Positions 1 to 64,000 of a stretch of 64,000 bases of DNA are shown piece after piece. The notes below the pieces were generated by a model. The model was not told the DNA's origin. It ran no database searches and saw nothing but the letters and a program-made list of their open reading frames with translations. Made by a program: the position numbers and the translations under genes. The stretch comes from Cetobacterium sp. 8H (GTDB taxonomy: Bacteria > Fusobacteriota > Fusobacteriia > Fusobacteriales > Fusobacteriaceae), in NCBI RefSeq assembly GCF_014250675.1, contig NZ_JACHTG010000004.1:1489501-1553500 (forward strand), written 5' to 3'. Within the stretch, counting starts at the first letter, position 1. Each line of letters starts with the position of its first letter.

Positions 1-27
1 AGTTTTCATTAATAGATCATTTAACAT
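1..27 (-). CDS. 5' end of a divergently transcribed gene (partial)
   Basis: Only the first nine codons (MLNDLLMKT) lie in the window, so the product cannot be named. The ATG at 27-25 is preceded on the minus strand by a strong Shine-Dalgarno sequence, GAGGAGG, and further upstream by a good minus-strand promoter (60-88). It is divergent from the acyl-ACP synthetase-like gene at 179, which suggests but does not show a shared regulator or function. Confidence 0.45.
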
Positions 28-59
28 ATTTTAACAACCTCCTCAATTGATTTAAGTAA

Positions 60-88
60 ATACTACTTTATAAAAACTAAAAAGTCAA
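60..88 (-). promoter_or_regulatory. sigma70-type promoter of the divergent gene
   Basis: On the minus strand TTGACT (88-83) and TAGTAT (65-60) are separated by 17 bp. It points at the partial gene ending at 27. The resulting leader contains GGTTGTTAAA (39-30), which also occurs in the opposite transcript at 138-147. Confidence 0.5.
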
Positions 89-107
89 CCTAAGTAAGAG
101 GAAAAAG

Positions 108-136
108 TAGACAATTGTTGTAACTTATTATAAAAT
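108..136 (+). promoter_or_regulatory. possible promoter of the first acyltransferase gene
   Basis: TAGACA and TAAAAT are 17 bp apart, ending 42 bp before the ATG at 179. The -35 is imperfect. The 10-mer GGTTGTTAAA at 138-147 directly follows the -10 box and repeats the 10-mer in the opposite leader, so it is a candidate shared regulatory element. Confidence 0.4.
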
Positions 137-178
137 AGGTTGTTAAACTAAAATATTTGAACAAAAAGGGAGGGTTGT

Positions 179-2680
179 ATGGAATTTATATACGATCGTA
201 AAAAAACAGCAGTAATCTATAAAGATAGAGAGTATTCATATGCTGAAATAATAAAAATGGCAAAAATATACTCAAGTTTATTAAAAATAGAAAACGGTGA
301 TAGAGTTTCTGTTTTTATGGAAAATAGAGTTGAATATATCGCTTCAGTTTTAGGTGTATGGAATAAAAAGGGAACATGTACAAACCTTGATGCAAGTTAT
401 AGTGTAGATCAGTTGATATATGTATTTAAAGACTCATTCCCAAAATACATAATAACGTCAAATGAAAACATCGAAATCGTTAAAGAAGCCAAAAGAGTTT
501 CTGGATCGGAAATACAGATATTAAACGTAGATGAGATAAATACAGATATTGATTTTATAGTAGATAAATATTCCATAGAAGTCCAAGATAAAGAGAGTGT
601 TGCAGTTATGTTATATACATCCGGAACAACAGGAAACCCTAAAGGAGTAATGTTGACATTTGACAATTTAATGTCTAATGTAGAAGGGGTAAAAGAGATA
701 AATCTAGTAACGCAAGAAGATAGTGTCCTTGCAATGTTACCATTTCATCATGTGCTACCTTTAGTATTGACAATGCTAATGCCATTACATTTTGGATGTT
801 TAATTGTTATTTTAGAAGAGCTATCTTCAGAAGCTATAAAAAGAAATTTACAAAGATATAAAATAACTGTAGTTATTGGAGTTCCAAGAGTTTGGGAAAT
901 GTTCCATAAAGGAATTATGGGGAAAATTAAAGCTAGTTCTTTAAGTTTAAAAATGTTTAAACTTTGTAAAAAAATAAATAGCAAAGGTCTAAGCAAAATT
1001 ATTTTCAAGAAAGTTCATGAAGGATTTGGTGGAAATATAAGAATCTTAGTTTCTGGTGGAGCAAAATTAGATCAAGAAATCTGTGAAGATTTTAAAACTT
1101 TTGGAATGGATATGTTAGAAGGATATGGACTTACAGAAACATCACCTATAATTTCTTTTAATAGACCAGGAGATATTATTCCAGGTACAGTAGGTGTTCC
1201 TCTTCCAGGAGTAGTAGTTAGATTGGGAGAAGATGGAGAGATTGTTGTAAAAGGTAGAAATGTAATGAAAGGCTATTATAATAAACCTGAAGCAACAGCA
1301 GAAGCAATAGATAAAGATGGATGGTTTCATACAGGGGACTTAGGTCAGTTTGATGGAGATCACATAAGAATAATTGGAAGAAAAAAAGAGATGATAGTTC
1401 TTTCTAATGGAAAAAATATAAACCCAGCAGATGTTGAAGCTGAAATTATGAAAGGGACAGATTTAATACAAGAAGTGGCTGTAGCTGAGCATGACAATCA
1501 CTTAGTAGCATTAGTTTATCCTAACTTTAAAGTGTTGGAAGAAAAGAAAATAGCAAATGCAAAGGAAGCTATCAAGTGGGAAGTTATTGATAAATATAAT
1601 GTAACTGCTCCAAAATATAGAAAAGTTTTAGATATAGTTATATTAAAAGAGGAACTTCCAAAAACAAAACTAGGAAAACTTAGAAGATTTATGTTAAAAG
1701 ATCTTCTAAAGGGAGTTTCATCAGTAGAAAGTGAGGTTGTTGAGAAAAAACCAGTTGAAAAGAAAGTTTCAACATCACCAGAAATAAATTCTTTAGAGTT
1801 TAAAGAGATAACAAAATATATATTAACACTTCATGATGAAATAGAAATAATTCCAGAATCTCATTTAGAAATTGATTTAGGATTAGATTCTTTAGATATC
1901 GTTGAAATTATAACTTTTGTTGAAAATACTTTTGGAGTAGAAATACATGAAGAAGATTTTGCAAAAATAAAAACTGTGGAAGCACTGTGCCAATATATAA
2001 GAGAAAAAGGCGGTAATTTTGAAGAGCAAGAAATAAATTGGCAAAAGATATTCTCTGAACCAGTTGAAGTTAAAATGCCATCATCTAAATATGTTGGATT
2101 AATAACAGGATTATTAAAACCATTTTTCTCAACATACATAAAACTTGAGAAAAATACAGCAAAACTAGAGGAAAAATCACCAGTTATTTTTGTAGGAAAT
2201 CATCAAAGCATGTTAGATGCGTTTGCATTTGGACAAGCTATGCCTAAAGAATTTTTGAAAAATACATATTTCTTAGCTATAAATATTCATTTTGAAGGAG
2301 CATTAAAAAAACATTTAGCAGACAATGGAAATTTAATTTTAGTAGATGTTAATAAGAATTTAAAAGAGACTTTAAAGATTTCAGCAAAAGTATTAAAAGA
2401 AGGAAAAAATTTAGTTATCTTCCCTGAAGGAGCAAGAACTAGAGATGGAGAGATACAAGAATTTAAAAAGACATTTGGAATTTTATCCAAAGAGTTAAAT
2501 ATTCCTGTTGTTCCTTTTGCAATTAAAGGAGCATATGATTTAATGCCATACGGATCTTCAAGACCAAAATCAGGAAAAATGAGTGTGACAATTTTAGATA
2601 AAATAGAACCACAAAATATGACTGTTGACGAAATTGTTGAAAAATCTAAAAAAGAAATTCTAAATATATTAAATAGATAA
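179..2680 (+). CDS. trimodular acyl-ACP synthetase / acyl carrier / PlsC-type acyltransferase
   Basis: An 833-residue fusion of three lipid-metabolism modules. Residues about 1-510 are an AMP-forming acyl-CoA/acyl-ACP synthetase with the P-loop YTSGTTGNPKG near 145 and GYGLTETSP further on. A carrier domain follows, with GLDSLDIVE near 567-575; its Ser is the expected phosphopantetheine site. Residues about 620-833 are a glycerolipid acyltransferase with NHQSMLD (HX4D) near 673 and FPEGARTRDG near 748. In E. coli Aas the acyltransferase comes first and ACP is a separate subunit; here the order is reversed and ACP is built in. The protein may activate free fatty acids, hold them on its own carrier and move them to a lysophospholipid or similar acceptor. 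The substrate is inferred. No signal peptide is visible. RBS GGGAGGG precedes the ATG. Confidence 0.85.
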   Translation: MEFIYDRKKTAVIYKDREYSYAEIIKMAKIYSSLLKIENGDRVSVFMENRVEYIASVLGVWNKKGTCTNLDASYSVDQLIYVFKDSFPKYIITSNENIEIVKEAKRVSGSEIQILNVDEINTDIDFIVDKYSIEVQDKESVAVMLYTSGTTGNPKGVMLTFDNLMSNVEGVKEINLVTQEDSVLAMLPFHHVLPLVLTMLMPLHFGCLIVILEELSSEAIKRNLQRYKITVVIGVPRVWEMFHKGIMGKIKASSLSLKMFKLCKKINSKGLSKIIFKKVHEGFGGNIRILVSGGAKLDQEICEDFKTFGMDMLEGYGLTETSPIISFNRPGDIIPGTVGVPLPGVVVRLGEDGEIVVKGRNVMKGYYNKPEATAEAIDKDGWFHTGDLGQFDGDHIRIIGRKKEMIVLSNGKNINPADVEAEIMKGTDLIQEVAVAEHDNHLVALVYPNFKVLEEKKIANAKEAIKWEVIDKYNVTAPKYRKVLDIVILKEELPKTKLGKLRRFMLKDLLKGVSSVESEVVEKKPVEKKVSTSPEINSLEFKEITKYILTLHDEIEIIPESHLEIDLGLDSLDIVEIITFVENTFGVEIHEEDFAKIKTVEALCQYIREKGGNFEEQEINWQKIFSEPVEVKMPSSKYVGLITGLLKPFFSTYIKLEKNTAKLEEKSPVIFVGNHQSMLDAFAFGQAMPKEFLKNTYFLAINIHFEGALKKHLADNGNLILVDVNKNLKETLKISAKVLKEGKNLVIFPEGARTRDGEIQEFKKTFGILSKELNIPVVPFAIKGAYDLMPYGSSRPKSGKMSVTILDKIEPQNMTVDEIVEKSKKEILNILNR

Positions 2681-2689
2681 TTATCATTC

Positions 2690-2733
2690 AAAGTTACTAT
2701 GAAATTCTAATAAATTTTATAGTAACTTTTTTT
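2690..2733 (+). terminator. intrinsic terminator after the first synthetase/acyltransferase
   Basis: An 11-bp stem, AAAGTTACTAT paired with ATAGTAACTTT, is followed by a T run. It separates the two tandem paralogues into distinct transcription units. Confidence 0.8.
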
Positions 2734-2747
2734 AATATGTACCGTTG

Positions 2748-2776
2748 TTGAAATAAAAACACAATTATGATATAAT
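2748..2776 (+). promoter_or_regulatory. promoter of the second synthetase/acyltransferase
   Basis: TTGAAA and a perfect TATAAT are spaced by 17 bp, 45 bp before the TTG start at 2822. Together with the upstream terminator it shows that the second paralogue has its own promoter. Confidence 0.7.
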
Positions 2777-2821
2777 CAATCTAAAGATTAAAAAAACACC
2801 TGTAATAATTTGGAGGGAAAA

Positions 2822-5284
2822 TTGGAATTTGTAAAAGATTATAATAAGACAGCTATAATATATGAAGGGAGGCAGTGCTCGTATAAGCAGTTAATATCTT
2901 ATTCAAAAGAGTATGCAACTTATTTAGATATTAAAAAAGAGGATCATGTTGTTATTTTTATGGAAAATAGACCTGAACTTTTATTTGCTTTTTTAGGAGT
3001 ATGGGAAAAAAAGGGAACGTGTGTTTGCTTGGATTCAGCTTCAAAAGTTTCTGAGTTTCAATATTTTATAGAGGACTCAACACCAAAATATATATTTACA
3101 TCAAATAGTAATTTAGAAATTGTAAAAGAAGCAGTAGAAAAATCAGGAATAGAAACAATAGTATTAAATGTAGATGAGATAGATTTAACAAATGCAAATC
3201 ATGAAGGAGTTATAGACGCCCCAGATAATGATGCAGTTGCATTGATTTTATATACATCAGGAACAACAGGAAAACCAAAAGGAGTAATGTTAACTTTTGA
3301 TAATATACTTGTGAACATTGAAGGGTTAAATAAGTATAATATGTATAAATCTACAGATAGAGTTTTGGCTTTACTACCAATGCATCATATATTTCCATTA
3401 TTAGGTTCTGGAATAGTTCCACTACAACAAGGAGCCACAATAGCATTTTTAAAAGAGTTATCATCTCAAGCGATGGTAGATGCTTTAAAAGACTATAAAA
3501 TAACTATGATGATAGGAGTTCCAAGACTTTGGGAGATGCTTCATAAAAAAATAATTGAGAAGATAAATTCGAATAAAGTTGCAAAAACATTATTCAAGCT
3601 TTGTGAGAAACTTGATAATAAAGAATTAAGTAAAAAAATATTTAAAAAAGTTCATGAAGGTTTCGGAGGAAATATAAGATTCTTTGTATCGGGAGGATCT
3701 AAGTTAAACCCAGAGATATCAAGAGATTTTAAAACTTTAGGAATAGATATATGTGAAGGATATGGACTTACAGAAACAGCACCAATGATTTCATTCACTC
3801 CTATAAATCAAGTTGTACCTGGGTCAGCAGGTAAAATTATGGATGGAGTTCAAGTTAAAATTGCTGAAGATGGAGAGATTCTTTCAAAAGGAAGAAACTT
3901 AATGAAGGGATACTACAATAAACCTGAAGCTACAGCTGAAGTAATTGATAAAGATGGATGGTTCCATACTGGAGATTTAGGAGAGATAAAAGGTGAATAT
4001 TTATATGTAACTGGTAGAAAAAAAGAGATGATAGTTCTTTCTAATGGAAAAAATATAAATCCGATAGAAATTGAACAGTGGATTATGTCTAGAAGCAATA
4101 TAATAGAAGAGATGGTTGTAATAGAGTATAACTCTTTGCTAACAGCGGTAGTATATCCAAACTTCCAAAAAGTAAAAGAAGAAAAAGTAACAAATATTCT
4201 TGAAACTTTAAAAACTGGAGTAATAGATAAATATAATGGAACAACAGCAAATTATAAAAAAATATTAGATATAAAAATAGTTCAGCAAGAATTACCAAAA
4301 ACAAAAATAGGTAAAATAAGAAGATTTATGGTACCTGATTTATTAGAGGGTAAAATAGAAGAGGAGAGAGAGGAAAATGTTCCTACTTTTGAAGAGTATG
4401 CAGTAATATCTAACTATTTAAAAGATTTAAAAGGAAAGAAGGTTCCATCAACAGCTCATCTAGAATTGGATTTAGGATTAGATTCTCTAGATATGGTTGA
4501 ATTCATAGCTTTTGTTGAAAATAGTTTTGGAGTTACTTTAACAGAGGAGATTCTTATTGAAAATCCAACAGTTATAAAAATTTCAGAATATTTAAAGACA
4601 CATTCAACAGGAGTAGATGTAAAAGATATTGATTGGAAAAAAATATTAGAAAAAGAAAGTCTAGAAGGATTACCAAAATCTAACTATATTGGAAGAATAA
4701 TAAATAATATTTTAAAATTACCATTTTCAACTTATATAAAAATTGAAAAAGAAGGATTAGAAAATATTAAAGCAGATAAGCCAACAGTATTTGTAGGAAA
4801 TCATCAGAGCTTTTTAGATGGATTTATTTTTTCACAAAGCTTGAATAAAGAAGTATTAGATAATACTTATTATTTGGCAAAAGTTGCACACTTTAAAAGT
4901 GGAATTATGAAATATTTAGGTGAAAATTCAAATATAATATTAATAGATATTAATAAAAATCTTTCAGAAACACTGCAATCTGCAGCAACTACTTTAAGAC
5001 AAGGTAAAAACATAGTTATATTCCCAGAGGGAACTAGAAGTAGAGATGGCGAAATGAGAGAGTTTAAAAAGTTTTATGCTATTTTAGCTAAAGAACTTAA
5101 TGCGGATATTCAGCCATTTGGAATAAAAGGAGCATACGAATTGTTCCCAGCTCATAGAAAAATGCCTGAGAAAGGAAAAGTGAGAATAAAGTTTTTCCCT
5201 AAAGTGTCTACAGAAAAATTAAATGTTGAACAAATTGTAGCTACTAATTTTTCTGAAATAAAAGAGTGGGTTGAAAAGAAATAA
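2822..5284 (+). CDS. second trimodular acyl-ACP synthetase / acyl carrier / PlsC acyltransferase
   Basis: A paralogue of the preceding gene with the same three modules: AMP-ligase (YTSGTTGKPKG near residue 143, GYGLTETAP), carrier domain (GLDSLDMVE with its Ser near 553) and PlsC acyltransferase (NHQSFLD near 659, FPEGTRSRDG). The TTG at 2822 is chosen because GGAGGG at 2812-2817 gives good spacing and the resulting N-terminus (MEFVKDYNKTA) aligns with that of the paralogue (MEFIYDRKKTA); an upstream in-frame TTG at 2810 would overlap the ribosome-binding site. All key motifs are present in both copies, so both are probably active. They have diverged most in the linkers, which suggests different acyl chains, acceptors or conditions. 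A bidirectional terminator follows. Confidence 0.85.
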   Translation: MEFVKDYNKTAIIYEGRQCSYKQLISYSKEYATYLDIKKEDHVVIFMENRPELLFAFLGVWEKKGTCVCLDSASKVSEFQYFIEDSTPKYIFTSNSNLEIVKEAVEKSGIETIVLNVDEIDLTNANHEGVIDAPDNDAVALILYTSGTTGKPKGVMLTFDNILVNIEGLNKYNMYKSTDRVLALLPMHHIFPLLGSGIVPLQQGATIAFLKELSSQAMVDALKDYKITMMIGVPRLWEMLHKKIIEKINSNKVAKTLFKLCEKLDNKELSKKIFKKVHEGFGGNIRFFVSGGSKLNPEISRDFKTLGIDICEGYGLTETAPMISFTPINQVVPGSAGKIMDGVQVKIAEDGEILSKGRNLMKGYYNKPEATAEVIDKDGWFHTGDLGEIKGEYLYVTGRKKEMIVLSNGKNINPIEIEQWIMSRSNIIEEMVVIEYNSLLTAVVYPNFQKVKEEKVTNILETLKTGVIDKYNGTTANYKKILDIKIVQQELPKTKIGKIRRFMVPDLLEGKIEEEREENVPTFEEYAVISNYLKDLKGKKVPSTAHLELDLGLDSLDMVEFIAFVENSFGVTLTEEILIENPTVIKISEYLKTHSTGVDVKDIDWKKILEKESLEGLPKSNYIGRIINNILKLPFSTYIKIEKEGLENIKADKPTVFVGNHQSFLDGFIFSQSLNKEVLDNTYYLAKVAHFKSGIMKYLGENSNIILIDINKNLSETLQSAATTLRQGKNIVIFPEGTRSRDGEMREFKKFYAILAKELNADIQPFGIKGAYELFPAHRKMPEKGKVRIKFFPKVSTEKLNVEQIVATNFSEIKEWVEKK

Positions 5285-5288
5285 ATTG

Positions 5289-5331
5289 AAAAAGGTTGCC
5301 TTTAAACATTTGCTTAAAGGCAACCTTTTAT
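5289..5331. terminator. bidirectional terminator between convergent genes
   Basis: AAAGGTTGCCTTTAA pairs with TTAAAGGCAACCTTT around an 8-base loop, flanked by A-rich and T-rich tails. It serves the plus-strand synthetase and the minus-strand HIT gene. Confidence 0.85.
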
Positions 5332-5676
5332 TTAAAATGTTAGCATAGGCCCTAGAGGTTTTCCACCAAGTAGATGGAAATGTAAGTGAAATACTTCTTG
5401 TCCTCCATGAGTATTGCAATTTGTTATTATTCTATAACCATTTTCAGATATTCCTAAATCTCTAGCAATATCTTTTATAGCTAAATACATAGCTAAGATA
5501 TATTCAGAGTCTTGAACGTCAATGTCATTCAAAGTAGGAATCTCTTTTTTAGGAACAACTAAGATATGAACAGGAGCCTGTGGATTTATATCTTTAAAAG
5601 CGATAACCTTATCATTTTCAAAAACAATCGACGCAGGAATCTCTCTATTTATAATCTTTGTAAATATAGTAGCCAT
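5332..5676 (-). CDS. HIT-family (Hint-like) nucleotide hydrolase
   Basis: A 114-residue cytoplasmic protein of the histidine-triad superfamily. The triad HLHFHLL lies near residues 97-103, close to the C-terminus as usual for Hint proteins, and the N-terminal block TIFTKIINREIPA is typical of the branch. Hint enzymes hydrolyse adenosine phosphoramidates and aminoacyl-adenylates; the physiological substrate is usually unknown. It is the last gene of a likely operon behind slyD and rpiB, 14 bp after rpiB. RBS AAGGAGTG precedes the ATG. Confidence 0.9.
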   Translation of the reverse strand: MATIFTKIINREIPASIVFENDKVIAFKDINPQAPVHILVVPKKEIPTLNDIDVQDSEYILAMYLAIKDIARDLGISENGYRIITNCNTHGGQEVFHLHFHLLGGKPLGPMLTF

Positions 5677-5690
5677 AGTTTCACTCCTTA

Positions 5691-6119
5691 TTAAAGTTCA
5701 ATTGCTTCAATTCTAGTTGAATGTCTTCCACCCTCGAATTTAGTTCTTAAAAACTCATCAACAATCTCAAGAGCTAAGATATCACCAGTCATTCTAGCAC
5801 CAAGTGCAAGAATATTAGCATCATTGTGCTCTCTTGTAAGTTTAGCCATTGTTGTATTTGAGCAAAGAGCTGCTCTAATACCTTTAAATCTATTTGCAGA
5901 AATTGAGATACCAATACCTGTACCACAGATTAAGATACCAAAATCAGCTTCTTTTTCAAGAATAGATTTAGCAACGGCTTTTCCATAAGTTGGATAATCA
6001 ACAGACTCAGTAGAGTAAGTTCCTTTGTCTAAAATCTCAAAGCCTTTTTTTTCTAGATGACTTTTAATAATTTCTTTTAAAGCAAATCCTCCGTGATCTG
6101 CACCTAAAGCTATTTTCAT
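5691..6119 (-). CDS. rpiB: ribose-5-phosphate isomerase B
   Basis: A 142-residue RpiB/LacAB-family sugar-phosphate isomerase that interconverts ribose 5-phosphate and ribulose 5-phosphate in the non-oxidative pentose phosphate pathway. Visible family motifs are the N-terminal GADHGG (residues 7-12), the phosphate-binding/active-site loop ICGTGIGISISANR with its Cys, and NDANILALGAR. Length and motifs fit RpiB; allose-6-phosphate isomerase activity is also known in the family. It lies between slyD upstream and the HIT gene downstream on the same strand. Confidence 0.92.
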   Translation of the reverse strand: MKIALGADHGGFALKEIIKSHLEKKGFEILDKGTYSTESVDYPTYGKAVAKSILEKEADFGILICGTGIGISISANRFKGIRAALCSNTTMAKLTREHNDANILALGARMTGDILALEIVDEFLRTKFEGGRHSTRIEAIEL

Positions 6120-6147
6120 TTATTTACTCCTTAATTGTATAGTATAA

Positions 6148-6633
6148 TTAGTCTTCAAAACCGTGGAAATGAGGGTGACCGTGCTCAATTTCCTCCTCAG
6201 TAGCTTCTCTAACATCAGCAACAGTAACATCAAATTTTAAGTTTTTACCAGCAAATGGATGATTTCCATCAGCTACAACAAATTCATCTTCAACACTTGT
6301 GATAACAAATGACTGCTCAGAACCATCATCCATATCAGCGATAAAATCTAAACCTTCATAGATATCTTCAAATTCAACAAATTCTGATTTGTCCATTTCT
6401 ACTACTAATTCTTCATCATATTCTCCGTAACCTTCTTCAGGAGTTAATTCGATAGTTGTTGTGTATCCTTTTTCTTTACCTTCTAAAGCTTCTTCAATAG
6501 CTGGAACAAAGTTTCCAAATCCATGGATGTAGAAAAATGGCCCTACTTCTTTTGTATCCTCTAAAAGTTCTCCGTTGTTTTTGTCGTAAACTTTAAACTC
6601 AAGTGTTACAACTTTTCCTTCTTCTATTTTCAT
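6148..6633 (-). CDS. slyD: FKBP-type peptidyl-prolyl isomerase, SlyD type
   Basis: A 161-residue cytoplasmic prolyl isomerase and chaperone. The sequence starts MKIEEGKVVTLEFKVYD, carries the YIHGFGNFVPAIEEALEG block and the insert-in-flap region (EYDEELVVEMDKSEFVEF), and ends in a short His-rich tail (EHGHPHFHG), a minimal version of the metal-binding tail of SlyD. The ATG at 6633 is preferred to a GTG three codons upstream because AGAGAGG sits 8 bases before it and would otherwise run into the GTG. It probably heads a unit with rpiB and the HIT gene. Confidence 0.88.
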   Translation of the reverse strand: MKIEEGKVVTLEFKVYDKNNGELLEDTKEVGPFFYIHGFGNFVPAIEEALEGKEKGYTTTIELTPEEGYGEYDEELVVEMDKSEFVEFEDIYEGLDFIADMDDGSEQSFVITSVEDEFVVADGNHPFAGKNLKFDVTVADVREATEEEIEHGHPHFHGFED

Positions 6634-6726
6634 ATAAAACACCTCTCTAAAATCCCTATTAAAATAGGGTTATTTGACACTTAAAAGGATAACATAAATC
6701 TTAAGAAATTTCATTAAAAATATTAA

Positions 6727-7320
6727 TTATTTTAAAAACCCCATATTTTTTTTAATTAAAAGAACATTTTTCTCATCAGTTAAGCACTTTAAGAGATAAA
6801 AAGCTAAATCAATAGATGTACTAGGCCCCGAAGAAGTAATTATATTTCCAGAGATAACAATATCTTCTCTAACTGGAATAGCACCATAATTTATAAGTTG
6901 ATTGAAGTATCGATTATTATCTAAAAGATATGTAGTAGCTGGAACATTTTTTAAAAAACCATTAATTGCTAAAGCAAGAGCTCCTGTGCAAATACCAATA
7001 ACAATTTTATTAGATATAATAAAATGATTTAACAAGGATTTTAACTCTGGAGATTGAATATCATTAAAAAAGCCAGCTTTACCAAATCCTCCAGGAATTA
7101 TTAAAGCATCAAATTCATCAAGATCTATAGGATCTTTTTTTAAATTTATTTCGGGTATTATTTTTAAATTCCATGTGGCATTAAGTTGCTCATGAATCGC
7201 ACAAATTTGTGAAAATATCTTTTTATTCCCAATAATATTATTCCAACCGAATACATCTATAAAGGGAGATAATTCAAGGCTTTCAAAGCCATTTGAAACA
7301 AAAATTAAAATTTTTTTCAT
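6727..7320 (-). CDS. DJ-1/PfpI-family protein
   Basis: A 197-residue class I glutamine amidotransferase-like fold. The nucleophile-elbow Cys is at 111 in GICTGALALA, and the conserved acidic residue sits in the early NGFE motif (residue 13). Family members are deglycases, chaperones, proteases or ThiJ/AraC-type sensor domains; no activity can be assigned here. It is a stand-alone domain without a DNA-binding extension. It lies 93 bp upstream of slyD on the same strand and is divergent from the decarboxylase-ureohydrolase gene. Confidence 0.82.
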   Translation of the reverse strand: MKKILIFVSNGFESLELSPFIDVFGWNNIIGNKKIFSQICAIHEQLNATWNLKIIPEINLKKDPIDLDEFDALIIPGGFGKAGFFNDIQSPELKSLLNHFIISNKIVIGICTGALALAINGFLKNVPATTYLLDNNRYFNQLINYGAIPVREDIVISGNIITSSGPSTSIDLAFYLLKCLTDEKNVLLIKKNMGFLK

Positions 7321-7348
7321 GTTTTATAGTTTTCCTTTCAAAAAATAG

Positions 7349-7377
7349 TTGACTTAATTTCTAAAAAGCTCTACAAT
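7349..7377 (+). promoter_or_regulatory. promoter of the decarboxylase-ureohydrolase operon
   Basis: TTGACT and TACAAT are separated by 17 bp. The predicted leader is about 95 bases with no obvious riboswitch or terminator. Confidence 0.6.
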
Positions 7378-7477
7378 ATCTCGTATTTTAAAAGAAATTA
7401 ATAATGTAGATTATATATTATTTTATAACTTTTTCATATCATTTTTAAGAACAAAATTTATCTAACAAGGAGGTAAG

Positions 7478-9829
7478 ATGACTAAATTAAATCAATATCA
7501 AACACCTATATTCTCAACACTGAAGGACGTATATGCAAAAAGAGATATAACTCCTTTTCATGTTCCAGGACATAAGAGAGGAAAGGGAATGGATAAAGAG
7601 TTTTACGAGTTTATGGGACCAAATCCCTTCTCAATTGATGTAACTATTTTTAAAATGGTTGATGGATTACACAATCCTAAAAGCTGTATAAAGGAAGCAC
7701 AAGAATTAGCAGCTGACGCTTATGGAGTAAAAAGAACATTCTTTGCTGTCAACGGAACATCAGGAGCAATTCAAGCTATGATTATGTCTGTTGTAAAACC
7801 AGGAGAGAAAATATTAGTCCCAAGAAACGTACATAAATCAGTTTCTGGAGGAATTATTTTAAGTGGATCGTTACCAGTGTATATGAATCCCGAAGTTGAC
7901 GATGAATTAGGAATAGCTCATGGAGTTAGACCAGAAGTTGTTGAAAACATGTTAAAACAGCATCCAGATACAAAGGCAGTTTTAATTATAAATCCAACAT
8001 ACTACGGAGCGGCAACAGATATTAAAAAAATTGCCGATATAGTTCATAGCTATGATATTCCTTTAATAGTTGATGAGGCTCATGGAGCTCACTTACACTT
8101 CCACGAAGAGTTACCAATTTCTGCTATAGATGCAGGGGCAGATATATGTTGTCAAAGTACACATAAAATAATTGGAGCGATGACTCAAATGTCAATGCTA
8201 CATGTAAATTCTTCAAGAGTTGATGCAAATAGAATTCAACAAATTTTAAGTTTGTTACATACAACATCACCATCTTATCCTTTAATGGCTTCATTAGATT
8301 GTGCAAGAAGACAGATAGCAACAGAAGGAAGAGAGTTGTTAACAAGAACATTAAAACTATCTAGAGATTTAAGAGCTGAAATAAATAAAATACCAGGAAT
8401 TTTCTCTTTCGGAAAAGAGATTGTTGGAAGATATGGGATTCATGATTTCGATGAGACAAAACTTTCAATCTCTGCAAGAGAGTTAGGACTAACTGGTTTC
8501 GAATTAGAAACACTTCTAGTAGATGACTACAATATTCAAGTAGAACTTTCAGATTTCTATAATGTTTTAGGATTAGTGACATTAGGAGACGATGAAGTAA
8601 GTACAGGTAAACTATTAGATGCATTAAAAGATATTAGCAAAAGATTCTTTGGAAAAGGGAAAAAAATAGGTGAATCAGTTGGGAAAATGCCAACAGTTCC
8701 TGAAGCAGTTTTAATTCCAAGAGAGGCTTTCTATAGTGAAAATAACAGAGTTAAATTCTTAGAAAGTGAAAATAAAATATGCGCTGAAATGATTATGGCT
8801 TATCCGCCAGGAATTCCTGTAATAACTCCTGGAGAAAGAATAACAAAAGAGATAATAAACTATGTTCAAAATCTAAAAGCTGCGAAGTTACATGTTCAAG
8901 GAATGGAAGATCCTGAATTAGAATATATTAGAGTTATAGATGAAGAAGATGCTGTGTATCTATATACAGAAAAAATGAAAAACAAAATGTTTGCTGTTCC
9001 AATGAACTTAGGAGCGAATAAAGCTGGTATAGAGTTCGGACCAGAAGTTTTAGAAGAGTATTTCCCAGATACATTTGGTGAAATGACATATATAGATGTA
9101 GAAAAACAAAGAGAGAATTTTAATGAGTGGTCATTAAAATATAAAAATACAATACTTCATACTTGTGAAAAGTTAGCATCAGCAGTTAATGAAGCTGTAA
9201 GAGATGGATATAGACCAATAACAATAGGTGGAGACCATTCAATAGCTTTAGGTTCAATTTCTGGGGTTGCACTAGAAAAAGAGGTTGGAGTAGTATGGAT
9301 TGATGCTCATGGAGATATGAATACAGATGAATCAACAATGTCTGGAAATATTCATGGAATGCCATTAGCTCTTTTACAAGGTGCTGGAGATAGAGACTTA
9401 GTAAACTGTTTCTATGAAGGAGCTAAAATTGATAGCAAAAATGTTGTAATTTTAGGTGCTAGAGATTTAGATGTAAAAGAAAGAGAAGTTATTGAAGAAC
9501 TTGGTGTAAAAGTAATTCCTTATGACGAAGTTGTTCATAAAGGACTAGAAAATGTTTTAGATGAGATAAGAGACTATTTAAAAATAGACAATATCCATAT
9601 AAGTTTCGACGTAGATTCTGTAGATCCAGAGTTTGCACCTGGAGTAAGCACACCTGTAAGAAATGGGTTTACACCTGAAGAGATGTTCAAAACATTTAGA
9701 TTTTTATTCAAAAACTATTCTATAACATCTGTTGATATTGTAGAATATAATCCAGTAAATGATAAAAATGAAAAGACAATGAATTTTGTAAATGATTTAG
9801 CGGAGTTCGTACTAAATCCAAATATATAG
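7478..9829 (+). CDS. fused PLP-dependent Orn/Lys/Arg decarboxylase and arginase/agmatinase-family ureohydrolase
   Basis: A 783-residue bifunctional enzyme. Residues about 1-490 match the short Gram-positive type of fold-I basic amino acid decarboxylase (Bacillus SpeA-like): FHVPGHKRG near the start, DEAHGAH near 200 and the PLP lysine in STHK near 230. Residues about 495-783 are a binuclear-manganese ureohydrolase with GGDHSIALGS near 584, DAHGDMNT near 609, and SFDVDSVDP near 709. The block HGDMNT...SGNIHGMPLA and VEYNP resemble arginases (RocF) more than agmatinases. Two routes would give putrescine from arginine: decarboxylation then agmatinase, or arginase then ornithine decarboxylation; the sequence does not decide. 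No stop or frameshift lies between the modules. RBS AAGGAGG. An RpiR regulator follows after 9 bp. Confidence 0.88.
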   Translation: MTKLNQYQTPIFSTLKDVYAKRDITPFHVPGHKRGKGMDKEFYEFMGPNPFSIDVTIFKMVDGLHNPKSCIKEAQELAADAYGVKRTFFAVNGTSGAIQAMIMSVVKPGEKILVPRNVHKSVSGGIILSGSLPVYMNPEVDDELGIAHGVRPEVVENMLKQHPDTKAVLIINPTYYGAATDIKKIADIVHSYDIPLIVDEAHGAHLHFHEELPISAIDAGADICCQSTHKIIGAMTQMSMLHVNSSRVDANRIQQILSLLHTTSPSYPLMASLDCARRQIATEGRELLTRTLKLSRDLRAEINKIPGIFSFGKEIVGRYGIHDFDETKLSISARELGLTGFELETLLVDDYNIQVELSDFYNVLGLVTLGDDEVSTGKLLDALKDISKRFFGKGKKIGESVGKMPTVPEAVLIPREAFYSENNRVKFLESENKICAEMIMAYPPGIPVITPGERITKEIINYVQNLKAAKLHVQGMEDPELEYIRVIDEEDAVYLYTEKMKNKMFAVPMNLGANKAGIEFGPEVLEEYFPDTFGEMTYIDVEKQRENFNEWSLKYKNTILHTCEKLASAVNEAVRDGYRPITIGGDHSIALGSISGVALEKEVGVVWIDAHGDMNTDESTMSGNIHGMPLALLQGAGDRDLVNCFYEGAKIDSKNVVILGARDLDVKEREVIEELGVKVIPYDEVVHKGLENVLDEIRDYLKIDNIHISFDVDSVDPEFAPGVSTPVRNGFTPEEMFKTFRFLFKNYSITSVDIVEYNPVNDKNEKTMNFVNDLAEFVLNPNI

Positions 9830-9838
9830 AGGTGTAGA

Positions 9839-10684
9839 ATGAAAAAGGCGGTATTAGCTGATTTAGAGGGAAATTATTCAACGTATAGCAAGAGTTTTAA
9901 AAAAATTGTAGACTTTATAAAACATAATCAAAGTATAGTTTCTTTTATTTCAATAAATGAACTTGCAAAAGAGACTGGAACAAGTCCTGCTACAATAACA
10001 AGATTTTCAAAAAGTTTAGGGTTTAAAGGTTACCCAGATTTTCAAAGAGTTTTTCAAAAAGATGTTGAGATATCAACTTCTCAAATGAAAGAGTTTAGAC
10101 AAGAGATAGATTCTTCTGACGAGGATGGAATTCTTTTAGAAATTATAAATACAAATATAGAACTTTTAGAAGGAATGGATACAGTAGCGATTGAGTCTCA
10201 GCTTGAAAAAGCTATGGAGATGATAAAAGAAAGTAGAAAATTATACATACTAGGTGCAAGAGGGTCATACGCATTAGCTTATTATTTATACTTTATGCTA
10301 AAAGAATTAAGAGAAGACGTAGAATTAATGATTTCTGGAGCTTCAGATTTCACTGATAGACTTCTTTATTCTAAACCAGATGATTTGTTATTCACAATAT
10401 CTTTTCATCCATATACAAACTTTACATGTCAAGTTACAGAATTTTTTAAAGAACAAGGTAATAAAATTATAACTATGACAGATAAAAAAGACTCTATATT
10501 AGGTAATATGTCTGATTTAGTAATCACTACTAAAAATGGTGGAAAAGCTTATACATTTGTTCCTGGAATTGTAATTTTAAATGCATTGCTTTTAAAATTT
10601 GGAAGGGAAAATAAAGATGAAAGCATTGAAAAATTAGATAAGTTAAAAAACATAACTGATAGATTTAACATATATCAAAGATAA
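9839..10684 (+). CDS. RpiR-family transcriptional regulator (HTH + SIS)
   Basis: A 281-residue regulator. Residues about 1-77 form the RpiR-type helix-turn-helix (SINELAKETGTSPATITRFSKSLGFKGYPDFQ). Residues about 120-260 form a SIS domain (LYILGARGSYALAYYLYFML), which in this family binds phosphosugars. It starts 9 bp after the decarboxylase-ureohydrolase gene with RBS GAGGTG and is clearly cotranscribed, so it may control arginine/polyamine metabolism. A sugar-phosphate ligand is the family norm and would be odd in this context. Confidence 0.88.
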   Translation: MKKAVLADLEGNYSTYSKSFKKIVDFIKHNQSIVSFISINELAKETGTSPATITRFSKSLGFKGYPDFQRVFQKDVEISTSQMKEFRQEIDSSDEDGILLEIINTNIELLEGMDTVAIESQLEKAMEMIKESRKLYILGARGSYALAYYLYFMLKELREDVELMISGASDFTDRLLYSKPDDLLFTISFHPYTNFTCQVTEFFKEQGNKIITMTDKKDSILGNMSDLVITTKNGGKAYTFVPGIVILNALLLKFGRENKDESIEKLDKLKNITDRFNIYQR

Positions 10685-10686
10685 AT

Positions 10687-10713
10687 AAAAAGAGAGCTTA
10701 AGCTCTCTTTTTA
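10687..10713. terminator. terminator after the RpiR gene
   Basis: The self-complementary AAAAGAGAGCTTAAGCTCTC, continued by T's, forms a near-perfect stem with A- and T-rich flanks and can work in both directions. It overlaps the stop codon of the possible small minus-strand gene at 10711. Confidence 0.8.
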
Positions 10714-10845
10714 TCTTTGATATTTTAATTTTAAAAATAATTGATCAATATTTCTTAAAAAAAGACCCACAAAAAGTAATGGAAACAAGTAAAACTTAGC
10801 TGAATAGTCCACTAACATATTATTGCTATTTTTTCTTTCTAACAT
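10711..10845 (-). CDS. possible 44-residue single-span membrane protein
   Basis: A short open frame in the 338-bp gap between the RpiR and APC genes, otherwise without a gene. It reads MLERKNSNNMLVDYSAKF, then a hydrophobic segment (YLFPLLFVGLFL, residues 19-30), then a basic tail ending KLKYQR: a charge pattern typical of small inner-membrane proteins. GGGGTG lies about 11 bases before the ATG, somewhat far. No homologue is recognised and the frame could be fortuitous. The rest of the gap (10846-11022) holds only the untranslated leader of the permease. Confidence 0.35.
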   Translation of the reverse strand: MLERKNSNNMLVDYSAKFYLFPLLFVGLFLRNIDQLFLKLKYQR

Positions 10846-11022
10846 TTGATTTTGTCACCCCTTTTATTTACAGAATAGATTATATACCACTTTAAGTATT
10901 TAATCAAGAAATAAATAAAAAACTTGAGTTGTAAATTAAAGTGTGATAGAATAGTGAATCAAAAGTTCTCTAAAATAGTAATAGTATACTAAAAAAAAGA
11001 ACAATTTTAAAGGAGAGATTTT

Positions 11023-12354
11023 ATGAAACAAAACTTAGAAAAAAGATATGGATTTTCAGTAGCCTTTTCTATGGTTGTTGGAATTGTTATAGGTATTGGA
11101 ATATTCTTTAAAGCCAATCAAATATTAACAGCCTCAAAAATGAACCCTAAAATAGCTATAGCAGCTTGGATTTTAGGAGGAGTAATATCAATACTTTCAG
11201 GATTAACGGCAGCCGAAGTGGGGGCAGCAATTCCTGAAACTGGTGGAATGATTGCTTGGATAAAAAGAATATATGGAAAGAGAATAGCATTTTTAGTGGG
11301 ATGGGCTCAATTAATCATATATTTTCCGGCACTAATAGGACTAATAGCATACTATTTTGCAGTATTTACGGGAAGTTTTTTGAATGTAGATCCTTCAAAT
11401 ACAAAGTTTTTAGGAATAACAGCCTTTTTAGCAATAAGTTTCTTATATGCAATTAATATATTTACGAAAAGTGTTGGAGGAAAAATTCAAACGTTTGCAA
11501 CAGCAGCTAAAATTATACCACTGCTATTAATAACTGTATTTGGATTTCTTTCAACAAATAACTCTGAAGGTATATTTTATATGACAGAAACAACTAAAGT
11601 AGTAACGTCAGAATCACCGTTAATTTTACTAGGTTTATCTCTTGTACCAGTAATGTTTGCATTTGATGGTTGGATATATGTTGGAACTATAGCAGGAGAT
11701 TTAAAAAATGTAAAAAAAGATCTTCCTAAAGCTATAATTTTAGGACTAGGATTTATAGCAATATTTTATGTTCTTTTAAATGTTGCTCTATTAAATGTAT
11801 TTACATCAGAAGAGCTTGTTAAGTTAGGAATGTTTGGAGTTGCTACTGAGCTATTTGGATCGATGGGAGCAAAATTCATATTCTTAGGAATAATGATTTC
11901 AGCTTTTGGTGGTTTAAATGGAATGATTTTAGCATCAACTAGAATACCATATACTTTGGCTATTGAAGGGAATTTACCTAAAAAAGAATTTTTTGGAAAG
12001 ATTGATGAAGTGCACAAGCAACCAATAAATTCATCAATAATAATGTATGCACTGTCTACAGTATACTTAGTAGCAATGATATTAACTGGAAATCCAGATG
12101 TATTTGGAGATATTCCGGTAGCATTATTCTGGTTATTCTATTGTTTAGTATTCTTTGGATTATTTATCTTAAGAAAAAGAGAGCCTAATTTAGAGAGACC
12201 ATACGTAGTTCCGTTTTACCCAATTGTTCCAATTTTAGCATTAATAGGTGGAGTATCTATATTCATATATGCAGCTATATCAAACCCTACATATATGGGA
12301 ATATCAGTTGCTTTAACATTGACAGGACTATTTATTTATAGAGAAAATAAATAA
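11023..12354 (+). CDS. APC-superfamily amino acid permease
   Basis: A 443-residue integral membrane protein with about 12 hydrophobic segments. The N-terminal block SMVVGIVIGIGIFFKANQIL is the substrate-binding TM1 motif of APC transporters, and GGMIAWIKRIYGKRIAFLVGW follows TM2-3. It resembles the LAT/serine-threonine exchanger branch. Substrate cannot be read from sequence; polyamine or arginine exchange is only a guess from the upstream arginine-related genes, which are separated from it by a terminator. RBS AAGGAGAG precedes the ATG. Confidence 0.85.
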   Translation: MKQNLEKRYGFSVAFSMVVGIVIGIGIFFKANQILTASKMNPKIAIAAWILGGVISILSGLTAAEVGAAIPETGGMIAWIKRIYGKRIAFLVGWAQLIIYFPALIGLIAYYFAVFTGSFLNVDPSNTKFLGITAFLAISFLYAINIFTKSVGGKIQTFATAAKIIPLLLITVFGFLSTNNSEGIFYMTETTKVVTSESPLILLGLSLVPVMFAFDGWIYVGTIAGDLKNVKKDLPKAIILGLGFIAIFYVLLNVALLNVFTSEELVKLGMFGVATELFGSMGAKFIFLGIMISAFGGLNGMILASTRIPYTLAIEGNLPKKEFFGKIDEVHKQPINSSIIMYALSTVYLVAMILTGNPDVFGDIPVALFWLFYCLVFFGLFILRKREPNLERPYVVPFYPIVPILALIGGVSIFIYAAISNPTYMGISVALTLTGLFIYRENK

Positions 12355-12357
12355 TAT

Positions 12358-12411
12358 AAAAAGAGCATTCACTTTGGACTAATCTCCAAAAATGAATGCT
12401 CTTTATTTTTC
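12358..12411. terminator. bidirectional terminator, APC permease / atoE
   Basis: AAAGAGCATTCA pairs with TGAATGCTCTTT across a 25-30 base loop, with A/T tails on both sides, between the convergent permease and atoE genes. Confidence 0.75.
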
Positions 12412-12420
12412 TTTATAAAC

Positions 12421-13809
12421 TTATAGGAAAGTTAAACCTAAAGTTATGATAATTCCAGAATAGATTGTTATAATAACACCATATCCCATGATATCTTTCG
12501 CTCCAAGTTTTGCTATTCCAAGGGCAGGAAGAGCCCAGAATGGTTGGATCATATTTGTCCAAGCATCTCCCCAAGCAATAGCCATTCCTGTTTTGGCTGC
12601 AGAAACTCCCAGTTCTAAACTAGCAGGCATCATGATGGGAGCTTGAACTGCCCATTGCCCACCACCAGAAGGAACAAAGAAGTTTACGATTCCTGCACTT
12701 AAGAAAGTTAAACCAGGAAAAGAAAGAGCACTCGATGAACTGATAAAACTTTGAGAAATAATACCTGCAAGTGAAGCTCCTTCAATATTTTGTCCAACCA
12801 TCATTCCCATTATACCTGCATAGAATGGGAACTGCAATATAATACCAGAAGCTCCTTTACAAGCATTTCCAAAAGCAAATAAAAGATTTTTAGGTGTTCT
12901 GTGAGCAACAATAGCTGTAATCAAGAAAATCATATTAACAATATTTAAATTTAAATCAAATCCTTTTTGCATAAAGTATCCAATAATATAAGTATATCCT
13001 AAAGCACCAATAATCATATTAACAACAGGACTATTTTCAATTTTATCGGCTGGTGTCATATTGGTTTTATCTATGATGACAGGATTTACATCATCTTCAA
13101 GAAGAGCTGGATCCACTTGAAATACATCTTCTATATTTTTAGGGTGCATTGCTGCATTTAATAAAGGTAGTGTAAATAGAAGTGTAAAAAGAATAATTAA
13201 GTTATATGATGAAAAAAGAGTTTGTGTTGTAGATATACCATCATTTAAAGCTCCAGCAGTAGCTTTAGATAGGTTTCCAGAAGCAAGTGTTAATGGAATT
13301 GAACCAGATATTCCACCATGCCAAAGCAAAAATCCTGAGTATGCTGATGCAATAAGAAGTCTATAATCAACACCTTTAACTTTTTTTGCAATCTCTTTAG
13401 CATAGATGGCTCCAATAACTAGACCAAATCCCCAGTTTAAAATACATGCAACCCCTGATACAAAAGTTACATACATAATAGCTTGAAGTGGGGATTTAGG
13501 TAAATCCGAAAGTTTATTTAAAACTTTTTTAAATAATGGAGCAGTAGCAAGAGTGTGACCTGTAACTAAAACCATAACCATTTGCATTGAAAAAGAAAGT
13601 AAAGACCAAACACCATTTCCCCAGTGCATAGCTACAGAAAAGGGAGTTTGTTTAGTCATAAGCGTAGTTGCAGCAAAAACTATAAAAGTAAGAATGGCCG
13701 CAAATAAAAATGCGTCAGGAAGATATTTTTGCATAATTGTAACACATAATTGTGTAAACTTTTCAAATAGATTCAAAGATTTTTTATTATTAATTGTCGT
13801 ATTTTTCAA
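12421..13809 (-). CDS. atoE: short-chain fatty acid transporter, AtoE family
   Basis: An integral membrane protein of about 462 residues in the AtoE (short-chain fatty acid uptake) family, with the N-terminal LFEKFTQLCVTIMQKYLPDAF block, the conserved WGDAWTNMIQPFWALP segment and about 11-12 membrane spans. It probably moves acetoacetate or butyrate across the inner membrane, matching the CoA-transferase/thiolase genes upstream. The TTG at 13809 fits best because GGGGG lies 8 bases before it; a TTG at 13824 would sit on the ribosome-binding site. It follows etfA after an intrinsic terminator, so it is probably read by readthrough or its own promoter. Confidence 0.9.
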   Translation of the reverse strand: MKNTTINNKKSLNLFEKFTQLCVTIMQKYLPDAFLFAAILTFIVFAATTLMTKQTPFSVAMHWGNGVWSLLSFSMQMVMVLVTGHTLATAPLFKKVLNKLSDLPKSPLQAIMYVTFVSGVACILNWGFGLVIGAIYAKEIAKKVKGVDYRLLIASAYSGFLLWHGGISGSIPLTLASGNLSKATAGALNDGISTTQTLFSSYNLIILFTLLFTLPLLNAAMHPKNIEDVFQVDPALLEDDVNPVIIDKTNMTPADKIENSPVVNMIIGALGYTYIIGYFMQKGFDLNLNIVNMIFLITAIVAHRTPKNLLFAFGNACKGASGIILQFPFYAGIMGMMVGQNIEGASLAGIISQSFISSSSALSFPGLTFLSAGIVNFFVPSGGGQWAVQAPIMMPASLELGVSAAKTGMAIAWGDAWTNMIQPFWALPALGIAKLGAKDIMGYGVIITIYSGIIITLGLTFL

Positions 13810-13834
13810 TTTAAGAACCCCCAAAAATTATTTT

Positions 13835-13870
13835 AAAAAACAAAGGAGGATTACCCCTCCTTGTTTTTTT
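13835..13870 (-). terminator. terminator after etfA
   Basis: On the minus strand AAACAAGGAGG pairs with CCTCCTTTGTTT and is followed by T's. It sits between etfA and atoE and so may lower expression of the transporter relative to the enzymes. Confidence 0.75.
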
Positions 13871-13877
13871 GAAAATA

Positions 13878-14885
13878 TTATTTTTCAGCTTTAGCTTTTC
13901 TGATCTCTTCAATTAAGTAAGGTATAGTTTTTCCTAAATCAGTAACAAGTCCTAAATCTGCTGAACCAAATATAGGTGCTGATTTATCCTTATTTACAGC
14001 AATAATATATTCTGATTCTTCCATTCCTGCTAAGTGCTGTATCGCTCCAGAAATTCCAAATGCAAAATATACATCCGGTCTAACTGTTTTTCCAGTCTGC
14101 CCAACTTGTCTATCATGACTTACAATTCCAGCATCAACAAGTGCTCTAGATGCAGATGCAACTCCTCCTAACTCATTAGCTAAAAGCTCCAAGTTATCAA
14201 AACCATTTTGAGCTCCAACTCCTCTTCCACCTGAAACAAGAATCTTAGCTTCAGTTATATCCACTTTAGCTTTAGCTTCTTTTATTATATTTAAAACTTT
14301 AACTTTCATTTTAGAGTGGTCAAAATTAACTTTAAAATTAAGAACAGCTCCTTGTCTATTTTCATCTTTAGATAATCTAGTCATTACTCCAGGTCTAACT
14401 GTGGACATCTGCGGTCTGTGATCAGGACAAATGATTGTAGCCATTAGGTTTCCACCAAAAGCTGGTCTTGTCATCAGTAGCTCTCTATTTTCTCCAATCT
14501 CTAACATTGTACAGTCTGCAGTAAGTCCAGTTTCACATCTTGAAGATATTCTTGGTCCTAAATCTCTTCCTAAAGTTGTCGCTCCGATAAGAACTACCTC
14601 AGGTTTTTTGTTGTTTATTACAGCAGTAAAAGCTTGAGTATAAGCTTCAGTATCATAGATTGATAACTCTTTAGAATCAACTACAACAACCTCATCAGCA
14701 CCATATGCAATCAAGTCCTTTACTAGGTGTTCAACGTTATATCCTAAAAGAACAGCTGTCACTTTTTCACCTAAAGATGCGGCTAACTCTTTTCCTTTTC
14801 CAATCAATTCTAATCCAACGTTTTGTAGTACTCCCTCTCTTTGCTCAGCAAAAACAAGGATCCCTTTATATTCATTTAAATTCAT
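13878..14885 (-). CDS. etfA: electron transfer flavoprotein alpha subunit
   Basis: A 335-residue FAD-binding subunit of ETF, partner of EtfB and butyryl-CoA dehydrogenase. The C-terminal FAD domain shows the family signature GGRGVGAQNGFDNLE, then SRALVDAG, RQVGQTGKTVRPDVYFAFGISGAIQH. In anaerobes Bcd-EtfAB complexes couple crotonyl-CoA reduction to ferredoxin reduction by electron bifurcation; that activity is inferred from family and context. It is last in the row atoD-atoA-thiolase-bcd-etfB-etfA and is followed by a terminator. Confidence 0.95.
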   Translation of the reverse strand: MNLNEYKGILVFAEQREGVLQNVGLELIGKGKELAASLGEKVTAVLLGYNVEHLVKDLIAYGADEVVVVDSKELSIYDTEAYTQAFTAVINNKKPEVVLIGATTLGRDLGPRISSRCETGLTADCTMLEIGENRELLMTRPAFGGNLMATIICPDHRPQMSTVRPGVMTRLSKDENRQGAVLNFKVNFDHSKMKVKVLNIIKEAKAKVDITEAKILVSGGRGVGAQNGFDNLELLANELGGVASASRALVDAGIVSHDRQVGQTGKTVRPDVYFAFGISGAIQHLAGMEESEYIIAVNKDKSAPIFGSADLGLVTDLGKTIPYLIEEIRKAKAEK

Positions 14886-14910
14886 GACATTCTCCTCTTG
14901 TTTTAAAATA

Positions 14911-15696
14911 TTAGATTACAAATTTTTCTTTTAATTTATCAACGATAATTTTTGCTGCCTCTTGAGGGTCAACTTCATAAAGTTGTCCAACCGCTTTAAT
15001 ACCTTTAGTAAACGATTTTTTAACTTTTGTAGGCGATCCGTTTAATCCAAGTTTTGTTTCATCTATATCAGATAATCTATCCACTCCCCAAATTTCAACC
15101 TCTTTATCGAATGCATCTACAATATTTTTAACATTCATGTATCTTGGTTTATTAGCTTCTGCTAAAACAGTCATTAAACAAGGAGTCTCAACTTGTAATA
15201 ACATGTATCCTTCCTCTGTTGATCTTTTAACTTCAAATGTTTTCTTTCCATCAAATTCAATATCTTTTACATATGTAATTTGAGGAACATTTAAAAACTC
15301 AGCAATTTGTGGTCCTACTTGCGCAGTATCTCCATCGATAGCTTGTCTACCCGCAATTATTAAATCATAATCTAATTCACTAAGTGCAGCAGAAATAGCG
15401 TGTGATGTAGCTAAAGTATCCGCTCCTGCAAACTTTCTATCTGTTAAAAGAATAGCTCTATCTACTCCCATAGCAATCGCTTCTCTAAGAGCTGCATCTG
15501 CTTGAAGAGGTCCCATTGTAATTGCTGTTATATGCGCTCCAAATTTATCTTTTAATTTTAATGCTTCTTCTAATCCACCCTTATCATCTGGATTTATTAT
15601 ACTAGGAACTCCATCTCTGATAAGTGTTCCTTTTACAGGATCTAATCTAATCTCTGTAGTATCAGGTACTTGTTTTATACACACAACTATATTCAT
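14911..15696 (-). CDS. etfB: electron transfer flavoprotein beta subunit
   Basis: A 261-residue EtfB. The N-terminus MNIVVCIKQVPDTTEIRLDP and the middle block DLIIAGRQAIDGDTAQVGPQIAEFL are family hallmarks; in bifurcating ETFs this subunit binds the flavin that splits electrons. The ATG at 15696 is chosen because GGGAGG lies 10 bases upstream; a TTG at 15714 would precede that site. It lies between bcd and etfA in the minus-strand butyrate operon. Confidence 0.95.
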   Translation of the reverse strand: MNIVVCIKQVPDTTEIRLDPVKGTLIRDGVPSIINPDDKGGLEEALKLKDKFGAHITAITMGPLQADAALREAIAMGVDRAILLTDRKFAGADTLATSHAISAALSELDYDLIIAGRQAIDGDTAQVGPQIAEFLNVPQITYVKDIEFDGKKTFEVKRSTEEGYMLLQVETPCLMTVLAEANKPRYMNVKNIVDAFDKEVEIWGVDRLSDIDETKLGLNGSPTKVKKSFTKGIKAVGQLYEVDPQEAAKIIVDKLKEKFVI

Positions 15697-15715
15697 TTTG
15701 TTTATTCCTCCCAAT

Positions 15716-16861
15716 TTACTTTAGTAATGATCCTGCGATAACCATTCTTTGTACTTCTGAAGTTCCTTCATAAATTTCAGTAATCTTAGCGTCTCTCATC
15801 ATTCTTTCAACAGGATATTCTCTAGTATATCCGTATCCACCGTGTAATTGAACAGCTTTTGTTGTAACATCCATTGCAGCTTCAGCAGCAAATAGTTTTG
15901 CTGTAGCAGCATCCAATGAATAGTTTTCTTTTCTAGATTTTTTCCATGCAGCTTTATAAACAAGATGTTTTGCAGCTTCCACTTTAGCGTACATATCAGC
16001 TATTTGGAACTGAGTATTTTGGAATTTAGAAAGAGGTTTTCCAAATTGTTTTCTCTCACAAACATATTTAACAGTTTCATCTAAAGCTCCACCAGCAATA
16101 CCTAAAGCTTGAGCAGCAATTCCAATTCTTCCTCCATCAAGGGTCATCATTGCAATTTTAAATCCTTTTCCAATAGCTCCAAGAATATTATCTTTAGGAA
16201 TTCTACAATCTTCAAATATTAACTCACAAGTTGCAGATCCTTTAATTCCAAGTTTTTTCTCTTTTTTACCAACAGAGAATCCAGGAGTATCAGCTTCAAC
16301 AATAAATGATGTGATACCTTTTAATCCTAAAGACTTATCTGTCATAGCAAATATAATATAAACATGAGCATAACCAGCATTAGTTATAAATATTTTAGAA
16401 CCGTTTAATACCCATTCATTAGTTTTTTCATCAAACCATGCAGTTGTTTGTTGTCCTGCAGCGTCAGTTCCAGCGTTAGGTTCAGTTAATCCAAAAGCCC
16501 CAACCCATTCACCAGAAGCCATCTTAGGAAGATACTTTTGCTTTTGCTCTTCAGTACCAAATTCTAAAATAGGTGCAACACCTAAAGATGTATGAGCAGA
16601 AAGAATAACACCTGTAGTACCACAAACTTTTGAAAGTTCTTCAACAGCCATAGTATACATGATCTGGTCTCCACCTGCACCACCATATTGTTTAGGTACA
16701 GTAATTCCCATCATTCCAATTTTACTCATTTTTTCAACTGTTTCAACCGGGAATCTTTCTTCCTCATCAATTTCAGCAGCAAGAGGTTTCACTTCATTTT
16801 CAGCAAAAGAAGTTATCATTTGCTTAAAAAGTTCTTGCGATTTAGTTAATGTAAAATCCAT
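15716..16861 (-). CDS. bcd: butyryl-CoA dehydrogenase (acyl-CoA dehydrogenase)
   Basis: A 381-residue acyl-CoA dehydrogenase. The catalytic Glu is at 365 in IYEGTSEVQR, with GAFGLTEPNAGTDA and LHGGYGYTREYPVERMMRD as further family motifs. With EtfAB it reduces crotonyl-CoA to butyryl-CoA, the electron sink of lysine and butyrate fermentation. Gene order directly before etfB and etfA supports the short-chain, reductive role rather than beta-oxidation. Crotonyl-CoA would come from Kal (lysine route) or Crt (acetyl-CoA route). Confidence 0.94.
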   Translation of the reverse strand: MDFTLTKSQELFKQMITSFAENEVKPLAAEIDEEERFPVETVEKMSKIGMMGITVPKQYGGAGGDQIMYTMAVEELSKVCGTTGVILSAHTSLGVAPILEFGTEEQKQKYLPKMASGEWVGAFGLTEPNAGTDAAGQQTTAWFDEKTNEWVLNGSKIFITNAGYAHVYIIFAMTDKSLGLKGITSFIVEADTPGFSVGKKEKKLGIKGSATCELIFEDCRIPKDNILGAIGKGFKIAMMTLDGGRIGIAAQALGIAGGALDETVKYVCERKQFGKPLSKFQNTQFQIADMYAKVEAAKHLVYKAAWKKSRKENYSLDAATAKLFAAEAAMDVTTKAVQLHGGYGYTREYPVERMMRDAKITEIYEGTSEVQRMVIAGSLLK

Positions 16862-16885
16862 TTGTTTCCTCCTAATTTTAATTTA

Positions 16886-18091
16886 TTAAATATTCTTAAG
16901 AATTATAGCCGTTCCCATTCCTCCACCTATACAAAGACTAGCTAGACCATAATTTGAATTTCTTTTTTTCATTTCATGAATTAAAGTTGTAGTTATTCTA
17001 GCACCGCTAGCACCAACGGGGTGACCAAGTGCAATCGCTCCACCATTGACATTTGTTTTATCATTGAACCAAGCTGGATCAATAGAGTACATTTCAGAAA
17101 CTTCTTTTATAACTCCAAGTGATTGAACAGCAAAAGCTTCATTAAGCTCTAACAAATCCATTTGTTCAAGAGTTAATCCAGTTTTATCTAAAACGTTTTT
17201 AATGGCAGGAACAGGTCCTAGTCCCATCACTAAAGGATCAACACCACCTTGACCAACACCTACAATTTCAACTAATGGTTTTAAGTTATATTTTTTAATA
17301 GCTTCTTCAGAAGCGATTAAAAGAATTGCAGCCCCATCATTTATACCAGAAGAGTTTCCTGCAGTAACAGCTCCATCTTTTTTAAATGCAGGTCTTAAAG
17401 TTGATAATTTTTCAAAACTTGTTTTTCTATTTGGATATTCATCGGTATCAAAAACAATAGTTCCTTTTTTATCTTTAATTTCAATAGGTACAATTTCATC
17501 TTTAAATCTTCCAGAATCAATAGCAGAGATAGCTTTTATTTGAGAATGAATAGAAAATTCATCCATTTCTTCTCTAGTGATATTATGTTTATCTGCAATA
17601 TTTTCAGCAGTTATACCCATGTGGACACCATGGAAAGCGTCAGTAAGAGCATCTAAAATCATATGATCTCTAGCTACAGAGTCTCCCATTTTCATACCAG
17701 TTCTAACATTACTATTTAAAAGAAGAGGTGCTTGAGACATAGATTCAGTTCCACCAGCTAAGATTAAAGAGTTTTCTCCTGATTTAATACTCTGGTAAGC
17801 TGTCATAATAGCTTTCATTCCACTTCCGCAAATAATATTTATTGAGTATGCAGGAACAGTAAAAGGAACACCACCGTTGATAGCTGATTGTCTACCTACA
17901 CCTTGAGCATGTCCAGCAGATAGAACATTTCCAATAATAACTTCATCTAAATCAGCTGGATTAATTTTAGTTTCTGCAATTATATTTTTTATAACAGAGC
18001 CTGCCATTTCACTAGGAGAAATCTTACTTAAAGATCCTAAGAATGAAGCAACAGCTGTTCTTTTAGCGGCAGCAATATAAACTTTTTTCAT
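16886..18091 (-). CDS. atoB: acetyl-CoA acetyltransferase (thiolase)
   Basis: A 401-residue biosynthetic/degradative thiolase II. Active residues are visible: nucleophile Cys88 in [10 protein letters not shown], His357 in [12 protein letters not shown], and Cys387 in SLCIGGGMG. It interconverts two acetyl-CoA and acetoacetyl-CoA. In this locus it probably cleaves the acetoacetyl-CoA produced by AtoDA from acetoacetate of lysine cleavage, and could run in reverse for butyrate synthesis with Hbd and Crt. It lies between atoA and bcd on the same strand. The name thlA would serve equally. Confidence 0.93.
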
Positions 18092-18111
18092 TTAATGCCC
18101 TCCTTTTAAAA

Positions 18112-18777
18112 TTAAACTTCCATAGTTTTTAAATTATCATCAACAATAATTGTAGCTTCAGTAGTTGCAATTATATCTTCAACTGATGAGAAAGGGCTAA
18201 GCTCTTTTAAAACTAATCCTTTATCAGTAACTTCAAGAACTCCTTTTTCAGTTACAATTAGGTTAACTTCACTAGCAGCAGTTAATGGTAAAGTACAATT
18301 TTTTAAAATTTTAGGACTTCCTTTAGCAGTATGCTCCATAGCGATAATAACTTTTTTAGCACCAACAACAAGATCCATAGCTCCACCCATTCCAGGAACC
18401 ATTTTTCCAGGAACCATCCAGTTTGCAAGATTTCCTTTTTCATCAACTTGTAATGCACCTAGTACTGTAGCATCAACATGTCCACCACGAATGATTCCAA
18501 AAGAAGTAAAACTATCAAAGAAACATCCACCAGGAGCTATAGTTACAAGAGATCCACCTGCATTTGAGATTCTACAATCAGCTTCAGCTTCAGTAGGTGT
18601 AGGTCCCATACCAATCAATCCATTCTCAGATTGAAGAGCAACATATATAGAATCAGGAATATAGTTGGCAACCTCTGTAGGTAATCCAATTCCAAGGTTA
18701 ACAACATCTCCGTCTTTAAATTCTTGAGCAACTCTTTTAGCAATAATTTCTCTGATTTTTTCTTTAGTAAGTTCCAT
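18112..18777 (-). CDS. atoA: acetoacetate/butyrate CoA-transferase subunit B
   Basis: A 222-residue catalytic beta subunit of a 3-oxoacid CoA-transferase. The catalytic glutamate is Glu51 in [10 protein letters not shown], and [14 protein letters not shown] is the conserved N-terminal loop. It transfers CoA between butyryl-CoA (or acetyl-CoA) and acetoacetate. The ATG at 18777 is preferred to an upstream start because GGGAGGG lies just before it, inside the 3' end of atoD. The start codon nearly abuts the atoD stop codon (18779-18781), a sign of translational coupling. Confidence 0.93.
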
Positions 18778-18778
18778 A

Positions 18779-19429
18779 TTAATTCCCTCCCTTAACGATG
18801 TAATCAACAAAGATTCCAGGAATAACTATTTCGTTAGGATCCAAAGACCCTTCTACAATTTCATCAGCTTCAACAATAACAATATCAGCAGCTGTAGCCA
18901 TAACAGTATTGAAATTTCTAGTAGAACCAAAGAAAGAGATATTACCAAAAGAATCAACTTTAGTTCCATATATAAGAGCGACATCTGCTTTTAAAGGTTT
19001 TTCAAGCAAATATTTGTTTCCGTCAACTTCGAGAACTGTTTTTCCTTCTTGAACGATGGTACCAATTCCGGTTGGAGTCAAAATTCCACCAAGACCAGCT
19101 CCAGCTGCCCTAATTCTTTCAGCAAGAGTACCTTGAGGAACAAGTTCAACTTCCATTTCTCCAGAATGCATTTGTTTTCCAGTTTCTGGATTAGTTCCAA
19201 TATGAGAAACAATAGCTTTTTTAATTCTTTTGTTAACAACTAATTTACCTCTTTCAAATTCTGGAAAACTAGTGTCATTAGCAATAAGTGTTAAATCTTT
19301 AGTTCCATTTTCAAGTAATTTTTCGATAACTTCTTTAGGAGAACCACATTTTAAAAACCCTCCAGTCATAAGAGAAGAACCATCTTTGATAAGTGATGCT
19401 GCATAATCAACAGAGACCAATTTTTTCAT
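18779..19429 (-). CDS. atoD: acetoacetate/butyrate CoA-transferase subunit A
   Basis: A 216-residue alpha subunit of the CoA-transferase, first gene of the minus-strand row to etfA. The N-terminal [20 protein letters not shown] and the [11 protein letters not shown] block match AtoD/ScoA. Together with AtoA it activates acetoacetate while releasing butyrate. It has a well-formed RBS (GGAGG), a promoter at 19485-19514 and a palindromic operator candidate between promoter and gene, so this is where the operon is likely regulated. Confidence 0.94.
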
Positions 19430-19453
19430 ATTTTTATTCCTCCATTTTAATTT

Positions 19454-19469
19454 GCAAGTGTATACTTGC
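19454..19469. promoter_or_regulatory. candidate TetR operator, atoD side
   Basis: The 16-mer GCAAGTGTATACTTGC has GCAAGT/ACTTGC arms around GTAT. It begins 15 bp downstream of the minus-strand -10 box of the atoD promoter. It agrees with the site at 22205-22220 at 10 of 16 positions, and all but one of the differences are transitions. A TetR gene begins 235 bp away. Confidence 0.6.
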
Positions 19470-19484
19470 CTTTGCCAGTATGAA

Positions 19485-19514
19485 TATATACCTCATATGT
19501 AATTAATTTGTCAA
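19485..19514 (-). promoter_or_regulatory. promoter of the atoDA-thiolase-bcd-etfBA operon
   Basis: On the minus strand TTGACA (19514-19509) and TATATA (19490-19485) are 18 bp apart, 55 bp before the atoD start, with the candidate operator in between. Confidence 0.65.
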
Positions 19515-19632
19515 GAGTGATGTGTAAAATAAAATTTCGTTTTGTAAAAAAATAGATCACAAATACCTAATTAAAGAGGAAGGTGTAGGAATAAAAAAAA
19601 TAAAAAAAATTTTATAAAAAAAATAAAAAAAT

Positions 19633-19662
19633 TTGACAAACGAGTCAAAAGTGAAGTATATT
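19633..19662 (+). promoter_or_regulatory. promoter of the TetR gene with overlapping inverted repeat
   Basis: TTGACA (19633) and TATATT (19657-19662) are 18 bp apart. The -35 lies inside TTGACAAACGAGTCAA, whose arms TTGAC/GTCAA are a possible autoregulatory site; it does not match the GYAAGYGYWYACTTRC sites. Confidence 0.5.
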
Positions 19663-19703
19663 CTGTGTTAATACATGTTTTCAGATTATAAGGAGGGGCA
19701 ATA

Positions 19704-20273
19704 ATGAAAACTAGGGATAAAATATTGGAATCAGCACAAAGGCTTTTTTCAGAAGAAGGATTTGAAAAGATCTCAACAAAGCGATTAGCTACAGAGGCTG
19801 GATGTAACGAGGTCACTATTTTTAGGTTGTTTGGAACAAAAAATGGTATTTTAGAAGAGATAATAAATAGATTTGTGGAAGAAAGCAGAATAATAAAAAT
19901 ATTACACGAAAGTCTTACAGGACATCTGGAAGACGATATAGCAAAAAGTATATTACTTTACCAAAGTTTTTTACAGCAACATGAATCTATTTTTAGATTA
20001 CAGTTAAAACTTTCAGATAGTGATAATCAAAAATTTTTGAGAACAATAGATTTTAAAAACTATTTAGTGGATCATTTTATCGAGGTATTTTATATAAATA
20101 AAATAAATTATTCATCAGAAGTTTTTGTCAACAATATGCTTTCAAGTATCATGGGGGGATTTCTTTTAAGAATATTAACAAAAGGTAGATTTTCAAATGA
20201 AAGAGAGGAATATTTTTTAAATGAAAAAATAAGCTTTTATCAAAAGACAATCAAACAATATCAAAATTATTAA
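19704..20273 (+). CDS. TetR/AcrR-family regulator of the butyrate/lysine locus
   Basis: A 189-residue one-component regulator. Residues 1-55 hold the TetR helix-turn-helix (RDKILESAQRLFSEEGFEKISTKRLA..EVTIFRLFGTKNGILEEI); the rest is a helical ligand-binding domain with no recognisable ligand. It is divergent from atoD and convergent with hbd, and lies between the two arms of the pathway. Palindromes of the usual TetR size are just downstream of the atoD and nhaC promoters, so a role as a repressor of both operons, perhaps relieved by an acyl-CoA, is a reasonable inference. RBS AGGAGGGG. Confidence 0.85.
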   Translation: MKTRDKILESAQRLFSEEGFEKISTKRLATEAGCNEVTIFRLFGTKNGILEEIINRFVEESRIIKILHESLTGHLEDDIAKSILLYQSFLQQHESIFRLQLKLSDSDNQKFLRTIDFKNYLVDHFIEVFYINKINYSSEVFVNNMLSSIMGGFLLRILTKGRFSNEREEYFLNEKISFYQKTIKQYQNY

Positions 20274-20310
20274 AAAAAAACTCTAGTTAATTAAAACTAG
20301 AGTTTTTTTT
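20273..20310. terminator. bidirectional terminator, tetR / hbd
   Basis: AAAAAAACTCTAGT pairs with ACTAGAGTTTTTTT around an 8-base A/T loop, between two convergent genes. Confidence 0.85.
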
Positions 20311-20311
20311 A

Positions 20312-21151
20312 TTAATATTTATAGAATCCTTCGCCAGTTTTTCTACCCAATTTTCCAGCTCTAACCATCTTTTTAAGAAGAGTATGAGCTCTATATTTAG
20401 AATCTCCAAACTCAGAAGCTAAAACGTCCATTATAGCTAAAACAACATCAAGTCCGATTAAATCTCCTAGTGCTAAGGGACCTATAGGATGATTAGCACC
20501 AAATTTCATAGCATTATCAATATCTTCTGTACTAGCAACACCATCAGCTAAAATTCCAATGGCTTCATTAACCATAGGTATTAGAATTCTATTTACAACA
20601 AATCCAGGAGCTTCTTGACAAGAAACGGGCTCTTTTCCTAGAGATTTAGAAAGCTCAAGAATAGTGTTGTGAACCTCTTGGCTTGTAGTGTAACCACTTA
20701 TGATTTCTATTAATTTCATAACAGGTGCAGGATTGAAAAAGTGCATTCCAATAACTTTTTCAGGTCTCTTTGTCGATAGTGCAATTTCAGTAATAGAAAG
20801 AGAAGATGTGTTTGTTGCAAAAATAGTTTTTTCATCACAAATTTCATCTAATTTTCCAAATAACTCTTTTTTTACAGCCATTTTTTCAGAAACGGCTTCA
20901 ATAACTAAATCAGCATCTTTTGCGTCACTTAAATCAGGAGTAGCATTTAATTTTGACAGAATTTCATTTTTTCTTTCTTCTGTAATTTTAACTTTTTCAA
21001 CTAATTTTGATAAATTTTTTACAAAACCATTTTTGGCTTTTTCAAGAATATCTTTATTAACATCTGTAATTAAAACTTCGTGTCCACCTGTAGCAAAAAC
21101 TTGAGCAATTCCACTAGCCATAACTCCAGCACCAACAATAAATATTTTCAT
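20312..21151 (-). CDS. hbd: 3-hydroxybutyryl-CoA dehydrogenase
   Basis: A 279-residue NAD(P)-dependent dehydrogenase. The N-terminal dinucleotide fold reads FIVGAGVMASGIAQVFATGGHEV, where clostridial Hbd usually has GAGTMGSGIAQ. MHFFNPAPVMKLIEII carries the catalytic His, and the C-terminal domain has NHPIGPLALGDLIGLD. It reduces acetoacetyl-CoA to 3-hydroxybutyryl-CoA in butyrate formation. It follows crt by 31 bp and is cotranscribed with it. Confidence 0.95.
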   Translation of the reverse strand: MKIFIVGAGVMASGIAQVFATGGHEVLITDVNKDILEKAKNGFVKNLSKLVEKVKITEERKNEILSKLNATPDLSDAKDADLVIEAVSEKMAVKKELFGKLDEICDEKTIFATNTSSLSITEIALSTKRPEKVIGMHFFNPAPVMKLIEIISGYTTSQEVHNTILELSKSLGKEPVSCQEAPGFVVNRILIPMVNEAIGILADGVASTEDIDNAMKFGANHPIGPLALGDLIGLDVVLAIMDVLASEFGDSKYRAHTLLKKMVRAGKLGRKTGEGFYKY

Positions 21152-21182
21152 GATAATCCTCCTATTTGTATGTTTATTTAAA

Positions 21183-21962
21183 TCAATTATTTGTAAATTG
21201 AGCTTTTCTTTTTTCTAAGAATGCAGTCATACCCTCTTTCTGATCTTTAGTAGAGAAACAAAGACCAAATAGACTGCTTTCGATGAACATAGACGTCGCT
21301 TCATCAACTTGTAGACCTTTATCAATAGCCTCTTTTGAGTATTGTACTGCTAATTTAGCATTAGAACTAATTTTATTAGCCATATTTAAAGCATATTCCA
21401 TAAGTTCTTCATGTGGAACAACTTGATTAACTAAACCAATATTTAAAGCTTCTTCTGCTCCTATTATATTTCCTGTATAAATTAGTTCCTTTGCTTTAGC
21501 AACGCCAACTATTCTAGGAAGTCTTTGTGTTCCTCCTGAACCAGGTGTTATTCCTAAAGTAACTTCAGGTTGACCAAGTTTTGCTTTATCAGATGCAATT
21601 CTAATATCACAAGCCATAGCAAGTTCACATCCACCCCCAAGAGCGAATCCATTAATAACTGCTATAACAACTTTGTTAATATTTTCAACAGCATTAAAAG
21701 CATTAGTACCAAGGATACCAAAATCTTTTGCATGCTTAGTATCTAAATCTTTCATAAAAGAAATATCAGCTCCAGCAACGAATGCCCTTCCTTCTCCAGT
21801 TAAAATAATGACATCAATATCATCATTTTTTTCTAAATTAGCAAAACATTCGTGAATTTCTTTGTAAGTTTCTTCATTCAAAGCATTTAAAGCTTCAGGC
21901 CGATTGATTTTAACTGTACAGATTCTATTATCAATACTAGTTAAAAGGTTTTTAAATACCAT
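21183..21962 (-). CDS. crt: 3-hydroxybutyryl-CoA dehydratase (crotonase)
   Basis: A 259-residue enoyl-CoA hydratase/isomerase. The oxyanion-hole segments are clear: AFVAGADISFMKDL and NGFALGGGCELAMACDIRIAS. The acidic catalytic residues lie in the GGGCEL stretch and in GQPEVTLGITPGSGGTQRL. It dehydrates 3-hydroxybutyryl-CoA to crotonyl-CoA, joining the acetyl-CoA route to Bcd. It is the first gene of a crt-hbd unit with its own promoter (22011-22040), divergent from the lysine operon. Confidence 0.94.
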   Translation of the reverse strand: MVFKNLLTSIDNRICTVKINRPEALNALNEETYKEIHECFANLEKNDDIDVIILTGEGRAFVAGADISFMKDLDTKHAKDFGILGTNAFNAVENINKVVIAVINGFALGGGCELAMACDIRIASDKAKLGQPEVTLGITPGSGGTQRLPRIVGVAKAKELIYTGNIIGAEEALNIGLVNQVVPHEELMEYALNMANKISSNAKLAVQYSKEAIDKGLQVDEATSMFIESSLFGLCFSTKDQKEGMTAFLEKRKAQFTNN

Positions 21963-22010
21963 TTTAATTCCTCCTGTATGTATGTTTGTTATAAAGATTT
22001 AACGTCACAG

Positions 22011-22040
22011 TTATTACCTCATCTATTATAAATTTGTCAA
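22011..22040 (-). promoter_or_regulatory. promoter of crt-hbd
   Basis: On the minus strand TTGACA (22040-22035) is followed after 17-18 bp by GTAATA/TAATAA. The 306-bp crt-nhaC intergenic region contains this, the nhaC promoter and one palindrome; no gene is seen in it. Confidence 0.55.
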
Positions 22041-22155
22041 ATTTTTTTTATTTAATAAAAAAAATAAATAAAAAAATTGTCGCAAAACATGTCTGTAATA
22101 GAGCTATTTAGTATTGAAATGAAACTTTAATAAATAAAAAAATAAAAAAATGGTA

Positions 22156-22184
22156 TTGACTTTAAAAAAAGTGTGGGGTATATA
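22156..22184 (+). promoter_or_regulatory. promoter of the lysine fermentation operon
   Basis: TTGACT and TATATA are spaced by 17 bp, 85 bp before the antiporter start. A second TTGACA at 22191 could serve as a -35 for another start, overlapping the operator candidate. Confidence 0.6.
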
Positions 22185-22204
22185 TAGCTATTGACAAAAC
22201 TAAA

Positions 22205-22220
22205 GTAAGCGCTCACTTAC
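22205..22220. promoter_or_regulatory. candidate TetR operator, lysine-operon side
   Basis: The 16-mer GTAAGCGCTCACTTAC has GTAAG/CTTAC arms. It begins 20 bp downstream of the -10 box, nearly the same geometry as the atoD-side site, and both fit GYAAGYGYWYACTTRC. A roadblock or repressor site for the nearby TetR protein is inferred. Confidence 0.6.
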
Positions 22221-22268
22221 ATCCTACTTGAAATTTTTATGAGAAAATAATCATTCTAGGAGGAAAAT

Positions 22269-23765
22269 ATGGGATCGGTAACAGCGATAATAAAGCTTAG
22301 TCCAGTTTTAGTTTTGGCAGGACTAATGATGAATGGGTATGACGCATTATTAGCAGCACCTTTAGCAACAGTATATGCAGCAGCAGTAGCATCACTTGTA
22401 GCAAAAAAGAAAATAGGTGATATTATTGATTCTTGTATTAAAAATGCAAGAGAGATGCAAATAGCGTTCTTTATCTTAATGATGGCTTATGCAATGGCTG
22501 AAGCATTTATGTCAACAGGAGTAGGAGCTTCAATAATAAACATAGCATTAGGGTTTGGATTAACAGCTAGAACAGTTGCAGTTGTAGGAGTAATAGTTAC
22601 ATCAATACTGTCTATAGCAACTGGAACAAGTTGGGGAACATTTGCAGCTTGTGCACCAATATTCTTGTGGTTAAATCATATTGTTCAAGGAGATATGTAC
22701 TTAACACTTGCAGCAATAGCAGGAGGAGCATGTTTTGGAGATAATATAGGTTTAATATCAGATACAACAATTGTTAGTTCTGGAATTCAAAGGGTAGAGG
22801 TTGTAAAAAGAATAAGACACCAAGGATTTTGGTCAGCATCAGTACTTGTGTGTGCTGTAGTTACATTCTATGTTGTTAGTGTGATGATGGGATTACCAAC
22901 TGAAGTTGGAAGTCCAGTTGAAGCTATTAATCAAATACCTGAGTCAGCTTGGGCCGCTTTAGCTGAGAAGAGAGAAAGTGCAGTGGCATTACTAAATCAA
23001 GTTAAAAGTGGAGTTCCATATTATATGGTAATTCCTCTAATATTAGTTTTAGTTTCAGCATTTAAAGGAGTAAATACATTACTGTGTCTATTCCTAGGAA
23101 TTTTTGCTTCATACGCATTTGGAATGTTTGCTGGAACAGTTGAAAGTACTTCAGCATTCTTAGATCTAATCTATTCAGGATTTGAAGGAGCAGGATCATG
23201 GGTTATTGTTATGATGATGTGGGTCGCAGCGTTCGGTGGAGTTATGAAAACAATGGATGCATTTAGACCGATATCGATTTTAATCAAAAGAATCTCAGGA
23301 AATGTAAGACAACTTATGTTCTATAATGGAGTTTTATCTGTTTTAGGAAATGCAGCTTTAGCTGATGAGATGGCACAAATAGTTACAATAGGTCCAATTA
23401 TAAAAGAGCTTGTTGAAAAAAATGTAAAAGGAAGCCCAGAAGATATTGAAACATTGAGACTTAGAAATGCTACATTTAGTGACGCTCTTGGAGTTTTTGG
23501 TTCACAACTTATTCCTTGGCATGTTTATATAGGATTTTATTTAGGAATAGCAAATGCAGTGTATCCATTAACAACTTTTACTGCAATGAGTATTATAAAG
23601 TTCAATTTTATGGCTTATATAGCTGTAGGAAGTATTTTATTTCTGACACTTACAGGACTTGATAGAATAATACCTAGATTTGCTTTACCAAGTGAGCCTA
23701 ACGTAAGATTATTAGGTGCAGATGAAGAGATTGAAATAGGAACAGAAGTAGAGGAAACAGTATAA
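22269..23765 (+). CDS. NhaC-family Na+/H+ antiporter-type transporter of the lysine operon
   Basis: A 498-residue polytopic membrane protein of the NhaC/ion transporter superfamily, with about 11-12 hydrophobic spans and the conserved [16 protein letters not shown] and [21 protein letters not shown] segments. As first gene of the lysine operon it may import lysine or exchange lysine, products or cations; NhaC-like proteins occur in the known Fusobacterium lysine cluster, but the substrate has to be tested. RBS AGGAGG with ATG at 22269; the promoter and operator candidates lie 50-110 bp upstream. Confidence 0.85.
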
Positions 23766-23793
23766 CAAAATAAAGATGAAGGAGAGAGGAGTT

Positions 23794-24180
23794 ATGACAA
23801 AATCAATGATAAGATTAAGAATGAGCTCGGCAGATGCTCATTATGGTGGAAATTTAGTAGACGGTGCGAGAATATTACAATTATTTGGAGATGTAGCAAC
23901 AGAGCTACTAATTAAGCATGATGGAGATGAGGGTTTGTTTAAAGCTTATAGTAGTGTTGAGTTCATAGCTCCTGTCTATGCAGGAGATTATTTAGAGGTT
24001 GTTGGAGAGATTACAAAGGTAGGAAATACATCAAGAACTATGATTTTCGAAGCAAGAAAAGTAATTGTTCCAAGAGCCGATATCTGTGATTCTGCAGCTG
24101 ATTTTTTAGAAGAACCTATCGTTGTATGTAGAGCAGCTGGTACTTGTGTAGTTCCAAAAGCAGTTCAGAGAAAGGGGTAA
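23794..24180 (+). CDS. kal: 3-aminobutyryl-CoA ammonia-lyase
   Basis: A 128-residue hot-dog-fold lyase that removes ammonia from L-3-aminobutyryl-CoA to give crotonyl-CoA. It matches the Kal family of lysine fermenters: [20 protein letters not shown] at the N-terminus and [20 protein letters not shown] in the core. The ATG at 23794 is chosen because the long purine-rich RBS (AAGGAGAGAGGAG) covers the earlier in-frame ATG at 23776. It lies between the transporter and kce, 4 bp before kce. Confidence 0.9.
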
Positions 24181-24183
24181 AAC

Positions 24184-25002
24184 ATGGAAAAACTTATAAT
24201 AACAGCCGCAATCTGTGGTGCAGAGGTAACAAAAGAACATAACCCAGCTGTTCCTTATACAGTTGAAGAGATAGCAGAAGAAGCATATAGTGCATACAAA
24301 GCGGGGGCGAGTATAATACATCTTCATGTAAGAGAGGATGATGGAACTCCTACTCAAAAAAAAGAGAGATACGAAGAATGTATGAAAGCTATAAGAAAAA
24401 AATGTCCAGACGTAATCATTCAGCCATCTACAGGAGGATCTGTAGGAATGACTTCAGCTGAGAGACTAGAACCAGTAGAATTAAAACCAGAAATGGCAAC
24501 ACTAGATTGTGGTACTTTAAATTTTGGTGGGGATGAAGTTTTTGTTAACACTGAAAATATGATAAAAGAATTTGGGAAAAAGATGATAGATATGGGTGTT
24601 AAGCCAGAGGTTGAAGTATTTGATAAATCGATGATAGATATGGCCATAAGATTATCTAAAAAAGGATTTATTAAAGAACCAATTCACTTTAGTTTTGTAA
24701 TGGGAGTAAATGGTGGAATATCGGGAGAGTTAAGAGACTTCCTATTTTTAAAAGAGAGCTTGCCTTGTGGATCTACTTATTCGGTCGCAGGTATGGGGAA
24801 ATTTGAATTCACTCTTGCAGTGGCTTCTATAATATCTGGAGGTCATGTAAGAGTTGGATTTGAAGATAATATTTATTTGGCTAAAGGTGTTTTAGCTAAA
24901 AATAATGGAGAATTAGTTGAAAAAGTTGTAAGACTTGCAAAAGAGTTTGGAAGAGATGTAGCTACTCCAACTGAAGCAAGAAAAATACTGGGGTTAAATT
25001 AA
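24184..25002 (+). CDS. kce: 3-keto-5-aminohexanoate cleavage enzyme
   Basis: A 272-residue BKACE-family (formerly DUF849) zinc enzyme. The N-terminal LIITAAICGAEVTKEHNPAVPYT and the metal motif SIIHLHVREDDGTPTQ are typical. It condenses 3-keto-5-aminohexanoate with acetyl-CoA to form acetoacetate and 3-aminobutyryl-CoA, the branch point that feeds AtoDA and Kal. The start lies 4 bp after kal, so the two are probably translated together. Confidence 0.94.
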   Translation: MEKLIITAAICGAEVTKEHNPAVPYTVEEIAEEAYSAYKAGASIIHLHVREDDGTPTQKKERYEECMKAIRKKCPDVIIQPSTGGSVGMTSAERLEPVELKPEMATLDCGTLNFGGDEVFVNTENMIKEFGKKMIDMGVKPEVEVFDKSMIDMAIRLSKKGFIKEPIHFSFVMGVNGGISGELRDFLFLKESLPCGSTYSVAGMGKFEFTLAVASIISGGHVRVGFEDNIYLAKGVLAKNNGELVEKVVRLAKEFGRDVATPTEARKILGLN

Positions 25003-25012
25003 GGAGGATGTT

Positions 25013-26047
25013 ATGAAAAAAGGTTGTAAATTCGGAACACATAGAGTAATAGAACCAATAGGATCACTTCCACAAGGAGCATTAAAAATATCTAATGATA
25101 TGGAGATCATGTCAAATGAAGTTCTAATTAATGTTCAGACTTTAAATATTGATTCAGCTAGTTTTACACAAATAAAGGAAGCGTGTAACAGAGACGAGAA
25201 AAAAATGGCAGAAATGATAGAAGGGATAGTTGCAGAAAGAGGAAAAATGCAAAACCCTGTGACAGGTTCAGGAGGAATGTTGATTGGAACAATTGAAAAA
25301 ATTGGACCTGATTTCCCAGACAAAACATTAAAAGTAGGGGATAAAATAGCGACACTAGTGTCATTATCATTGACGCCTTTAAAGATAAATGAGATTAAAA
25401 AAATTAACATATCAAATGACCAGGTTGATGTAGATGCAAAAGCGGTTTTATTTGAAAGTGGAATATATGCAGTTTTACCAAAAGATATTCCTGAAAAATT
25501 AGCACTTGCAGCGTTAGATGTAGCAGGAGCTCCTGCACAAGTTGAAAAACTAGTAAAAGAAGGAGATACAGTTTGTATAATTGGTGGAGGAGGAAAGTCA
25601 GGAATCCTTTGCTGCTATCAAGCTATGAAGAATGTTGGAAAAACAGGAAAAGTTATTGTATTTGAATATTCAGAATCTAATGCTCAAAGAATAAGAGATT
25701 TAGGATTAGCTCATGTTGTTTTAGTAGGAGATGCAACTAAACCAGTAGAAATATATAATAAAATAAATGAAATTACAAATGGAGAGCTTTGTGATGTTGT
25801 AATAAATAACGTTAATGTTCCTGGAACAGAAATGTCGTCAATATTAATTACAAAAGATGATGGAGTAGTTTATTTCTTCTCAATGGCAACATCATTTACA
25901 AAAGCTGCATTAGGTGCGGAAGGCGTAGGAAAAGATGTTACTATGATCGTTGGAAATGGATATACAAAAGGTCATGCTAACCTAACTTTAGAGATTATTA
26001 GAGAATCAAAAGATATTAGAGAGTTATTTGAAAAATTATACGTGTAA
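25013..26047 (+). CDS. kdd: L-erythro-3,5-diaminohexanoate dehydrogenase
   Basis: A 344-residue NAD-dependent oxidative deaminase with a medium-chain dehydrogenase-like fold. The nucleotide-binding glycines are in VCIIGGGGKSGILCCYQAM. It turns 3,5-diaminohexanoate into 3-keto-5-aminohexanoate and ammonia, the substrate of Kce. The start MKKGCKFGTHRVIEP and the position between kce and kamA match the known Fusobacterium arrangement. RBS GGAGG. Confidence 0.93.
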   Translation: MKKGCKFGTHRVIEPIGSLPQGALKISNDMEIMSNEVLINVQTLNIDSASFTQIKEACNRDEKKMAEMIEGIVAERGKMQNPVTGSGGMLIGTIEKIGPDFPDKTLKVGDKIATLVSLSLTPLKINEIKKINISNDQVDVDAKAVLFESGIYAVLPKDIPEKLALAALDVAGAPAQVEKLVKEGDTVCIIGGGGKSGILCCYQAMKNVGKTGKVIVFEYSESNAQRIRDLGLAHVVLVGDATKPVEIYNKINEITNGELCDVVINNVNVPGTEMSSILITKDDGVVYFFSMATSFTKAALGAEGVGKDVTMIVGNGYTKGHANLTLEIIRESKDIRELFEKLYV

Positions 26048-26081
26048 TTAAAATAATAGAAAAATTTGGAGGAGTTTACTG

Positions 26082-27323
26082 ATGATAAATTTGAGAGAAA
26101 AATTTAATGTAACGGATGAGAAGTGGAATGACTGGAAGTGGCAAGTATCTAATAGAATAGAGACATTAGAGCAATTAGAAAGTTTAATGGCTTTAACTGA
26201 ACAAGAAAGAGAGGGTATTAAAAAATCACTTGAAACTATAAGAATGGGTATTACACCATACTATTTAAGTATTATGAATCCTGAAGATCCAAAATGCCCT
26301 GTTAGAATGCAAGCAGTACCATCTATAAATGAATTACATAGATCGGCAGCAGATCAACTTGATCCATTACATGAAGATGGAGATTCACCAGTTCCAGGAC
26401 TAACTCATAGATATCCAGATAGAGTACTTTTACTAGTTACGGATATGTGTTCAATGTATTGTAGACACTGTACAAGAAGAAGATTTGCAGGACAAACAGA
26501 TCAAGCAGTTCCTATGGATAGAATTGAAAAAGCAATAGAGTATATTAGAAATACTCCACAAGTAAGAGATGTACTTTTATCAGGAGGAGATCCATTACTT
26601 TTATCAGACGACAAATTAGAATATATCATTAGTAAATTAAGAGAAATACCTCATGTAGAAATTGTAAGACTAGGGTCAAGAACTCCTGTAGTTATGCCTC
26701 AAAGAATTACACCAGAACTTTGTAATATGTTAAAAAAATATCACCCAATCTGGTTAAATACTCACTTTAACCATTCTAAAGAGATTACACCAGAAGCAAT
26801 AAAAGCTTGTAATATGTTAGCAGATGCAGGAGTACCTTTAGGAAATCAGTCAGTTTTATTAAGAGGAATAAATGATTGTGTACATGTTATGAAAACATTA
26901 GTGCATGATTTAGTGAAAATGAGAGTAAGACCTTACTATATTTATCAATGTGACTTATCTATGGGAATTGAGCATTTTAGAACTCCTGTATCTAAGGGAA
27001 TTGAAATAATAGAAGGATTAAGAGGTCATACATCAGGATATGCAGTACCTACATTTGTTGTAGATGCCCCTGGTGGAGGAGGAAAAACTCCAGTAATGCC
27101 TAACTACATTATATCTCAGTCACCAGAAAAAGTTATTTTAAGAAATTTTGAAGGAGTTATCACAACTTATACTCAACCTACAAATTATGTAAACTCTTGT
27201 GAATGTGGTGTTTGTACAGGGGAAGAAAAAAAGAAACAGATTGGAGTAGCTGGATTAATTAGTGGGTGTGAAGAAACTTTAGAGCCAAGACAATTGGATA
27301 GAAAGAAAAGAAACGCACACTAA
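26082..27323 (+). CDS. kamA: lysine 2,3-aminomutase
   Basis: A 413-residue radical SAM, PLP-dependent aminomutase, first step of the pathway (L-lysine to L-beta-lysine). The iron-sulfur motif CSMYCRHC is near residues 122-129, followed by LSGGDPLLLSD. The C-terminus keeps the zinc-site cysteines (CECGVC). PLP-lysine is expected in the ...PGGGGKTPVMPNY segment. Its full length and motifs argue for a functional lysine enzyme rather than an EpmB or glutamate mutase homologue, and the operon context settles it. Confidence 0.96.
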   Translation: MINLREKFNVTDEKWNDWKWQVSNRIETLEQLESLMALTEQEREGIKKSLETIRMGITPYYLSIMNPEDPKCPVRMQAVPSINELHRSAADQLDPLHEDGDSPVPGLTHRYPDRVLLLVTDMCSMYCRHCTRRRFAGQTDQAVPMDRIEKAIEYIRNTPQVRDVLLSGGDPLLLSDDKLEYIISKLREIPHVEIVRLGSRTPVVMPQRITPELCNMLKKYHPIWLNTHFNHSKEITPEAIKACNMLADAGVPLGNQSVLLRGINDCVHVMKTLVHDLVKMRVRPYYIYQCDLSMGIEHFRTPVSKGIEIIEGLRGHTSGYAVPTFVVDAPGGGGKTPVMPNYIISQSPEKVILRNFEGVITTYTQPTNYVNSCECGVCTGEEKKKQIGVAGLISGCEETLEPRQLDRKKRNAH

Positions 27324-27348
27324 GAAATAGAGCGGAAGGAGAAAAACC

Positions 27349-28368
27349 ATGCCTTTTATAAATGACATAAAAAGATATAAAAGTATTGCAACAATTGGAT
27401 TAGAAAAGAATGTTGGAAAGACTGAGACTATGAATTATATCTTAAAAAGATTAAAAGGTGAAGGAGTTCTTGTAGGAGTTACATCTATTGGAATAGATGG
27501 AGAGATGATAGATGCAGTTACATCAACTCCAAAACCTGAAATAACAATATTTGAAGGGATGCTATTTGCAACTAGTGAAAAACATTATAAGAAAAAAAAA
27601 TTTCAAGCTGAGATACTAGGGGTGAGCGAACAATCGACCGCCCTTGGTCGATTGGTTGTATCTAGAGCAATAGGAGAGGGGAAAGTACTTCTATCAGGAC
27701 CTTCTAATAGTAGTTGGGTAAAGAAAGTAATAGATGAAATTTTAGAAAAAGGCGTGGATACAGTAATAGTTGATGGGGCCCTATCTCGATTGAGTGTAGG
27801 GTCTCCTATTATTACAGAAGGAATAGTTTTATCAACAGGAGCAGCAGTTTCATTAAGCACGGCCGAAGTCGTAAAAAAAACCAGACATGTTGTAAATCTT
27901 TTAAAACTAGATGCATTAGATGAAATAAAAACAAACAAACTGTTAGAGCTAGAAGATGGAATTTATAAAATAATATGGGAAAAAGATATAGTTAATAAAT
28001 TACCAATCAAATCTATTTTAAATTTTTCACAATTAGAAGAGAATATATTCAAGGAAGAGTGCTCTTTATATATAACTGGAGTTCTAACAGAAAGATTTAT
28101 AGATAATATATCTAAACAAAATTTTCTGAAAAATATAGAGATTATAGTTAAAGATTTTACAAAAATATTTGTCTCACCAGAAATTTTGAATAGATTTTTT
28201 AGAAATGGTGGGATGTTAAAAGTTTTACTAAATACAAAACTTATAGCCATAACAATTAATCCATTAGCACCATCAGGACATATATTAGATTCTAAAGAAT
28301 TAATAAAGGCTATAGAAGATTTTGCAGATGTTCCAGTTGTTAATCTAAGGGAGGAGATAGATGTTTAA
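27349..28368 (+). CDS. kamB: KamB, putative lysine 5,6-aminomutase reactivase subunit
   Basis: A 339-residue protein with a P-loop-like start (IGLEKNVGKTETMNYIL, residues 17-33), conserved in lysine fermentation operons between kamA and kamC. The homologue pair KamB/KamC is annotated in public databases as a reactivase for lysine 5,6-aminomutase; I know of this name but can see only the nucleotide-binding motif here. It overlaps kamC by 8 bases, which fits an obligate complex. A 24-bp perfect hairpin lies inside the gene at 27631-27654. Confidence 0.8.
   Translation: MPFINDIKRYKSIATIGLEKNVGKTETMNYILKRLKGEGVLVGVTSIGIDGEMIDAVTSTPKPEITIFEGMLFATSEKHYKKKKFQAEILGVSEQSTALGRLVVSRAIGEGKVLLSGPSNSSWVKKVIDEILEKGVDTVIVDGALSRLSVGSPIITEGIVLSTGAAVSLSTAEVVKKTRHVVNLLKLDALDEIKTNKLLELEDGIYKIIWEKDIVNKLPIKSILNFSQLEENIFKEECSLYITGVLTERFIDNISKQNFLKNIEIIVKDFTKIFVSPEILNRFFRNGGMLKVLLNTKLIAITINPLAPSGHILDSKELIKAIEDFADVPVVNLREEIDV
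27631..27654. repeat. inverted repeat inside kamB
   Basis: CAATCGACC and GGTCGATTG flank GCCCTT, a perfect 9-bp stem richer in G+C than its surroundings, entirely within codons of kamB. The reading frame is intact. It may be chance, or affect mRNA stability between kamA and kamDE. Confidence 0.5.
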
Positions 28369-29692
28369 AAAAATAGGATTTGATTACATAGTTGAAACCT
28401 TAGATATTATAAGCAAATTAGGAAAAAAAACGCTTAGAGAGATTGAATTTTCAAAAGATAGGATATTTTTAGAAAGAGAATATTCAAATTTAGAAAAAAC
28501 TATAAAGCTATTAGAAAATAATCCAAAATTATACAGCGTTTTAAAGAGAAAATTATCATCTTTAAAAGATATTAGCTTTACAATAGAAAGATTATCTAAT
28601 GGTTATCTATTAGATGATGTTGAACTTTTTGAAATTAAAATTTTTTCCATGATCTCCCAAGAGATATATGAAATTTTAGGTGAGGAATATAAATTTTTGG
28701 CCCCACAAAATTTGGAAAAAGTAATAGATATATTGGATCCAGATAAAAATAGAATAGCTAGTTTTCATATATATAGCTCCTACTCCATAGAACTATCTGA
28801 GGTTAGAAAGATGATAAAAGATACCAAAGATGAAACATTATATGAAACTGAGGTGCGGTTGGAAGATGATGTAAGAAAAGTTATTAGTAGGAAGTTATTA
28901 AATTATAATCAAATTTTGAAAAGTTCTGTAAGAAAATTAGGATATTTAGATTTTGTGCTTGCTAAAGCAAATCAAGTTTTAAAAATGGGTTTAACAAAAC
29001 CTAGTTTTACTGAAAAAACAAAGATTAAAGGAATGTTCAATCCAAAGGTATTAAAAGGACTTGAGCAAAAAAATAGAGAATATCAAAAGATAGATCTATC
29101 TCTATATAATGGTGTTACTATAATTACAGGAGCAAATATGTCTGGAAAAACACTGACTTTAAAAACGCTTGGATTAGTTCAAAAGATGGCTCAAATGGGA
29201 TTTTATGTTCCTGCAGAATCAGCTGAACTATTGATAGTTGATGAGGTTTGTGTACTTATAGGAGATTTGCAATCTTTAGAAGAAGGATTATCATCTTTTG
29301 CTGCTGAAATGTTAGAGGTGGACAGCATTATAAAAAAGATAAAAAAAGGAATACGACCTCTTGTTTTAATAGATGAACTTGCCAGAACGACAAATCCACA
29401 GGAGGGAAGAGCTCTTTTAAGAGGAGTAATAAATATTCTTAAAAACAATCTGATAGAATCTGTTATAACAACTCACTATGATCAGGTAGGAAGTGGTGTT
29501 GTTAAAATAAGAGTTGCTGGAATAAAAAAATCAGAAATAGATGAGAGCGTTACATTTAAAAATATAGAGGATTATATTGATTACTCTTTAATTGAAGTAG
29601 AGGATGAAAATGTTCCTGAAGAAGCATTAACAATAGCAAAATTATTGAAAATAGATGAAGAGATTATAAGTGAGTCATATAAGTATTTATAA
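28361..29692 (+). CDS. kamC: KamC, MutS-like ATPase of the lysine 5,6-aminomutase system
   Basis: A 443-residue MutS-superfamily protein without the mismatch-recognition domain. The ATPase has Walker A ITGANMSGKTLTLKT near residue 255, SSFAAEM (signature-like), Walker B LVLIDELARTTNP and the H-loop VITTHYDQ. The N-terminal half is helical, like the MutS lever/clamp. In place of DNA repair it is thought to serve the AdoCbl-dependent aminomutase, probably exchanging damaged cofactor, together with KamB. It overlaps kamB by 8 bases and precedes kamD by 12. Confidence 0.85.
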   Translation: MFKKIGFDYIVETLDIISKLGKKTLREIEFSKDRIFLEREYSNLEKTIKLLENNPKLYSVLKRKLSSLKDISFTIERLSNGYLLDDVELFEIKIFSMISQEIYEILGEEYKFLAPQNLEKVIDILDPDKNRIASFHIYSSYSIELSEVRKMIKDTKDETLYETEVRLEDDVRKVISRKLLNYNQILKSSVRKLGYLDFVLAKANQVLKMGLTKPSFTEKTKIKGMFNPKVLKGLEQKNREYQKIDLSLYNGVTIITGANMSGKTLTLKTLGLVQKMAQMGFYVPAESAELLIVDEVCVLIGDLQSLEEGLSSFAAEMLEVDSIIKKIKKGIRPLVLIDELARTTNPQEGRALLRGVINILKNNLIESVITTHYDQVGSGVVKIRVAGIKKSEIDESVTFKNIEDYIDYSLIEVEDENVPEEALTIAKLLKIDEEIISESYKYL

Positions 29693-29704
29693 GGAGGATA
29701 TTTG

Positions 29705-31264
29705 ATGTTTAAAAGTAAGTTGGGGTTAGATTTTAATAAGGTTGACAAGGCTAGAAATTTAGCTAAAAATATAGCGTTAGATGTTCAAAAATTTGTAGAT
29801 TCATATACAACAGTAGCTGTTGAAAGAACTATTTGCAGATTGTTAGAGATAGATGGAGTAAATGTTGATGAAGTTCCTTTACCAAACGTTCTTGTAGATC
29901 ATCTTAAAGATAAAGGAGTTTTATCTGAAGGAGTTATGTATTTTATAGGAAATGCAATGCTGGAAACAGGTTTAACACCTCAAGAAATAGCTGAAAAAGT
30001 TGCATCAGGAGAGTTAGACTTAACAAAAATTAAACAGCATTCCAAAGAAGAGGTACAAAAGAAAATAGAAGTTATAGCAGATAAAGTTGTAAATAGAATA
30101 AAAACAAATAGAGATCAAAGAGATAAGTATTTAGCAACAATAGGAGAGGGACCAAAACCATATTTATATGTAATAGTTGCTACAGGAAATATATATGAAG
30201 ATGTTATTCAAGCTCAAGCAGCAGCAAGACAAGGTGCAGATATAATAGCGGTAATCAGAACAACAGGACAAAGTTTACTAGACTATGTTCCTTACGGGGC
30301 AACAACAGAAGGATTTGGAGGAACTTTTGCCACTCAAGAGAATTTTAGAATTATGAGAAAAGCTCTTGATGAAGTTGGAGAAGAAGTTGGAAGATATATA
30401 AGATTATGTAACTATTGTTCGGGACTTTGTATGCCAGAAATAGCAGCAATGGGCGCATTGGAAAGATTAGATGTAATGTTAAATGATGCACTTTATGGTA
30501 TATTATTTAGAGATATAAATATGCAAAGAACTCTTGTAGATCAATTCTTCTCAAGAGTAATAAACGGATTTGCGGGTGTTATTATAAATACAGGTGAAGA
30601 TAACTATTTAACAACTGCAGATGCTGTTGAAAATGCTCATACAGTACTAGCATCAGATTTAATCAATGAACAGTTAGCATTTATGGCGGGTCTTCCAGAA
30701 GAGCAGATGGGACTTGGGCATGCATTTGAAATTGATCCAGAATTAGAAAATGGATTTTTACTAGAGCTAGCTCAAGCACAAATGACAAGAGAGATTTTCC
30801 CAAATGCACCACTAAAATATATGCCACCAACAAAGTTTATGACTGGAAATGTTTTTAAAGGGCATATACAAGATGCACTATTTAATCAAGTTGCTATTAT
30901 GACAGGGCAAGGGTTACAACTTCTAGGAATGATGACAGAAGCTATTCATACTCCATTTATGTCAGATAGATATTTAGCTATTGAGAATGCAAGATATATT
31001 TTTAATAATATGAGAGATTTTGGATCGGAAATAGAATTTAAAGCCGATGGTATAATTCAAAATAGAGCTAAAGAAGTTTTAGATAAATCTGTAAATTTAC
31101 TTGATAAAATGGTTGAAGATGGATTGTTCAATTCTTTAGAGAAAGGAACTTTTGCAGATATAAAAAGAAGTAGAACAGGTGGAAAAGGTTTAGCTGGAGT
31201 AGTTGAAAAAGGATCGAACTATATGAACCTATTTATTCCAAAAATGTTAGGAGGGTGTAAATAA
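29705..31264 (+). CDS. kamD: lysine 5,6-aminomutase alpha subunit
   Basis: A 519-residue catalytic TIM-barrel subunit of the adenosylcobalamin- and PLP-dependent mutase that moves the 6-amino group of beta-lysine (or D-lysine) to C5. Typical stretches are SKLGLDFNKVDKARNLAKNIA at the N-terminus, IRTTGQSLLDYVPYGATTEGFGGT and the C-terminal RSRTGGKGLAGVV. The ATG at 29705 is used rather than the overlapping TTG at 29702 because of spacing to AAGGAGG. Its stop overlaps the kamE start (TAATG). Confidence 0.95.
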   Translation: MFKSKLGLDFNKVDKARNLAKNIALDVQKFVDSYTTVAVERTICRLLEIDGVNVDEVPLPNVLVDHLKDKGVLSEGVMYFIGNAMLETGLTPQEIAEKVASGELDLTKIKQHSKEEVQKKIEVIADKVVNRIKTNRDQRDKYLATIGEGPKPYLYVIVATGNIYEDVIQAQAAARQGADIIAVIRTTGQSLLDYVPYGATTEGFGGTFATQENFRIMRKALDEVGEEVGRYIRLCNYCSGLCMPEIAAMGALERLDVMLNDALYGILFRDINMQRTLVDQFFSRVINGFAGVIINTGEDNYLTTADAVENAHTVLASDLINEQLAFMAGLPEEQMGLGHAFEIDPELENGFLLELAQAQMTREIFPNAPLKYMPPTKFMTGNVFKGHIQDALFNQVAIMTGQGLQLLGMMTEAIHTPFMSDRYLAIENARYIFNNMRDFGSEIEFKADGIIQNRAKEVLDKSVNLLDKMVEDGLFNSLEKGTFADIKRSRTGGKGLAGVVEKGSNYMNLFIPKMLGGCK

Positions 31265-32052
31265 TGAGCGGTGGATTATATTCAATGGAAGGAAGAGATT
31301 TTGATACAACACTTGATTTGAAAGCTGTTAAACCGTATGGAGATACAATGAATGATGGGAAGACTCATCTATCATTTACACTACCTGTACCAGCTGGAGC
31401 AGAGGGTGTAGAAGCAGCAAAACAACTTATGAAAAAGATGGGATTTGAAAATCCTCAAGTATCATATTATAAAGAGTTGACAAAAGGATTTACATTTTTT
31501 AACTGCTATGGTAGTTGCACACATACAGTAGATTATGAAACAATATATGTTCCTAAAGTAGAATCTACAACTTGGTCTATGGAAGAAACTGATAAATTTA
31601 TAAAAGAACATATTGGAAGAAAAATTGTAATATTAGGTGCTAGTACTGGAACTGATGCTCATACAGTTGGAATAGACGCTGTTATGAATATGAAGGGATA
31701 TGCGGGGCACTATGGACTAGAAAGATATGAGATGGTAGAGGCTCTAAATATGGGAAGTCAGGTATTGAACGAAGATTTTATAGCGAAAGCTTTAGAAATA
31801 AATGCAGATGTACTACTGGTTTCGCAGACTGTTACTCAAAAAGATGTTCATATTAAAAACTTAGTTGAACTAATTGAGATGTTAGAAGCTGAAGGATTAA
31901 GAGATAAGATGTTAGTAATCTGTGGTGGAGCTAGAATTACTCATGAGCTTGCTAAAGAACTTGGTTATGATGCTGGATTCGGAACAGGAACGTATGCGGA
32001 TGATGTAGCTTCATATGCAGTTCAAGAATTAGAAAGAAGATTAAAAAAATAA
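31264..32052 (+). CDS. kamE: lysine 5,6-aminomutase beta (cobalamin-binding) subunit
   Basis: A 262-residue B12-binding subunit. His133 in TDAHTVGID is the base-off cobalt ligand and Lys144 in NMKGYAG is the PLP lysine; both fall at the positions numbered in the well-studied clostridial enzyme. The Rossmann domain occupies the C-terminal half. Translation is coupled to kamD by the TAATG overlap. A terminator follows at 32057-32088, ending the main operon. Confidence 0.95.
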   Translation: MSGGLYSMEGRDFDTTLDLKAVKPYGDTMNDGKTHLSFTLPVPAGAEGVEAAKQLMKKMGFENPQVSYYKELTKGFTFFNCYGSCTHTVDYETIYVPKVESTTWSMEETDKFIKEHIGRKIVILGASTGTDAHTVGIDAVMNMKGYAGHYGLERYEMVEALNMGSQVLNEDFIAKALEINADVLLVSQTVTQKDVHIKNLVELIEMLEAEGLRDKMLVICGGARITHELAKELGYDAGFGTGTYADDVASYAVQELERRLKK

Positions 32053-32056
32053 ACTA

Positions 32057-32088
32057 AAGGGGTATACATATGTGTACCCCCTTTTTTT
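32057..32088 (+). terminator. terminator of the lysine operon
   Basis: GGGGTATACA pairs with TGTGTACCCC around a 2-base loop, followed by a run of seven T's. The phzF-like gene begins 12 bp further on, so it is probably read partly by readthrough. Confidence 0.8.
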
Positions 32089-32100
32089 AAAGGAGAGAAA

Positions 32101-32910
32101 ATGGAATATGTAGTAGATGTATTTACACATAAAACAAAGGGTGGAAATAAAGCAGGAGTTATTTTTAATAAAGAAGAGATACCACTTTCTGAATGTCAGA
32201 AAATAGCGACAAGACTAAATTTATCAGAAACAGTTTTTATTAAAAAAATAGATTCTAATATATTTGAACTTAATTTTTTTACTCCAAAATGCGAGATAGA
32301 ATTTTGTGGACATGCTTCTTTAGCAGCTTTTTATATATTAAAAAAACTAAAAATGATAGGAGAAGGGAAATATATAGCGCGTTTAAAGTTTATAGAATTG
32401 AGTGTAATTGTTGAAAAAAATAAAATATTTTTAGAGCAAGATGATATTATCCTATCTGATGTTATAGATAAAAACAGTATACTAGAGTCTTTAAGATTAA
32501 AAAATGATGAATTAGATAAAAAAATGGATATAAGAATAGCATATAGTGGTTTAAGAGATATACTTATTCCTGTAAGAGATAGAAATATTCTTAATAATTT
32601 AAAAATAAATTTTAAAAAGATAGAGGAAATATCAAAAGTCAATAATGTTGTAGGATATCATGTTTACTGTATAGAAAATGATAAAATATATTGTAGAAAT
32701 TTTGCACCACTTTATGGAATAGAAGAAGAGCCAGCAACAGGAAGTTCAAATGGTGCACTTTTTGGATATTTATATATAAACTCTATCATAAAAGAAGTTC
32801 AGCCCATAGCATATCAGGGTGAAAACTATGGGCAAATATCTAAAGTGTTAGGTAAGATAGAGCAGAAAGAAAATAATAAAATAAAAGTATACATAGGAAG
32901 TGAATTTTAG
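32101..32910 (+). CDS. PhzF-family isomerase/epimerase-like protein
   Basis: A 269-residue protein of the PhzF/diaminopimelate-epimerase fold. The catalytic glutamate of the family is visible as Glu43 in NLSETVFI, and the C-terminal EEPATGSSNGAL and EFCGHASLAA loops are typical substrate-binding segments. Stand-alone PhzF homologues have mostly unknown substrates. It has its own RBS (AAGGAGAG) and comes after the lysine operon terminator. Its last bases overlap the stop codon of the convergent ABC ATPase gene. Confidence 0.82.
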   Translation: MEYVVDVFTHKTKGGNKAGVIFNKEEIPLSECQKIATRLNLSETVFIKKIDSNIFELNFFTPKCEIEFCGHASLAAFYILKKLKMIGEGKYIARLKFIELSVIVEKNKIFLEQDDIILSDVIDKNSILESLRLKNDELDKKMDIRIAYSGLRDILIPVRDRNILNNLKINFKKIEEISKVNNVVGYHVYCIENDKIYCRNFAPLYGIEEEPATGSSNGALFGYLYINSIIKEVQPIAYQGENYGQISKVLGKIEQKENNKIKVYIGSEF

Positions 32911-33500
32911 AATTCAATAATCCTAGTAGAAATTTTGTTAACAAAATCCATTTCGTGACTAACTATAATCATAGTTATGCCTTGTGAAGCTTTAAGGTCC
33001 TCAATTACAGATAGAACCTCTTGGGTCATGAAAGGATCTAGGGCAGATGTAGGTTCGTCAAATAACAGGATTTCAGGGTCTTTAGCAAGAGCTCTTGCTA
33101 TAGCAACACGTTGTTTTTGTCCACCAGATAGATATTTAGGAAAAGTATTCCATTTATCTTCTAAACCTACTTTTTTTAAAAGAGAAAAGGCTTTTTCTTT
33201 AGCTTTCTCTTTATCTATCTTATCTACAACTATTAGAGGTTCAATAATATTTTCTAAAACTGTTTTATGTGGAAATAGGTTGAAATTTTGAAAAACCATT
33301 CCCATTTTATTTCGATCACAGATAATAGAGCCAGAATCGATTTTTTCAAGACCAATAAGACAACGTAAAAAAGTAGATTTACCTTTTCCAGAAGGACCTA
33401 TAATAGAAACTATTTCCCCTTGAAGTATATCTAAGTTTAAATTTTTAAAGATAGAATTTTCACCAAAATTTTTATTTAAATTTCTAATTTTTATAGCCAT
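32907..33500 (-). CDS. short polar amino acid (histidine) ABC transporter ATPase
   Basis: A 197-residue ATPase with all core motifs: Walker A GPSGKGKST, Q-loop VFQNFNLFP, signature LSGGQKQR, Walker B LLFDEPTSALDP and H-loop SHEMDF. GlnQ/HisP proteins are usually near 240-255 residues; this one stops right after the H-loop region (NKISTRIIEF) and also lacks about 15 residues before the Q-loop. The stop overlaps the 3' end of phzF, so the C-terminal tail may have been lost there. It overlaps the permease gene by one base and is the last gene of the transporter. Confidence 0.85.
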   Translation of the reverse strand: MAIKIRNLNKNFGENSIFKNLNLDILQGEIVSIIGPSGKGKSTFLRCLIGLEKIDSGSIICDRNKMGMVFQNFNLFPHKTVLENIIEPLIVVDKIDKEKAKEKAFSLLKKVGLEDKWNTFPKYLSGGQKQRVAIARALAKDPEILLFDEPTSALDPFMTQEVLSVIEDLKASQGITMIIVSHEMDFVNKISTRIIEF

Positions 33501-34126
33501 TATATCATCACCTTTTTTTCAATATATTTTAAAGCAAGAATTATAATAGTAGATATCCCTAGATATATAAGAGCACAAATTATAAAAGGGGAGATAGTAA
33601 AATCTCTAGTTACAATCTCTTTAGAGTTTCTTAAAATTTCTGCCATTCCAATTGCAGAAACTAAAGATGTATCTTTTATAAGAGCAATCGCTTCATTTGA
33701 AAGAGCAGGTAATGCAGTTATTAAACTTTGAGGAAGGATTATCTTTTTCATGGTTTGCCAATAGTTATATCCTAAAACCTGTGCAGCTTCATATTGACCT
33801 ACATCTATCCCTAAAATGCTACCACGGAATATTTCAGATATATATGCTGAGTAATTGATAGTAAATGTTATAAGAGCAGCGTTAAAGGGCTCTAAAGTGA
33901 TACCGACTATAGGAAGACCATAGTAAACAAAGAAGAGTTGAAGAAGTAATGGTGTCCCTCTAAAAACCCATGTGTAAAATTGGATACTAAAATTTAAAAT
34001 ATTATATTTTGAGACTCTTCCAAGAGATAAAAGAATACCTAAAGGAAGAGCTAAAATAAGTGTAAAAAAATAAAGTTTAAGCGATAAACCTAGACCTTGT
34101 AAGATATAAAGCAGATTGTTTTCCAT
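33500..34126 (-). CDS. polar amino acid ABC transporter permease
   Basis: A 208-residue inner-membrane permease of the HisQM/GlnP family with about five spans. The ATPase-coupling EAA loop is visible as EAAQVLGYNYWQTMKKIILPQSLITALPAL. Only one permease gene is present, so the transporter is probably a homodimer. It lies between the binding protein (20 bp upstream) and the ATPase (TAATG overlap). The His leader upstream suggests histidine as substrate. Confidence 0.9.
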   Translation of the reverse strand: MENNLLYILQGLGLSLKLYFFTLILALPLGILLSLGRVSKYNILNFSIQFYTWVFRGTPLLLQLFFVYYGLPIVGITLEPFNAALITFTINYSAYISEIFRGSILGIDVGQYEAAQVLGYNYWQTMKKIILPQSLITALPALSNEAIALIKDTSLVSAIGMAEILRNSKEIVTRDFTISPFIICALIYLGISTIIILALKYIEKKVMI

Positions 34127-34146
34127 AAAATTTCCATCCTTAAAAT

Positions 34147-34908
34147 TTAATTATTTCCGAACCATTTTTTATAGATGGAATCGAAAGTACCATCTTCTAT
34201 TATAGAAGCAAGAGCTTTGTCTAGTTCATCCTTAAGAGCAATATCATTTTTTCTTAATCCAACTCCAACGTTTTCTTTAGCTAGAGTTTCATTTAAAATT
34301 AGAAATCCATCTTTTTTTGAGATATAGTATTTTCCAACAACTGCATCTACAACAACTGCATCTGTTCGTCCTGCTTCTAAATCTAAAAGAGCTTCAACAT
34401 TTGTAGGATATTTTTTAACTTCGCCAATTGATTTAGATATTTGTGAATTCTCTAATGCAAAGTAAGAAGTACTTCCCATTTGAACTCCTATTTTTTTATT
34501 ACTTAAATCATTTAGTTTAGTTATGTTATTACTTCTAGTGATAATAATTTGATCATCATTAAAATATGGTTTAGAAAATCCTATTTGTTTTTGACGACTT
34601 TCAGTAATTGTTAATCCATTCCAGATAAGATCAATTTTTTTACTTCTTAAATCAAAAATAATTCCGTCCCATTCACAAGCTTTAAATATAGGTTTAACCC
34701 CCATTCTTTTAGTTACTTCTTTAGCTAAATCAATATCAAATCCTACTATATTTCCTTGTTTATCACGAAACCCCATAGGAGCAAAAGTATCATCAAGCCC
34801 AATAACGAGTTCACCTTTTTCTAAGATGTCAGTAAAAGATTTATCTTTTGCGAAAGATAAAGAAAATAAAGTAAATAGAAAAATAACAATTGTTAATAAT
34901 TTTTTCAT
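34147..34908 (-). CDS. periplasmic amino acid-binding protein (predicted histidine)
   Basis: A 253-residue SBP family 3 protein. It begins with a Sec signal peptide (MKKLLTIVIFLFTLFSLSFA) with a likely cut after SFA. The mature N-terminus GELVIGLDDTFAPMGFRDKQGNIVGFDIDLA is the classic ligand-binding lobe. It is the first gene of the three-gene transporter and follows a leader peptide with four His codons and an intrinsic terminator; histidine specificity is inferred from that leader, not from binding residues. RBS AAAGGAGG. Confidence 0.9.
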   Translation of the reverse strand: MKKLLTIVIFLFTLFSLSFAKDKSFTDILEKGELVIGLDDTFAPMGFRDKQGNIVGFDIDLAKEVTKRMGVKPIFKACEWDGIIFDLRSKKIDLIWNGLTITESRQKQIGFSKPYFNDDQIIITRSNNITKLNDLSNKKIGVQMGSTSYFALENSQISKSIGEVKKYPTNVEALLDLEAGRTDAVVVDAVVGKYYISKKDGFLILNETLAKENVGVGLRKNDIALKDELDKALASIIEDGTFDSIYKKWFGNN

Positions 34909-34936
34909 AATTAAAACCTCCTTTAAATATAGAAAA

Positions 34937-34970
34937 GCAAAAAGCCACCTAGAATATATCTAGATGGCTA
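34937..34970 (-). terminator. attenuator terminator before the histidine transporter
   Basis: On the minus strand AGCCATCTAGA pairs with TCTAGGTGGCT, followed by TTTTTGC. It lies between the His leader peptide and the binding-protein gene, the normal place for an attenuator. Its 5' arm (CATCTAGATA) could instead pair with TATCTATGATG at about 34994-35004, with one bulged base. Confidence 0.75.
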
Positions 34971-34993
34971 CAAAAGAAAATCATATTTTCGTT

Positions 34994-35048
34994 GTCATCA
35001 TAGATACAGACTCAAGTTTTTAAAAAACAACAAGAGTCTGCATCTATG
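34994..35048 (-). promoter_or_regulatory. competing hairpin of the His attenuator
   Basis: CATAGATGCAGACTC and GAGTCTGTATCTATG (minus strand) form a 15-bp stem with one mismatch. The 3' arm extends to TATCTATGATG, which can also pair with the His-codon region (CATCATAGATA) or with the terminator arm, and the 5' arm can pair with AGAGTTTG just after the leader stop codon. These mutually exclusive pairings are the pattern expected for ribosome-controlled attenuation; which fold wins was not computed. Confidence 0.6.
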
Positions 35049-35070
35049 AAAAATTCATAAAAAACAAACT

Positions 35071-35124
35071 CTAATATCTATGATGATGATGTAATGAATT
35101 TAAAACAACAGTTAAATTAAACAC
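35071..35124 (-). CDS. histidine leader peptide
   Basis: A 17-codon open frame starting with GTG reads MFNLTVVLNSLHHHHRY and stops. GAGGAGG is 5 bases before the start, an excellent ribosome-binding site. Four His codons in a row near the stop, a strong hairpin and then an intrinsic terminator are the parts of a classic HisL-type attenuator. When charged tRNA-His is scarce the ribosome would stall on these codons and alter folding downstream. The 375-bp gap is fully explained by this element and two divergent promoters. Confidence 0.8.
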   Translation of the reverse strand: MFNLTVVLNSLHHHHRY

Positions 35125-35152
35125 GATTTCCTCCTCAATTTATTTTTTTATA

Positions 35153-35181
35153 ATCATATACCTAATTTATATATAAGTCAA
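35153..35181 (-). promoter_or_regulatory. promoter of the histidine transporter operon
   Basis: On the minus strand TTGACT (35181-35176) and TATGAT (35158-35153) are 17 bp apart; transcription would begin shortly before the leader peptide's RBS. Confidence 0.65.
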
Positions 35182-35206
35182 GTTATTTTTTATTTGAAAA
35201 TTTTTC

Positions 35207-35235
35207 TTGAAAAAGGTTTGAAGGAAATGTAAAAT
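35207..35235 (+). promoter_or_regulatory. promoter of the small secreted-protein gene at 35284
   Basis: TTGAAA and TAAAAT are 17 bp apart, about 48 bp before the ATG. Confidence 0.55.
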
Positions 35236-35283
35236 ATAAATTGAACAATAATTTAGTAATAATAAACATTGGAGGTATAAAAT

Positions 35284-35658
35284 ATGAAAAAGTTTATTTT
35301 AGGGCTAGCAATATTAACATCAATTAGTGCTTTTGCAGGTGAAAAAGAAGATAGAGTAGAGCAGTCATTAATGACAAAGTATCCAGCAATAACTGATGGA
35401 ACAACAAGCATTAACATAAATGAGTATGATGTAGATATTCATAAGAGTAGAATAGAGATTAAAATAGAATTAAAAGGTGACAAGGACAAAGAAAGTTTTG
35501 CTAAATTAGATAAAAATAAATTAGAAACTTTGGTAAAAGATATTGTAACTTACTCTCAAAATGAGATTGGAGAAAAAGTTCCAGTTAAATTAGAGATAGA
35601 GTTAGATAGAGACATATTACCTGATGAAACTTTATATAAACACACATTTGAAAAATAA
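35284..35658 (+). CDS. small exported protein of unknown function
   Basis: A 124-residue protein with a clear signal peptide (MKKFILGLAILTSISAFAG, cut likely after AFA). The mature part of about 105 residues is highly charged and seems to be a single alpha/beta domain (EDRVEQSLMTKYPAI..., ending PDETLYKHTFEK). No family is recognised. It has its own promoter and RBS (GGAGG) and is followed by a terminator, so it is monocistronic. Periplasmic or outer-membrane-associated location is inferred. Confidence 0.75.
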   Translation: MKKFILGLAILTSISAFAGEKEDRVEQSLMTKYPAITDGTTSININEYDVDIHKSRIEIKIELKGDKDKESFAKLDKNKLETLVKDIVTYSQNEIGEKVPVKLEIELDRDILPDETLYKHTFEK

Positions 35659-35660
35659 AA

Positions 35661-35715
35661 AAATAAAAACTCCAAGTAAAGATTAATTTTTTCTTTACTT
35701 GGAGTTTTTATTTTT
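35661..35715. terminator. bidirectional terminator between two exported-protein genes
   Basis: AAAAACTCCAAGTAAAG pairs with CTTTACTTGGAGTTTTT, a 17-bp perfect stem with A/T tails both ways. Confidence 0.88.
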
Positions 35716-36204
35716 TTATTCGTATATTGCTCTAAGTTTAATTGTACCAGTATATTTAGCTGGAGTTTGATCTGGACGTGACTGAACATTTGCAGAAACA
35801 TTTAAAGTGTATTTTCCACTAGAATCAAGTGTTATAGATGGATTAGTAGGTAAATACCCACCACCAGTAGGACTACAGTTAAATGCTAAAAGTAGAGTGT
35901 CATCAGTTGACGTAGATTTTAAATCAGAATAATAAGAATAATTTCCTGCACGGTTAATACCAGAGAAAGAAATTTTTACATTTGAATCTGGATGCCCCTC
36001 TATTGAAAAACTTGAAAAGGCTCCAGCACTAGGAGCTCCTGGAAGAACTTTTCCAAAATTAAGATCACCATTAGATATTACAGTTAATGGCTGAATAACT
36101 GTAGCAGTAACGTTCATATTCGCTTCAGAATTTCCACTAGAAATCTCATTTGCAAATGTTGTCATTGCAAAAAGAGTAAATAAAAATAATATATTTTTTT
36201 TCAT
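35716..36204 (-). CDS. DUF4402-type secreted protein under c-di-GMP riboswitch control
   Basis: A 162-residue exported protein. The signal peptide is MKKNILFLFTLFAMTTFAN. The mature part has the beta-rich DUF4402 pattern: VTATVIQPLTVISNGDLNFGKVLPG at the start, FSIEGHPDSNVKISFSG in the middle, and a C-terminal KYTLNVSANV...YTGTIKLRAIYE. Proteins of this type are often pilus- or surface-associated. Control by a c-di-GMP aptamer (36258-36322) with a terminator fits an adhesion or biofilm role; that role is inferred. Confidence 0.8.
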   Translation of the reverse strand: MKKNILFLFTLFAMTTFANEISSGNSEANMNVTATVIQPLTVISNGDLNFGKVLPGAPSAGAFSSFSIEGHPDSNVKISFSGINRAGNYSYYSDLKSTSTDDTLLLAFNCSPTGGGYLPTNPSITLDSSGKYTLNVSANVQSRPDQTPAKYTGTIKLRAIYE

Positions 36205-36220
36205 AATCCCCTCCTAAAAA

Positions 36221-36262
36221 TAAAAAAACCCGTTACATTGCTCTGAATCAGAGTTAATGCAA
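36221..36262 (-). terminator. expression-platform terminator of the c-di-GMP riboswitch
   Basis: On the minus strand TTGCATT..CTCTG pairs with CAGAG..AATGTAA and is followed by GGGTTTTTTT. It begins inside the last aptamer bases (GTTGCA), so aptamer closure and terminator formation may compete. Confidence 0.75.
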
Positions 36263-36322
36263 CTGGCTGTCATTTTAAAGACCCTATAGTTTTGCGTCAT
36301 AAAGTTTCCCTTATTTTGCCTT
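36258..36322 (-). ncRNA. c-di-GMP-I (GEMM) riboswitch aptamer
   Basis: On the minus strand the conserved blocks appear in order: GGCAAA, a short hairpin closed by a GGAAAC tetraloop (GNRA type), GACGCAAAACTATAGGGTC, then ATGACAGCCAGTTGC. These match the clostridial form of the GEMM-I consensus almost fully. It lies between a promoter and a DUF4402 gene. A bidirectional folding and Rfam RF01051 search was not run. Confidence 0.85.
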
Positions 36323-36335
36323 GTATTTTATATAA

Positions 36336-36364
36336 ATAATACTGTAATTTTGGACTAATGTCAA
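36336..36364 (-). promoter_or_regulatory. promoter of the c-di-GMP-regulated gene
   Basis: On the minus strand TTGACA and TATTAT are exactly 17 bp apart; transcription would start about 10 bases before the aptamer. Confidence 0.7.
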
Positions 36365-36442
36365 GTATTAATTCCAAAAAAAGAAAAAAATTAAACTGAG
36401 ATTAACATTTAAAATATATATGTTAAAAAACAATATATATTA

Positions 36443-36474
36443 TTGAAAAATTATATTTTAAGTGTTAATATAAT
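36443..36474 (+). promoter_or_regulatory. promoter of the TonB receptor operon
   Basis: TTGAAA is followed after 17 bp by TAATAT (or after 20 bp by TATAAT), just upstream of the cobalamin riboswitch. Confidence 0.55.
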
Positions 36475-36496
36475 ATATTGTGTAAGAAAAAAGAAG

Positions 36497-36623
36497 TTTT
36501 AATATGGAAATATGGTTGAATCCCATTACGGCCCCGCCACTGTAAAATTGACGAAAGCACGAAATCTCACTGAGGAAACTTGGGAAGAGGTGTAAGTAGG
36601 ATGAGATGAGTCAGGATACTTTT
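36497..36623 (+). ncRNA. cobalamin riboswitch upstream of the TonB receptor
   Basis: The core blocks GGTTGAATCCC, GCCCCGCCACTGT, GGGAAG, AAGTAGGATGA and the B12 box GAGTCAGGATAC are in the right order. No intrinsic terminator lies between the B12 box and the ATG at 36649, and the SD (GAGGGAGG) follows within 20 bases, so control is probably at translation initiation. It predicts that the receptor is made when cobalamin is scarce. Confidence 0.9.
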
Positions 36624-36648
36624 AAAACATAACTTCGAGGGAGGAAAA

Positions 36649-38694
36649 ATGAACAAAAGAGCATTAATATTTTTATCATTGGTTTCTTTTTTAACTACGT
36701 ATTCAATAACAGAAAAGAATTCAATAAAATTAGAGGACAGTGTGGTGTCAACAGAAAATTTTGAAACAACAGTGAGAGACACACCATCAAATGTAAGTAT
36801 TGTAACTTCAAATGAGATTCAAGAGAGTGGAGCTAAGGATTTAGTAGATGTTTTAAGAACAGTTCCAGGAATAAGAGTTACAAGATATGCAGGGACAATA
36901 AAGTTTGATATAAGAGGATTAAATTCTATGTATAGTGATAGAAACTCGTTGATAACTTTAGATGGGGTTCCAGTATCAGCTAGTCAAATATCAAACTTAC
37001 CTCTATCAATGATAGAAAGAATTGAGGTTATCCCAGGTGGTGGAAATATTTTATATGGGGATAAAGCAATAGGTGGAGTTGTTAATGTACTTACAAAAAA
37101 TGTTGAAAATGAAAAAAATTATGGAACAGTTTTTAGTGAATATGGAAGTTATACTAGTAGAAAACTAGGATTTAACTACGGAACAAAAATAACAAATAAA
37201 TTTTTAGCAGAGATAGGTTATATAAAAAACGATAATAATGGTTGGAGAGATCATGAAGATTTTAGAAACAGTTCTTTAAATTTTAAAGGGAAATATCTTT
37301 TAGAAAATGGAGATATTGAATATAAATATACATATAATGAGGATAAAAATTTAGCAGGAGTGGCTGTTCCAAGATATGTATCTGAAAATGATAGAAAAGA
37401 TCCAGGTAAAATATCAGGATCTAAATACCGTTCTAATGACAACTATTTAAAATATATTAAGCATTTATCAGATAAAACAGAAGTTTTATTATTTGGAAAC
37501 TATTATGAAATAGAAAATGATAATTATAGTAGAAAGAATGGAAGTAACTATTACGGAACTTTTAAAAGAGATGGTGATGACGAAAGAAAATATCTAAAAG
37601 CTCAATTAAAACATAACTATTCAGATGAAAATTACTTTATTTTAGGAATGGACTATTTAGATGAAGCATTTAAACCATATTCTGTTGGGAATACTTATAA
37701 TTCATCTGTCAGTGGAGTTGGTCCTAACGGGAATATAGTAACAGCAGGAAAAAATATTGAAACTGGTGATTCAAGTAAAGAGAACATAGGATTATTCTTA
37801 ACAAATAAATATCAATATGAGAAAATACAGTTTAGACAGGGTGTTAGATATGATAGAGCTAAGTATGATTTTTATTGGAGAAATGGAAAATTAAACAGTT
37901 GGGAAAAAATAGGAACTCGAGACGATGCTGAATATGAAAATCTTTCATATGAATTAAGTGCAAATTATTTATACTCAGAAACTGGTTCAACATACCTATC
38001 ATATAATAGAGCTTTTAGAACACCTACAGCTTCTGAAATGAGGTATACAAAAAATTCTGAGAAATTGCATTCTCAGATTCAGGATACTATAGAAGTTGGA
38101 GTAAAAGATTTTTTAAACGATACTTATATTTCAACATCAGCCTTTTATAAAAAAACTTATGATGAGATTTATTCAGCAATCCCACCAGAATTTTCAGGTA
38201 TGGTAAACTACAATATTGGAACTACTGAAAGAGTAGGTTTTGAAGGAGTCATGGAGCATTATATAGATAAGTTAACTTTAAAATCATCAGTAACATATAT
38301 AAAAGCTAAAATAATAGATGGAGAATATTCAGGATCTGAAATTCCAAGTGTACCTAATTGGAAGTTGACTGCAGGCTTGAAGTATGATTTAACAGAAAAG
38401 ATTTCAATAAGTGGAGATGTACTTTATTACAGTAGTTCTTATGACTTGGATGACTTAAGTAATGAGAGAGAAAAAAATTCTGGCGAGTATGTAACTGTAG
38501 ATCTATCAGCATACTATAAATTAACAACTGATTTTATGTTAACTGCTAGAATAGAGAATCTATTTGATAAGAAATATGATGAGTATGCAGGATATTGGGA
38601 TGACACTTATGAAAATGGTCAAAGTATTGAGAGAAGACAATATTATCCAGCTATTGGAAGGACGATTACAGTTGGAGCAACATACACTTTTTAA
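36649..38694 (+). CDS. TonB-dependent outer-membrane receptor, probable cobalamin/cobinamide uptake (BtuB-like)
   Basis: A 681-residue receptor with a signal peptide (about residues 1-20), an unusually N-terminal TonB-box-like region, a plug domain (NVSIVTSNEIQESGAKDLVDVLRTVPG... IERIEVIPGGGNILYGDKAIGGVVNVLT, residues about 45-165) and a 22-strand-type barrel. The last residues are alternating and end in Phe (TVGATYTF), the BAM signal. A cobalamin riboswitch directly upstream indicates a corrinoid substrate. This suits the cell's need for adenosylcobalamin in KamDE. No BtuCDF genes are in the window. Confidence 0.9.
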   Translation: MNKRALIFLSLVSFLTTYSITEKNSIKLEDSVVSTENFETTVRDTPSNVSIVTSNEIQESGAKDLVDVLRTVPGIRVTRYAGTIKFDIRGLNSMYSDRNSLITLDGVPVSASQISNLPLSMIERIEVIPGGGNILYGDKAIGGVVNVLTKNVENEKNYGTVFSEYGSYTSRKLGFNYGTKITNKFLAEIGYIKNDNNGWRDHEDFRNSSLNFKGKYLLENGDIEYKYTYNEDKNLAGVAVPRYVSENDRKDPGKISGSKYRSNDNYLKYIKHLSDKTEVLLFGNYYEIENDNYSRKNGSNYYGTFKRDGDDERKYLKAQLKHNYSDENYFILGMDYLDEAFKPYSVGNTYNSSVSGVGPNGNIVTAGKNIETGDSSKENIGLFLTNKYQYEKIQFRQGVRYDRAKYDFYWRNGKLNSWEKIGTRDDAEYENLSYELSANYLYSETGSTYLSYNRAFRTPTASEMRYTKNSEKLHSQIQDTIEVGVKDFLNDTYISTSAFYKKTYDEIYSAIPPEFSGMVNYNIGTTERVGFEGVMEHYIDKLTLKSSVTYIKAKIIDGEYSGSEIPSVPNWKLTAGLKYDLTEKISISGDVLYYSSSYDLDDLSNEREKNSGEYVTVDLSAYYKLTTDFMLTARIENLFDKKYDEYAGYWDDTYENGQSIERRQYYPAIGRTITVGATYTF

Positions 38695-38709
38695 TGAGGA
38701 GAAAATATT

Positions 38710-39240
38710 GTGATTAAGTTGAGAAAGATATTAGATAAAGCATATGAAGATATAAATAGATTAAATTTAAAAAAAAGATGTAATCAATTTTCTAATTTAA
38801 ATGGATGTTGCAAATGGGATTATTCACTTATATCTTCTGAAGAAGAGTCTGAAATTAGTGATTTTTTAGAAAAAAATATTGAAATTTATGAAAAAGTAAT
38901 TGAAAATAAAAAAAATGAAAGCACTTGCTATTTTCATGATAAAATAAATAAAAAGTGTTTGATAGAAAAAGTAAGACCAATTTGTTGCAGATATATATCT
39001 TATAAAATTTATGAAAAAGAGGATTGTTTTAAAAGTTGTTCTCCGACAAATCCATGTCAAAAAGAAAAATCTACAGTTATTTCAGTCTCAAAAGAAGATG
39101 TGTATGTAGAAAGTGAGTATATAAAATATATAATTTTAAATAATGAAAAAATCTATTTTATAGATGATAAATCTATTCCAGAGTATGTGGAATATAAAAA
39201 AAATCAAAATATTAAGTTAAGTAAAGTTATAAATAAGTAA
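38710..39240 (+). CDS. Cys-rich protein, YkgJ-like, cotranscribed with the TonB receptor
   Basis: A 176-residue cytoplasmic protein with at least 11 Cys: CNQF..GCCKWD near the N-terminus, then CYFHD, KKCLIEKVRPICCRYI and ENCF/CSPTNPC-like groups. The spacing recalls the YkgJ/CxxCxxCC zinc- or iron-binding family, though the match is loose. It starts with GTG 15 bp after the receptor (SD GAGGAG overlapping the receptor stop), so it belongs to the B12-riboswitch operon. A role in metal or corrinoid handling is inference. No signal peptide. Confidence 0.7.
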   Translation: MIKLRKILDKAYEDINRLNLKKRCNQFSNLNGCCKWDYSLISSEEESEISDFLEKNIEIYEKVIENKKNESTCYFHDKINKKCLIEKVRPICCRYISYKIYEKEDCFKSCSPTNPCQKEKSTVISVSKEDVYVESEYIKYIILNNEKIYFIDDKSIPEYVEYKKNQNIKLSKVINK

Positions 39241-39241
39241 T

Positions 39242-39278
39242 AAAAAAACTGCAGATATGGGAGTCTGCAGTTTTTTTA
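39242..39278. terminator. terminator after the TonB receptor operon
   Basis: AAAAAAACTGCAGA pairs with TCTGCAGTTTTTTT around an 8-base loop; the symmetric tails let it stop transcription from either side. Confidence 0.85.
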
Positions 39279-39330
39279 ATTTGTTTGTTTGTTTTTGTTT
39301 TTTATGAGGAAAATTATTAGTGTTTTGGTA

Positions 39331-39386
39331 AATAAAAAAATCTAATAAAAATTAAAAGAAAATAACCCCTTTTAGTTTTTATTAGA
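39331..39386 (-). terminator. terminator of the orphan cobalamin-riboswitch transcript
   Basis: On the minus strand TCTAATAAAAACTAAAAG pairs with CTTTTAATTTTTATTAGA (one mismatch) and is followed by TTTTTTTATT. It closes the riboswitch transcript about 100 bases after the B12 box, before any gene. Confidence 0.75.
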
Positions 39387-39395
39387 AATTTATAT

Positions 39396-39431
39396 TTTAA
39401 TATTAATTATGCATATATAATTAATATTAAA
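39396..39431. repeat. perfect A/T inverted repeat
   Basis: TTTAATATTAATTAT and ATAATTAATATTAAA are exact 15-bp arms around a 6-base loop, between the riboswitch and its terminator. A second 10-bp stem (TTTATTTTTC/GAAAAATAAA, 39441-39466) adjoins it. In RNA both would be stable parts of the orphan transcript. Confidence 0.7.
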
Positions 39432-39480
39432 TATGATTCCTTTATTTTTCTCCCGTGAAAAATAAAAACTAAATTTTAAA

Positions 39481-39620
39481 TAAGTCTCCTGACTTAGCTT
39501 CATCCTACCTCTAACCCTTCCCAGATTTCTCCAGTGGTTGCTAGTTTCGTCCACAATACAGTAGCTTGGGGCTGCGTGGGATTCACACCCACATTCCTTT
39601 ATTAAGCCTTTCGGCATTTA
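39481..39620 (-). ncRNA. orphan cobalamin riboswitch on the minus strand
   Basis: On the minus strand the consensus blocks appear in order: GCCGAAAGGC hairpin, GGGTGTGAATCCC, GCAGCCCCAAGCTACTGT, CCACTGG, CTGGGAAGG, GGTAGGATGAAG and the B12 box AAGTCAGGAGACTT. No gene follows: two A/T hairpins and an intrinsic terminator come next, then the convergent terminator of the TonB operon. The 484-bp gap therefore appears to hold a self-contained cobalamin-responsive RNA of about 290 bases. Confidence 0.85.
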
Positions 39621-39634
39621 AAATATCTAGTATT

Positions 39635-39664
39635 AAAATAACATATTTATACCTATTTTGTCAA
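39635..39664 (-). promoter_or_regulatory. promoter of the orphan riboswitch RNA
   Basis: On the minus strand TTGACA (39664-39659) is followed after 17-18 bp by TTATTT/TATTTT, a moderate -10, a short distance before the aptamer. Confidence 0.55.
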
Positions 39665-39678
39665 CAAATATATTAAAT

Positions 39679-39722
39679 AAAAAAAGTATACCTAAATATA
39701 TTAATTTAGTTATACTTTTTGA
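39679..39722 (-). terminator. terminator after the hypothetical gene at 39725
   Basis: AAAAAGTATA and CTAAAT on one side pair with ATTTAG and TATACTTTTT on the other; A/T tails on both sides. It insulates the orphan riboswitch RNA from the gene upstream of it. Confidence 0.75.
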
Positions 39723-39724
39723 AT

Positions 39725-40096
39725 TTATTTATTAAAAAATATATACTCTAAAGAGATCGGAGTGTTATCCTTTCCACATATAACTTTAAAAGTACCTAAA
39801 AAATTTAATTTTGGATTAGTTTTGAATCCGAAATCAAGAGGAGGTCTAGTTCCACAAAATTCATTATAATAAGGATTTATAAAAGTGATATGAAAATAAC
39901 GATTTCCATCTTCATCTTCACTACCTTTAGACAAAAAATTAGAATATTTTACCCCAGGAACAGACTGAAAAGATATAGTGATGTTAGTTTTATTATTAGG
40001 AAGACTGATTTGGATAATGCTATCATTATTTAAATCTTGGATAAGATTTTGCTCAATAACATTTAAAGATTTACTACCGCTTAAAAAAAAGTTCAT
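39725..40096 (-). CDS. hypothetical protein
   Basis: A 123-residue protein without signal peptide or membrane segment. The sequence alternates polar and hydrophobic residues in a beta-rich way (IIQISLPNNKTNITISFQSVPGVKYSNF, then RYFHITFINPYYNEFCG). It has two Cys and no motif I recognise. RBS GGAGGCA precedes the ATG, and a terminator follows the stop, so it is probably a real monocistronic gene. Function unknown. Confidence 0.6.
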   Translation of the reverse strand: MNFFLSGSKSLNVIEQNLIQDLNNDSIIQISLPNNKTNITISFQSVPGVKYSNFLSKGSEDEDGNRYFHITFINPYYNEFCGTRPPLDFGFKTNPKLNFLGTFKVICGKDNTPISLEYIFFNK

Positions 40097-40254
40097 AAAA
40101 TGCCTCCTATAATTTAAAATCTATAAATATATAGATATTAATATATTATACTATATTTTTAATAAAAATGGAAAAGTTTGTTGAAACATTTATTTACAAA
40201 AGAAAATTTTAGAGATAGAATAGAATAAAAAAATAAGGTTAAAGGAGAAAAAAT

Positions 40255-40734
40255 ATGGGACTAAATATAAATAAAACATTAAATGGATTGGAAGAAGGAG
40301 TTTGGGAGTATTATTATGAAGATGGAAGTGTTAGTTCTAAAGGAGAATATACACAAGGAAAAGAAACTGGGCTGTGGAAATATTTTTACGAAAATGGAAA
40401 TATTAGTTTGGAAGGAAATTATATAAACGGTGAACAAGAAGGTGAATGGAAACACTATCATGAAAACGGAACTTTATTTTTTAAAGGCGACTACATTAAG
40501 AGCAAGGAGAGTGGAGCATGGGAGTATTTTGATGAAAATGGGAAATTAGATTCTAAAGGAGCATTTGTAAAAGGTGAACAAGATGGTCTATGGATATATT
40601 ACTATGAAAATGGAAATGTTGAATATAAAGGTGTTTATAAAAATGGAATCTCAGATGGAGTTTGGGAGTATTTTGATGAAAATGGGAATTTAGAGTATAA
40701 AAAAATATATATTAACGGAATAGAGCAACTGTAA
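40255..40734 (+). CDS. MORN/YwqK-like repeat protein
   Basis: A 159-residue protein built from about six repeats of roughly 23 residues with the pattern G.W.YYYENG.....G.Y, the MORN_2 (YwqK-type) repeat. There is no signal peptide. Proteins with this repeat are sometimes labelled antitoxins (YwqK), but no toxin gene is next to it, so I would not carry that name over. The repeats are likely a beta-sheet binding surface. RBS AAAGGAG precedes the ATG, and a terminator follows. Confidence 0.8.
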   Translation: MGLNINKTLNGLEEGVWEYYYEDGSVSSKGEYTQGKETGLWKYFYENGNISLEGNYINGEQEGEWKHYHENGTLFFKGDYIKSKESGAWEYFDENGKLDSKGAFVKGEQDGLWIYYYENGNVEYKGVYKNGISDGVWEYFDENGNLEYKKIYINGIEQL

Positions 40735-40735
40735 T

Positions 40736-40766
40736 AAAAAAACCTTAAAAAAGAAAAAGGTTTTTC
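40736..40766 (+). terminator. terminator after the MORN-repeat gene
   Basis: AAAAACCTT pairs with AAGGTTTTT around an A-rich loop. Confidence 0.65.
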
Positions 40767-40830
40767 CAGTTAAATTTGTATATTAAAGTATATAAATAAA
40801 TTTTACTGAATTAAAAAGCGAGGTGTTAAT

Positions 40831-41052
40831 ATGGAAAATAAAGAAAAATTAGAAAAATTAAAAGAAGAAGCCAAAGAATCTTTAAAAAAAGATGAGCCTG
40901 TAAAAAAAGAAGAAGTTGATGATTTCTGGGATAGATTTAAAAAATTAGAAAAGAATTATAAAGATAATTTTGATAGATTGATTGCTGCAGAGTTATTAGA
41001 CATAAAGATGTTGATATTTGAAATAGAAGAAAAGTTTAAAGATAGAAAATAA
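40831..41052 (+). CDS. small charged coiled-coil protein
   Basis: A 73-residue, highly charged, probably all-helical cytoplasmic protein (EKLKEEAKESLKKDEPVKKEEVDDFWDRFKKLEKNYK). The Glu/Lys alternation suggests a coiled coil or a single long helix. RBS CGAGGTG lies 8 bases before the ATG. No family is recognised. Codon use and a following hairpin make a real gene likely. Confidence 0.6.
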   Translation: MENKEKLEKLKEEAKESLKKDEPVKKEEVDDFWDRFKKLEKNYKDNFDRLIAAELLDIKMLIFEIEEKFKDRK

Positions 41053-41129
41053 ATAAAGAAGGAGAATATTGAGTCTTCTTCAAGGTTTATGTAAACTCTA
41101 AAAATTAGAGTGATAATTTATATTTTTTA

Positions 41130-41155
41130 GGGATGGTTTTTTAAAAAGCCATCCC
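41130..41155 (+). terminator. hairpin after the small charged protein
   Basis: GGGATGG and CCATCCC flank TTTTTTAAAAAG, which itself can pair, giving a very long stem. The following tail is only moderately T-rich, so termination is likely but not certain. Confidence 0.55.
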
Positions 41156-41191
41156 ATAAAATTTTGTTTTAAAGACCCTGTTTCTTTTCAT

Positions 41192-41241
41192 AAAAAAACC
41201 TCCAAGTCAGATAATTTAATATTACCTCAACTTGAAGGTTT
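41192..41241 (-). terminator. terminator after the beta-propeller/PHP gene
   Basis: On the minus strand AAACCTTCAAGT pairs with ACTTGGAGGTTT (one wobble) and a run of T's follows. Confidence 0.7.
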
Positions 41242-41251
41242 ACACAAATTT

Positions 41252-43492
41252 TTAATCTCTACTTTTTATCCAAATCGGACTTCCCCAAGCTTGGTGCTCA
41301 TCTTTTTGTGTAACTCTTACATAATAAAAATCTTCTCTTTCTTCAACTTTTCTAGTAAAAGTAAAGTCACAAGACCTGTTAGTAGACTCTTTTTTTATTA
41401 TAACTTCATTATTACAAAGCACTTCAACGCTCAGTTCATCTGTTCCTAATACACTTATATTAAATTCAACTTGACTACCTATTTCTTTTTCAATAATTGT
41501 GCCCATTTCATGGTTATCAGCTTTAAAAGATAATAAAATGCCAGCTCCAGATGTTCCATAAGCAAAACGATCATATAGATTATCCCAAACTGTTTCATTA
41601 GCTAATTTATCTACAAAGGAGATTATTATTCCTCCCTCTAAACCATGTTCCATTTGGTGAGAATCACTTCCTGCAATAAATCCTAAATGATATCCTTTTG
41701 CCAAAGCATCTTGAGCACTACAACGCTCAATCTGCATATTGTTTTTAGTATATTTAGAATGATTTCCATAATATTCAAAAGGAGCATGTCTTGAGAAGAT
41801 TTCTACCATTCTTTGTACACTATCATCATGGAATGACCAATCAGTTGCCGCACTTACCAATTTCCAACTAGCTGCTGGATGATGTGGAAAAGCCATAGCT
41901 TTATATTTTTTTATACTAGTAAATAGATGATCTGGAGTTAAACCACCTTCATCTCCTGAACGAAATAACTCTCCTTCAAAGCCTCTATAGTATATATTCT
42001 TATGCCCAAAGTCATAACGATACTCATTCGGTGTCCATTCATAAGCTAAAAGTGTTGCCATTTTTCCGTCTACATTAAACAGTCTCGAAGTTGTACGAAT
42101 CCATTCCCACTCTGACTCACTTAACCAATACGGATAACAGTCATGATCTGTTAATGCAGTAAAATCTAGATTTGCCCACACTTTTGCGATATTGAAGAAT
42201 TGATCAATCTCTCCAACTCCATCGGACATTCCACTTTGACCATGAATATCTCCAAACACTGGGAATTTTTTACCATATCCATTTTTAATCATCCACTCTT
42301 TAGTTTCGCTCTCACTTATACGATCTAGCGATTTTTCTGCTGGAATTGGACGAGTAAATGGATCGCTCACTTTTTCAGCTTCTATATCAATATAGTTTTC
42401 AAATTCATCAGCTTTTAACCATGTATAAATAACTTGTGCATTTCTAATTGGTTTATGACCATTTTCATTTCCGTATTGCCATACTAAATGAATTGTTCCC
42501 TCTTCATCTATAAGTGCTCTTTGATTAGCTGCAAAACTATTTTCATCATAAGTAAAAACAACAGGTTCACTCCACTTATTTGTATAGTCATAGTGTCTCA
42601 CATGAAGTTTTGTTTTTCCCCAAGAGTAAGAAAAAGCCACCTCTCCCTTAGAGTTTTCTGCAATTGCAATATCTTCATACCAATCAATTCCACTTCCAAT
42701 ACAATAAGGTTCTTCTACAACTAATTCGCTATCCTTTAGAAAAACTACTGAACTATTATATGAAAAATCAGACCCATGATTAAAATCATACCAACATACT
42801 AAAACTTTATCTTTCAGCGAAGCAACTAAAGGTTGAGCTGCCCAAGCAGTTTTTGAGGTGCTAACAACTTTTTCATCAGACCAAATACCATCCTTATAAG
42901 CTCTAACTAAAACATCATAATTTTTACCATTGAAAGAATCATAGGCTACATATCCAATCCCATCATCTGTTATTGTATAACTTGGTCTATAAACTTCTTT
43001 TGAAGACGAAACAACCTGAAGATTTTCTATTCCATTTTCTCCAATCATTCCCATTACAACTTCTGCTGAGTTACTATGCTGACGATTCCAAAGAAGGTAT
43101 ACCACTCCATTTTTAGAGTATATATAAGGATAGAAAAGAGCTTCTCCTTCTTCTGCACACTGAATTTTTCCATAAACTCCATTTTCATAACTTCTATAAT
43201 AAATTCCCCATTTTTTATTTCTATTTTCTCCCCAAGCATACCAAACACGGTTTCCATCTGCTATACAAACAGGTTTTAATGCTTCTCCATCTTGAGATAT
43301 AACAACACCACTTACAAATTTATCTTTTTCTTGAGTTAAAACTCCAGCTACAATAACATCATGTCTATCTTTATATTCTTGATAACAAACATAAGTTTGT
43401 CCATCAGCAGTTTGAGTCATACATGGATATTTTCCACTAACTGCAACAATGTCTGTAACCTCTTTTGAGTACTTTTGATTTAATTTATTCAT
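41252..43492 (-). CDS. beta-propeller protein with C-terminal PHP/DUF3604-type metallohydrolase domain
   Basis: A 746-residue protein in two parts. Residues about 1-375 hold repeated short beta-strand units (VWYAWGENRNKKWGIYYRSYENG, VYLLWNRQHSNSAEVVMG, AYDSFNGKNYDVLVRAYKDG), a BNR/sialidase-like propeller. Residues about 400-746 look like a PHP metal-dependent phosphoesterase: FGDIHGQSGMSDG near 412, ALTDHD near 443, PHHPAASW and AGSDSHQ near 607. These His/Asp sets match DUF3604. No signal peptide is visible. It is the last gene of the operon with the GPH transporter and Crp/Fnr regulator, all behind a guanine-type riboswitch. The substrate is unknown. Confidence 0.75.
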   Translation of the reverse strand: MNKLNQKYSKEVTDIVAVSGKYPCMTQTADGQTYVCYQEYKDRHDVIVAGVLTQEKDKFVSGVVISQDGEALKPVCIADGNRVWYAWGENRNKKWGIYYRSYENGVYGKIQCAEEGEALFYPYIYSKNGVVYLLWNRQHSNSAEVVMGMIGENGIENLQVVSSSKEVYRPSYTITDDGIGYVAYDSFNGKNYDVLVRAYKDGIWSDEKVVSTSKTAWAAQPLVASLKDKVLVCWYDFNHGSDFSYNSSVVFLKDSELVVEEPYCIGSGIDWYEDIAIAENSKGEVAFSYSWGKTKLHVRHYDYTNKWSEPVVFTYDENSFAANQRALIDEEGTIHLVWQYGNENGHKPIRNAQVIYTWLKADEFENYIDIEAEKVSDPFTRPIPAEKSLDRISESETKEWMIKNGYGKKFPVFGDIHGQSGMSDGVGEIDQFFNIAKVWANLDFTALTDHDCYPYWLSESEWEWIRTTSRLFNVDGKMATLLAYEWTPNEYRYDFGHKNIYYRGFEGELFRSGDEGGLTPDHLFTSIKKYKAMAFPHHPAASWKLVSAATDWSFHDDSVQRMVEIFSRHAPFEYYGNHSKYTKNNMQIERCSAQDALAKGYHLGFIAGSDSHQMEHGLEGGIIISFVDKLANETVWDNLYDRFAYGTSGAGILLSFKADNHEMGTIIEKEIGSQVEFNISVLGTDELSVEVLCNNEVIIKKESTNRSCDFTFTRKVEEREDFYYVRVTQKDEHQAWGSPIWIKSRD

Positions 43493-43516
43493 TTTATTCC
43501 TCCGTATTTTACTTTG

Positions 43517-44950
43517 TTATGCAATGTTTCTTCTTTTTTCTAGTTCTTTTGAAATATCTTTTGTTTTTTCTGGGGTTATTTCATAAAAATATAACACAAC
43601 TGCCACTAAAACAAAAAGTATTGCAGGTATAATAAAACGTAGTGAAATAATCATGTTAAGAGAACTTTCAACTTGATCTTTATTAGCCACAAATCCTGCT
43701 ATTCCAAGCAAGAAACTTGATAAAAATCCACCAATAGCTATCCCGCATTTTTGTACAAATGTAAATGTTGCAGTGAATAATCCATTTGGCTGCACTCCAT
43801 ACTTCCATTCTGCATAATCTATACAATCTGGTATCATAGCCCAAGGTAATGCACTTGCTATTCCATACATAAAACCAAATAAAATTAATTGAGCAAGAAG
43901 CGAATATATTGAAGTTACATTAGGATTTAACCCCAATAAAATTAAAGGAATCACACAAATAAGAGTTGAATATATAAATGCTTTTTTCTTTCCAAAAATA
44001 CCTTCAATTTTTGGCAAAATCATTGATGCAAGAATACTTGCTCCCATACTAACTGCCATAACTGTTGGAATCCAATTTTGCTTATTTAAAATATATTTAA
44101 AATAGTACATATTTGCTGAATTTACAAGAGTGTTTGCAAACATTGATAGTCCAAAAGCTACTACAAGAACTAAAAGTGGTCTTGTTTTTAAAAGAATTTT
44201 AAAATTGTTTTCTGATTTTCTTTCCTTACTGCTATTTTTTAATTCTTCTGTATTATTAGAGATATCATGAGCTTTAGCTCCATCTGCTGCAATCCATACA
44301 AAAATAGTTGCAGCTCCTCCAACAATTGCTCCAAAGGTTGCCCATCCTTTTTGTCCGCCACCAAACATATTTACCATAGGTAATGCAAAAGTTGAGATAC
44401 ATAATACCGCTACCTGACACATTACACTTTTCCAAGAGATAATAATTGTTCTGGTATGTGAATCTTTAGAAATAACTGGTACTAATGCGAAATATGGTAT
44501 TGAAACAATTGTTATAGCTATTGAATAAAATATAAATACTCCGTAAGCATATATAACCTTCATGCTCTCTGGAATATTTGGTGTATAAAAAAGTAAAAAT
44601 ACAGCAAATCCAAGTACAGGCGCAAAAAATATCATCCAAGGTCTAAATTTTCCCCAACGAGATCTTGTTCTATCTGCTCCCATTCCCATAATGGGGTCTG
44701 TTATAGCATCTACAATTCTTGAAACTAGCATTATTCCTGCCACAGCAAAGGTTGTGATTCCAAAAATATCTGTTAAAAAAAAGTTTAAATACGACATAGT
44801 TAAATTTGTTGCAAGCGTTACCCCTAATCCTCCTAAAGAATACTTAAAAATATCCACCAGTATATTTTTATTTTTAGCCTTTCCTGTTTCAGGCTTTGAT
44901 GAATACCTAGGAATATCTAGTGATATCTCTCCGCTTCTTAATTCCTTCAT
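43517..44950 (-). CDS. GPH-family (MelB/XynB-like) MFS cation symporter
   Basis: A 477-residue, 12-span transporter of the glycoside-pentoside-hexuronide:cation symporter family. The hallmark TM2-3 loop SRIVDAITDPIMGMGADRTRSRWGKFRPW is complete, including the cation-site Asp residues of TM2. These symporters usually move sugars or glycosides. It lies between the Crp/Fnr gene and the PHP-domain gene, so it probably imports the substrate of that hydrolase. Control by a guanine-type riboswitch raises the possibility of a nucleoside or purine conjugate as substrate. RBS GGGAGG. Confidence 0.88.
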   Translation of the reverse strand: MKELRSGEISLDIPRYSSKPETGKAKNKNILVDIFKYSLGGLGVTLATNLTMSYLNFFLTDIFGITTFAVAGIMLVSRIVDAITDPIMGMGADRTRSRWGKFRPWMIFFAPVLGFAVFLLFYTPNIPESMKVIYAYGVFIFYSIAITIVSIPYFALVPVISKDSHTRTIIISWKSVMCQVAVLCISTFALPMVNMFGGGQKGWATFGAIVGGAATIFVWIAADGAKAHDISNNTEELKNSSKERKSENNFKILLKTRPLLVLVVAFGLSMFANTLVNSANMYYFKYILNKQNWIPTVMAVSMGASILASMILPKIEGIFGKKKAFIYSTLICVIPLILLGLNPNVTSIYSLLAQLILFGFMYGIASALPWAMIPDCIDYAEWKYGVQPNGLFTATFTFVQKCGIAIGGFLSSFLLGIAGFVANKDQVESSLNMIISLRFIIPAILFVLVAVVLYFYEITPEKTKDISKELEKRRNIA

Positions 44951-44968
44951 TTAATCCTCCCGTTGAAT

Positions 44969-45679
44969 TTATAATATATTTTTAATTTTTTCTATCTGTA
45001 GATTATTTATAACTATGTTTCCCTTTTCTGTGACAATTAGTGTCTCTTCTTTTAACTCTCTTAATATACGATAAAAAGTTCTAGTACTTATTCCTATATT
45101 ATCCATAATGTAGTCATTTTTTAATCTAATAATTAATTTATCTTCACCTTTATGATTGTTTCTCCAATAATCATTTAACCAGCACAAAAATTGTAATTTT
45201 GCATCATTAATTAACATATACTCTGCACGGCTTGATGTTAAAGACATTTTCTTTAATAAATTTTTTATAATATACAATGACATTTCTGAGTTTTTTTCAA
45301 GACATTCTATAAAATATTCTTTTTCAATATCTATTACTATGCATTTTTCTGTTACATAGTCTTCCGTCATATTTGCATTTTCTTTGTCTAAAACTCTATC
45401 CATTCCAATCCATTCAGGAGCTTCATTTAAAGCTATCAAGTTTCTTTTTCCTATCTTTAGTTCTCGATAATGAAAATATTTTCCAACAATTACATAATGG
45501 ATATATTTTTGTGTTTTATCATATTGATGTATTTTTTCCCCTTCTTTTACAACTCTTATTTGCATATGCTCATTAAGGTGATCTTTTATTAATTTCAAAT
45601 CAGGGTTTGTTTTCCATTTTTCCTCTCTTGTTATATAAATAATCTTAAATAAATTATTACATTTTTCCATATTTGACAT
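44969..45679 (-). CDS. Crp/Fnr-family transcriptional regulator
   Basis: A 236-residue regulator with an N-terminal cyclic-nucleotide-binding-like barrel (residues about 35-135) and a C-terminal winged helix containing NDYIMDNIGISTRTFYRILRELKEETLI. There is no N-terminal Cys cluster of FNR, so it is probably not an iron-sulfur oxygen sensor. The ATG at 45679 sits only 2 bases after GGGGAG; the ATG at 45670 is 11 bases from it, so the true start is uncertain. It is the first gene after the guanine riboswitch and terminator and probably regulates the transporter and hydrolase genes downstream. Confidence 0.82.
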   Translation of the reverse strand: MSNMEKCNNLFKIIYITREEKWKTNPDLKLIKDHLNEHMQIRVVKEGEKIHQYDKTQKYIHYVIVGKYFHYRELKIGKRNLIALNEAPEWIGMDRVLDKENANMTEDYVTEKCIVIDIEKEYFIECLEKNSEMSLYIIKNLLKKMSLTSSRAEYMLINDAKLQFLCWLNDYWRNNHKGEDKLIIRLKNDYIMDNIGISTRTFYRILRELKEETLIVTEKGNIVINNLQIEKIKNIL

Positions 45680-45822
45680 TACTCCCCTTTTTTATGCCAT
45701 ATACTCTAAATATTTTTTATTTACATATTTATATTAAATTTATTTAATACTAATATATTTTTATAAAAAATTCTATGTCACATAGCACAATTTTCTAAAA
45801 TTTTATATTTTTCCTTATAAAT

Positions 45823-45857
45823 AAAAAAAGTCTTTTCTCTATTACAAGAAAAGACTT
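45823..45857 (-). terminator. expression-platform terminator of the purine riboswitch
   Basis: On the minus strand AAGTCTTTTCT pairs with AGAAAAGACTT and a T run follows. Its 5' arm GTCTTTTCTT can pair with GAGAAGAGAC, the 3' strand of aptamer helix P1 and beyond, in ten base pairs including two wobbles. This is the layout of a ligand-OFF switch. Confidence 0.75.
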
Positions 45858-45908
45858 CAATAAATTGAATGAAAATACAAAAATATACTTCAAATATATG
45901 TATGTCTC

Positions 45909-45975
45909 TTCTCATAGGAACCTATTTACGGCAGGTCGTAGAGACATTCATCCATATTATGAATATATATGAGAA
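45909..45975 (-). ncRNA. purine riboswitch, guanine class
   Basis: On the minus strand: P1 TTCTCATA pairs with TATGAGAA; P2 ATTCAT/ATGAAT has the AATATGG loop; J2/3 reads TCTCTAC; P3 ACCT/AGGT has the CCGTAAA loop that kisses L2. The base before the closing UAUG (position 74 in xpt numbering) is C, and positions 47 and 51 are U, which gives guanine/hypoxanthine recognition. Position 48 is C instead of U, a flipped-out base known to vary. The 366-bp gap is otherwise the terminator and leader of the Crp/Fnr gene. Confidence 0.85.
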
Positions 45976-46045
45976 AATTTTTATGTTATTTATTTTAATA
46001 GTATCATTTTTTTACAATTTTGTAAACTTTAATACATATTAATTC

Positions 46046-46396
46046 CTATTTTTGATTTTTACAAAACTCTTTATAATCTCTTAAAATATCGCTATAACTT
46101 CGAGCAACATATGCGATAAGAGTTCCATCATCTAACCACCCAAGACCTGGAATAACGTCAGATACGGCATCTACAGGTGAAACAACATAGATGATAGCCC
46201 CTGTCAAAATAAGAATATATTTTTTTTCGAGTTTATATTTTTTATTTTTAGTATCTTTAATTAAGTTAACAATCAAAAGTAAATCATCAGCATGTGCACC
46301 TAAATTCATAGCTTTTTTAATAGCACTAGTTAAATCTTGGGTACTTAATTTTCTACCTTGAAATTTTTTAAAAAATTTTAGAATTATTTTATTCAT
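46046..46396 (-). CDS. YkvA-like DUF1232 membrane protein
   Basis: A 116-residue protein of the DUF1232 (YkvA) family. The conserved segment YVVSPVDAVSDVIPGLGWLDDGTLIAYVA (residues about 70-98) is complete and preceded by a hydrophobic stretch (YILILTGAI). Function is not known for the family. It lies 70 bp before the purine aptamer on the same strand, with no clear terminator between, so its transcript might run into the riboswitch. Confidence 0.82.
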   Translation of the reverse strand: MNKIILKFFKKFQGRKLSTQDLTSAIKKAMNLGAHADDLLLIVNLIKDTKNKKYKLEKKYILILTGAIIYVVSPVDAVSDVIPGLGWLDDGTLIAYVARSYSDILRDYKEFCKNQK

Positions 46397-46530
46397 AACA
46401 TCTCCAAATTTATTTTCAGATTCTATCTTATATTATATTTCTTTTTTTTAAGTATTGCAAGAATCATATTTAAATTAGTAAAAAAATTAGGTATAATTAA
46501 ATATAAATTATTAATATGTAGGGGGTATAT

Positions 46531-47154
46531 ATGTATAGTTGTGCTAATTGTAAAGTATATGGATGTAGGAATGGAGAATTTGATTTGATGCCAAATAATT
46601 GTCCAACAAAGGAGAGGGAGTTTCAAGAAAAAATAAAAAATATTTATACTGAAGAGGAGAATTTAAAGTTAGCTAAAAATTCAGCTTTAGTTGAAAGTGA
46701 AGGATATTGTGAATGGACTAGGGTAGAGGAAATAATGGAATTTTCAAAAAAGAATAATTTTAAAAGACTAGGAGTAGCATTTTGTATAGGCTTAAGAAAA
46801 GAAGCTGAAATTTTTTCCAAGGTTTTAAAAAGTAATGGTTTTGAAGTAGTTTCAGTTATTTGTAAGAATGGATCAATTCCAAAAGAGTTTATTGGAATTT
46901 CAGAATGTGAGAAGGTTAGACCTGGGACAGCAGAAATGATTTGTAATCCAATCGGGCAAGCCAAACTTTTAAAAAATGAAGGAGCAGAATTAAATATAAT
47001 GTTAGGTCTTTGTGTAGGGCATGATTCCCTATTTATAAAATATTCCGAAGCACCCGTGACAGTTCTAGCAGTTAAAGATAGAGTTACTGGGCACAACCCA
47101 TTAGCACCACTATATACAGCTGAAACATATTATAGTAAAAAAATATTTAAATAA
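46531..47154 (+). CDS. DUF1847-family metal-binding-type protein
   Basis: A 207-residue cytoplasmic protein. The N-terminal CANCKVYGCRNGEFDLMPNNCPT Cys pattern and the later GVAFCIGLRKEAEIFSKVLKSNGF, LCVGHDSLFIKYSEAPVTVLAVKDRVTGHNPLAPLY match DUF1847. Conserved cysteines suggest metal or cluster binding; no activity is known. It has its own RBS (GGGGG) and is monocistronic or at the head of a short unit with the small gene at 47206. Confidence 0.8.
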   Translation: MYSCANCKVYGCRNGEFDLMPNNCPTKEREFQEKIKNIYTEEENLKLAKNSALVESEGYCEWTRVEEIMEFSKKNNFKRLGVAFCIGLRKEAEIFSKVLKSNGFEVVSVICKNGSIPKEFIGISECEKVRPGTAEMICNPIGQAKLLKNEGAELNIMLGLCVGHDSLFIKYSEAPVTVLAVKDRVTGHNPLAPLYTAETYYSKKIFK

Positions 47155-47205
47155 ATCATAAAACATTGTATAATATAAGAATAAAAATAGAAAAGAGGTT
47201 AATTT

Positions 47206-47517
47206 ATGAAAAATAAAATTTCAGCATTAGGTCAATATATTGTAAAATCAACAGGTAGACCTTTTAATTTCAAACAAATAAAAATGGATAATATTTATAA
47301 AGGAGTATTATTTTCTGTAGGAACAGATGATTATCTGGTAACAAATGATAGAAGAGAATTGTTAGAGACAATAGAGCTTATGACAATTAGAACTCCTAGA
47401 GATTATCCTGGGAAATTAGCTAGAAGATATACACATGCAAAATTTGAAAAAATTTCATCTAAAAAAGAGGAAGCAATAGTTTTAAATGGAGTAAAATATT
47501 TTATAATAAAGCTTTAA
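47206..47517 (+). CDS. small hypothetical protein
   Basis: A 103-residue basic protein without signal peptide, membrane span or Cys. It contains two possible beta-hairpin stretches (YKGVLFSVGTDDYLVTND and EEAIVLNGVKYFIIKL) around a basic middle (PGKLARRYTHAKF), which would suit nucleic acid binding, but no family is recognised. RBS AGAGG precedes the ATG. Its stop overlaps a bidirectional terminator shared with yaiI. Confidence 0.55.
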   Translation: MKNKISALGQYIVKSTGRPFNFKQIKMDNIYKGVLFSVGTDDYLVTNDRRELLETIELMTIRTPRDYPGKLARRYTHAKFEKISSKKEEAIVLNGVKYFIIKL

Positions 47518-47545
47518 AAGTGAGGGTTTCCTCACTTTATTTTTT
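47517..47545. terminator. bidirectional terminator between the small gene and yaiI
   Basis: AAAGTGAGG pairs with CCTCACTTT around GTTT, followed by ATTTTTTATT; the minus side is also T-rich after the yaiI stop. Confidence 0.8.
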
Positions 47546-47980
47546 ATTAATATTTTTTAATAAAGTTTTGAAACTTTGTTCAAAATTGAAATCATCATCT
47601 TTAGTTCTTTTCTTCGGGCCTTTAGTTCTTTTTCCTGAATTTCTTAATTTTTGTGACATATGTCTAGAAAAAAGCAAACTTTCAATATTGAATTTATTAT
47701 AAATCAAGCCATTTTGATTTATTGCGTGAGCATCTTTAGTTAAAACCATAGAAGCTAAGCCGAAATCTTGAGTAACAACAATATCATCCTTTTCAACATT
47801 GGATAATAGAGCAAAATCTACCGCATCGGCACCTTGTGAAATTATAAATGTTTTTGCAAAATCCCGATATATTTCATGGGCGTTATCACAAAAGATAAAA
47901 ACTTCTTTTTCGAAGCTTTTAGCTATAGTAATAGTTAGATCAACAACAGGACAAGCATCAGCATCAATTAAAATTTTCAT
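47537..47980 (-). CDS. YaiI/YqxD-family (DUF188) PIN-like protein
   Basis: A 147-residue protein that begins MKILIDADACPV and contains VDFALLSNVEKDDIVVTQDFGLASMVL and GLIYNKFNIESLL, all YaiI hallmarks. The acidic residues suggest a PIN-like metal-dependent nuclease site, but no substrate is known. The C-terminus has a basic tract (RNSGKRTKGPKKRTKDDD). It is convergent with the small gene at 47206. Confidence 0.88.
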   Translation of the reverse strand: MKILIDADACPVVDLTITIAKSFEKEVFIFCDNAHEIYRDFAKTFIISQGADAVDFALLSNVEKDDIVVTQDFGLASMVLTKDAHAINQNGLIYNKFNIESLLFSRHMSQKLRNSGKRTKGPKKRTKDDDFNFEQSFKTLLKNINKK

Positions 47981-48078
47981 AAAAATCTCCTTGTTTTTTA
48001 GAATAGAATGATTTTACCATGAAAATAAATTAAATGCTATGATGTTATTTCTAAAATATTTTAAAGGGAGAGTAATAA

Positions 48079-49011
48079 GTGAAAGAAAAAATAGAATTTT
48101 TATATACAATAAATTATCCCAGAGAAGAAAAAAATCTTTGTTTGATGGAAATAAGAACAATATTTAAACTAGAAACAGAAGAAAAAGTAATATTGTCTGA
48201 TATAGAAGTAGAGCCATTATTTAGTCCGTTTATAAAGTCAAGATTAGAAATATTATATGTAAAAGATAATTTTGAAGATGTTTTAAAAGAGATTATCAGT
48301 AGTGGATTAAAATCAGAGGAATATAAGGTTGAGTATATTAGAATGGATAAAGACAATATAGCATACGAAGACCGATTGAATAAAGTAAAACAAATAGGGC
48401 TGAATATTTTAGGAACGTTTTCAATGACTAATCCAAAAGAGATTTTTGGATTGACAAATTATAATGGAAAATGGTATTTTGGAATATGTATAAAGGGAGA
48501 TACTAAGTGGCCCGATAGAATAAAAAAACCATATTCATACTCTAACTCTTTAGAAGTTAGATTGGCAAGAACACTTATTAATTTAGCGATAGAAGCTGAC
48601 AGAACGAAAAAATTAATAGATCCTTGTTGTGGAGTTGGAACAGTTATTATTGAGGCTCTATCGATGGGAATAGACATAACAGGTTATGAAATCAATAGAA
48701 GTGTAACAAACAATGCAAATGTAAATTTAGAATATTATGGATATAATAAAATAGTTGTAAATGATGATATGCATAATATAAAAGATAATTTTGATTCAGC
48801 TATATTAGATATTCCATATGGTCTTTTTAGTCACATAACAAAAGAAGAACAATTAGGATTGATAAAAAAAATAAGAGAGATATCAAAGCGTTTGATTATG
48901 GTAAGTTTTGAAGACTTAGAGGGAATGATTTTAGAATCAAACTTTAAAATTTCAGATAGATGTATATTATCAAAAGGAAGTTTTCAAAGATATATTTATA
49001 TCTGTAATTAA
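48079..49011 (+). CDS. Trm11/RlmL-like N-methyltransferase
   Basis: A 310-residue putative RNA methyltransferase. The SAM-binding motif DPCCGVGTVIIEALSMG is near residue 180 and the catalytic-loop motif DIPYG near 255 (a variant of DPPYG/NPPY) suggests methylation of an exocyclic nitrogen. The N-terminal 150 residues are not typical and may hold a THUMP-like RNA-binding part. GTG start with GGGAGAG 7 bases upstream. It precedes another methyltransferase gene by 26 bp. Confidence 0.75.
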   Translation: MKEKIEFLYTINYPREEKNLCLMEIRTIFKLETEEKVILSDIEVEPLFSPFIKSRLEILYVKDNFEDVLKEIISSGLKSEEYKVEYIRMDKDNIAYEDRLNKVKQIGLNILGTFSMTNPKEIFGLTNYNGKWYFGICIKGDTKWPDRIKKPYSYSNSLEVRLARTLINLAIEADRTKKLIDPCCGVGTVIIEALSMGIDITGYEINRSVTNNANVNLEYYGYNKIVVNDDMHNIKDNFDSAILDIPYGLFSHITKEEQLGLIKKIREISKRLIMVSFEDLEGMILESNFKISDRCILSKGSFQRYIYICN

Positions 49012-49037
49012 CTTTTTGAAAAAGGGGAGAGAAAAAA

Positions 49038-49652
49038 GTGAAAGAAAATTGGGATGAGATTTACAAAGAATTAAAAAGAGAAGAACTTGGATGGTATGAG
49101 AAAGAGTCTTGTAAATCGATTGATCTTATTCAAAAGTATACAAAAGATAAAGAAAAAATAATTTTAGATGCTGGTTGTGGTGAAACGACACTAATTCAGT
49201 CTTTGATTGAAAAGGGTTACCAGGAAATTATAGGGATAGATTTTAGTATAGAAGCTATTAATTTTTTAAAAAAAACTATAATTTTAGGTGAAAAAACCAA
49301 GTTGCATTTGGAAGTAAAAGATTTAACTGATAGAATAGAATTTTTGAAAAAAGGTTCTATATGGCATGATCGAGCAGTTTTTCATTTTTTACAAACATCA
49401 AAAGATAGAGAAGCATATAAAAATAATTTAAAAAATTTTTTAGAAAAAGATGGAATATTTATAATTTCATGTTTCTCCAAAAAAAATGATGCTGAAAAAT
49501 GTAATGATCTTTTAGTAAAAAAGTATGATTTAAAAGAGTTGATAGAAATATTTGGAGATTCATTTAAATTTAAGGAATCATTGGAGTATGATTATAAAAT
49601 GCCTTGGGGAGATATTAGAAAATATATAACTTGTGTTTTTTCTAAAGTATAA
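49038..49652 (+). CDS. class I SAM-dependent methyltransferase
   Basis: A 204-residue stand-alone methyltransferase of the UbiE/type 11-12 group. Motif I is IILDAGCGETTLIQSL near residue 45, followed by the acidic turn IIGIDFS. The start WDEIYKELKREELGWYE with its WYE motif resembles the thiopurine/tellurite-type small methyltransferases, so a small-molecule acceptor is likely. GTG start with GGGGAG upstream; probably cotranscribed with the preceding gene. Confidence 0.78.
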   Translation: MKENWDEIYKELKREELGWYEKESCKSIDLIQKYTKDKEKIILDAGCGETTLIQSLIEKGYQEIIGIDFSIEAINFLKKTIILGEKTKLHLEVKDLTDRIEFLKKGSIWHDRAVFHFLQTSKDREAYKNNLKNFLEKDGIFIISCFSKKNDAEKCNDLLVKKYDLKELIEIFGDSFKFKESLEYDYKMPWGDIRKYITCVFSKV

Positions 49653-49747
49653 TAGAATTAAAACTTTTTTAAGAAGGAATTACTAATAAAATAAAGTATT
49701 ATAGATTGTGAAAAAATTATAGTATAAATATTTTAGGAGGAAATTCT

Positions 49748-50614
49748 ATGGAAAATACAGGATTAGTTCTTGAAGGTGGAGGATTAAGGGGAATCTATAC
49801 ATCAGCAATTTTAGATTATTTTTTATCAAAAAATTTACATTTTAAATATACAATAGGAGTTTCAGCGGGTGCAATATATTCAGCATCTTATGCTTCAAAA
49901 CAAAAAAGAAGAAATATAGATATAATTTTAAAGTATTTGAACGATGAAAGATATATGGGGTTTAGATATCTATTAAAAAATGGAAGCTATATAAACATAG
50001 ATTTTGCATATACTAAAATGAGTTATGAATTAGTTCCTTTTGACTTTAAAACGTTTAGTGAATGTAATTTAGAGTTTAAGGTAGGAGCATTTAATTGTAT
50101 AAAAGGGAAGACAGAGTTCTTTTGTAAAAAAGATTTTATAAAAACACAGGATTTTCTAGAAGCACTAATTGCTTCTGGAAGTTTACCTTTTTTTAGTAAA
50201 GAAGCTGTTATAAAAGATAAAATATATTTAGATGGTGGAATAGCAGACCCAATTCCAATAAGACAATCAATTTTAGATGGAAATAGAAAGAATGTTGTTA
50301 TTTTAACTGAGGATGAAAGCTATAAAAAGCAAGCATTGAAACTTCAGCCATTAATAAGACTTTATTACAAAAAATATCCAAAAGTAGCAGAGGCTCTAAT
50401 AAAAAGACACATTATTTATAATAATAGTTTAAAGCAGATTAAATTATTAGAAAAGCAAGGGGATGTTTTTGTTTTTAGACCGAGTGAAGTTGTAGAAGTA
50501 GATAGATTGGAAAGAGATTTGAATAAGGTAAAAAAATTGTATAATTTGGGAATTGAAGATGCTAAAAGGAATTATGAAAAATTATTAGAATGGTTAGAAA
50601 AACCTTCAAATTGA
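49748..50614 (+). CDS. patatin-like phospholipase
   Basis: A 288-residue serine lipid acylhydrolase. The oxyanion hole is LEGGGLRGIYTS (near residues 8-19), the nucleophile Ser lies in GVSAGAIYS near 38, and the catalytic Asp is in DGGIADPIP near 160. It has no signal peptide and matches the YjjU/RssA-like cytoplasmic branch. Substrate not known; membrane phospholipid turnover is likely. RBS TAGGAGG. Confidence 0.88.
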   Translation: MENTGLVLEGGGLRGIYTSAILDYFLSKNLHFKYTIGVSAGAIYSASYASKQKRRNIDIILKYLNDERYMGFRYLLKNGSYINIDFAYTKMSYELVPFDFKTFSECNLEFKVGAFNCIKGKTEFFCKKDFIKTQDFLEALIASGSLPFFSKEAVIKDKIYLDGGIADPIPIRQSILDGNRKNVVILTEDESYKKQALKLQPLIRLYYKKYPKVAEALIKRHIIYNNSLKQIKLLEKQGDVFVFRPSEVVEVDRLERDLNKVKKLYNLGIEDAKRNYEKLLEWLEKPSN

Positions 50615-50645
50615 GAAGCTTTACGCCTATCAATTTGAAGGTTTT
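50599..50645. terminator. bidirectional terminator, patatin / gshAB
   Basis: AAAACCTTCAAATTGA and TCAATTTGAAGGTTTT form a 16-bp perfect stem, overlapping the stop codon of the patatin-like gene. Confidence 0.85.
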
Positions 50646-50664
50646 AAATTTACAACTATAGTTT

Positions 50665-53001
50665 TTAATATCCTAGAGCATCAAGTATTTTTGATCCAAG
50701 TTTTCGATCCTTTCCAATATAAGGATAACAATGGATATGTATAGCAGGATTAAAATTAATCTCGATAATACCATAATTACCTTCTGGATTTTTATTTTTT
50801 AAATCTTGAATCATCATATCAACACCACATATTGTAGCATTAGCAGATTTTGCAGCTTTAACAGCAATCTCTTTATAAACTGGAAGAACCTCATCAGTAA
50901 AATCAATACTATCTCCACCAGTACTTATATTAGAGTTTTCTCTTAGATAAACAACCTCTTTATTAGCTGGAACATAGTTAAAATCTTTACCTTGATTAGA
51001 AAGGAATAACAATTCTAGTTCACCAAGTTGTATTTTTTCAAGAGGAGTTTTATATCCTTTTCCTCTAAGTGGAGAGAAGTTTTTTGTTTCAACAAGAGTC
51101 CTAATATTGTCGACTCCATTTCCAATGACATTAGCAGGGACTCTATGTAAAACACCAACAACTTCATCACCAATAACAAAAAGACGGTATTCTTTTCCCT
51201 TTATAAACTCCTCTATCAAAATAGAATTATCCTCTTTAAATGCCAAAGCAATGGCTTTTTTATACTCTTCATATGTAAATTTATTTTTAAAAATACTTAT
51301 TCCTAAGCCAAAATTTGTTGATTTAGGTTTAATAACAATCTCTTTCTCTTTATATTTATAAAAGTCTTGTATAGCTTCATCTTCTGTACTATAATCTCCA
51401 CCATCAGGAACACAAATTTTATTTTTGGCAAGAACTTTTTTTGTAACGACTTTATTCTCCATTATCAAAACTGTTATATAAGAATCTAAAGATGTTTTTG
51501 TAGCTTGTTTAACATATTGTTCATTATTATCTTTTTTTAAATAAAGGAAATTTTCAGCTCTATCCAAAATTTCGAATTTGACACCTCTTTTAATAGCCTC
51601 TTTCAACAATATTTGAGTTGAAAGTTCTAAATCTTCATACCCTTTTAATGCAAAACTTCTATTTTTACTTATTTCTAAATATTTTTTAGCCATTTCAAGG
51701 TTAAATTCAATAAATCCCTTTTTCTTAACTTCATGAATCAATTTATTAACGTAAAGATTTTTAGGGTTTTTAACTTTTTCTCTTTGGAATTCCAGAGCTT
51801 TTATCTCATCTTCACCTAATATATCTAAAGATTTAAATAAAGTTTCAATCTCCTCTAAGATTTCAAGAGTGTATGTAGTTATTTTTCTTGGGGTATTTTT
51901 ACAACAAATAAGATTTAAATCAGGATTTCTTCCCTCATTAGCAATTAGTTCTTGATTTTTTAGATATCTTTTATAGTCTTCTGCAGAAAAACTATCTTCA
52001 TCTTTTAATGCAAAATAAATTAGTAGCATATGAATAAATTTTAAATCTAAAAATTCAATACCATTAGAGTTGAAAGGATTTATGTCAATAGATCGTATTT
52101 CTAAATATTGAATTCCATCTGTTCTTAAAGATGATAGGATATCTTCTGGATTTTTAGATTTTAATCGGATAGAACTATAATATTCTCTAGCGCCATTTAG
52201 AATTCCATCTTCCACAAGTTTTTCAATACCAGTTATATAGTTTTCTAGTGAATCGTGAGGAATAAAAAATTCATCTTTATTTTTATATCCACATCTTCCG
52301 TTTCTGAAAGAAACAGTGTCTTTAAAATAAAACAGATCATCACCTAAAGGATTCATTAAATCAGAACATTCTTTTTTATATGTTTTATGAATTGTAGAAC
52401 TAGCTCCTAGTAAGTATATTATAAGCCACCCAGTTTTGAAAAAGTTTCTTGTAGTCTTTAAATAAAACTCATTTTTAAAATCTATAAAATCAGTATCTAC
52501 ATCAGATTTTTCATATAAAGTTTTTAAAAAAATATCAGAAAAAGAAAAGTTGTAATGTATACCAGATAAAAGTTGTAATTTTTTACCATACTTTTCAGCT
52601 AATTTATTACGATACTCTGCAACTTTAACTCCATATTCACCATCAAACTTTGCAATAGGGATAAGAGATTCGTCAGGAAGTATACATGGGATACTTTGAG
52701 GCCAAAGATACTCTTGATTTAAAGTTGTAGAAACGATATCATTCAAATTTTGTAAAAAATTATACGTATCCTCCAATTTTGAAAAAGTTGGAGTGATCAT
52801 CTCAATTTGACTTTCAGAGAAATCTACTGTGATGTAAGGATTTTTTAATTTATCTCCAAATTCTTTTGGGAAATCAGTTAATGCTAAGTTTCCAAATAGA
52901 TCTGTTCTTAAGTTTTCTTTTTCAATTCCAAAATTTCCAAGCTTTAAAAGAGATGAAAGATTGTACTCTTTTATTAAAGATTTATAATTTATTAAATGCA
53001 T
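50665..53001 (-). CDS. gshAB: bifunctional glutamate-cysteine ligase / glutathione synthetase
   Basis: A 778-residue GshF-type enzyme that makes glutathione in two steps. Residues about 1-480 are the GshA domain (FGIEKENLRTDLFGNLALTDFPKEFG, later FRNGRCGYKNK and YLEIRSIDINPF). Residues about 490-778 are an ATP-grasp domain (IVIKPKSTNFGLGISIF, ILIEEFIKGKEYRLFVIGDEV, EINFNPAIHIHCYPYIG). The length matches other GshAB proteins (about 750-780). Cytoplasmic. It is followed within 25 bp by nothing on its 3' side but the terminator, and lies downstream of the MATE gene on the same strand. Confidence 0.94.
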   Translation of the reverse strand: MHLINYKSLIKEYNLSSLLKLGNFGIEKENLRTDLFGNLALTDFPKEFGDKLKNPYITVDFSESQIEMITPTFSKLEDTYNFLQNLNDIVSTTLNQEYLWPQSIPCILPDESLIPIAKFDGEYGVKVAEYRNKLAEKYGKKLQLLSGIHYNFSFSDIFLKTLYEKSDVDTDFIDFKNEFYLKTTRNFFKTGWLIIYLLGASSTIHKTYKKECSDLMNPLGDDLFYFKDTVSFRNGRCGYKNKDEFFIPHDSLENYITGIEKLVEDGILNGAREYYSSIRLKSKNPEDILSSLRTDGIQYLEIRSIDINPFNSNGIEFLDLKFIHMLLIYFALKDEDSFSAEDYKRYLKNQELIANEGRNPDLNLICCKNTPRKITTYTLEILEEIETLFKSLDILGEDEIKALEFQREKVKNPKNLYVNKLIHEVKKKGFIEFNLEMAKKYLEISKNRSFALKGYEDLELSTQILLKEAIKRGVKFEILDRAENFLYLKKDNNEQYVKQATKTSLDSYITVLIMENKVVTKKVLAKNKICVPDGGDYSTEDEAIQDFYKYKEKEIVIKPKSTNFGLGISIFKNKFTYEEYKKAIALAFKEDNSILIEEFIKGKEYRLFVIGDEVVGVLHRVPANVIGNGVDNIRTLVETKNFSPLRGKGYKTPLEKIQLGELELLFLSNQGKDFNYVPANKEVVYLRENSNISTGGDSIDFTDEVLPVYKEIAVKAAKSANATICGVDMMIQDLKNKNPEGNYGIIEINFNPAIHIHCYPYIGKDRKLGSKILDALGY

Positions 53002-53025
53002 AAAAGCCTCCTAAACCTAATATAT

Positions 53026-54342
53026 TTATTTTATAAGTTTTTTTAAATTGATAATAAATAATGTTGGAGATATTGTTCCTCTTAAAAACATGGTTATACT
53101 TATGGTCATCCAAATTCCATTAATTCCATAGATACTTCCTAAAAAATAAGCTAAAGGAATTCTTAGAGAGGTGAATACAACGCTTATAATAGATGGTGTT
53201 TTAGGAACTCCAATCCCATTGAAAGATCCGTTGGTAACAATTTCAACACACATAAAGATTTGTGATATTCCGACTATTCTAAGGTAATTTATACCAATTT
53301 CAACAGTTTTTAAATCTTTTACAAAAATTTCAACAAGGAACTTAGGGAATACAGTGAATAAAATTGTTGTTATACTTCCAAGAATAACAGAAAGAAGTAT
53401 AGCAAGATTATAACCTTTTTTTATTCTATCAAACTTTTGTGCTCCGTAGTTCTGTCCGATAAAAGAGGCTACCGCACCATATAAACCTCCAACAGTCATA
53501 TAGGAAATAGATTCTATTTGAAGTCCAATCTTTTGTGCGGCAATGGCATCAGGACCAAAATCAGCAATAATTTTACCGATAAGAATTCCAATTCCTGTAA
53601 ACAAAACTCTTTGAATTCCAATAGGGGTTCCAAGAGAGATTATTTCAGTGATTTTTTTTGAATATATTTTAAAAATATTATCAATTATAAAAAATTTCTT
53701 AGAAATTTTTATAAACATAAAAGTAATTATACCCTGAGAAATTAAAGTAGCAATAGCAGCTCCTGCAACTCCTAAATTAAATCCAAAAATCAGAATAGGA
53801 TCTAGAATAATATTTAAAATAACACCCACACAACTTATTTGAAATGGAAGTTTAGTTTCGCCGAAACTATTAAGTAATCTCATATAAAGAATATTTGTAA
53901 ACTTAAAAAATAGACCTAGTCCAACAATTTGTAGATATACTTTTGCATCGTTTTCAATAATTGCATTCCCCAAATTAAAAAAATTTATTAAATTATTTTT
54001 AAAAAGAAAAATAAAAAGTATAAAAATCAAAGATATTATTAGATTTATAAAAAATGAAGAGCTAATATATTCTTCTAAATCCTTACTTTGTTTAGCTCCA
54101 ATACTATGTGAAGCTTTTATTCCACCCCCCATTACAACAATTGAATTTAATGCTTCTCCCAGGTTTAAGAAAAAAGTAGCAGTACCAATAGCTGCAACGG
54201 CGCCACTACCGATTCTGCCAATCCATATCATATCAACAAGACCATAAGCCATTTGTAAAAATGATGCACCGACAATAGGAATTGCTAATGAAATAAGAAT
54301 TTTACTAATGTTTCCTTCTGTTAAATTTCTACCTTTATTCAA
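53026..54342 (-). CDS. MATE-family efflux transporter
   Basis: A 438-residue, 12-span protein of the MATE/NorM family. The N-terminal GNISKILISLAIPIVGASFLQMAYGLVDMIWIGRIGSGAVAAIG is characteristic, and the second half repeats this fold (LGTPIGIQRVLFTGIGILIG). It probably exports cationic compounds with Na+ or H+. It is 25 bp upstream of gshAB and might share its transcript. A long near-perfect palindrome lies 22 bp before its start codon. Confidence 0.9.
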   Translation of the reverse strand: MNKGRNLTEGNISKILISLAIPIVGASFLQMAYGLVDMIWIGRIGSGAVAAIGTATFFLNLGEALNSIVVMGGGIKASHSIGAKQSKDLEEYISSSFFINLIISLIFILFIFLFKNNLINFFNLGNAIIENDAKVYLQIVGLGLFFKFTNILYMRLLNSFGETKLPFQISCVGVILNIILDPILIFGFNLGVAGAAIATLISQGIITFMFIKISKKFFIIDNIFKIYSKKITEIISLGTPIGIQRVLFTGIGILIGKIIADFGPDAIAAQKIGLQIESISYMTVGGLYGAVASFIGQNYGAQKFDRIKKGYNLAILLSVILGSITTILFTVFPKFLVEIFVKDLKTVEIGINYLRIVGISQIFMCVEIVTNGSFNGIGVPKTPSIISVVFTSLRIPLAYFLGSIYGINGIWMTISITMFLRGTISPTLFIINLKKLIK

Positions 54343-54364
54343 TTTTTCACCGATCCTTTGAAAT

Positions 54365-54416
54365 AATATTATCCTATACTATATTAGAATTTTCTAATAT
54401 AGTATAGGATAATATT
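54365..54416. repeat. 52-bp palindrome upstream of the MATE gene
   Basis: Two exact 25-bp arms (54365-54389 and 54392-54416; ending in CTATATTAGAA and beginning TTCTAATATAG) are separated by 2 bases. Any promoter for the MATE gene must overlap it. It could be an operator for a dimeric repressor, a cruciform, or a hairpin in the leader RNA. It has no T run in the minus direction, so it is not a normal terminator. Confidence 0.7.
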
Positions 54417-54451
54417 TATTGCTTGTCAAGTAGCTAGTAAAATACTTATAA

Positions 54452-54494
54452 AAAAACTTCTAGATCAATGAGGTAAGTCATTAACCTAGAAGTT
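54452..54494 (-). terminator. terminator after the Met-rich exported protein
   Basis: On the minus strand AACTTCTAGGTTAATGAC pairs with TCATTGATCTAGAAGTT and runs into TTTTTTTATAAG. Confidence 0.8.
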
Positions 54495-54505
54495 AAATAA
54501 TAAAT

Positions 54506-54910
54506 CTATTTAGTTGTAGGAGTTGCTTGTTGAGTTTTCATCATATCGTAGTGAACTTTCATCATTTTAGTTTGCATACCAGCTTTAATGTCTGCAATTT
54601 CTTTATTTAGCTTTTCAATTTTGTTCCAATCAACTTTATTTTCCAGCATCTCTTTTTGTATTTCTAAATTCTTTTCTTTGATAAGAATCATCTCTTTTTG
54701 CATCTCTTTTTGCATTTCAGGAGTAACATTCATCATATGTTTGCCCATCATTTTATTTTGTCCCATCATCTGATCAGAGCTCATCATAGGACAAGTTTCA
54801 CATTGCATAGGTCTTCCAGACATCATAGTTTGAGTATCTTTTGTAGTCGTATCTGCAGAAAAAGATAAAGCAGAAATTATAAAAGTTCCAATAAATAATA
54901 ATTTTTTCAT
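54506..54910 (-). CDS. Met-rich exported protein, Spy/CpxP-like
   Basis: A 134-residue protein with a signal peptide (MKKLLFIGTFIISALSFSA). The first third of the mature part is packed with Met and Cys (MMSGRPMQCETCPMMSSDQM, then MMGQNKMMGKHMM), a composition seen in periplasmic copper-binding proteins. The remainder is a charged helix with DWNKIEKLNKEIADIKAGM, resembling the motif of Spy/CpxP-type helical proteins and, more closely, the repeats of the exported protein at 62886. Metal binding is inferred from composition only. Confidence 0.7.
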   Translation of the reverse strand: MKKLLFIGTFIISALSFSADTTTKDTQTMMSGRPMQCETCPMMSSDQMMGQNKMMGKHMMNVTPEMQKEMQKEMILIKEKNLEIQKEMLENKVDWNKIEKLNKEIADIKAGMQTKMMKVHYDMMKTQQATPTTK

Positions 54911-54991
54911 TTTGAATCCTCCTATAAAATATAAAAATCTATCTAAAATTATTATTGTATAAAATAAGAGGAATTCCTTTAAATTTATTAT

Positions 54992-56128
54992 CTAAATTGA
55001 ATTTGTTTGCACTAGAATATTTTTAAAAAAGTTTACACCATGAATAAGAGCTTCGTTATCAAAATCAAACCTATTGTTATGAAGTGCGCAAACATGACCT
55101 TTCTCTTCATTTCTAATTCCTAAAAGACCTAAAAGTCCAGGGGTTCCATCTTGTAAGAAGAAAGAAAAATCTTCTGAACCACTAAGGGCAATATCTGTAT
55201 ATATTTTAGAATCATCCGTCGATTTTAAAGATAACTCAAATAGGTTGTGATTATTTATAACAGGTGGATAGAATGGTTGGAATTCCATATCTATTTTAAC
55301 ATCAAATGCTGTCTCGAACCCTTTGTTTATTTGTTCCATTCTCTCTTGAATAAAAGGTATCAAAGATATATTTTCTAAACGAATAGTACCTAGCATTTCG
55401 ATGCTTTCAGGAATAATATTTCTAACAGTTCCAGCATGGAAAGATCCTATTGTTAATAAAAAATGTTCATTAGGAGGAAGATTTCTAGATTTAATAGACT
55501 GGTATGCCTCTACAAGTTTTGCTCCTATTAAAATAGAATCAATACCCTTATGTGGTTGAGCACCATGACATCCTTTTCCTGTTAATTTAATATTAAGATT
55601 TATATTTTGTAGAGAAACATATCCAGATTTGAAAGCGAATTCACCAACATTAATTTCAGGATAAACATGAAGAGCAAATATAGCTTCAATATTCTTAGAT
55701 TTATAATAGTTATCGGCAACAATAAATCTAGCTCCACCATGTCCTTCTTCTCCAGCTTGAAAAACAAAAACTAATGATTTTTTTAATTTTGTTCCCTGAG
55801 AACACATCTTTTTTATTTCTTGAACAAAAGACAAGAGCATAGAAGCATGCCCGTCATGACCACAAGCGTGCATCATACCTGGAATTGTTGATTTAAAAGG
55901 GTTGTTACTTTCTTCTGTTAAAGGAAGGGCGTCAATATCAGCTCTAAAAGCGATACAAGAATCTGATTCACCAGGAATAAAAGCGACAGTACTTGTTCCT
56001 ATTTCATGATATTCAATATTTTCATTTTTTAAAACACTTCTAATATATGCAGCAGTTTTAAACTCTTGTAATGCAATTTCTGGGATTGCATGAAGAAAAT
56101 TTCTGTGAGTATTTAAGTTCTTTAACAT
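54992..56128 (-). CDS. M20-family amidohydrolase (hippurate/acyl-amino-acid hydrolase type)
   Basis: A 378-residue M20D peptidase/amidohydrolase. The metal motif is MMHACGHDGHASMLL with the earlier ADIDALPLTEE, and FQAGEEGHGGARF carries the catalytic Glu pair. Enzymes of this type remove acyl groups from amino acids or N-acetyl-diaminopimelate. It is divergent from the AbgT transporter, whose E. coli counterpart works with M20 hydrolases. A second M20 enzyme is at 59260; the two differ in detail, so they may have different acyl substrates. Confidence 0.87.
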   Translation of the reverse strand: MLKNLNTHRNFLHAIPEIALQEFKTAAYIRSVLKNENIEYHEIGTSTVAFIPGESDSCIAFRADIDALPLTEESNNPFKSTIPGMMHACGHDGHASMLLSFVQEIKKMCSQGTKLKKSLVFVFQAGEEGHGGARFIVADNYYKSKNIEAIFALHVYPEINVGEFAFKSGYVSLQNINLNIKLTGKGCHGAQPHKGIDSILIGAKLVEAYQSIKSRNLPPNEHFLLTIGSFHAGTVRNIIPESIEMLGTIRLENISLIPFIQERMEQINKGFETAFDVKIDMEFQPFYPPVINNHNLFELSLKSTDDSKIYTDIALSGSEDFSFFLQDGTPGLLGLLGIRNEEKGHVCALHNNRFDFDNEALIHGVNFFKNILVQTNSI

Positions 56129-56291
56129 ATGATCACTCCTAATAAAATTTGTTACTTAAATTAATACCATACTTTTATAACAATTGTCACATTTAATTTA
56201 TCAATACTAATTATAAAAATAATATAATTGAATAATATGAATGAATGAAGTACACTTAGTTCAAATAAAAAATATATAGGGGGTGTTTATA

Positions 56292-57806
56292 ATGGAAAAT
56301 GTGATAAATGAAAAGAAGAGCGGAATATTAGATTGGATAGAAAGAGTAGGAAATAAAATACCACATCCATTTATGTTATTTTTCTTTTTAAGTTTGATGA
56401 TAATTTTAACATCAGGAGTATGTTCAATAAGTGGGGTTCAAGTCATTGATCCTGTAAAAAATGAAGTTGTTTTAGTAAAAAATTTAATGTCAAGTGCAGG
56501 AATAAATTTTATCCTTCAGAATATGATTAAAAATTTCACAGGATTTTCGCCCTTAGGACTTGTTTTAGTAATGACTTTAGGGATTGGATTGACGGAACAT
56601 GTTGGATTAGTTTCGGCCTTTATGAGAAATTCAATTTTGAATAGTTCGCCTAAAATTATAACGTTCATGATAATGCTAATTGGAATATGTGGTAATATAG
56701 CCTCAGATGCAGCAATAGTTATTGTTCCTGTTATATCGGCATTTATATTTTGTTCTTTAGGTAAACACCCTTTAGCAGGAATAGCGGTAGGATATGCAGC
56801 TACAACAGCTGGATTTAGTGCAAATCTTATTGTTGCTGGAACGGATGCTCTATTAGCTGGAATTTCAACTGAAGCTATAAAAATAGTTAATCCAAATTTA
56901 TCTGTATCTGTTGTTGATAATTGGTATTTTATGGCAGCTTCAACATTTTTGTTAGCAATAATAGGAACATTAGTAAGTGAAAAAATAGTAGAACCTAGAC
57001 TAGGAAAATATACAGGTAAAAAAATAATAGAAAGAGAGGAAGTAACAACTCAAGAAAAAAGAGGTTTAAAAAAAGCGGGGATAAATATAGGGATATATAT
57101 TGTATTTTTAATGGCAATAGTTTATCCTAAGAGCAGTTTTTTAAGAAATCCAAAAACAGGTTCGTTACTAAATTCTCCGTTACTAAGCTCAATTATCCCA
57201 CTCCTACTGATTTTATTTTTAATTGCAGGCATAACTTATGGTAAAGAAGTTGGAAAAATAAAACAAATGTCAGATGTACCAAAATACATGACATTAGCAA
57301 TTAAAGATATGGCAAGTTACATTGTTCTTGTTTTTATGATAGGACAATTTATAGCTTATTTTAATTGGAGTAACTTAGGTTTTATTTTAGCAGTAGAAGG
57401 TGCAGATTTATTAAAAAATTTAAATCTAAGTGGAATTCCTTTATTTATAATGTTTATATTATTATCAGCATTTGTAAATATATTTATAGGTAGTGGTTCT
57501 GCAAAATGGGCTTTATTAGCTCCTATTTTTATACCGATGTTTTATATGTTAGGTTACAATCCAGCATTAACTCAAATGTTATATAGAATAGGAGATTCTA
57601 CGACAAATGTTATATCTCCGTTGTTTCCATATATGCCAATAATCTTGGGATTAACTCAAGAATATGATGAAAAATCTGGTGTGGGAACTGTAATTTCATT
57701 GATGTTACCTTACACAATAGCAATGCTTATAATGTGGATAGTTATGGCTATTATTTGGATTTATTTTGGGATACCTTTAGGACCAGGAGCTAGTATAGGT
57801 CTTTAG
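56292..57806 (+). CDS. AbgT-family transporter
   Basis: A 504-residue membrane protein of the AbgT family, known for uptake of p-aminobenzoyl-glutamate and, in some members, efflux of antimetabolites. Typical segments are WIERVGNKIPHPFMLFFFLSL near the N-terminus, GFSANLIVAGTDALLAGIS and FIGSGSAKWALLAPIFIPMF. The ATG at 56292 is chosen because GGGGG lies 8 bases upstream; a GTG at 56283 overlaps that site. It heads the plus-strand group with lysA, an M20 amidohydrolase and two more hydrolases, so acyl-amino acids or peptides are the likely cargo. Confidence 0.88.
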   Translation: MENVINEKKSGILDWIERVGNKIPHPFMLFFFLSLMIILTSGVCSISGVQVIDPVKNEVVLVKNLMSSAGINFILQNMIKNFTGFSPLGLVLVMTLGIGLTEHVGLVSAFMRNSILNSSPKIITFMIMLIGICGNIASDAAIVIVPVISAFIFCSLGKHPLAGIAVGYAATTAGFSANLIVAGTDALLAGISTEAIKIVNPNLSVSVVDNWYFMAASTFLLAIIGTLVSEKIVEPRLGKYTGKKIIEREEVTTQEKRGLKKAGINIGIYIVFLMAIVYPKSSFLRNPKTGSLLNSPLLSSIIPLLLILFLIAGITYGKEVGKIKQMSDVPKYMTLAIKDMASYIVLVFMIGQFIAYFNWSNLGFILAVEGADLLKNLNLSGIPLFIMFILLSAFVNIFIGSGSAKWALLAPIFIPMFYMLGYNPALTQMLYRIGDSTTNVISPLFPYMPIILGLTQEYDEKSGVGTVISLMLPYTIAMLIMWIVMAIIWIYFGIPLGPGASIGL

Positions 57807-57811
57807 TTTAG

Positions 57812-57842
57812 AAAAAGAGCAATTTAAATTGCTCTTTTTTTA
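57812..57842 (+). terminator. terminator after the AbgT gene
   Basis: AAAAAGAGCAATTTAAATTG closes a near-perfect stem with CTCTTTTTTT. The downstream genes therefore need readthrough or a promoter in 57843-57933. Confidence 0.75.
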
Positions 57843-57933
57843 GATTGAATGTTTATTAAAGAATTGACAAATATTCAATATTAAGGTATACAAATATGAA
57901 AAGAAATAATAAGTTTGTTGGAGGAAATAAATT

Positions 57934-59244
57934 ATGAAATTATTTGGAACAATGAAAAATGTCGATGGAATACTCAATATTGGTGGAGTATCTATCTGTG
58001 AACTAAAAGAAAAATATGGAACGCCTCTTTATATATATGATTTAGAGTTTATGGAAACAAAAATAAAAGATATATTTAATAATTTTAAAAGTGAAAAATT
58101 TAAAACAACGGTTGTATACGCCTCTAAAGCTTATCTTTCTAAAGGAATGTGCCAAATTATTGAAAAAAGTGGATTGGATATTGATGCAGTTTCAGCAGGA
58201 GAACTGTATATAATAAAATCATCGGGTTTTCCTATGAAAAGAGTACATATGCATGGGAACAACAAGTCTATTGAAGAGTTGGAGATGTGTGTTGAAAATA
58301 ATATTGGAAGTGTTATTTTAGATAATCAATTTGAAGTTGAAAAATTAGCAAATATTTGTGAAAAATTTGGAAAACAAATGGATGTAATGTTAAGATTAAA
58401 TATAGGGATTGATGCTCATACTCATGAATATATAAAAACATCTAAGCATTCATCAAAGTTTGGAGAATCAATTTTTGATGAAAATATTGAAAAGATCATT
58501 AAGAAAATAGTTGGATTTAAGAATATAAATTTTTTAGGTTTTCATTGTCATATAGGATCGCAAATTTTTGATGAACATGCATTTTGTGAAGGGATAGAAG
58601 CGATGATTAAATTTACAAAAAGAATAGGTGATAGCTTAGACATAAAAATACCAGAAATAAATATCGGTGGTGGATTTGGTGTTAGATATACAGAGGAAGA
58701 TACAGATGTAGATTTAAAAAATATGATGAAAAAAATTATTAATTGCTTAGAAACTAAAATGCTAGAAAATAAATTGATGGTAGATAAAGTTTCAATAGAA
58801 CCAGGAAGATCAATTGTAGCTCAAGCAGGAAGCACTCTTTATACGGTAGGAGGGCAGAAAAAAACTTATGGTGGAGAAAAGTATATATTTATAGATGGAG
58901 GAATGACCGATAATATTAGGCCAGCCTTATATCAAGCAAAGTATGAATCAGTTGTAGCAAACAAATTAAATGAATCAAAAAAAGAAGTTGTTACAATTGC
59001 AGGAAAATGTTGTGAATCTGGAGATGTAATTTCTAAAAATACAAAATTAGGAAAAGTTAATGATGAGGATTTAATTTTAGTTAGTTGTACAGGGGCTTAT
59101 GGGCATTCAATGGCAAGTAATTATAATAAAGCTTTAAAACCAGCTGTAGTTTTTGTTAAAAACGGTAAGAGTTATCTTATATCAAAAAGAGAAATATTTG
59201 AAGATTTAGTTAAAAATGATTTGATGTTTGATGAAACAATATAG
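57934..59244 (+). CDS. lysA: diaminopimelate decarboxylase
   Basis: A 436-residue fold-III PLP enzyme that turns meso-diaminopimelate into L-lysine. The PLP lysine is Lys65 in VVYASKAYLSKG, with DAVSAGELYI, FHCHIGSQIF, INIGGGFGVRYTEED, and the CCESGDVI loop of the second subunit's active site. It opens a tight row of four genes (15-18 bp apart) that contains no other lysine biosynthesis genes. Its setting among deacylases suggests a catabolic or salvage role, although an anabolic role cannot be excluded. Confidence 0.92.
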   Translation: MKLFGTMKNVDGILNIGGVSICELKEKYGTPLYIYDLEFMETKIKDIFNNFKSEKFKTTVVYASKAYLSKGMCQIIEKSGLDIDAVSAGELYIIKSSGFPMKRVHMHGNNKSIEELEMCVENNIGSVILDNQFEVEKLANICEKFGKQMDVMLRLNIGIDAHTHEYIKTSKHSSKFGESIFDENIEKIIKKIVGFKNINFLGFHCHIGSQIFDEHAFCEGIEAMIKFTKRIGDSLDIKIPEINIGGGFGVRYTEEDTDVDLKNMMKKIINCLETKMLENKLMVDKVSIEPGRSIVAQAGSTLYTVGGQKKTYGGEKYIFIDGGMTDNIRPALYQAKYESVVANKLNESKKEVVTIAGKCCESGDVISKNTKLGKVNDEDLILVSCTGAYGHSMASNYNKALKPAVVFVKNGKSYLISKREIFEDLVKNDLMFDETI

Positions 59245-59259
59245 AATTAAGGAGAGAAG

Positions 59260-60435
59260 ATGAATATAAATATAAATCAACTAAAAGAAAATACAAAAAA
59301 AATTGAGAATTGGTTAATTGATGTAAGAAGGGATTTTCACCAAAATCCAGAATTAGGAACAGAGGAGTATAGAACTCATGATAGAATTTGTCAATACCTA
59401 GATGAGATGGGAATTCAACATAAAACACTTTTTAAAACTGGAGTTATAGCAGACATAAAAGGTGAGGATGAAAGTATTACCGTTGCATTAAGAGGAGATA
59501 TAGATGCGCTTCCTATAACGGATGAAAAAAGTGTTGGGTATGCTTCAAAAAATAAAGGGATATGTCATGCATGCGGTCATGATGCACATGCAGCAATAGT
59601 TTTAGGGGTAGCTAGGTATTTTTATGAGATAGGAGAAAAGCCACCATTTAATATAAGATTGATATTTCAACCAGCTGAAGAGACAGTAGGCGGAGCTAAG
59701 CCTATGATAGAAGAAGGAGCTTTAGAAGGTGTAGATGTGGTTTATGGTCTACATGTGGATGAAACGCTGAATGTAGGTCAAATTGGAATTAAATATGGTG
59801 CTATGAATGCATCTTCCGACACTTTAAAAGTACTTATAGAAGGGGAGAGTTGTCATGGAGCATATCCGAGTAGAGGAGTAGATGCTCTTTTAATATCTGC
59901 CCATGTTATAGTTGCACTTCAAAGTATTGTAAGTAGAAATTTAGATGCAAGAGAATCTGGTGTTATAACTTTTGGAACAATAAATGGTGGAACTCAGGGA
60001 AATATAATAGCAAATAAAGTATTGTTAACTGGAACTTTAAGAACACTTGATCCAGCTGTTAGAGAAAAGATGAAAAAAAGAATTAAAGAGATTGTTGAAA
60101 CTTTGCCATTAGCATTTGGTGGAAAAGGAAAAGTAGATATAGAACCAGGGTATACAGCACTTATAAATCATGATAAATCTGTAAATACAATAAAAGAAAG
60201 CGTTGCTCAGCTCTTTGGAAAAGAAAATATATATGAAAAAAAATTGGCAAATATGGGTGTTGAAGATTTTGCTTATTTCATCGAGGAGAGAGAAGGTGCA
60301 TTTTTTACATTAGGTGTTAGAAATAAAGAAAAAAATATAGTGGTTCAGGCACATAACGGAAGTTTTGATATTGATGAGAAGGCTTTAGCAAATGGTGTTA
60401 TGATGCAAGTTTTAAATATATATAATTCTAAATAA
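59260..60435 (+). CDS. M20-family amidohydrolase (N-acetyl-diaminopimelate deacetylase-like)
   Basis: A 391-residue M20D amidohydrolase. Metal and catalytic motifs are GDIDALPITDEK, GICHACGHDAHAAIVLG and FQPAEETVGGAKPM, followed by a dimerisation domain and the C-terminal MGVEDFAYF. The Cys/His/Glu set is complete. It probably deacylates an N-acyl amino acid; DAP derivatives are an obvious candidate next to lysA. Starts 15 bp after lysA with AAGGAGAG. Confidence 0.88.
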   Translation: MNININQLKENTKKIENWLIDVRRDFHQNPELGTEEYRTHDRICQYLDEMGIQHKTLFKTGVIADIKGEDESITVALRGDIDALPITDEKSVGYASKNKGICHACGHDAHAAIVLGVARYFYEIGEKPPFNIRLIFQPAEETVGGAKPMIEEGALEGVDVVYGLHVDETLNVGQIGIKYGAMNASSDTLKVLIEGESCHGAYPSRGVDALLISAHVIVALQSIVSRNLDARESGVITFGTINGGTQGNIIANKVLLTGTLRTLDPAVREKMKKRIKEIVETLPLAFGGKGKVDIEPGYTALINHDKSVNTIKESVAQLFGKENIYEKKLANMGVEDFAYFIEEREGAFFTLGVRNKEKNIVVQAHNGSFDIDEKALANGVMMQVLNIYNSK

Positions 60436-60453
60436 ATTGGAATAGGAGAAGAA

Positions 60454-61212
60454 ATGTCAAAAGATATAAATGATTTAAGTGAACAAATACAAACAATAGT
60501 TGATGAATTTCAGGGAGAAGTTGGTATAATAGTAAGAGAGGGAACAAAAAATATTTTCTCAAAAAATGAAGAAAAGATTTTCCAATCTGCAAGTATTATA
60601 AAATTATTTATTTTAGAGGCTTTAATTGAAAAAATAGAAAATAATGTCCTTTTATATAATCAAAGAGTATTATTAAAAAATGAAGATAAAGTAGCAGGAT
60701 TTGGAGCTTTAAAACTTTTAGATGAAAATATAAATTTAACAATAAAAGATTTAGCAACACTGATGATAACTTTAAGTGATAATACAGCAACAAATATGTT
60801 GATAGATTTAGTTGGTATTGAATATATACAAGAATTTATAAAAAGAAAAGGTTATTTAGAAACAAGATTAGAAAGAAAGATGTTTGATTATATCTCTAGG
60901 GAAAAAGGCCTTGATAATTATACAAGTGCGAGGGATTCATTTAGAGTCTTAAAAAATCTTTCAAAAGATTATATAGCTTTAGACATTTTAAAAAATCAAC
61001 TATGTAATTCAAAAATACCATTATATTTTTTCAGAAAAATAGAAGTTGCACATAAGACGGGAGACTTAACAAATATAGAACATGATGTGGGAACTTTATT
61101 TTTCAAAAATACATCTATAGATTTAATAATTTTAGCTGAAGGGCAGAATAAAGATGCAGTTTTATTAAATAATTATTTAGGAGAGGCAGTTTATAATTTT
61201 TATAAAGAATGA
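60454..61212 (+). CDS. class A beta-lactamase-fold serine hydrolase without a signal peptide
   Basis: A 252-residue penicillin-recognising serine hydrolase. Ser47-x-x-Lys50 (SIIK), Ser108-Asp-Asn (SDN) and Lys201-Thr-Gly (KTG) are at proper spacing. The omega-loop region reads ERKMFDYISREKGLDNYTSARD, the pattern of the beta-lactamase2 branch, which lacks the class A Glu166 signature. There is no signal peptide, so the protein appears cytoplasmic, unlike true beta-lactamases. In an operon with amidohydrolases it is more likely a peptidase or amidase acting on imported D-amino acid peptides. Confidence 0.83.
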   Translation: MSKDINDLSEQIQTIVDEFQGEVGIIVREGTKNIFSKNEEKIFQSASIIKLFILEALIEKIENNVLLYNQRVLLKNEDKVAGFGALKLLDENINLTIKDLATLMITLSDNTATNMLIDLVGIEYIQEFIKRKGYLETRLERKMFDYISREKGLDNYTSARDSFRVLKNLSKDYIALDILKNQLCNSKIPLYFFRKIEVAHKTGDLTNIEHDVGTLFFKNTSIDLIILAEGQNKDAVLLNNYLGEAVYNFYKE

Positions 61213-61227
61213 TAATAGGAGAAGAAA

Positions 61228-62799
61228 ATGTATGATATAGTGATAGAAAATGGTATTGTTGTATATGGTGATTTGAAGCCAAAAGAAAAAATGAATTTAG
61301 GTATATCTGGAGATAAGATTTCTAAAATATCACAAAGTAAACTGATAGGAAAAACATACATTGATGCCCAGGGGAAATTTATTTCCCCTGGTTTTATTGA
61401 TATACACAGCCATTCAGACATATCATCATTTATTCCATATGAATGTTGTAGTAAAATATATCAAGGAGTTACAACTGAAATAAACGGGAATTGTGGGATA
61501 GGTATCTTTCCTTGGGAAGAATATAATTTAGAAAATTTAAAAAAATATATTCAGAGTCAATCGGATCTAAATTACTATGATTTAGAGTTATCTAAATTTA
61601 AAAATTTAAAAATGTTAAAAAAAGAAATTGAAAACAAGATGATTACAAATCAAGGGTTTTTAGTGGGAGCAGGTTGTATCAGAATAGCTATTATGGGATT
61701 TGAAATAAGAGAGGCAAATGAATTAGAAATAGAGAGAATGAAAAATTTATTAGAAGAAGAATTGAAGAGTGGAGCTTATGGGCTCTCTTTTGGATTGATA
61801 TATCAGCCAGGAAATTTTATGAGTAAGCAAGAGATAATAGAGTTGTTGAGAGTAGTAAAAAAATATGATAAGATTGCATGTTTTCACATGAGAAATGAAG
61901 GACAATATATAGAAAATTCAATAAAAGAAGTTATAAGCTATGGGGAAATAAGTGGAGCTAAAATACATATATCACATTTAAAAATAATGGATAAAAACTT
62001 ATGGGGTAAATCATTAGAAATAATTGAAATATTAGAAAAAGCATCTCAGAATGGTATTAAAATAAGTTTCGACCAATACCCATATATAGCTACGTGTACA
62101 AATATGATGGTTTTATTACCTGAAGAATTGTTTACTGGAAATATTGAAAAGTTTTTAGAATCTATTGATGCCATTCATAAAGATATTTATATAAAAATTA
62201 AAGAAAATATAAATAGAAGAGGTGGTGAAAAAAATATAATTATATCTAATGCATATCTTGATGGCTTATACGATGGGAAAACATTATCTGAAGTTTCAGA
62301 AAACTTAAGATTAGATAGTGTAGAAACAGTTTTATATCTCATAAAAAAATCTTTTGGAAAAGTGCAAGCGATATATTGTTCGCTAGATGAAACGGATGTG
62401 TTCAATTTTTATGGATGTGAACTAGGAATAATAGCAAGTGATGGAAGCTCTATACCACTAACAGATGAATGTAAATTAGGATCACCACATCCTAGAAATT
62501 TTGGAACATTTCCTAAATACATCAGACAAATGAGAGAATTGGGAAAAATAAGTATAGAAAAAGTTATAAACAGAATCACAAAAAAACCAGCAGAGCTTTT
62601 AAATATAGAAAAAAGAGGAGAAATTAAAGTAGGGCATTATGCAGATATAGTAATATTTGACTATAATATTTTTAAAGATAATTCAACGTTTAAAAACCCT
62701 TATTTGAGAGCAACAGGAGTTGAGTATATGCTTTTAAATGGAAATATTATTATAGATAAAGGGGGATTTATAAAAAAAAATGTAGGAAGAGTAATATAA
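61228..62799 (+). CDS. N-acyl-D-amino-acid deacylase (D-aminoacylase type)
   Basis: A 523-residue amidohydrolase-superfamily enzyme. The metal-binding HSHSD near residue 60, GVTTEINGNCGIGIFPW near 95, ISHLKIMDKN, and the C-terminal SDGSSIPL and NITKKPAELLNIEKRGEIK-like block are typical of D-aminoacylases and related D-glutamyl hydrolases. It would free D-amino acids from N-acyl or peptide-linked forms. It is last in the row after lysA, the M20 enzyme and the beta-lactamase-fold hydrolase, 15 bp from the latter. Confidence 0.87.
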   Translation: MYDIVIENGIVVYGDLKPKEKMNLGISGDKISKISQSKLIGKTYIDAQGKFISPGFIDIHSHSDISSFIPYECCSKIYQGVTTEINGNCGIGIFPWEEYNLENLKKYIQSQSDLNYYDLELSKFKNLKMLKKEIENKMITNQGFLVGAGCIRIAIMGFEIREANELEIERMKNLLEEELKSGAYGLSFGLIYQPGNFMSKQEIIELLRVVKKYDKIACFHMRNEGQYIENSIKEVISYGEISGAKIHISHLKIMDKNLWGKSLEIIEILEKASQNGIKISFDQYPYIATCTNMMVLLPEELFTGNIEKFLESIDAIHKDIYIKIKENINRRGGEKNIIISNAYLDGLYDGKTLSEVSENLRLDSVETVLYLIKKSFGKVQAIYCSLDETDVFNFYGCELGIIASDGSSIPLTDECKLGSPHPRNFGTFPKYIRQMRELGKISIEKVINRITKKPAELLNIEKRGEIKVGHYADIVIFDYNIFKDNSTFKNPYLRATGVEYMLLNGNIIIDKGGFIKKNVGRVI

Positions 62800-62885
62800 T
62801 TTTTTATTTTCAAAGAAAAAATAAAAACAAATTGTAGAATACTTTATAAAGACAATTAAAAAAATTATAAAGTGAGGTATTGGAA

Positions 62886-63530
62886 ATGAAAAAGTTAATA
62901 ATTTTGTTTTTATTAGTACTATCAACTACTTCTTTTACAATTCAAGATAATAAACTTCCAGAAATATCACCAACAATATCAAATATTTCTCAGAATCAAA
63001 TTCCACCAGAAGAACTTTTACAAAATATGATGACAAATATAGATACTGATCCTAAAGTAGTAGAAAAAATGGATTCATTAGGAGAAGAGGTTGATAATGA
63101 GATACAAAAACAAAATCCTGATTGGATAAAAGTTGAAAAATTATATAACGAATTATCTGTTTATACTAACAAGATTGCTGTTGATACGATGAGAAGCATG
63201 AAAGAAAAGGGCGCTGAAAAAGAAAATCCAGAGTATGAAGAGGAAATAAATGATGAAGTAATGGCAGATATGCTCCCAGATGGTGAAATATCTTCGAATC
63301 CAATTGAAGAGAAAGAAGTCTTAGATGAAATAAATAAAGAGATGACAAAAAAAGAGCTTGATAGAATGGATGAATTAAGCTCTAATATAGCTGCAGAGAT
63401 AGATAAACAAAATCCTAATTGGGATCAAGTTGAAAAAGATTACAATGAGTTATCTAAATATACAAATAAAGTTACGGTTATAATTATAAGATTAGAAAAA
63501 AATAAAGCTAATTCAATAAAAGAAAGATGA
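62886..63530 (+). CDS. exported protein with two tandem helical repeats
   Basis: A 214-residue protein. The ATG at 62886 follows GTGAGG at good spacing; an in-frame TTG at 62880 is less likely. The signal peptide is MKKLIILFLLVLSTTSFT. The mature part is acidic and helical and repeats itself: MDSLGEEVDNEIQKQNPDW with VEKLYNELSVYTNK (about residues 62-100) and MDELSSNIAAEIDKQNPNW with VEKDYNELSKYTNK (about 160-200). The same DW..[IV]EKL..E motif is in the Met-rich exported protein at 54506. Function unknown; a periplasmic Spy-like role is possible. Confidence 0.7.
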   Translation: MKKLIILFLLVLSTTSFTIQDNKLPEISPTISNISQNQIPPEELLQNMMTNIDTDPKVVEKMDSLGEEVDNEIQKQNPDWIKVEKLYNELSVYTNKIAVDTMRSMKEKGAEKENPEYEEEINDEVMADMLPDGEISSNPIEEKEVLDEINKEMTKKELDRMDELSSNIAAEIDKQNPNWDQVEKDYNELSKYTNKVTVIIIRLEKNKANSIKER

Positions 63531-63557
63531 GGTCTAAATATAAGACCTCCTTTTTTT
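63528..63557 (+). terminator. terminator after the repeat-containing exported protein
   Basis: AGGTCT pairs with AGACCT around AAATATA, followed by CCTTTTTTT. Confidence 0.7.
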
Positions 63558-63618
63558 ATCCATATTTATATAGTATAATTAAAATAGAAATATGATTGTG
63601 TAGGAAGGGAGGAGTAGT

Positions 63619-64000
63619 GTGAAAAATATAAAAAACAACTTGAAATTAAGTAATTTGTTATTAAAATCTTTCAATTTATTAAAAAAAATTCAGAAAGAAA
63701 TTCAAAAGGATTTTCAAACTTTTAAATTTAAAGATGAGATAGAGTTTAAATTTGAAAGTGAAAGTTTTAAAGATTCTTTAAAAAAGAATTTTTTTACGCT
63801 ATTAATGTTATCAACATTTATCGAAGCAGAAATAAAAAAGGAAAGAATGATAAGCTATGGAAAGATAATTATATACTTAAGACAGATTGTTACTTCAACA
63901 GATAATGTAATAGATAATGAGAAAAAAGGATTGATTTTTATAAAAAGTTTGAAAAATGATGTGGTTAAAAATACATTTATAACACTTTTTTGTCAGGATG
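63619..64000 (+). CDS. partial gene, possible polyprenyl-synthetase-like protein
   Basis: An open frame of 127 codons runs off the window. It starts with GTG at 63619 after GGGAGGAG. The sequence is helical and Lys-rich (KNIKNNLKLSNLLLKSFNLL), with QIVTSTDNVIDNEKKG near residue 95, which vaguely recalls the DNxxDNE-type aspartate motif of isoprenoid/polyprenyl synthases. That resemblance is weak and the protein is best called unknown. No stop or frameshift in the visible part. Confidence 0.55.
   Translation, partial: MKNIKNNLKLSNLLLKSFNLLKKIQKEIQKDFQTFKFKDEIEFKFESESFKDSLKKNFFTLLMLSTFIEAEIKKERMISYGKIIIYLRQIVTSTDNVIDNEKKGLIFIKSLKNDVVKNTFITLFCQD

What the first reader, a model, noticed from the sequence alone, without database searches (positions are those of the whole stretch)
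39331..39664. Orphan cobalamin riboswitch that seems to make only a short, terminated RNA
On the minus strand a complete cobalamin aptamer (39481-39620) has its own promoter, but no coding sequence follows. Instead there are two exact A/T stems and an intrinsic terminator at 39331-39386, and beyond that the convergent terminator of the TonB operon. A B12-dependent RNA of about 290 bases is predicted, facing a receptor operon that has its own B12 riboswitch. Known parallels are B12-riboswitch-controlled regulatory RNAs in Listeria and Enterococcus (antisense to pocR; the eut regulator-sequestering RNA). It might act in trans, act as antisense if termination fails, or be the remains of a lost gene.
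Basis: partly seen in the sequence, partly recalled or inferred. Interest (0 to 1): 0.75.

Follow-up and report, generated by a model that had tools for sequence, protein, structure and literature searches.

The report
Cobalamin riboswitch with no gene
This is a complete vitamin B12 switch in the DNA of a Cetobacterium (a genus common in fish guts) that controls no gene; closely related switches in sister species sit directly in front of nutrient-receptor genes, so it is probably the left-over control leader of a lost gene, although its moving parts are all still intact.

Summary
The minus strand at 39636-39462 carries a full RF00174 aptamer (73.5 bits, E 3e-16) with a good promoter, a conserved antiterminator/terminator pair and no gene behind it; a second, bidirectional terminator closes the locus. 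The genus is Cetobacterium. The same leader (80-82% identical through aptamer and terminator) sits directly in front of TonB-receptor genes in four sister species, and in front of an Opp/Nik-type importer in this same genome. The syntenic sister genome has a 65-bp junction with no riboswitch. I read it as a 'solo' leader whose gene was lost or never came along: the fastest-evolving member of its clade, yet all 13 antiterminator, 11 terminator and 10 hairpin pairs are kept. An EutX/Rli55-type RNA was tested (the genome has EutV and its target hairpins) and not met. Cis-antisense action is weakly supported. The wider search gave a second gene-less cobalamin riboswitch, conserved in five Cetobacterium genomes between an M18 aminopeptidase gene and a FabK-like gene, whose relatives in a sister genus precede TonB receptors. 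Gene-less B12 riboswitches thus recur, and at least one has been kept for long.

The parts
39635..39664 (-). promoter TTGACA-18-TGT-TATTTT (extended -10)
   Evidence: TTGACA conserved in all six O-type leaders
39462..39636 (-). cobalamin riboswitch aptamer (RF00174), O-type
   Evidence: 73.5 bits; clade placement
39461..39473 (-). antiterminator 5' strand UUUAGUUUUUAUU
   Evidence: pairs 13/13 with 39371-39383 in orphan and in five gene-bearing leaders
39371..39383 (-). antiterminator 3' strand AAUAAAAACUAAA, shared with terminator 5' arm
39441..39466 (-). hairpin H1, 10 pairs, hexaloop ACGGGA; competes with antiterminator
   Evidence: 10/10 pairs in all six leaders
39398..39429 (-). hairpin H2, 13 exact pairs, hexaloop AUAUGC; only in the orphan
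   Evidence: 13/13 in orphan, 6-8/13 in relatives
39334..39386 (-). intrinsic terminator of the riboswitch (11-pair basal stem, U7)
39241..39278 (.). bidirectional terminator closing the TonB operon (+) and any read-through from the orphan (-)
   Evidence: found on both strands
36468..36638 (+). second cobalamin riboswitch (T-type, SD GAGGGAGG right behind aptamer) of the TonB operon
   Evidence: alignment
36649..38694 (+). TonB-dependent receptor
   Evidence: Pfam PF00593 and PF07715; not at the cut-off of any curated BtuB model
38710..39240 (+). cysteine-rich 176-aa protein next to this receptor in relatives (no Pfam or NCBIfam match)
39725..40096 (-). 123-aa gene (p123) upstream of the orphan, right edge of the extra block

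Best explanation
A gene-less ('solo') copy of a Cetobacterium O-type cobalamin leader. Transcription starts near 39628. With cobalamin bound, P1 and H1 form and the terminator at 39334-39386 ends an RNA of about 295 nt. Without cobalamin, UUUAGUUUUUAUU pairs with AAUAAAAACUAAA, the terminator cannot form and RNA polymerase reads about 50 nt on, into the bidirectional terminator at 39241-39278. Neither RNA carries a gene. The leader most likely once served a gene of the kind its relatives still serve (TonB receptor or Opp/Nik-type importer) that was lost, or it arrived without it. Shown: parts, pairing, homologous gene-bearing leaders, empty site in the sister genome. Inferred: transcription, ligand response, gene loss as the direction of events, and absence of a present function.
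For: Full-length homologs with terminator lie directly ahead of TonB-receptor genes in G008, G002, G006, G003 and ahead of an Opp/Nik-type permease at G000:C5. Homology stops at the U-run: relatives have a Shine-Dalgarno sequence and start codon some 20-60 nt on, the orphan has none. The syntenic Cetobacterium MAG (L076 = G010:C2) has TonB, the cysteine-rich gene and p123 in the same order with a 65-bp junction and no riboswitch. The aptamer is the longest branch of the O clade (0.12 against 0.006-0.046) and the leader has 22 private changes against 0-5 in others, as expected after release from a gene. A parallel: the M18-locus solo riboswitch is a TonB-type leader without its gene.
Against: The switch is not decayed: antiterminator 13/13, terminator 11/11, H1 10/10 pairs, and only 1 of 23 private platform changes lies in the 54 stem positions (hypergeometric P 7e-5; linker changes may not be independent, and part of the branch may predate gene loss). 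No remnant of a coding sequence was found. A new perfect hairpin H2 is not what decay usually makes. The other solo riboswitch has been kept across five species.
Confidence: 0.6

Rival explanations
1. A working B12-responsive small RNA that acts in trans: the 295-nt (B12 bound) or 385-nt (B12 free) RNA binds an RNA or protein, for example by its A/U hairpins or by its antiterminator strand, which could pair with the like platform of the G000:C5 importer leader.
For: Promoter, aptamer and complete switch kept; substitutions avoid stems; private perfect hairpin H2; a gene-less cobalamin riboswitch elsewhere in the genus is conserved in five genomes, aptamer 79% identical G006-G009 against 54-62% for adjoining spacers.
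Against: No ortholog of this solo copy in any of 11 other Cetobacterium genomes; long branch; no target identified.
Confidence: 0.2
2. An antisense-acting riboswitch: without cobalamin, read-through transcription interferes with or pairs with the 3' end of the convergent TonB operon, as the SAM riboswitch at ubiG-mccBA and the Listeria cobalamin riboswitch at pocR do.
For: Convergent layout at the 3' end of a gene set linked to the same ligand; 190 cobalamin riboswitches are catalogued as antisense-acting (PMC9943018).
Against: A bidirectional terminator lies between orphan and the last gene on both strands, so antisense RNA would end at the stop codon. The sign is wrong: low B12 should raise, not lower, uptake. 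The sister species runs the same operon without it.
Confidence: 0.12
3. An EutX/Rli55-type sponge that sequesters the antiterminator protein EutV depending on B12.
For: Genome has a eut operon with EutV and a textbook dual hairpin ahead of eutA (C-AAGGGT-G, C-AAAGAA-G); orphan H1 has C-ACGGGA-G; a review notes that EutX could lie anywhere in a genome (PMC5821096).
Against: Second hexaloop is AUAUGC, without the G at position 4 that both loops need (PMC3369931). H1 belongs to the ordinary platform, with loop GUGGGG or similar in gene-bearing relatives. The site lies before, not after, the terminator.
Confidence: 0.03
4. Assembly or sampling artefact (chimeric junction).
For: Block absent from the one syntenic relative.
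Against: It lies inside a 1.75-Mb contig with continuous synteny on both sides, and differs by about 20% from every other copy, so it is not a misplaced read.
Confidence: 0.02

Closest known systems
Cobalamin riboswitch RF00174 with transcription-terminating platform (TonB-receptor leaders of Cetobacterium)
   Same: Same aptamer clade, promoter layout, antiterminator and terminator; 80-82% identical
   Different: No Shine-Dalgarno sequence, start codon or gene behind the terminator
EutX / Rli55 (Enterococcus, Listeria)
   Same: Gene-less RNA with a cobalamin aptamer; eutV present in the genome
   Different: No ANTAR dual hairpin (one loop only), hairpins before the terminator, far from eut
Antisense-acting riboswitches (Listeria pocR cobalamin; Clostridium acetobutylicum ubiG-mccBA SAM; catalogue in PMC9943018)
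   Same: Riboswitch faces the 3' end of a gene set linked to its ligand
   Different: Bidirectional terminator stands between; regulatory sign does not fit; absent in the sister species
M18-locus solo cobalamin riboswitch of Cetobacterium (found here)
   Same: Gene-less cobalamin riboswitch at a convergent gene end; relatives precede TonB receptors
   Different: Other aptamer type, translational (SD) platform with an 8-9 codon frame, conserved in five genomes

Membership tests
Cobalamin riboswitch (RF00174) | Full-length aptamer above gathering score | tested here: met
   73.5 bits against 31.5, positions 1-189 of 189
Cobalamin riboswitch (RF00174) | Expression platform with mutually exclusive structures | tested here: met
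   Antiterminator 13/13 and terminator 11/11 share one arm, as in five gene-bearing leaders
Cobalamin riboswitch (RF00174) | Controls a downstream gene in cis | tested here: not met
   No gene on the minus strand; second terminator 50 nt on. The aptamer family itself is defined by sequence and structure, so it is still an RF00174 member
Cobalamin riboswitch (RF00174) | Binds cobalamin | not testable with these tools
   needs in-line probing or a reporter
EutX / Rli55 sponge RNA | Dual hairpin with A1 and G4 in both hexaloops | tested here: not met
   H1 ACGGGA fits, H2 AUAUGC does not; no AnnGnn pair of hairpins in the RNA
EutX / Rli55 sponge RNA | ANTAR regulator EutV in the genome | tested here: met
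   one ANTAR protein inside a eut operon
Antisense-acting riboswitch | Riboswitch at the 3' end of, and opposite to, a gene linked to its ligand | tested here: met
   convergent to the TonB operon with its own B12 riboswitch
Antisense-acting riboswitch | Transcript extends into the opposing gene when not terminated | tested here: inconclusive
   bidirectional terminator 39241-39278 predicted to stop it; needs RNA data
Relic of a lost gene's leader | Homologous leaders with a gene directly behind | tested here: met
   four Cetobacterium genomes plus G000:C5
Relic of a lost gene's leader | Structural decay or coding remnant | tested here: not met
   all platform pairs kept, no coding remnant; so a relic only if the loss is recent

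The most novel reading that the evidence does not exclude
Cetobacterium keeps gene-less cobalamin riboswitches as B12-sensing small RNAs: the window's terminator-type copy and, with far better support, the SD-type copy at the M18 aminopeptidase locus, which is conserved in five genomes with its Shine-Dalgarno sequence and an 8-9 codon frame, so that a riboswitch has outlived its TonB-receptor gene and been taken over as a regulatory RNA or a mini-peptide/antisense device.
Probability: 0.2. Interest if true: 0.75.

Novelty: new member of a known kind. Interest (0 to 1): 0.4.

Why it matters
Riboswitches are thought of as leaders of genes. A genus in which two different cobalamin leaders stand alone, one of them kept in five species, offers a way to ask whether a riboswitch can survive its gene and become a metabolite-sensing small RNA, the step that must have produced EutX/Rli55. 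Cetobacterium somerae is a reported B12 producer of fish guts (PMC10268390, title seen), so how the genus senses B12 has practical interest too.

Tried and rejected
EutX/Rli55: one of two loops fits, rejected. The M18 solo RNAs have no AnnGnn hairpin either. Inversion of the TonB segment between two facing riboswitches: no long inverted repeat beyond the shared aptamer motif itself (37 nt, 76%). Recent copy from G000:C5: only 80% identical, no closer than to other species. Coding in the 75-aa frame across the aptamer: no family match; read directly from the alignment, the frame is open because a private A-to-T change removed a stop that all relatives have. Lost TonB cassette moved from the glmS-NlpC locus: in G000, G010 and G001 that locus has no cassette, so it neither proves nor excludes it. 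Literature: no paper held with both Cetobacterium and cobalamin riboswitch.

Full report
What is there. On the minus strand of the window a full-length cobalamin riboswitch aptamer lies at 39636-39462 (RF00174, 73.5 bits, E 3e-16). A promoter TTGACA-18-TGT-TATTTT stands at 39664-39635. Behind the aptamer come hairpin H1 (39441-39466), a perfect A/U hairpin H2 (39398-39429) and a terminator stem with U7 (39334-39386). The 290-nt stretch folds at -70.1 kcal/mol, 4.7 standard deviations below shuffles. No gene follows; 50 nt further lies a terminator that works on paper in both directions (39241-39278) and closes the convergent TonB operon, which has its own cobalamin riboswitch at 36468-36638.

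Where it is. A relative of the neighbouring gene names the genus: an uncultured Cetobacterium MAG (L076, NZ_CAMTIK010000002.1) is collinear with the window. The window's genome G000 has six RF00174 matches.

Related leaders. A DNA search with the orphan finds full-length matches, terminator included, in G008, G002, G006 and G003 (80-82%), and a second copy in G000 itself at C5:110427-110739. In the four species the leader stands directly ahead of a TonB-receptor gene followed by the same cysteine-rich gene (for G008, G006, G003; for G002); at C5 it stands ahead of an Opp/Nik-type permease. The alignment runs unbroken through promoter, aptamer and terminator and ends at the U-run; the relatives then have a Shine-Dalgarno sequence and a start codon, the orphan nothing. 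A tree of aptamers separates these leaders from the T-type and M18-type ones (97/97), with the orphan on the longest end branch of the O group, 0.12; two BtuF-like leaders of G007 and G005 join the same group. More distant kin in another genus of the family lead exbB-exbD-type operons (ORFs recognised from sequence by eye).

How it would work. The strand UUUAGUUUUUAUU (39473-39461) just behind P1 pairs over 13 positions with AAUAAAAACUAAA (39383-39371), the 5' arm of the terminator. All 13 pairs, all 11 basal terminator pairs and all 10 H1 pairs are kept in the orphan and in the five gene-bearing leaders, and both states fold with comparable computed stabilities in all six. So B12 should favour P1, H1 and the terminator (RNA of about 295 nt), and its absence the antiterminator (about 385 nt, ending at the bidirectional terminator). 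This is inference from anatomy; binding and transcription were not tested. The simple terminator scanner did not flag the riboswitch terminator because it asks for three G-C pairs; the support is conservation.

Relic or function? For a relic: the gene is present in relatives and absent here; the collinear sister genome has a 65-bp junction with one terminator and no riboswitch; the orphan has 22 private changes in aptamer and platform where other leaders have 0-5. Against simple decay: of 23 private substitutions in the 140-nt platform only one lies in the 54 stem positions (P 7e-5), with the reservations that linker changes may be few events and that part of the branch may predate gene loss. 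Whether the sister lost the block or the window's lineage gained it cannot be told. The next gene, p123, and its flanks are 90-98% identical to the sister where neighbours are mostly 61-88%, so this junction has seen recent exchange.

Known systems. EutX/Rli55 is a cobalamin-riboswitch RNA that sequesters EutV, and a review points out that it could lie anywhere in a genome (PMC5821096). G000 has a eut operon with EutV and a clear dual hairpin ahead of eutA. The orphan's H1 fits the C-AnnGnn-G pattern (rule for A1 and G4: PMC3369931), H2 does not, and H1 is part of the ordinary platform. Membership not met. Antisense-acting riboswitches are a described kind with 190 cobalamin cases catalogued (PMC9943018); the layout fits, but a bidirectional terminator stands between, the sign is wrong and the sister lives without it.

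A second, conserved solo riboswitch. Checking what lies behind the RF00174 matches of the genus for which flanking DNA was fetched showed five more with no gene of 100 aa within 1500 nt, all at one locus: between a FabK-like gene and an M18 aminopeptidase gene in G002, G003, G006, G008 and G009. G000, G010 and G001 have a short junction there and no riboswitch. It ends in a Shine-Dalgarno sequence GAGGGAGGA and an 8-9 codon frame (for example MMKFWHFFP), then a hairpin and the M18 gene's terminator. Between G006 and G009 the aptamer is 79% identical, spacers 54-62%, M18 coding end 82%. In a sister genus (G012, G013) the same type of aptamer and Shine-Dalgarno platform stands ahead of a TonB receptor. 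This too looks like a receptor leader without its gene, but one that appears to be held by selection in five genomes; the peptide itself shows mostly amino-acid-changing differences, so translation of it is not established. It raises the prior that gene-less leaders can acquire a role, and is the better place to test it.

Verdict. The feature is real and ordinary in its parts; what is unusual is the missing gene. I hold a left-over, still intact leader as most likely (0.6), a working small RNA as the main rival (0.2).

Noticed in passing
L089:5700-6130 (+), L088, L091, L084, L092: Gene-less cobalamin riboswitch conserved in five Cetobacterium genomes between M18 aminopeptidase and FabK-like genes, with SD and an 8-9 codon frame (MMKFWHFFP and variants).
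   Followed up: partly
window 39722-40190: The 123-aa gene (weak DUF6864 match, below cut-off) and its flanks are 90-98% identical to the sister genome, neighbours mostly 61-88%; found in only two of 12 genomes: recent exchange.
   Followed up: partly
window 41071-46048: About 5 kb absent from the collinear sister genome: DUF3604-like protein, MFS_2 sugar-type transporter, Crp-like regulator and a purine riboswitch (45992-45895, -) about 215 nt ahead of the regulator gene, an unusual purine riboswitch target.
   Followed up: no
L119:11281-11321: Textbook ANTAR dual hairpin between eutW and eutA of a eut operon with EutV; no EutX-type RNA was found among this genome's six cobalamin riboswitches.
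   Followed up: partly
window 36330-36255 (-): c-di-GMP-I riboswitch ahead of a DUF4402-like secreted protein gene; kept in the sister genome.
   Followed up: no
L037:4928-5240 (G000:C5:110427-110739): O-type cobalamin riboswitch ahead of an Opp/Nik-type (nickel/cobalt-like) importer operon; TTG start behind AAGGAGG.
   Followed up: partly
window 39279-39300; L092; L089: (TTTG)n or (AAAC)n tracts just behind convergent terminators at both solo-riboswitch loci; may be a common tail of Cetobacterium terminators.
   Followed up: no

Follow-up and report, generated by a model that had tools for sequence, protein, structure and literature searches.

The window analysed here, a stretch of 64,000 nucleotides from Cetobacterium sp. 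8H, carries a guanine-class purine riboswitch followed by the genes of a Crp-like regulator, a GPH symporter and a propeller-PHP protein. We lean towards regarding this unit as a mobile three-gene purine-salvage cassette, controlled by the riboswitch and by a second element and directed at a purine-bearing substrate. Cetobacterium are bacteria of the fish gut. The three genes were hitherto without a purine connection, and the riboswitch in front of them suggests an undescribed uptake and cleavage route for purine-containing molecules. The features are the following:

45998 to 46026, minus strand: predicted promoter P1 (TTTACA-N17-TACTAT, -10 preceded by TG; consensus scan)
45909 to 45975, minus strand: purine riboswitch aptamer of the guanine class (C74), RF00167, 67 nt
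45904 to 45913, minus strand: switching strand, that is, the aptamer P1 3' side and the following bases, forming the antiterminator 5' arm
45827 to 45858, minus strand: intrinsic terminator (13 pairs, 3 of them G-C, T7 tail)
45739 to 45786, minus strand: conserved block, candidate second promoter/operator
44969 to 45679, minus strand: Crp/Fnr-family regulator, 236 aa
43517 to 44950, minus strand: GPH family cation symporter, 477 aa
41252 to 43492, minus strand: propeller-PHP protein, putative CehA/McbA-type metallohydrolase, 746 aa (NF038032, E 3.3e-20)
42473 to 43453, minus strand: its N-terminal lectin/sialidase-type beta-propeller (residues about 14-340)
41252 to 42262, minus strand: its C-terminal domain, a putative metallohydrolase of the PHP type (residues about 411-746; NF038032 and invariant residues)

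The Rfam search matched RF00167 at 45895-45992 (minus strand) with 68.9 bits (E 5.1e-10; gathering score 37), and the aptamer presents the three-way junction of this family. J3/1 is UUCCUAUGAG with C at position 74, which places the element in the guanine class; the corresponding motif is CCUAUGAG in the window and CACUAUG in the homologues. When the leaders of adenosine deaminase and of one AzgA-like permease of this genome were aligned by eye, U was found at the same place, as in the adenine class. In total, this genome contains ten purine riboswitches, the operon leader among them. With U51 and C74 retained, there is no ground for assigning it to the 2'-deoxyguanosine class. Across six homologues, P2 and P3 each have one pair changed on both sides, and 98.2% of the cells are paired.

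The aptamer P1 3' strand and the bases after it, 45913-45904 (GAGAAGAGAC), pair at 10 of 10 positions with the terminator 5' arm at 45855-45846 (GUCUUUUCUU), which is common to the antiterminator, and the expression platform and aptamer P1 are mutually exclusive. Upon step-wise folding, the antiterminator was the minimum-energy form at 140-148 nt, when the terminator 3' arm is incomplete. Since the terminator 5' arm can pair instead with the P1 3' strand, the leader is predicted to be turned OFF by termination with guanine. The preliminary description had located the aptamer at exactly these coordinates, had read the guanine-specific C before UAUG and had proposed the pairing of the terminator arm with P1, all of which we recovered; its OFF response to guanine or hypoxanthine is supported as a prediction from the antiterminator/terminator alternative.

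The riboswitch and all three genes were found at three Cetobacterium sites with unrelated flanks: the window, L035 of genome G005 (riboswitch 74.3 bits) and L064 of C. somerae p1 (69.7 bits). The same switch and genes in differing surroundings indicate that the switch travels with the operon, and homologous operons, which the preliminary description had proposed to check for the riboswitch, carry it at every one of these sites. The cassette is rare, being present in two of 12 searched genomes of the genus and in C. somerae p1. Compared with the latter, the aptamer is identical at 58 of 67 positions and the terminator at 37 of 37, and the switching strand still pairs 10/10 with the terminator arm. 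The paired changes, the conservation of aptamer, switch strand and terminator, and the retention of the leader at three sites make it appear to be under selection. Literature searches found neither Cetobacterium riboswitches of this kind nor guanine riboswitches paired with GPH symporters.

A probable source of the leader lies within the genus. The leaders of the adenine deaminase gene (ade; TIGR01178, 500 bits for the congener gene) in three congeners are 85-88% identical to the cassette leader over about 172 nt, a homology that spans promoter, aptamer and terminator and ends at the terminator. Matches to the promoter consensus such as P1 were no more frequent than in shuffles; the TTTACAAA..ATGATA region is kept in C. 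somerae p1 and in the three ade leaders. As the homology halts at the terminator, the cassette leader was apparently copied from the adenine-salvage leader, a direction of capture that we infer. A leader common to two operons is here a readable case, with donor and recipient still in one genus. An ade ribosome-binding site remnant after the terminator was rejected, its alignment scoring no higher than shuffles in most pairs (p 0.06-1.0). It is highly improbable that the riboswitch governs only a short leader RNA or a trans-acting RNA, the operon being independent: a full terminator does follow the aptamer 144 nt before the start codon, but the leader is a match to the ordinary ade leader, whose gene begins 16-21 nt after the terminator region, and at all three sites it is linked to these genes.

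The 144 nt between the terminator and the crp start codon (Shine-Dalgarno and start AAAAGGGGAGTAATG at 45677-45691) contain a 48-bp block identical at 48 of 48 positions to C. somerae p1, in comparison with 74% and 69% for its flanks and a neutral identity of about 71% (4-fold sites). Both the gap and this element had been overlooked in the preliminary description. The block includes a promoter-like GTGACA-N18-TATATT (consensus scan) and a 13-bp palindrome, CTATGTGACATAG, at 45773-45785, and is a candidate for a second promoter/operator; control may therefore not lie with the riboswitch alone. The block is probably bound by the encoded Crp-like protein, and the palindrome is a candidate site. 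The palindrome was not found as a regulon-wide motif, with one exact copy in the genome and one-mismatch copies at or below the reversed-control frequency, and at a related Lachnospiraceae locus only chance-level matches were observed. A transcript start downstream of the riboswitch, which the preliminary description had named as contrary to its own proposal, is a live possibility given this perfectly conserved block. Taken further, the operon might be transcribed mainly from the block under the Crp-like protein, with little or no riboswitch control; its conservation above that of the aptamer, its hexamers and palindrome, and the terminator standing between aptamer and first gene would fit. 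Nevertheless, we consider this quite unlikely, as aptamer, switch-strand pairing and terminator are conserved with paired changes and the leader is kept, apparently by selection, at three sites.

Regarding the genes, the ORF coordinates and the Crp, GPH and propeller assignments of the preliminary description were sustained. Its DUF3604 assignment was not, since the 746-aa protein scores 18.8 against a cut-off of 20.4 (PF12228); NF038032 (CehA/McbA) is a better match, though also below its cut-off (residues 414-743, 72.7 bits versus 80). Relatives at L035 and L036 pass the DUF3604 cut-off (21.3 and 32.0), and a 26%-identical relative reaches 85 bits to NF038032, above the cut-off. The candidate metal ligands H417, E485, H537, E564, D610 and H612 are invariant in seven relatives, and in the HxH motif of the PHP domain the second His is Gln419 (HxQ). 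No signal peptide was seen by eye, and neither PDB sequence relatives nor relatives in viral contigs were found. The structure prediction that had been suggested modelled the propeller well (AlphaFold2 pLDDT mostly 70-92 over residues 20-300), its best Foldseek matches being Photorhabdus PLL lectins (E 7e-11) along with glycan enzymes of the BNR type, but gave pLDDT below 50 for the PHP part, with two usable sequences only. The Crp-like protein has a Crp-type HTH (PF13545, 28.2 bits, cut-off 27); its best NCBIfam match, YeiL, is far under the cut-off (28.3 bits), and no link of YeiL with nucleosides was found in the literature.

What, then, links these genes to purines? In two Cetobacterium genomes, the other 24 purine riboswitches that were checked (nine in this genome, 15 of 15 in G009) all lie ahead of genes of purine metabolism or transport, one of these encoding a PnrA/BMP lipoprotein. 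In addition, the closest relative of the 746-aa protein outside Cetobacterium (62% identity), in a Lachnospiraceae MAG, is the last gene of a PnrA-type nucleoside ABC operon, preceded by BMP-ATPase-permease-permease, and adjoins Crp (34%) and GPH (42%) homologues. The BMP protein of this operon is 37% identical to the riboswitch-preceded one of G009, and its closest PDB entry is Lbp (7x0r; E 5e-48), into whose structure guanosine was fitted (PMC9601137). Its motif is GVGANQ compared with GVDSDQ in the guanosine-bound relative, so its ligand may differ. We regard this operon as an independent pointer to nucleosides. No purine riboswitch was found at the Lachnospiraceae locus. At E <= 1e-40, 98 Fusobacteriota gave no full-length relatives beyond the window and G005; about 790 genome searches in the family and class of the MAG gave none beyond the MAG itself, and PHP-domain-only matches in two other genomes.

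Gene neighbourhoods, together with the GPH family and the lectin-type propeller, suggest a carbohydrate: a sulfatase and a radical SAM maturase-like gene lie at the Lachnospiraceae locus, the sulfatase adjacent, and PTS, sulfatase and NanE genes accompany distant PHP relatives in Fusobacteriales. The operon could serve the uptake and degradation of a sulfated or acylated glycoside that contains no purine. The riboswitch, whose leader is shared with ade, would then have been captured by recombination, would do no more than link expression to purine status and would be retained as a general nutrient brake. We find this rather unlikely, considering the 24 purine riboswitches on purine genes, the nucleoside transporter operon of the closest relative and the replacement in the GPH protein of the MelB galactoside residues (Lys18 by Val, Asp19 by Thr, Asp124 by Ser, Trp128 by Phe, Arg149 by Lys; roles in PMC8437787), so that it does not qualify as a MelB-type galactoside transporter. 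The purine link claimed in the preliminary description is supported by the riboswitches and the ABC operon, and its purine conjugate is not, the propeller, the GPH family and the sulfatase/PTS neighbours of relatives fitting a glycoside equally.

Under the purine-salvage reading, transcription from P1 would produce the leader. Binding of guanine or hypoxanthine would hold aptamer P1 in place, and the terminator would form; with ligand absent, the P1 3' strand would pair with the terminator 5' arm, allowing read-through into crp-GPH-PHP. The ade-derived leader would have been placed upstream of the operon's own promoter/operator, giving, with the Crp-like protein probably on the 48-bp block, two controls in series. 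The GPH protein would import, together with a cation, a compound that contains both a purine and a sugar (a nucleoside or nucleoside conjugate), and the cytosolic propeller-PHP enzyme would bind the sugar moiety and hydrolyse an ester, amide or phosphodiester bond, releasing a salvageable purine. Of this model, the switch anatomy with its conservation, the leader homology and the block conservation were observed. Counting against it are the Lachnospiraceae locus without riboswitch, the BMP motif difference, the carbohydrate-type context, the rarity and the low-confidence PHP model. Its most specific form, an undescribed salvage route in which GPH imports a purine nucleoside conjugate that a lectin-fused PHP enzyme cleaves, encoded by a cassette that moves between replicons of Cetobacterium with an ade-captured riboswitch atop a second, protein-controlled promoter, is put forward only tentatively. 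If right, purine salvage would gain a GPH transporter family and a propeller-PHP (CehA/McbA-like) enzyme family, and DUF3604/CehA-type enzymes, on which literature searches found no functional study, would become directly accessible.

Among known systems, the xpt-pbuX riboswitch of Bacillus subtilis (RF00167, terminating type) is alike in aptamer core, loops, C74, P1/antiterminator/terminator switching and predicted OFF response; unlike it, the cassette riboswitch heads a Crp-GPH-PHP operon with no known purine gene and has a second conserved element 3' of the terminator. The Cetobacterium ade-AzgA leaders (L088, L093, L102) are homologous from promoter to terminator, but the matched leader is followed by ade at a distance of 16-21 nt, compared with 132-144 nt, including the 48-bp block, in the cassette. 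With MelB, the GPH protein shares the cation-binding Asp55/Asp59 by alignment and a TIGR00792 score above the cut-off (349.7 bits, cut-off 231.35); it differs in all five galactoside-binding residues. The 746-aa protein has significant similarity to CehA/McbA (carbaryl hydrolase; PHP superfamily) and DUF3604 over residues 414-743 and has a conserved His/Asp/Glu set, whereas it falls below both curated cut-offs, has Gln419 in HxH and is fused to a lectin-type propeller. Finally, the Lachnospiraceae PHP relative closes a PnrA/BMP nucleoside operon, in which the linked transporter is of the ABC type, while in the Cetobacterium cassette it is a GPH symporter.

The purine riboswitch of the preliminary description was borne out by Rfam at 45895-45992 on the minus strand of the window (68.9 bits, E 5e-10), with the guanine-type C present in J3/1. 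The riboswitch and the operon comprise the following elements:

45909-45975, minus strand: aptamer proper
45858-45827, minus strand: terminator of 13 pairs, 3' of the aptamer
First of three genes, minus strand: Crp family, 236 aa
Second of three genes, minus strand: GPH symporter, 477 aa
Third of three genes, minus strand: propeller and CehA/McbA-like protein, 746 aa

The 5' arm of the terminator has an alternative partner, the P1 3' strand together with the bases that follow it (10/10 pairs), and in step-wise folding the antiterminator was the minimum-energy form at 140-148 nt, prior to terminator closure. By this modelling the riboswitch is of standard OFF design, with a predicted ligand response, and it is typical of its class. 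The proposed repression by guanine or hypoxanthine is supported as a prediction, but sole control by the riboswitch is doubtful, given a conserved 48-bp block located after the terminator.

This block (45786-45739, between terminator and start codon) is identical at 48/48 positions to that of plasmid p1 of C. somerae, which carries another copy of the cassette, whereas identity between window and p1 was 71% at four-fold sites, 69-74% in the block flanks and 87% in the aptamer; the terminator matched at 37/37. The binomial chance of 48/48 is 7e-8 at 71% and 2e-5 at 80%, values that are optimistic because the block was picked after viewing the alignment. Within it are a palindrome of 13 bp, CTATGTGACATAG, and a promoter-like sequence, GTGACA-N18-TATATT. 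The block probably serves as promoter and operator of the operon itself, the regulator perhaps being the neighbouring Crp-like protein. In that case, the riboswitch would add to expression without having full command of it.

Other riboswitches are present in the window. Between a cobalamin riboswitch at 39462-39636 (minus strand, 73.5 bits) and a terminator-like hairpin near 39250-39285 that follows it, the riboswitch strand contains no ORF of at least 80 aa. The riboswitch is oriented towards the end of a convergent gene (38710-39240), which lies downstream of a TonB-receptor-like gene with its own cobalamin riboswitch. Two C. somerae plasmids carry unannotated DNA similar (~80%) to this region, which possibly encodes a B12-controlled noncoding or antisense RNA. 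In addition, a c-di-GMP-I riboswitch (36255-36330, minus strand, 61.3 bits) lies just 5' of a secreted-looking gene of 162 aa (35716-36204), back to back with a cobalamin riboswitch at 36468-36638.

The three genes of the operon are separated by gaps of 18 and 24 nt. The GPH protein scores above its family cut-off. In MelB, galactoside is contacted by Lys18, Asp19, Asp124, Trp128 and Arg149, and the cation site contains Asp55 and Asp59 (PMC8437787); the GPH protein shares the cation-site pair with MelB, but all five galactoside contacts are replaced, so that its sugar pocket differs from that of MelB. The 746-aa protein has a well-modelled N-terminal beta-propeller, whose nearest structural matches are Photorhabdus PLL lectins and BNR-type glycan enzymes, and a C-terminal domain resembling CehA/McbA metallohydrolases (E 3e-20, but under the curated cut-off). 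Six putative metal-binding residues are the same in all seven relatives compared, and the HxH motif reads HxQ. As no signal peptide was apparent by eye, the protein should act in the cytosol on compounds imported by the symporter.

The gene for the 746-aa protein was found in one of the 11 other Cetobacterium genomes searched (G005, 92% identical), and a further copy is on p1 (88%). At both sites the three genes recur in unchanged order, with a purine riboswitch at the same place, and the flanking genes are unlike one another at all three sites:

Window: DUF1232 and MORN genes
G005: a flavoprotein gene and a yhf-like operon
p1: transporter and RND genes

Since the homology block starts at, or slightly ahead of, the riboswitch promoter, the sequence comparison indicates that the switch is part of a moving unit.

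As to the substrate, purine riboswitches precede recognisable purine genes in 9/9 other cases in this 2.57-Mb genome and in 15/15 in the congener G009. These genes, assigned by eye from sequence except for Ade, encode NCS2 and AzgA-type permeases, purEKL, guaA, guanine, adenine and adenosine deaminases, a xanthine dehydrogenase operon, SAH-deaminase-like enzymes, MTA/SAH nucleosidases and a PnrA/BMP lipoprotein. Two of the 10 purine riboswitches of this genome read as adenine class (U74): one (L032:1054-1151) overlaps the Shine-Dalgarno sequence of a gene for an AzgA-like permease and the other (L029:1562-1662) precedes adenosine deaminase.

Outside the genus, a single close full-length relative of the 746-aa protein turned up (62%), in a MAG of Lachnospiraceae, where its gene closes a series encoding a BMP lipoprotein, an ATPase and two permeases; relatives of Crp (34%) and GPH (42%) adjoin it. 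The BMP protein shares 37% identity with the riboswitch-preceded BMP of G009. Its closest PDB entry is Lbp, into whose crystal density guanosine was fitted (PMC9601137), although GVDSDQ of Lbp reads GVGANQ in this BMP protein, which calls for caution on ligand likeness. This locus would point to purines independently of the riboswitch base rate. The GPH gene there (L036:13817-15244, minus strand) is apparently frameshifted, with the N-terminus in another frame (14707-15198), which may be a MAG assembly error.

The evidence points not only to purines. Sugars are what GPH carriers transport and what lectin propellers bind, the Lachnospiraceae locus includes genes for a sulfatase and for a radical SAM protein of the sulfatase-maturase type, and distant single-domain relatives in Fusobacteriales adjoin PTS, sulfatase and NanE genes (named by eye), all of which would also suit a purine-free glycoside. 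Both lines would be reconciled most simply by a purine compound carrying a sugar, in other words a nucleoside or a conjugate of one, and the purine-related substrate proposed in the preliminary description is plausible. DUF3604/CehA-like PHP genes of Fusobacteriales (L052-L060) are recurrently beside PTS sugar transporters and sulfatases, some additionally with NanE or a sulfatase maturase; these sets are likely a sulfated-sugar pathway.

With regard to its origin, the cassette leader is 85-88% identical over ~172 nt to the adenine deaminase leader of three congeners (G002, G006, G009), where the Ade identity rests on TIGR01178. In G002 the ade leader is one of two divergent, back-to-back purine riboswitches less than 100 nt apart (L088, C11:87050-87339). 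The likeness of the two leaders is probably due to capture of a purine leader by the crp-GPH-PHP operon, a direction weakly favoured by the ade leaders being nearer to other purine leaders of the genus; a leftover of the ade start region could not be shown in the cassette. The homology with the ade leader includes the promoter region and stops at the terminator; from the end of the match, the start lies at 16-21 nt for adenine deaminase and at 132-144 nt for the Crp gene of the cassette. The novelty lies in the operon that the switch precedes, in the sharing of its leader with ade and in the second element stacked on it.
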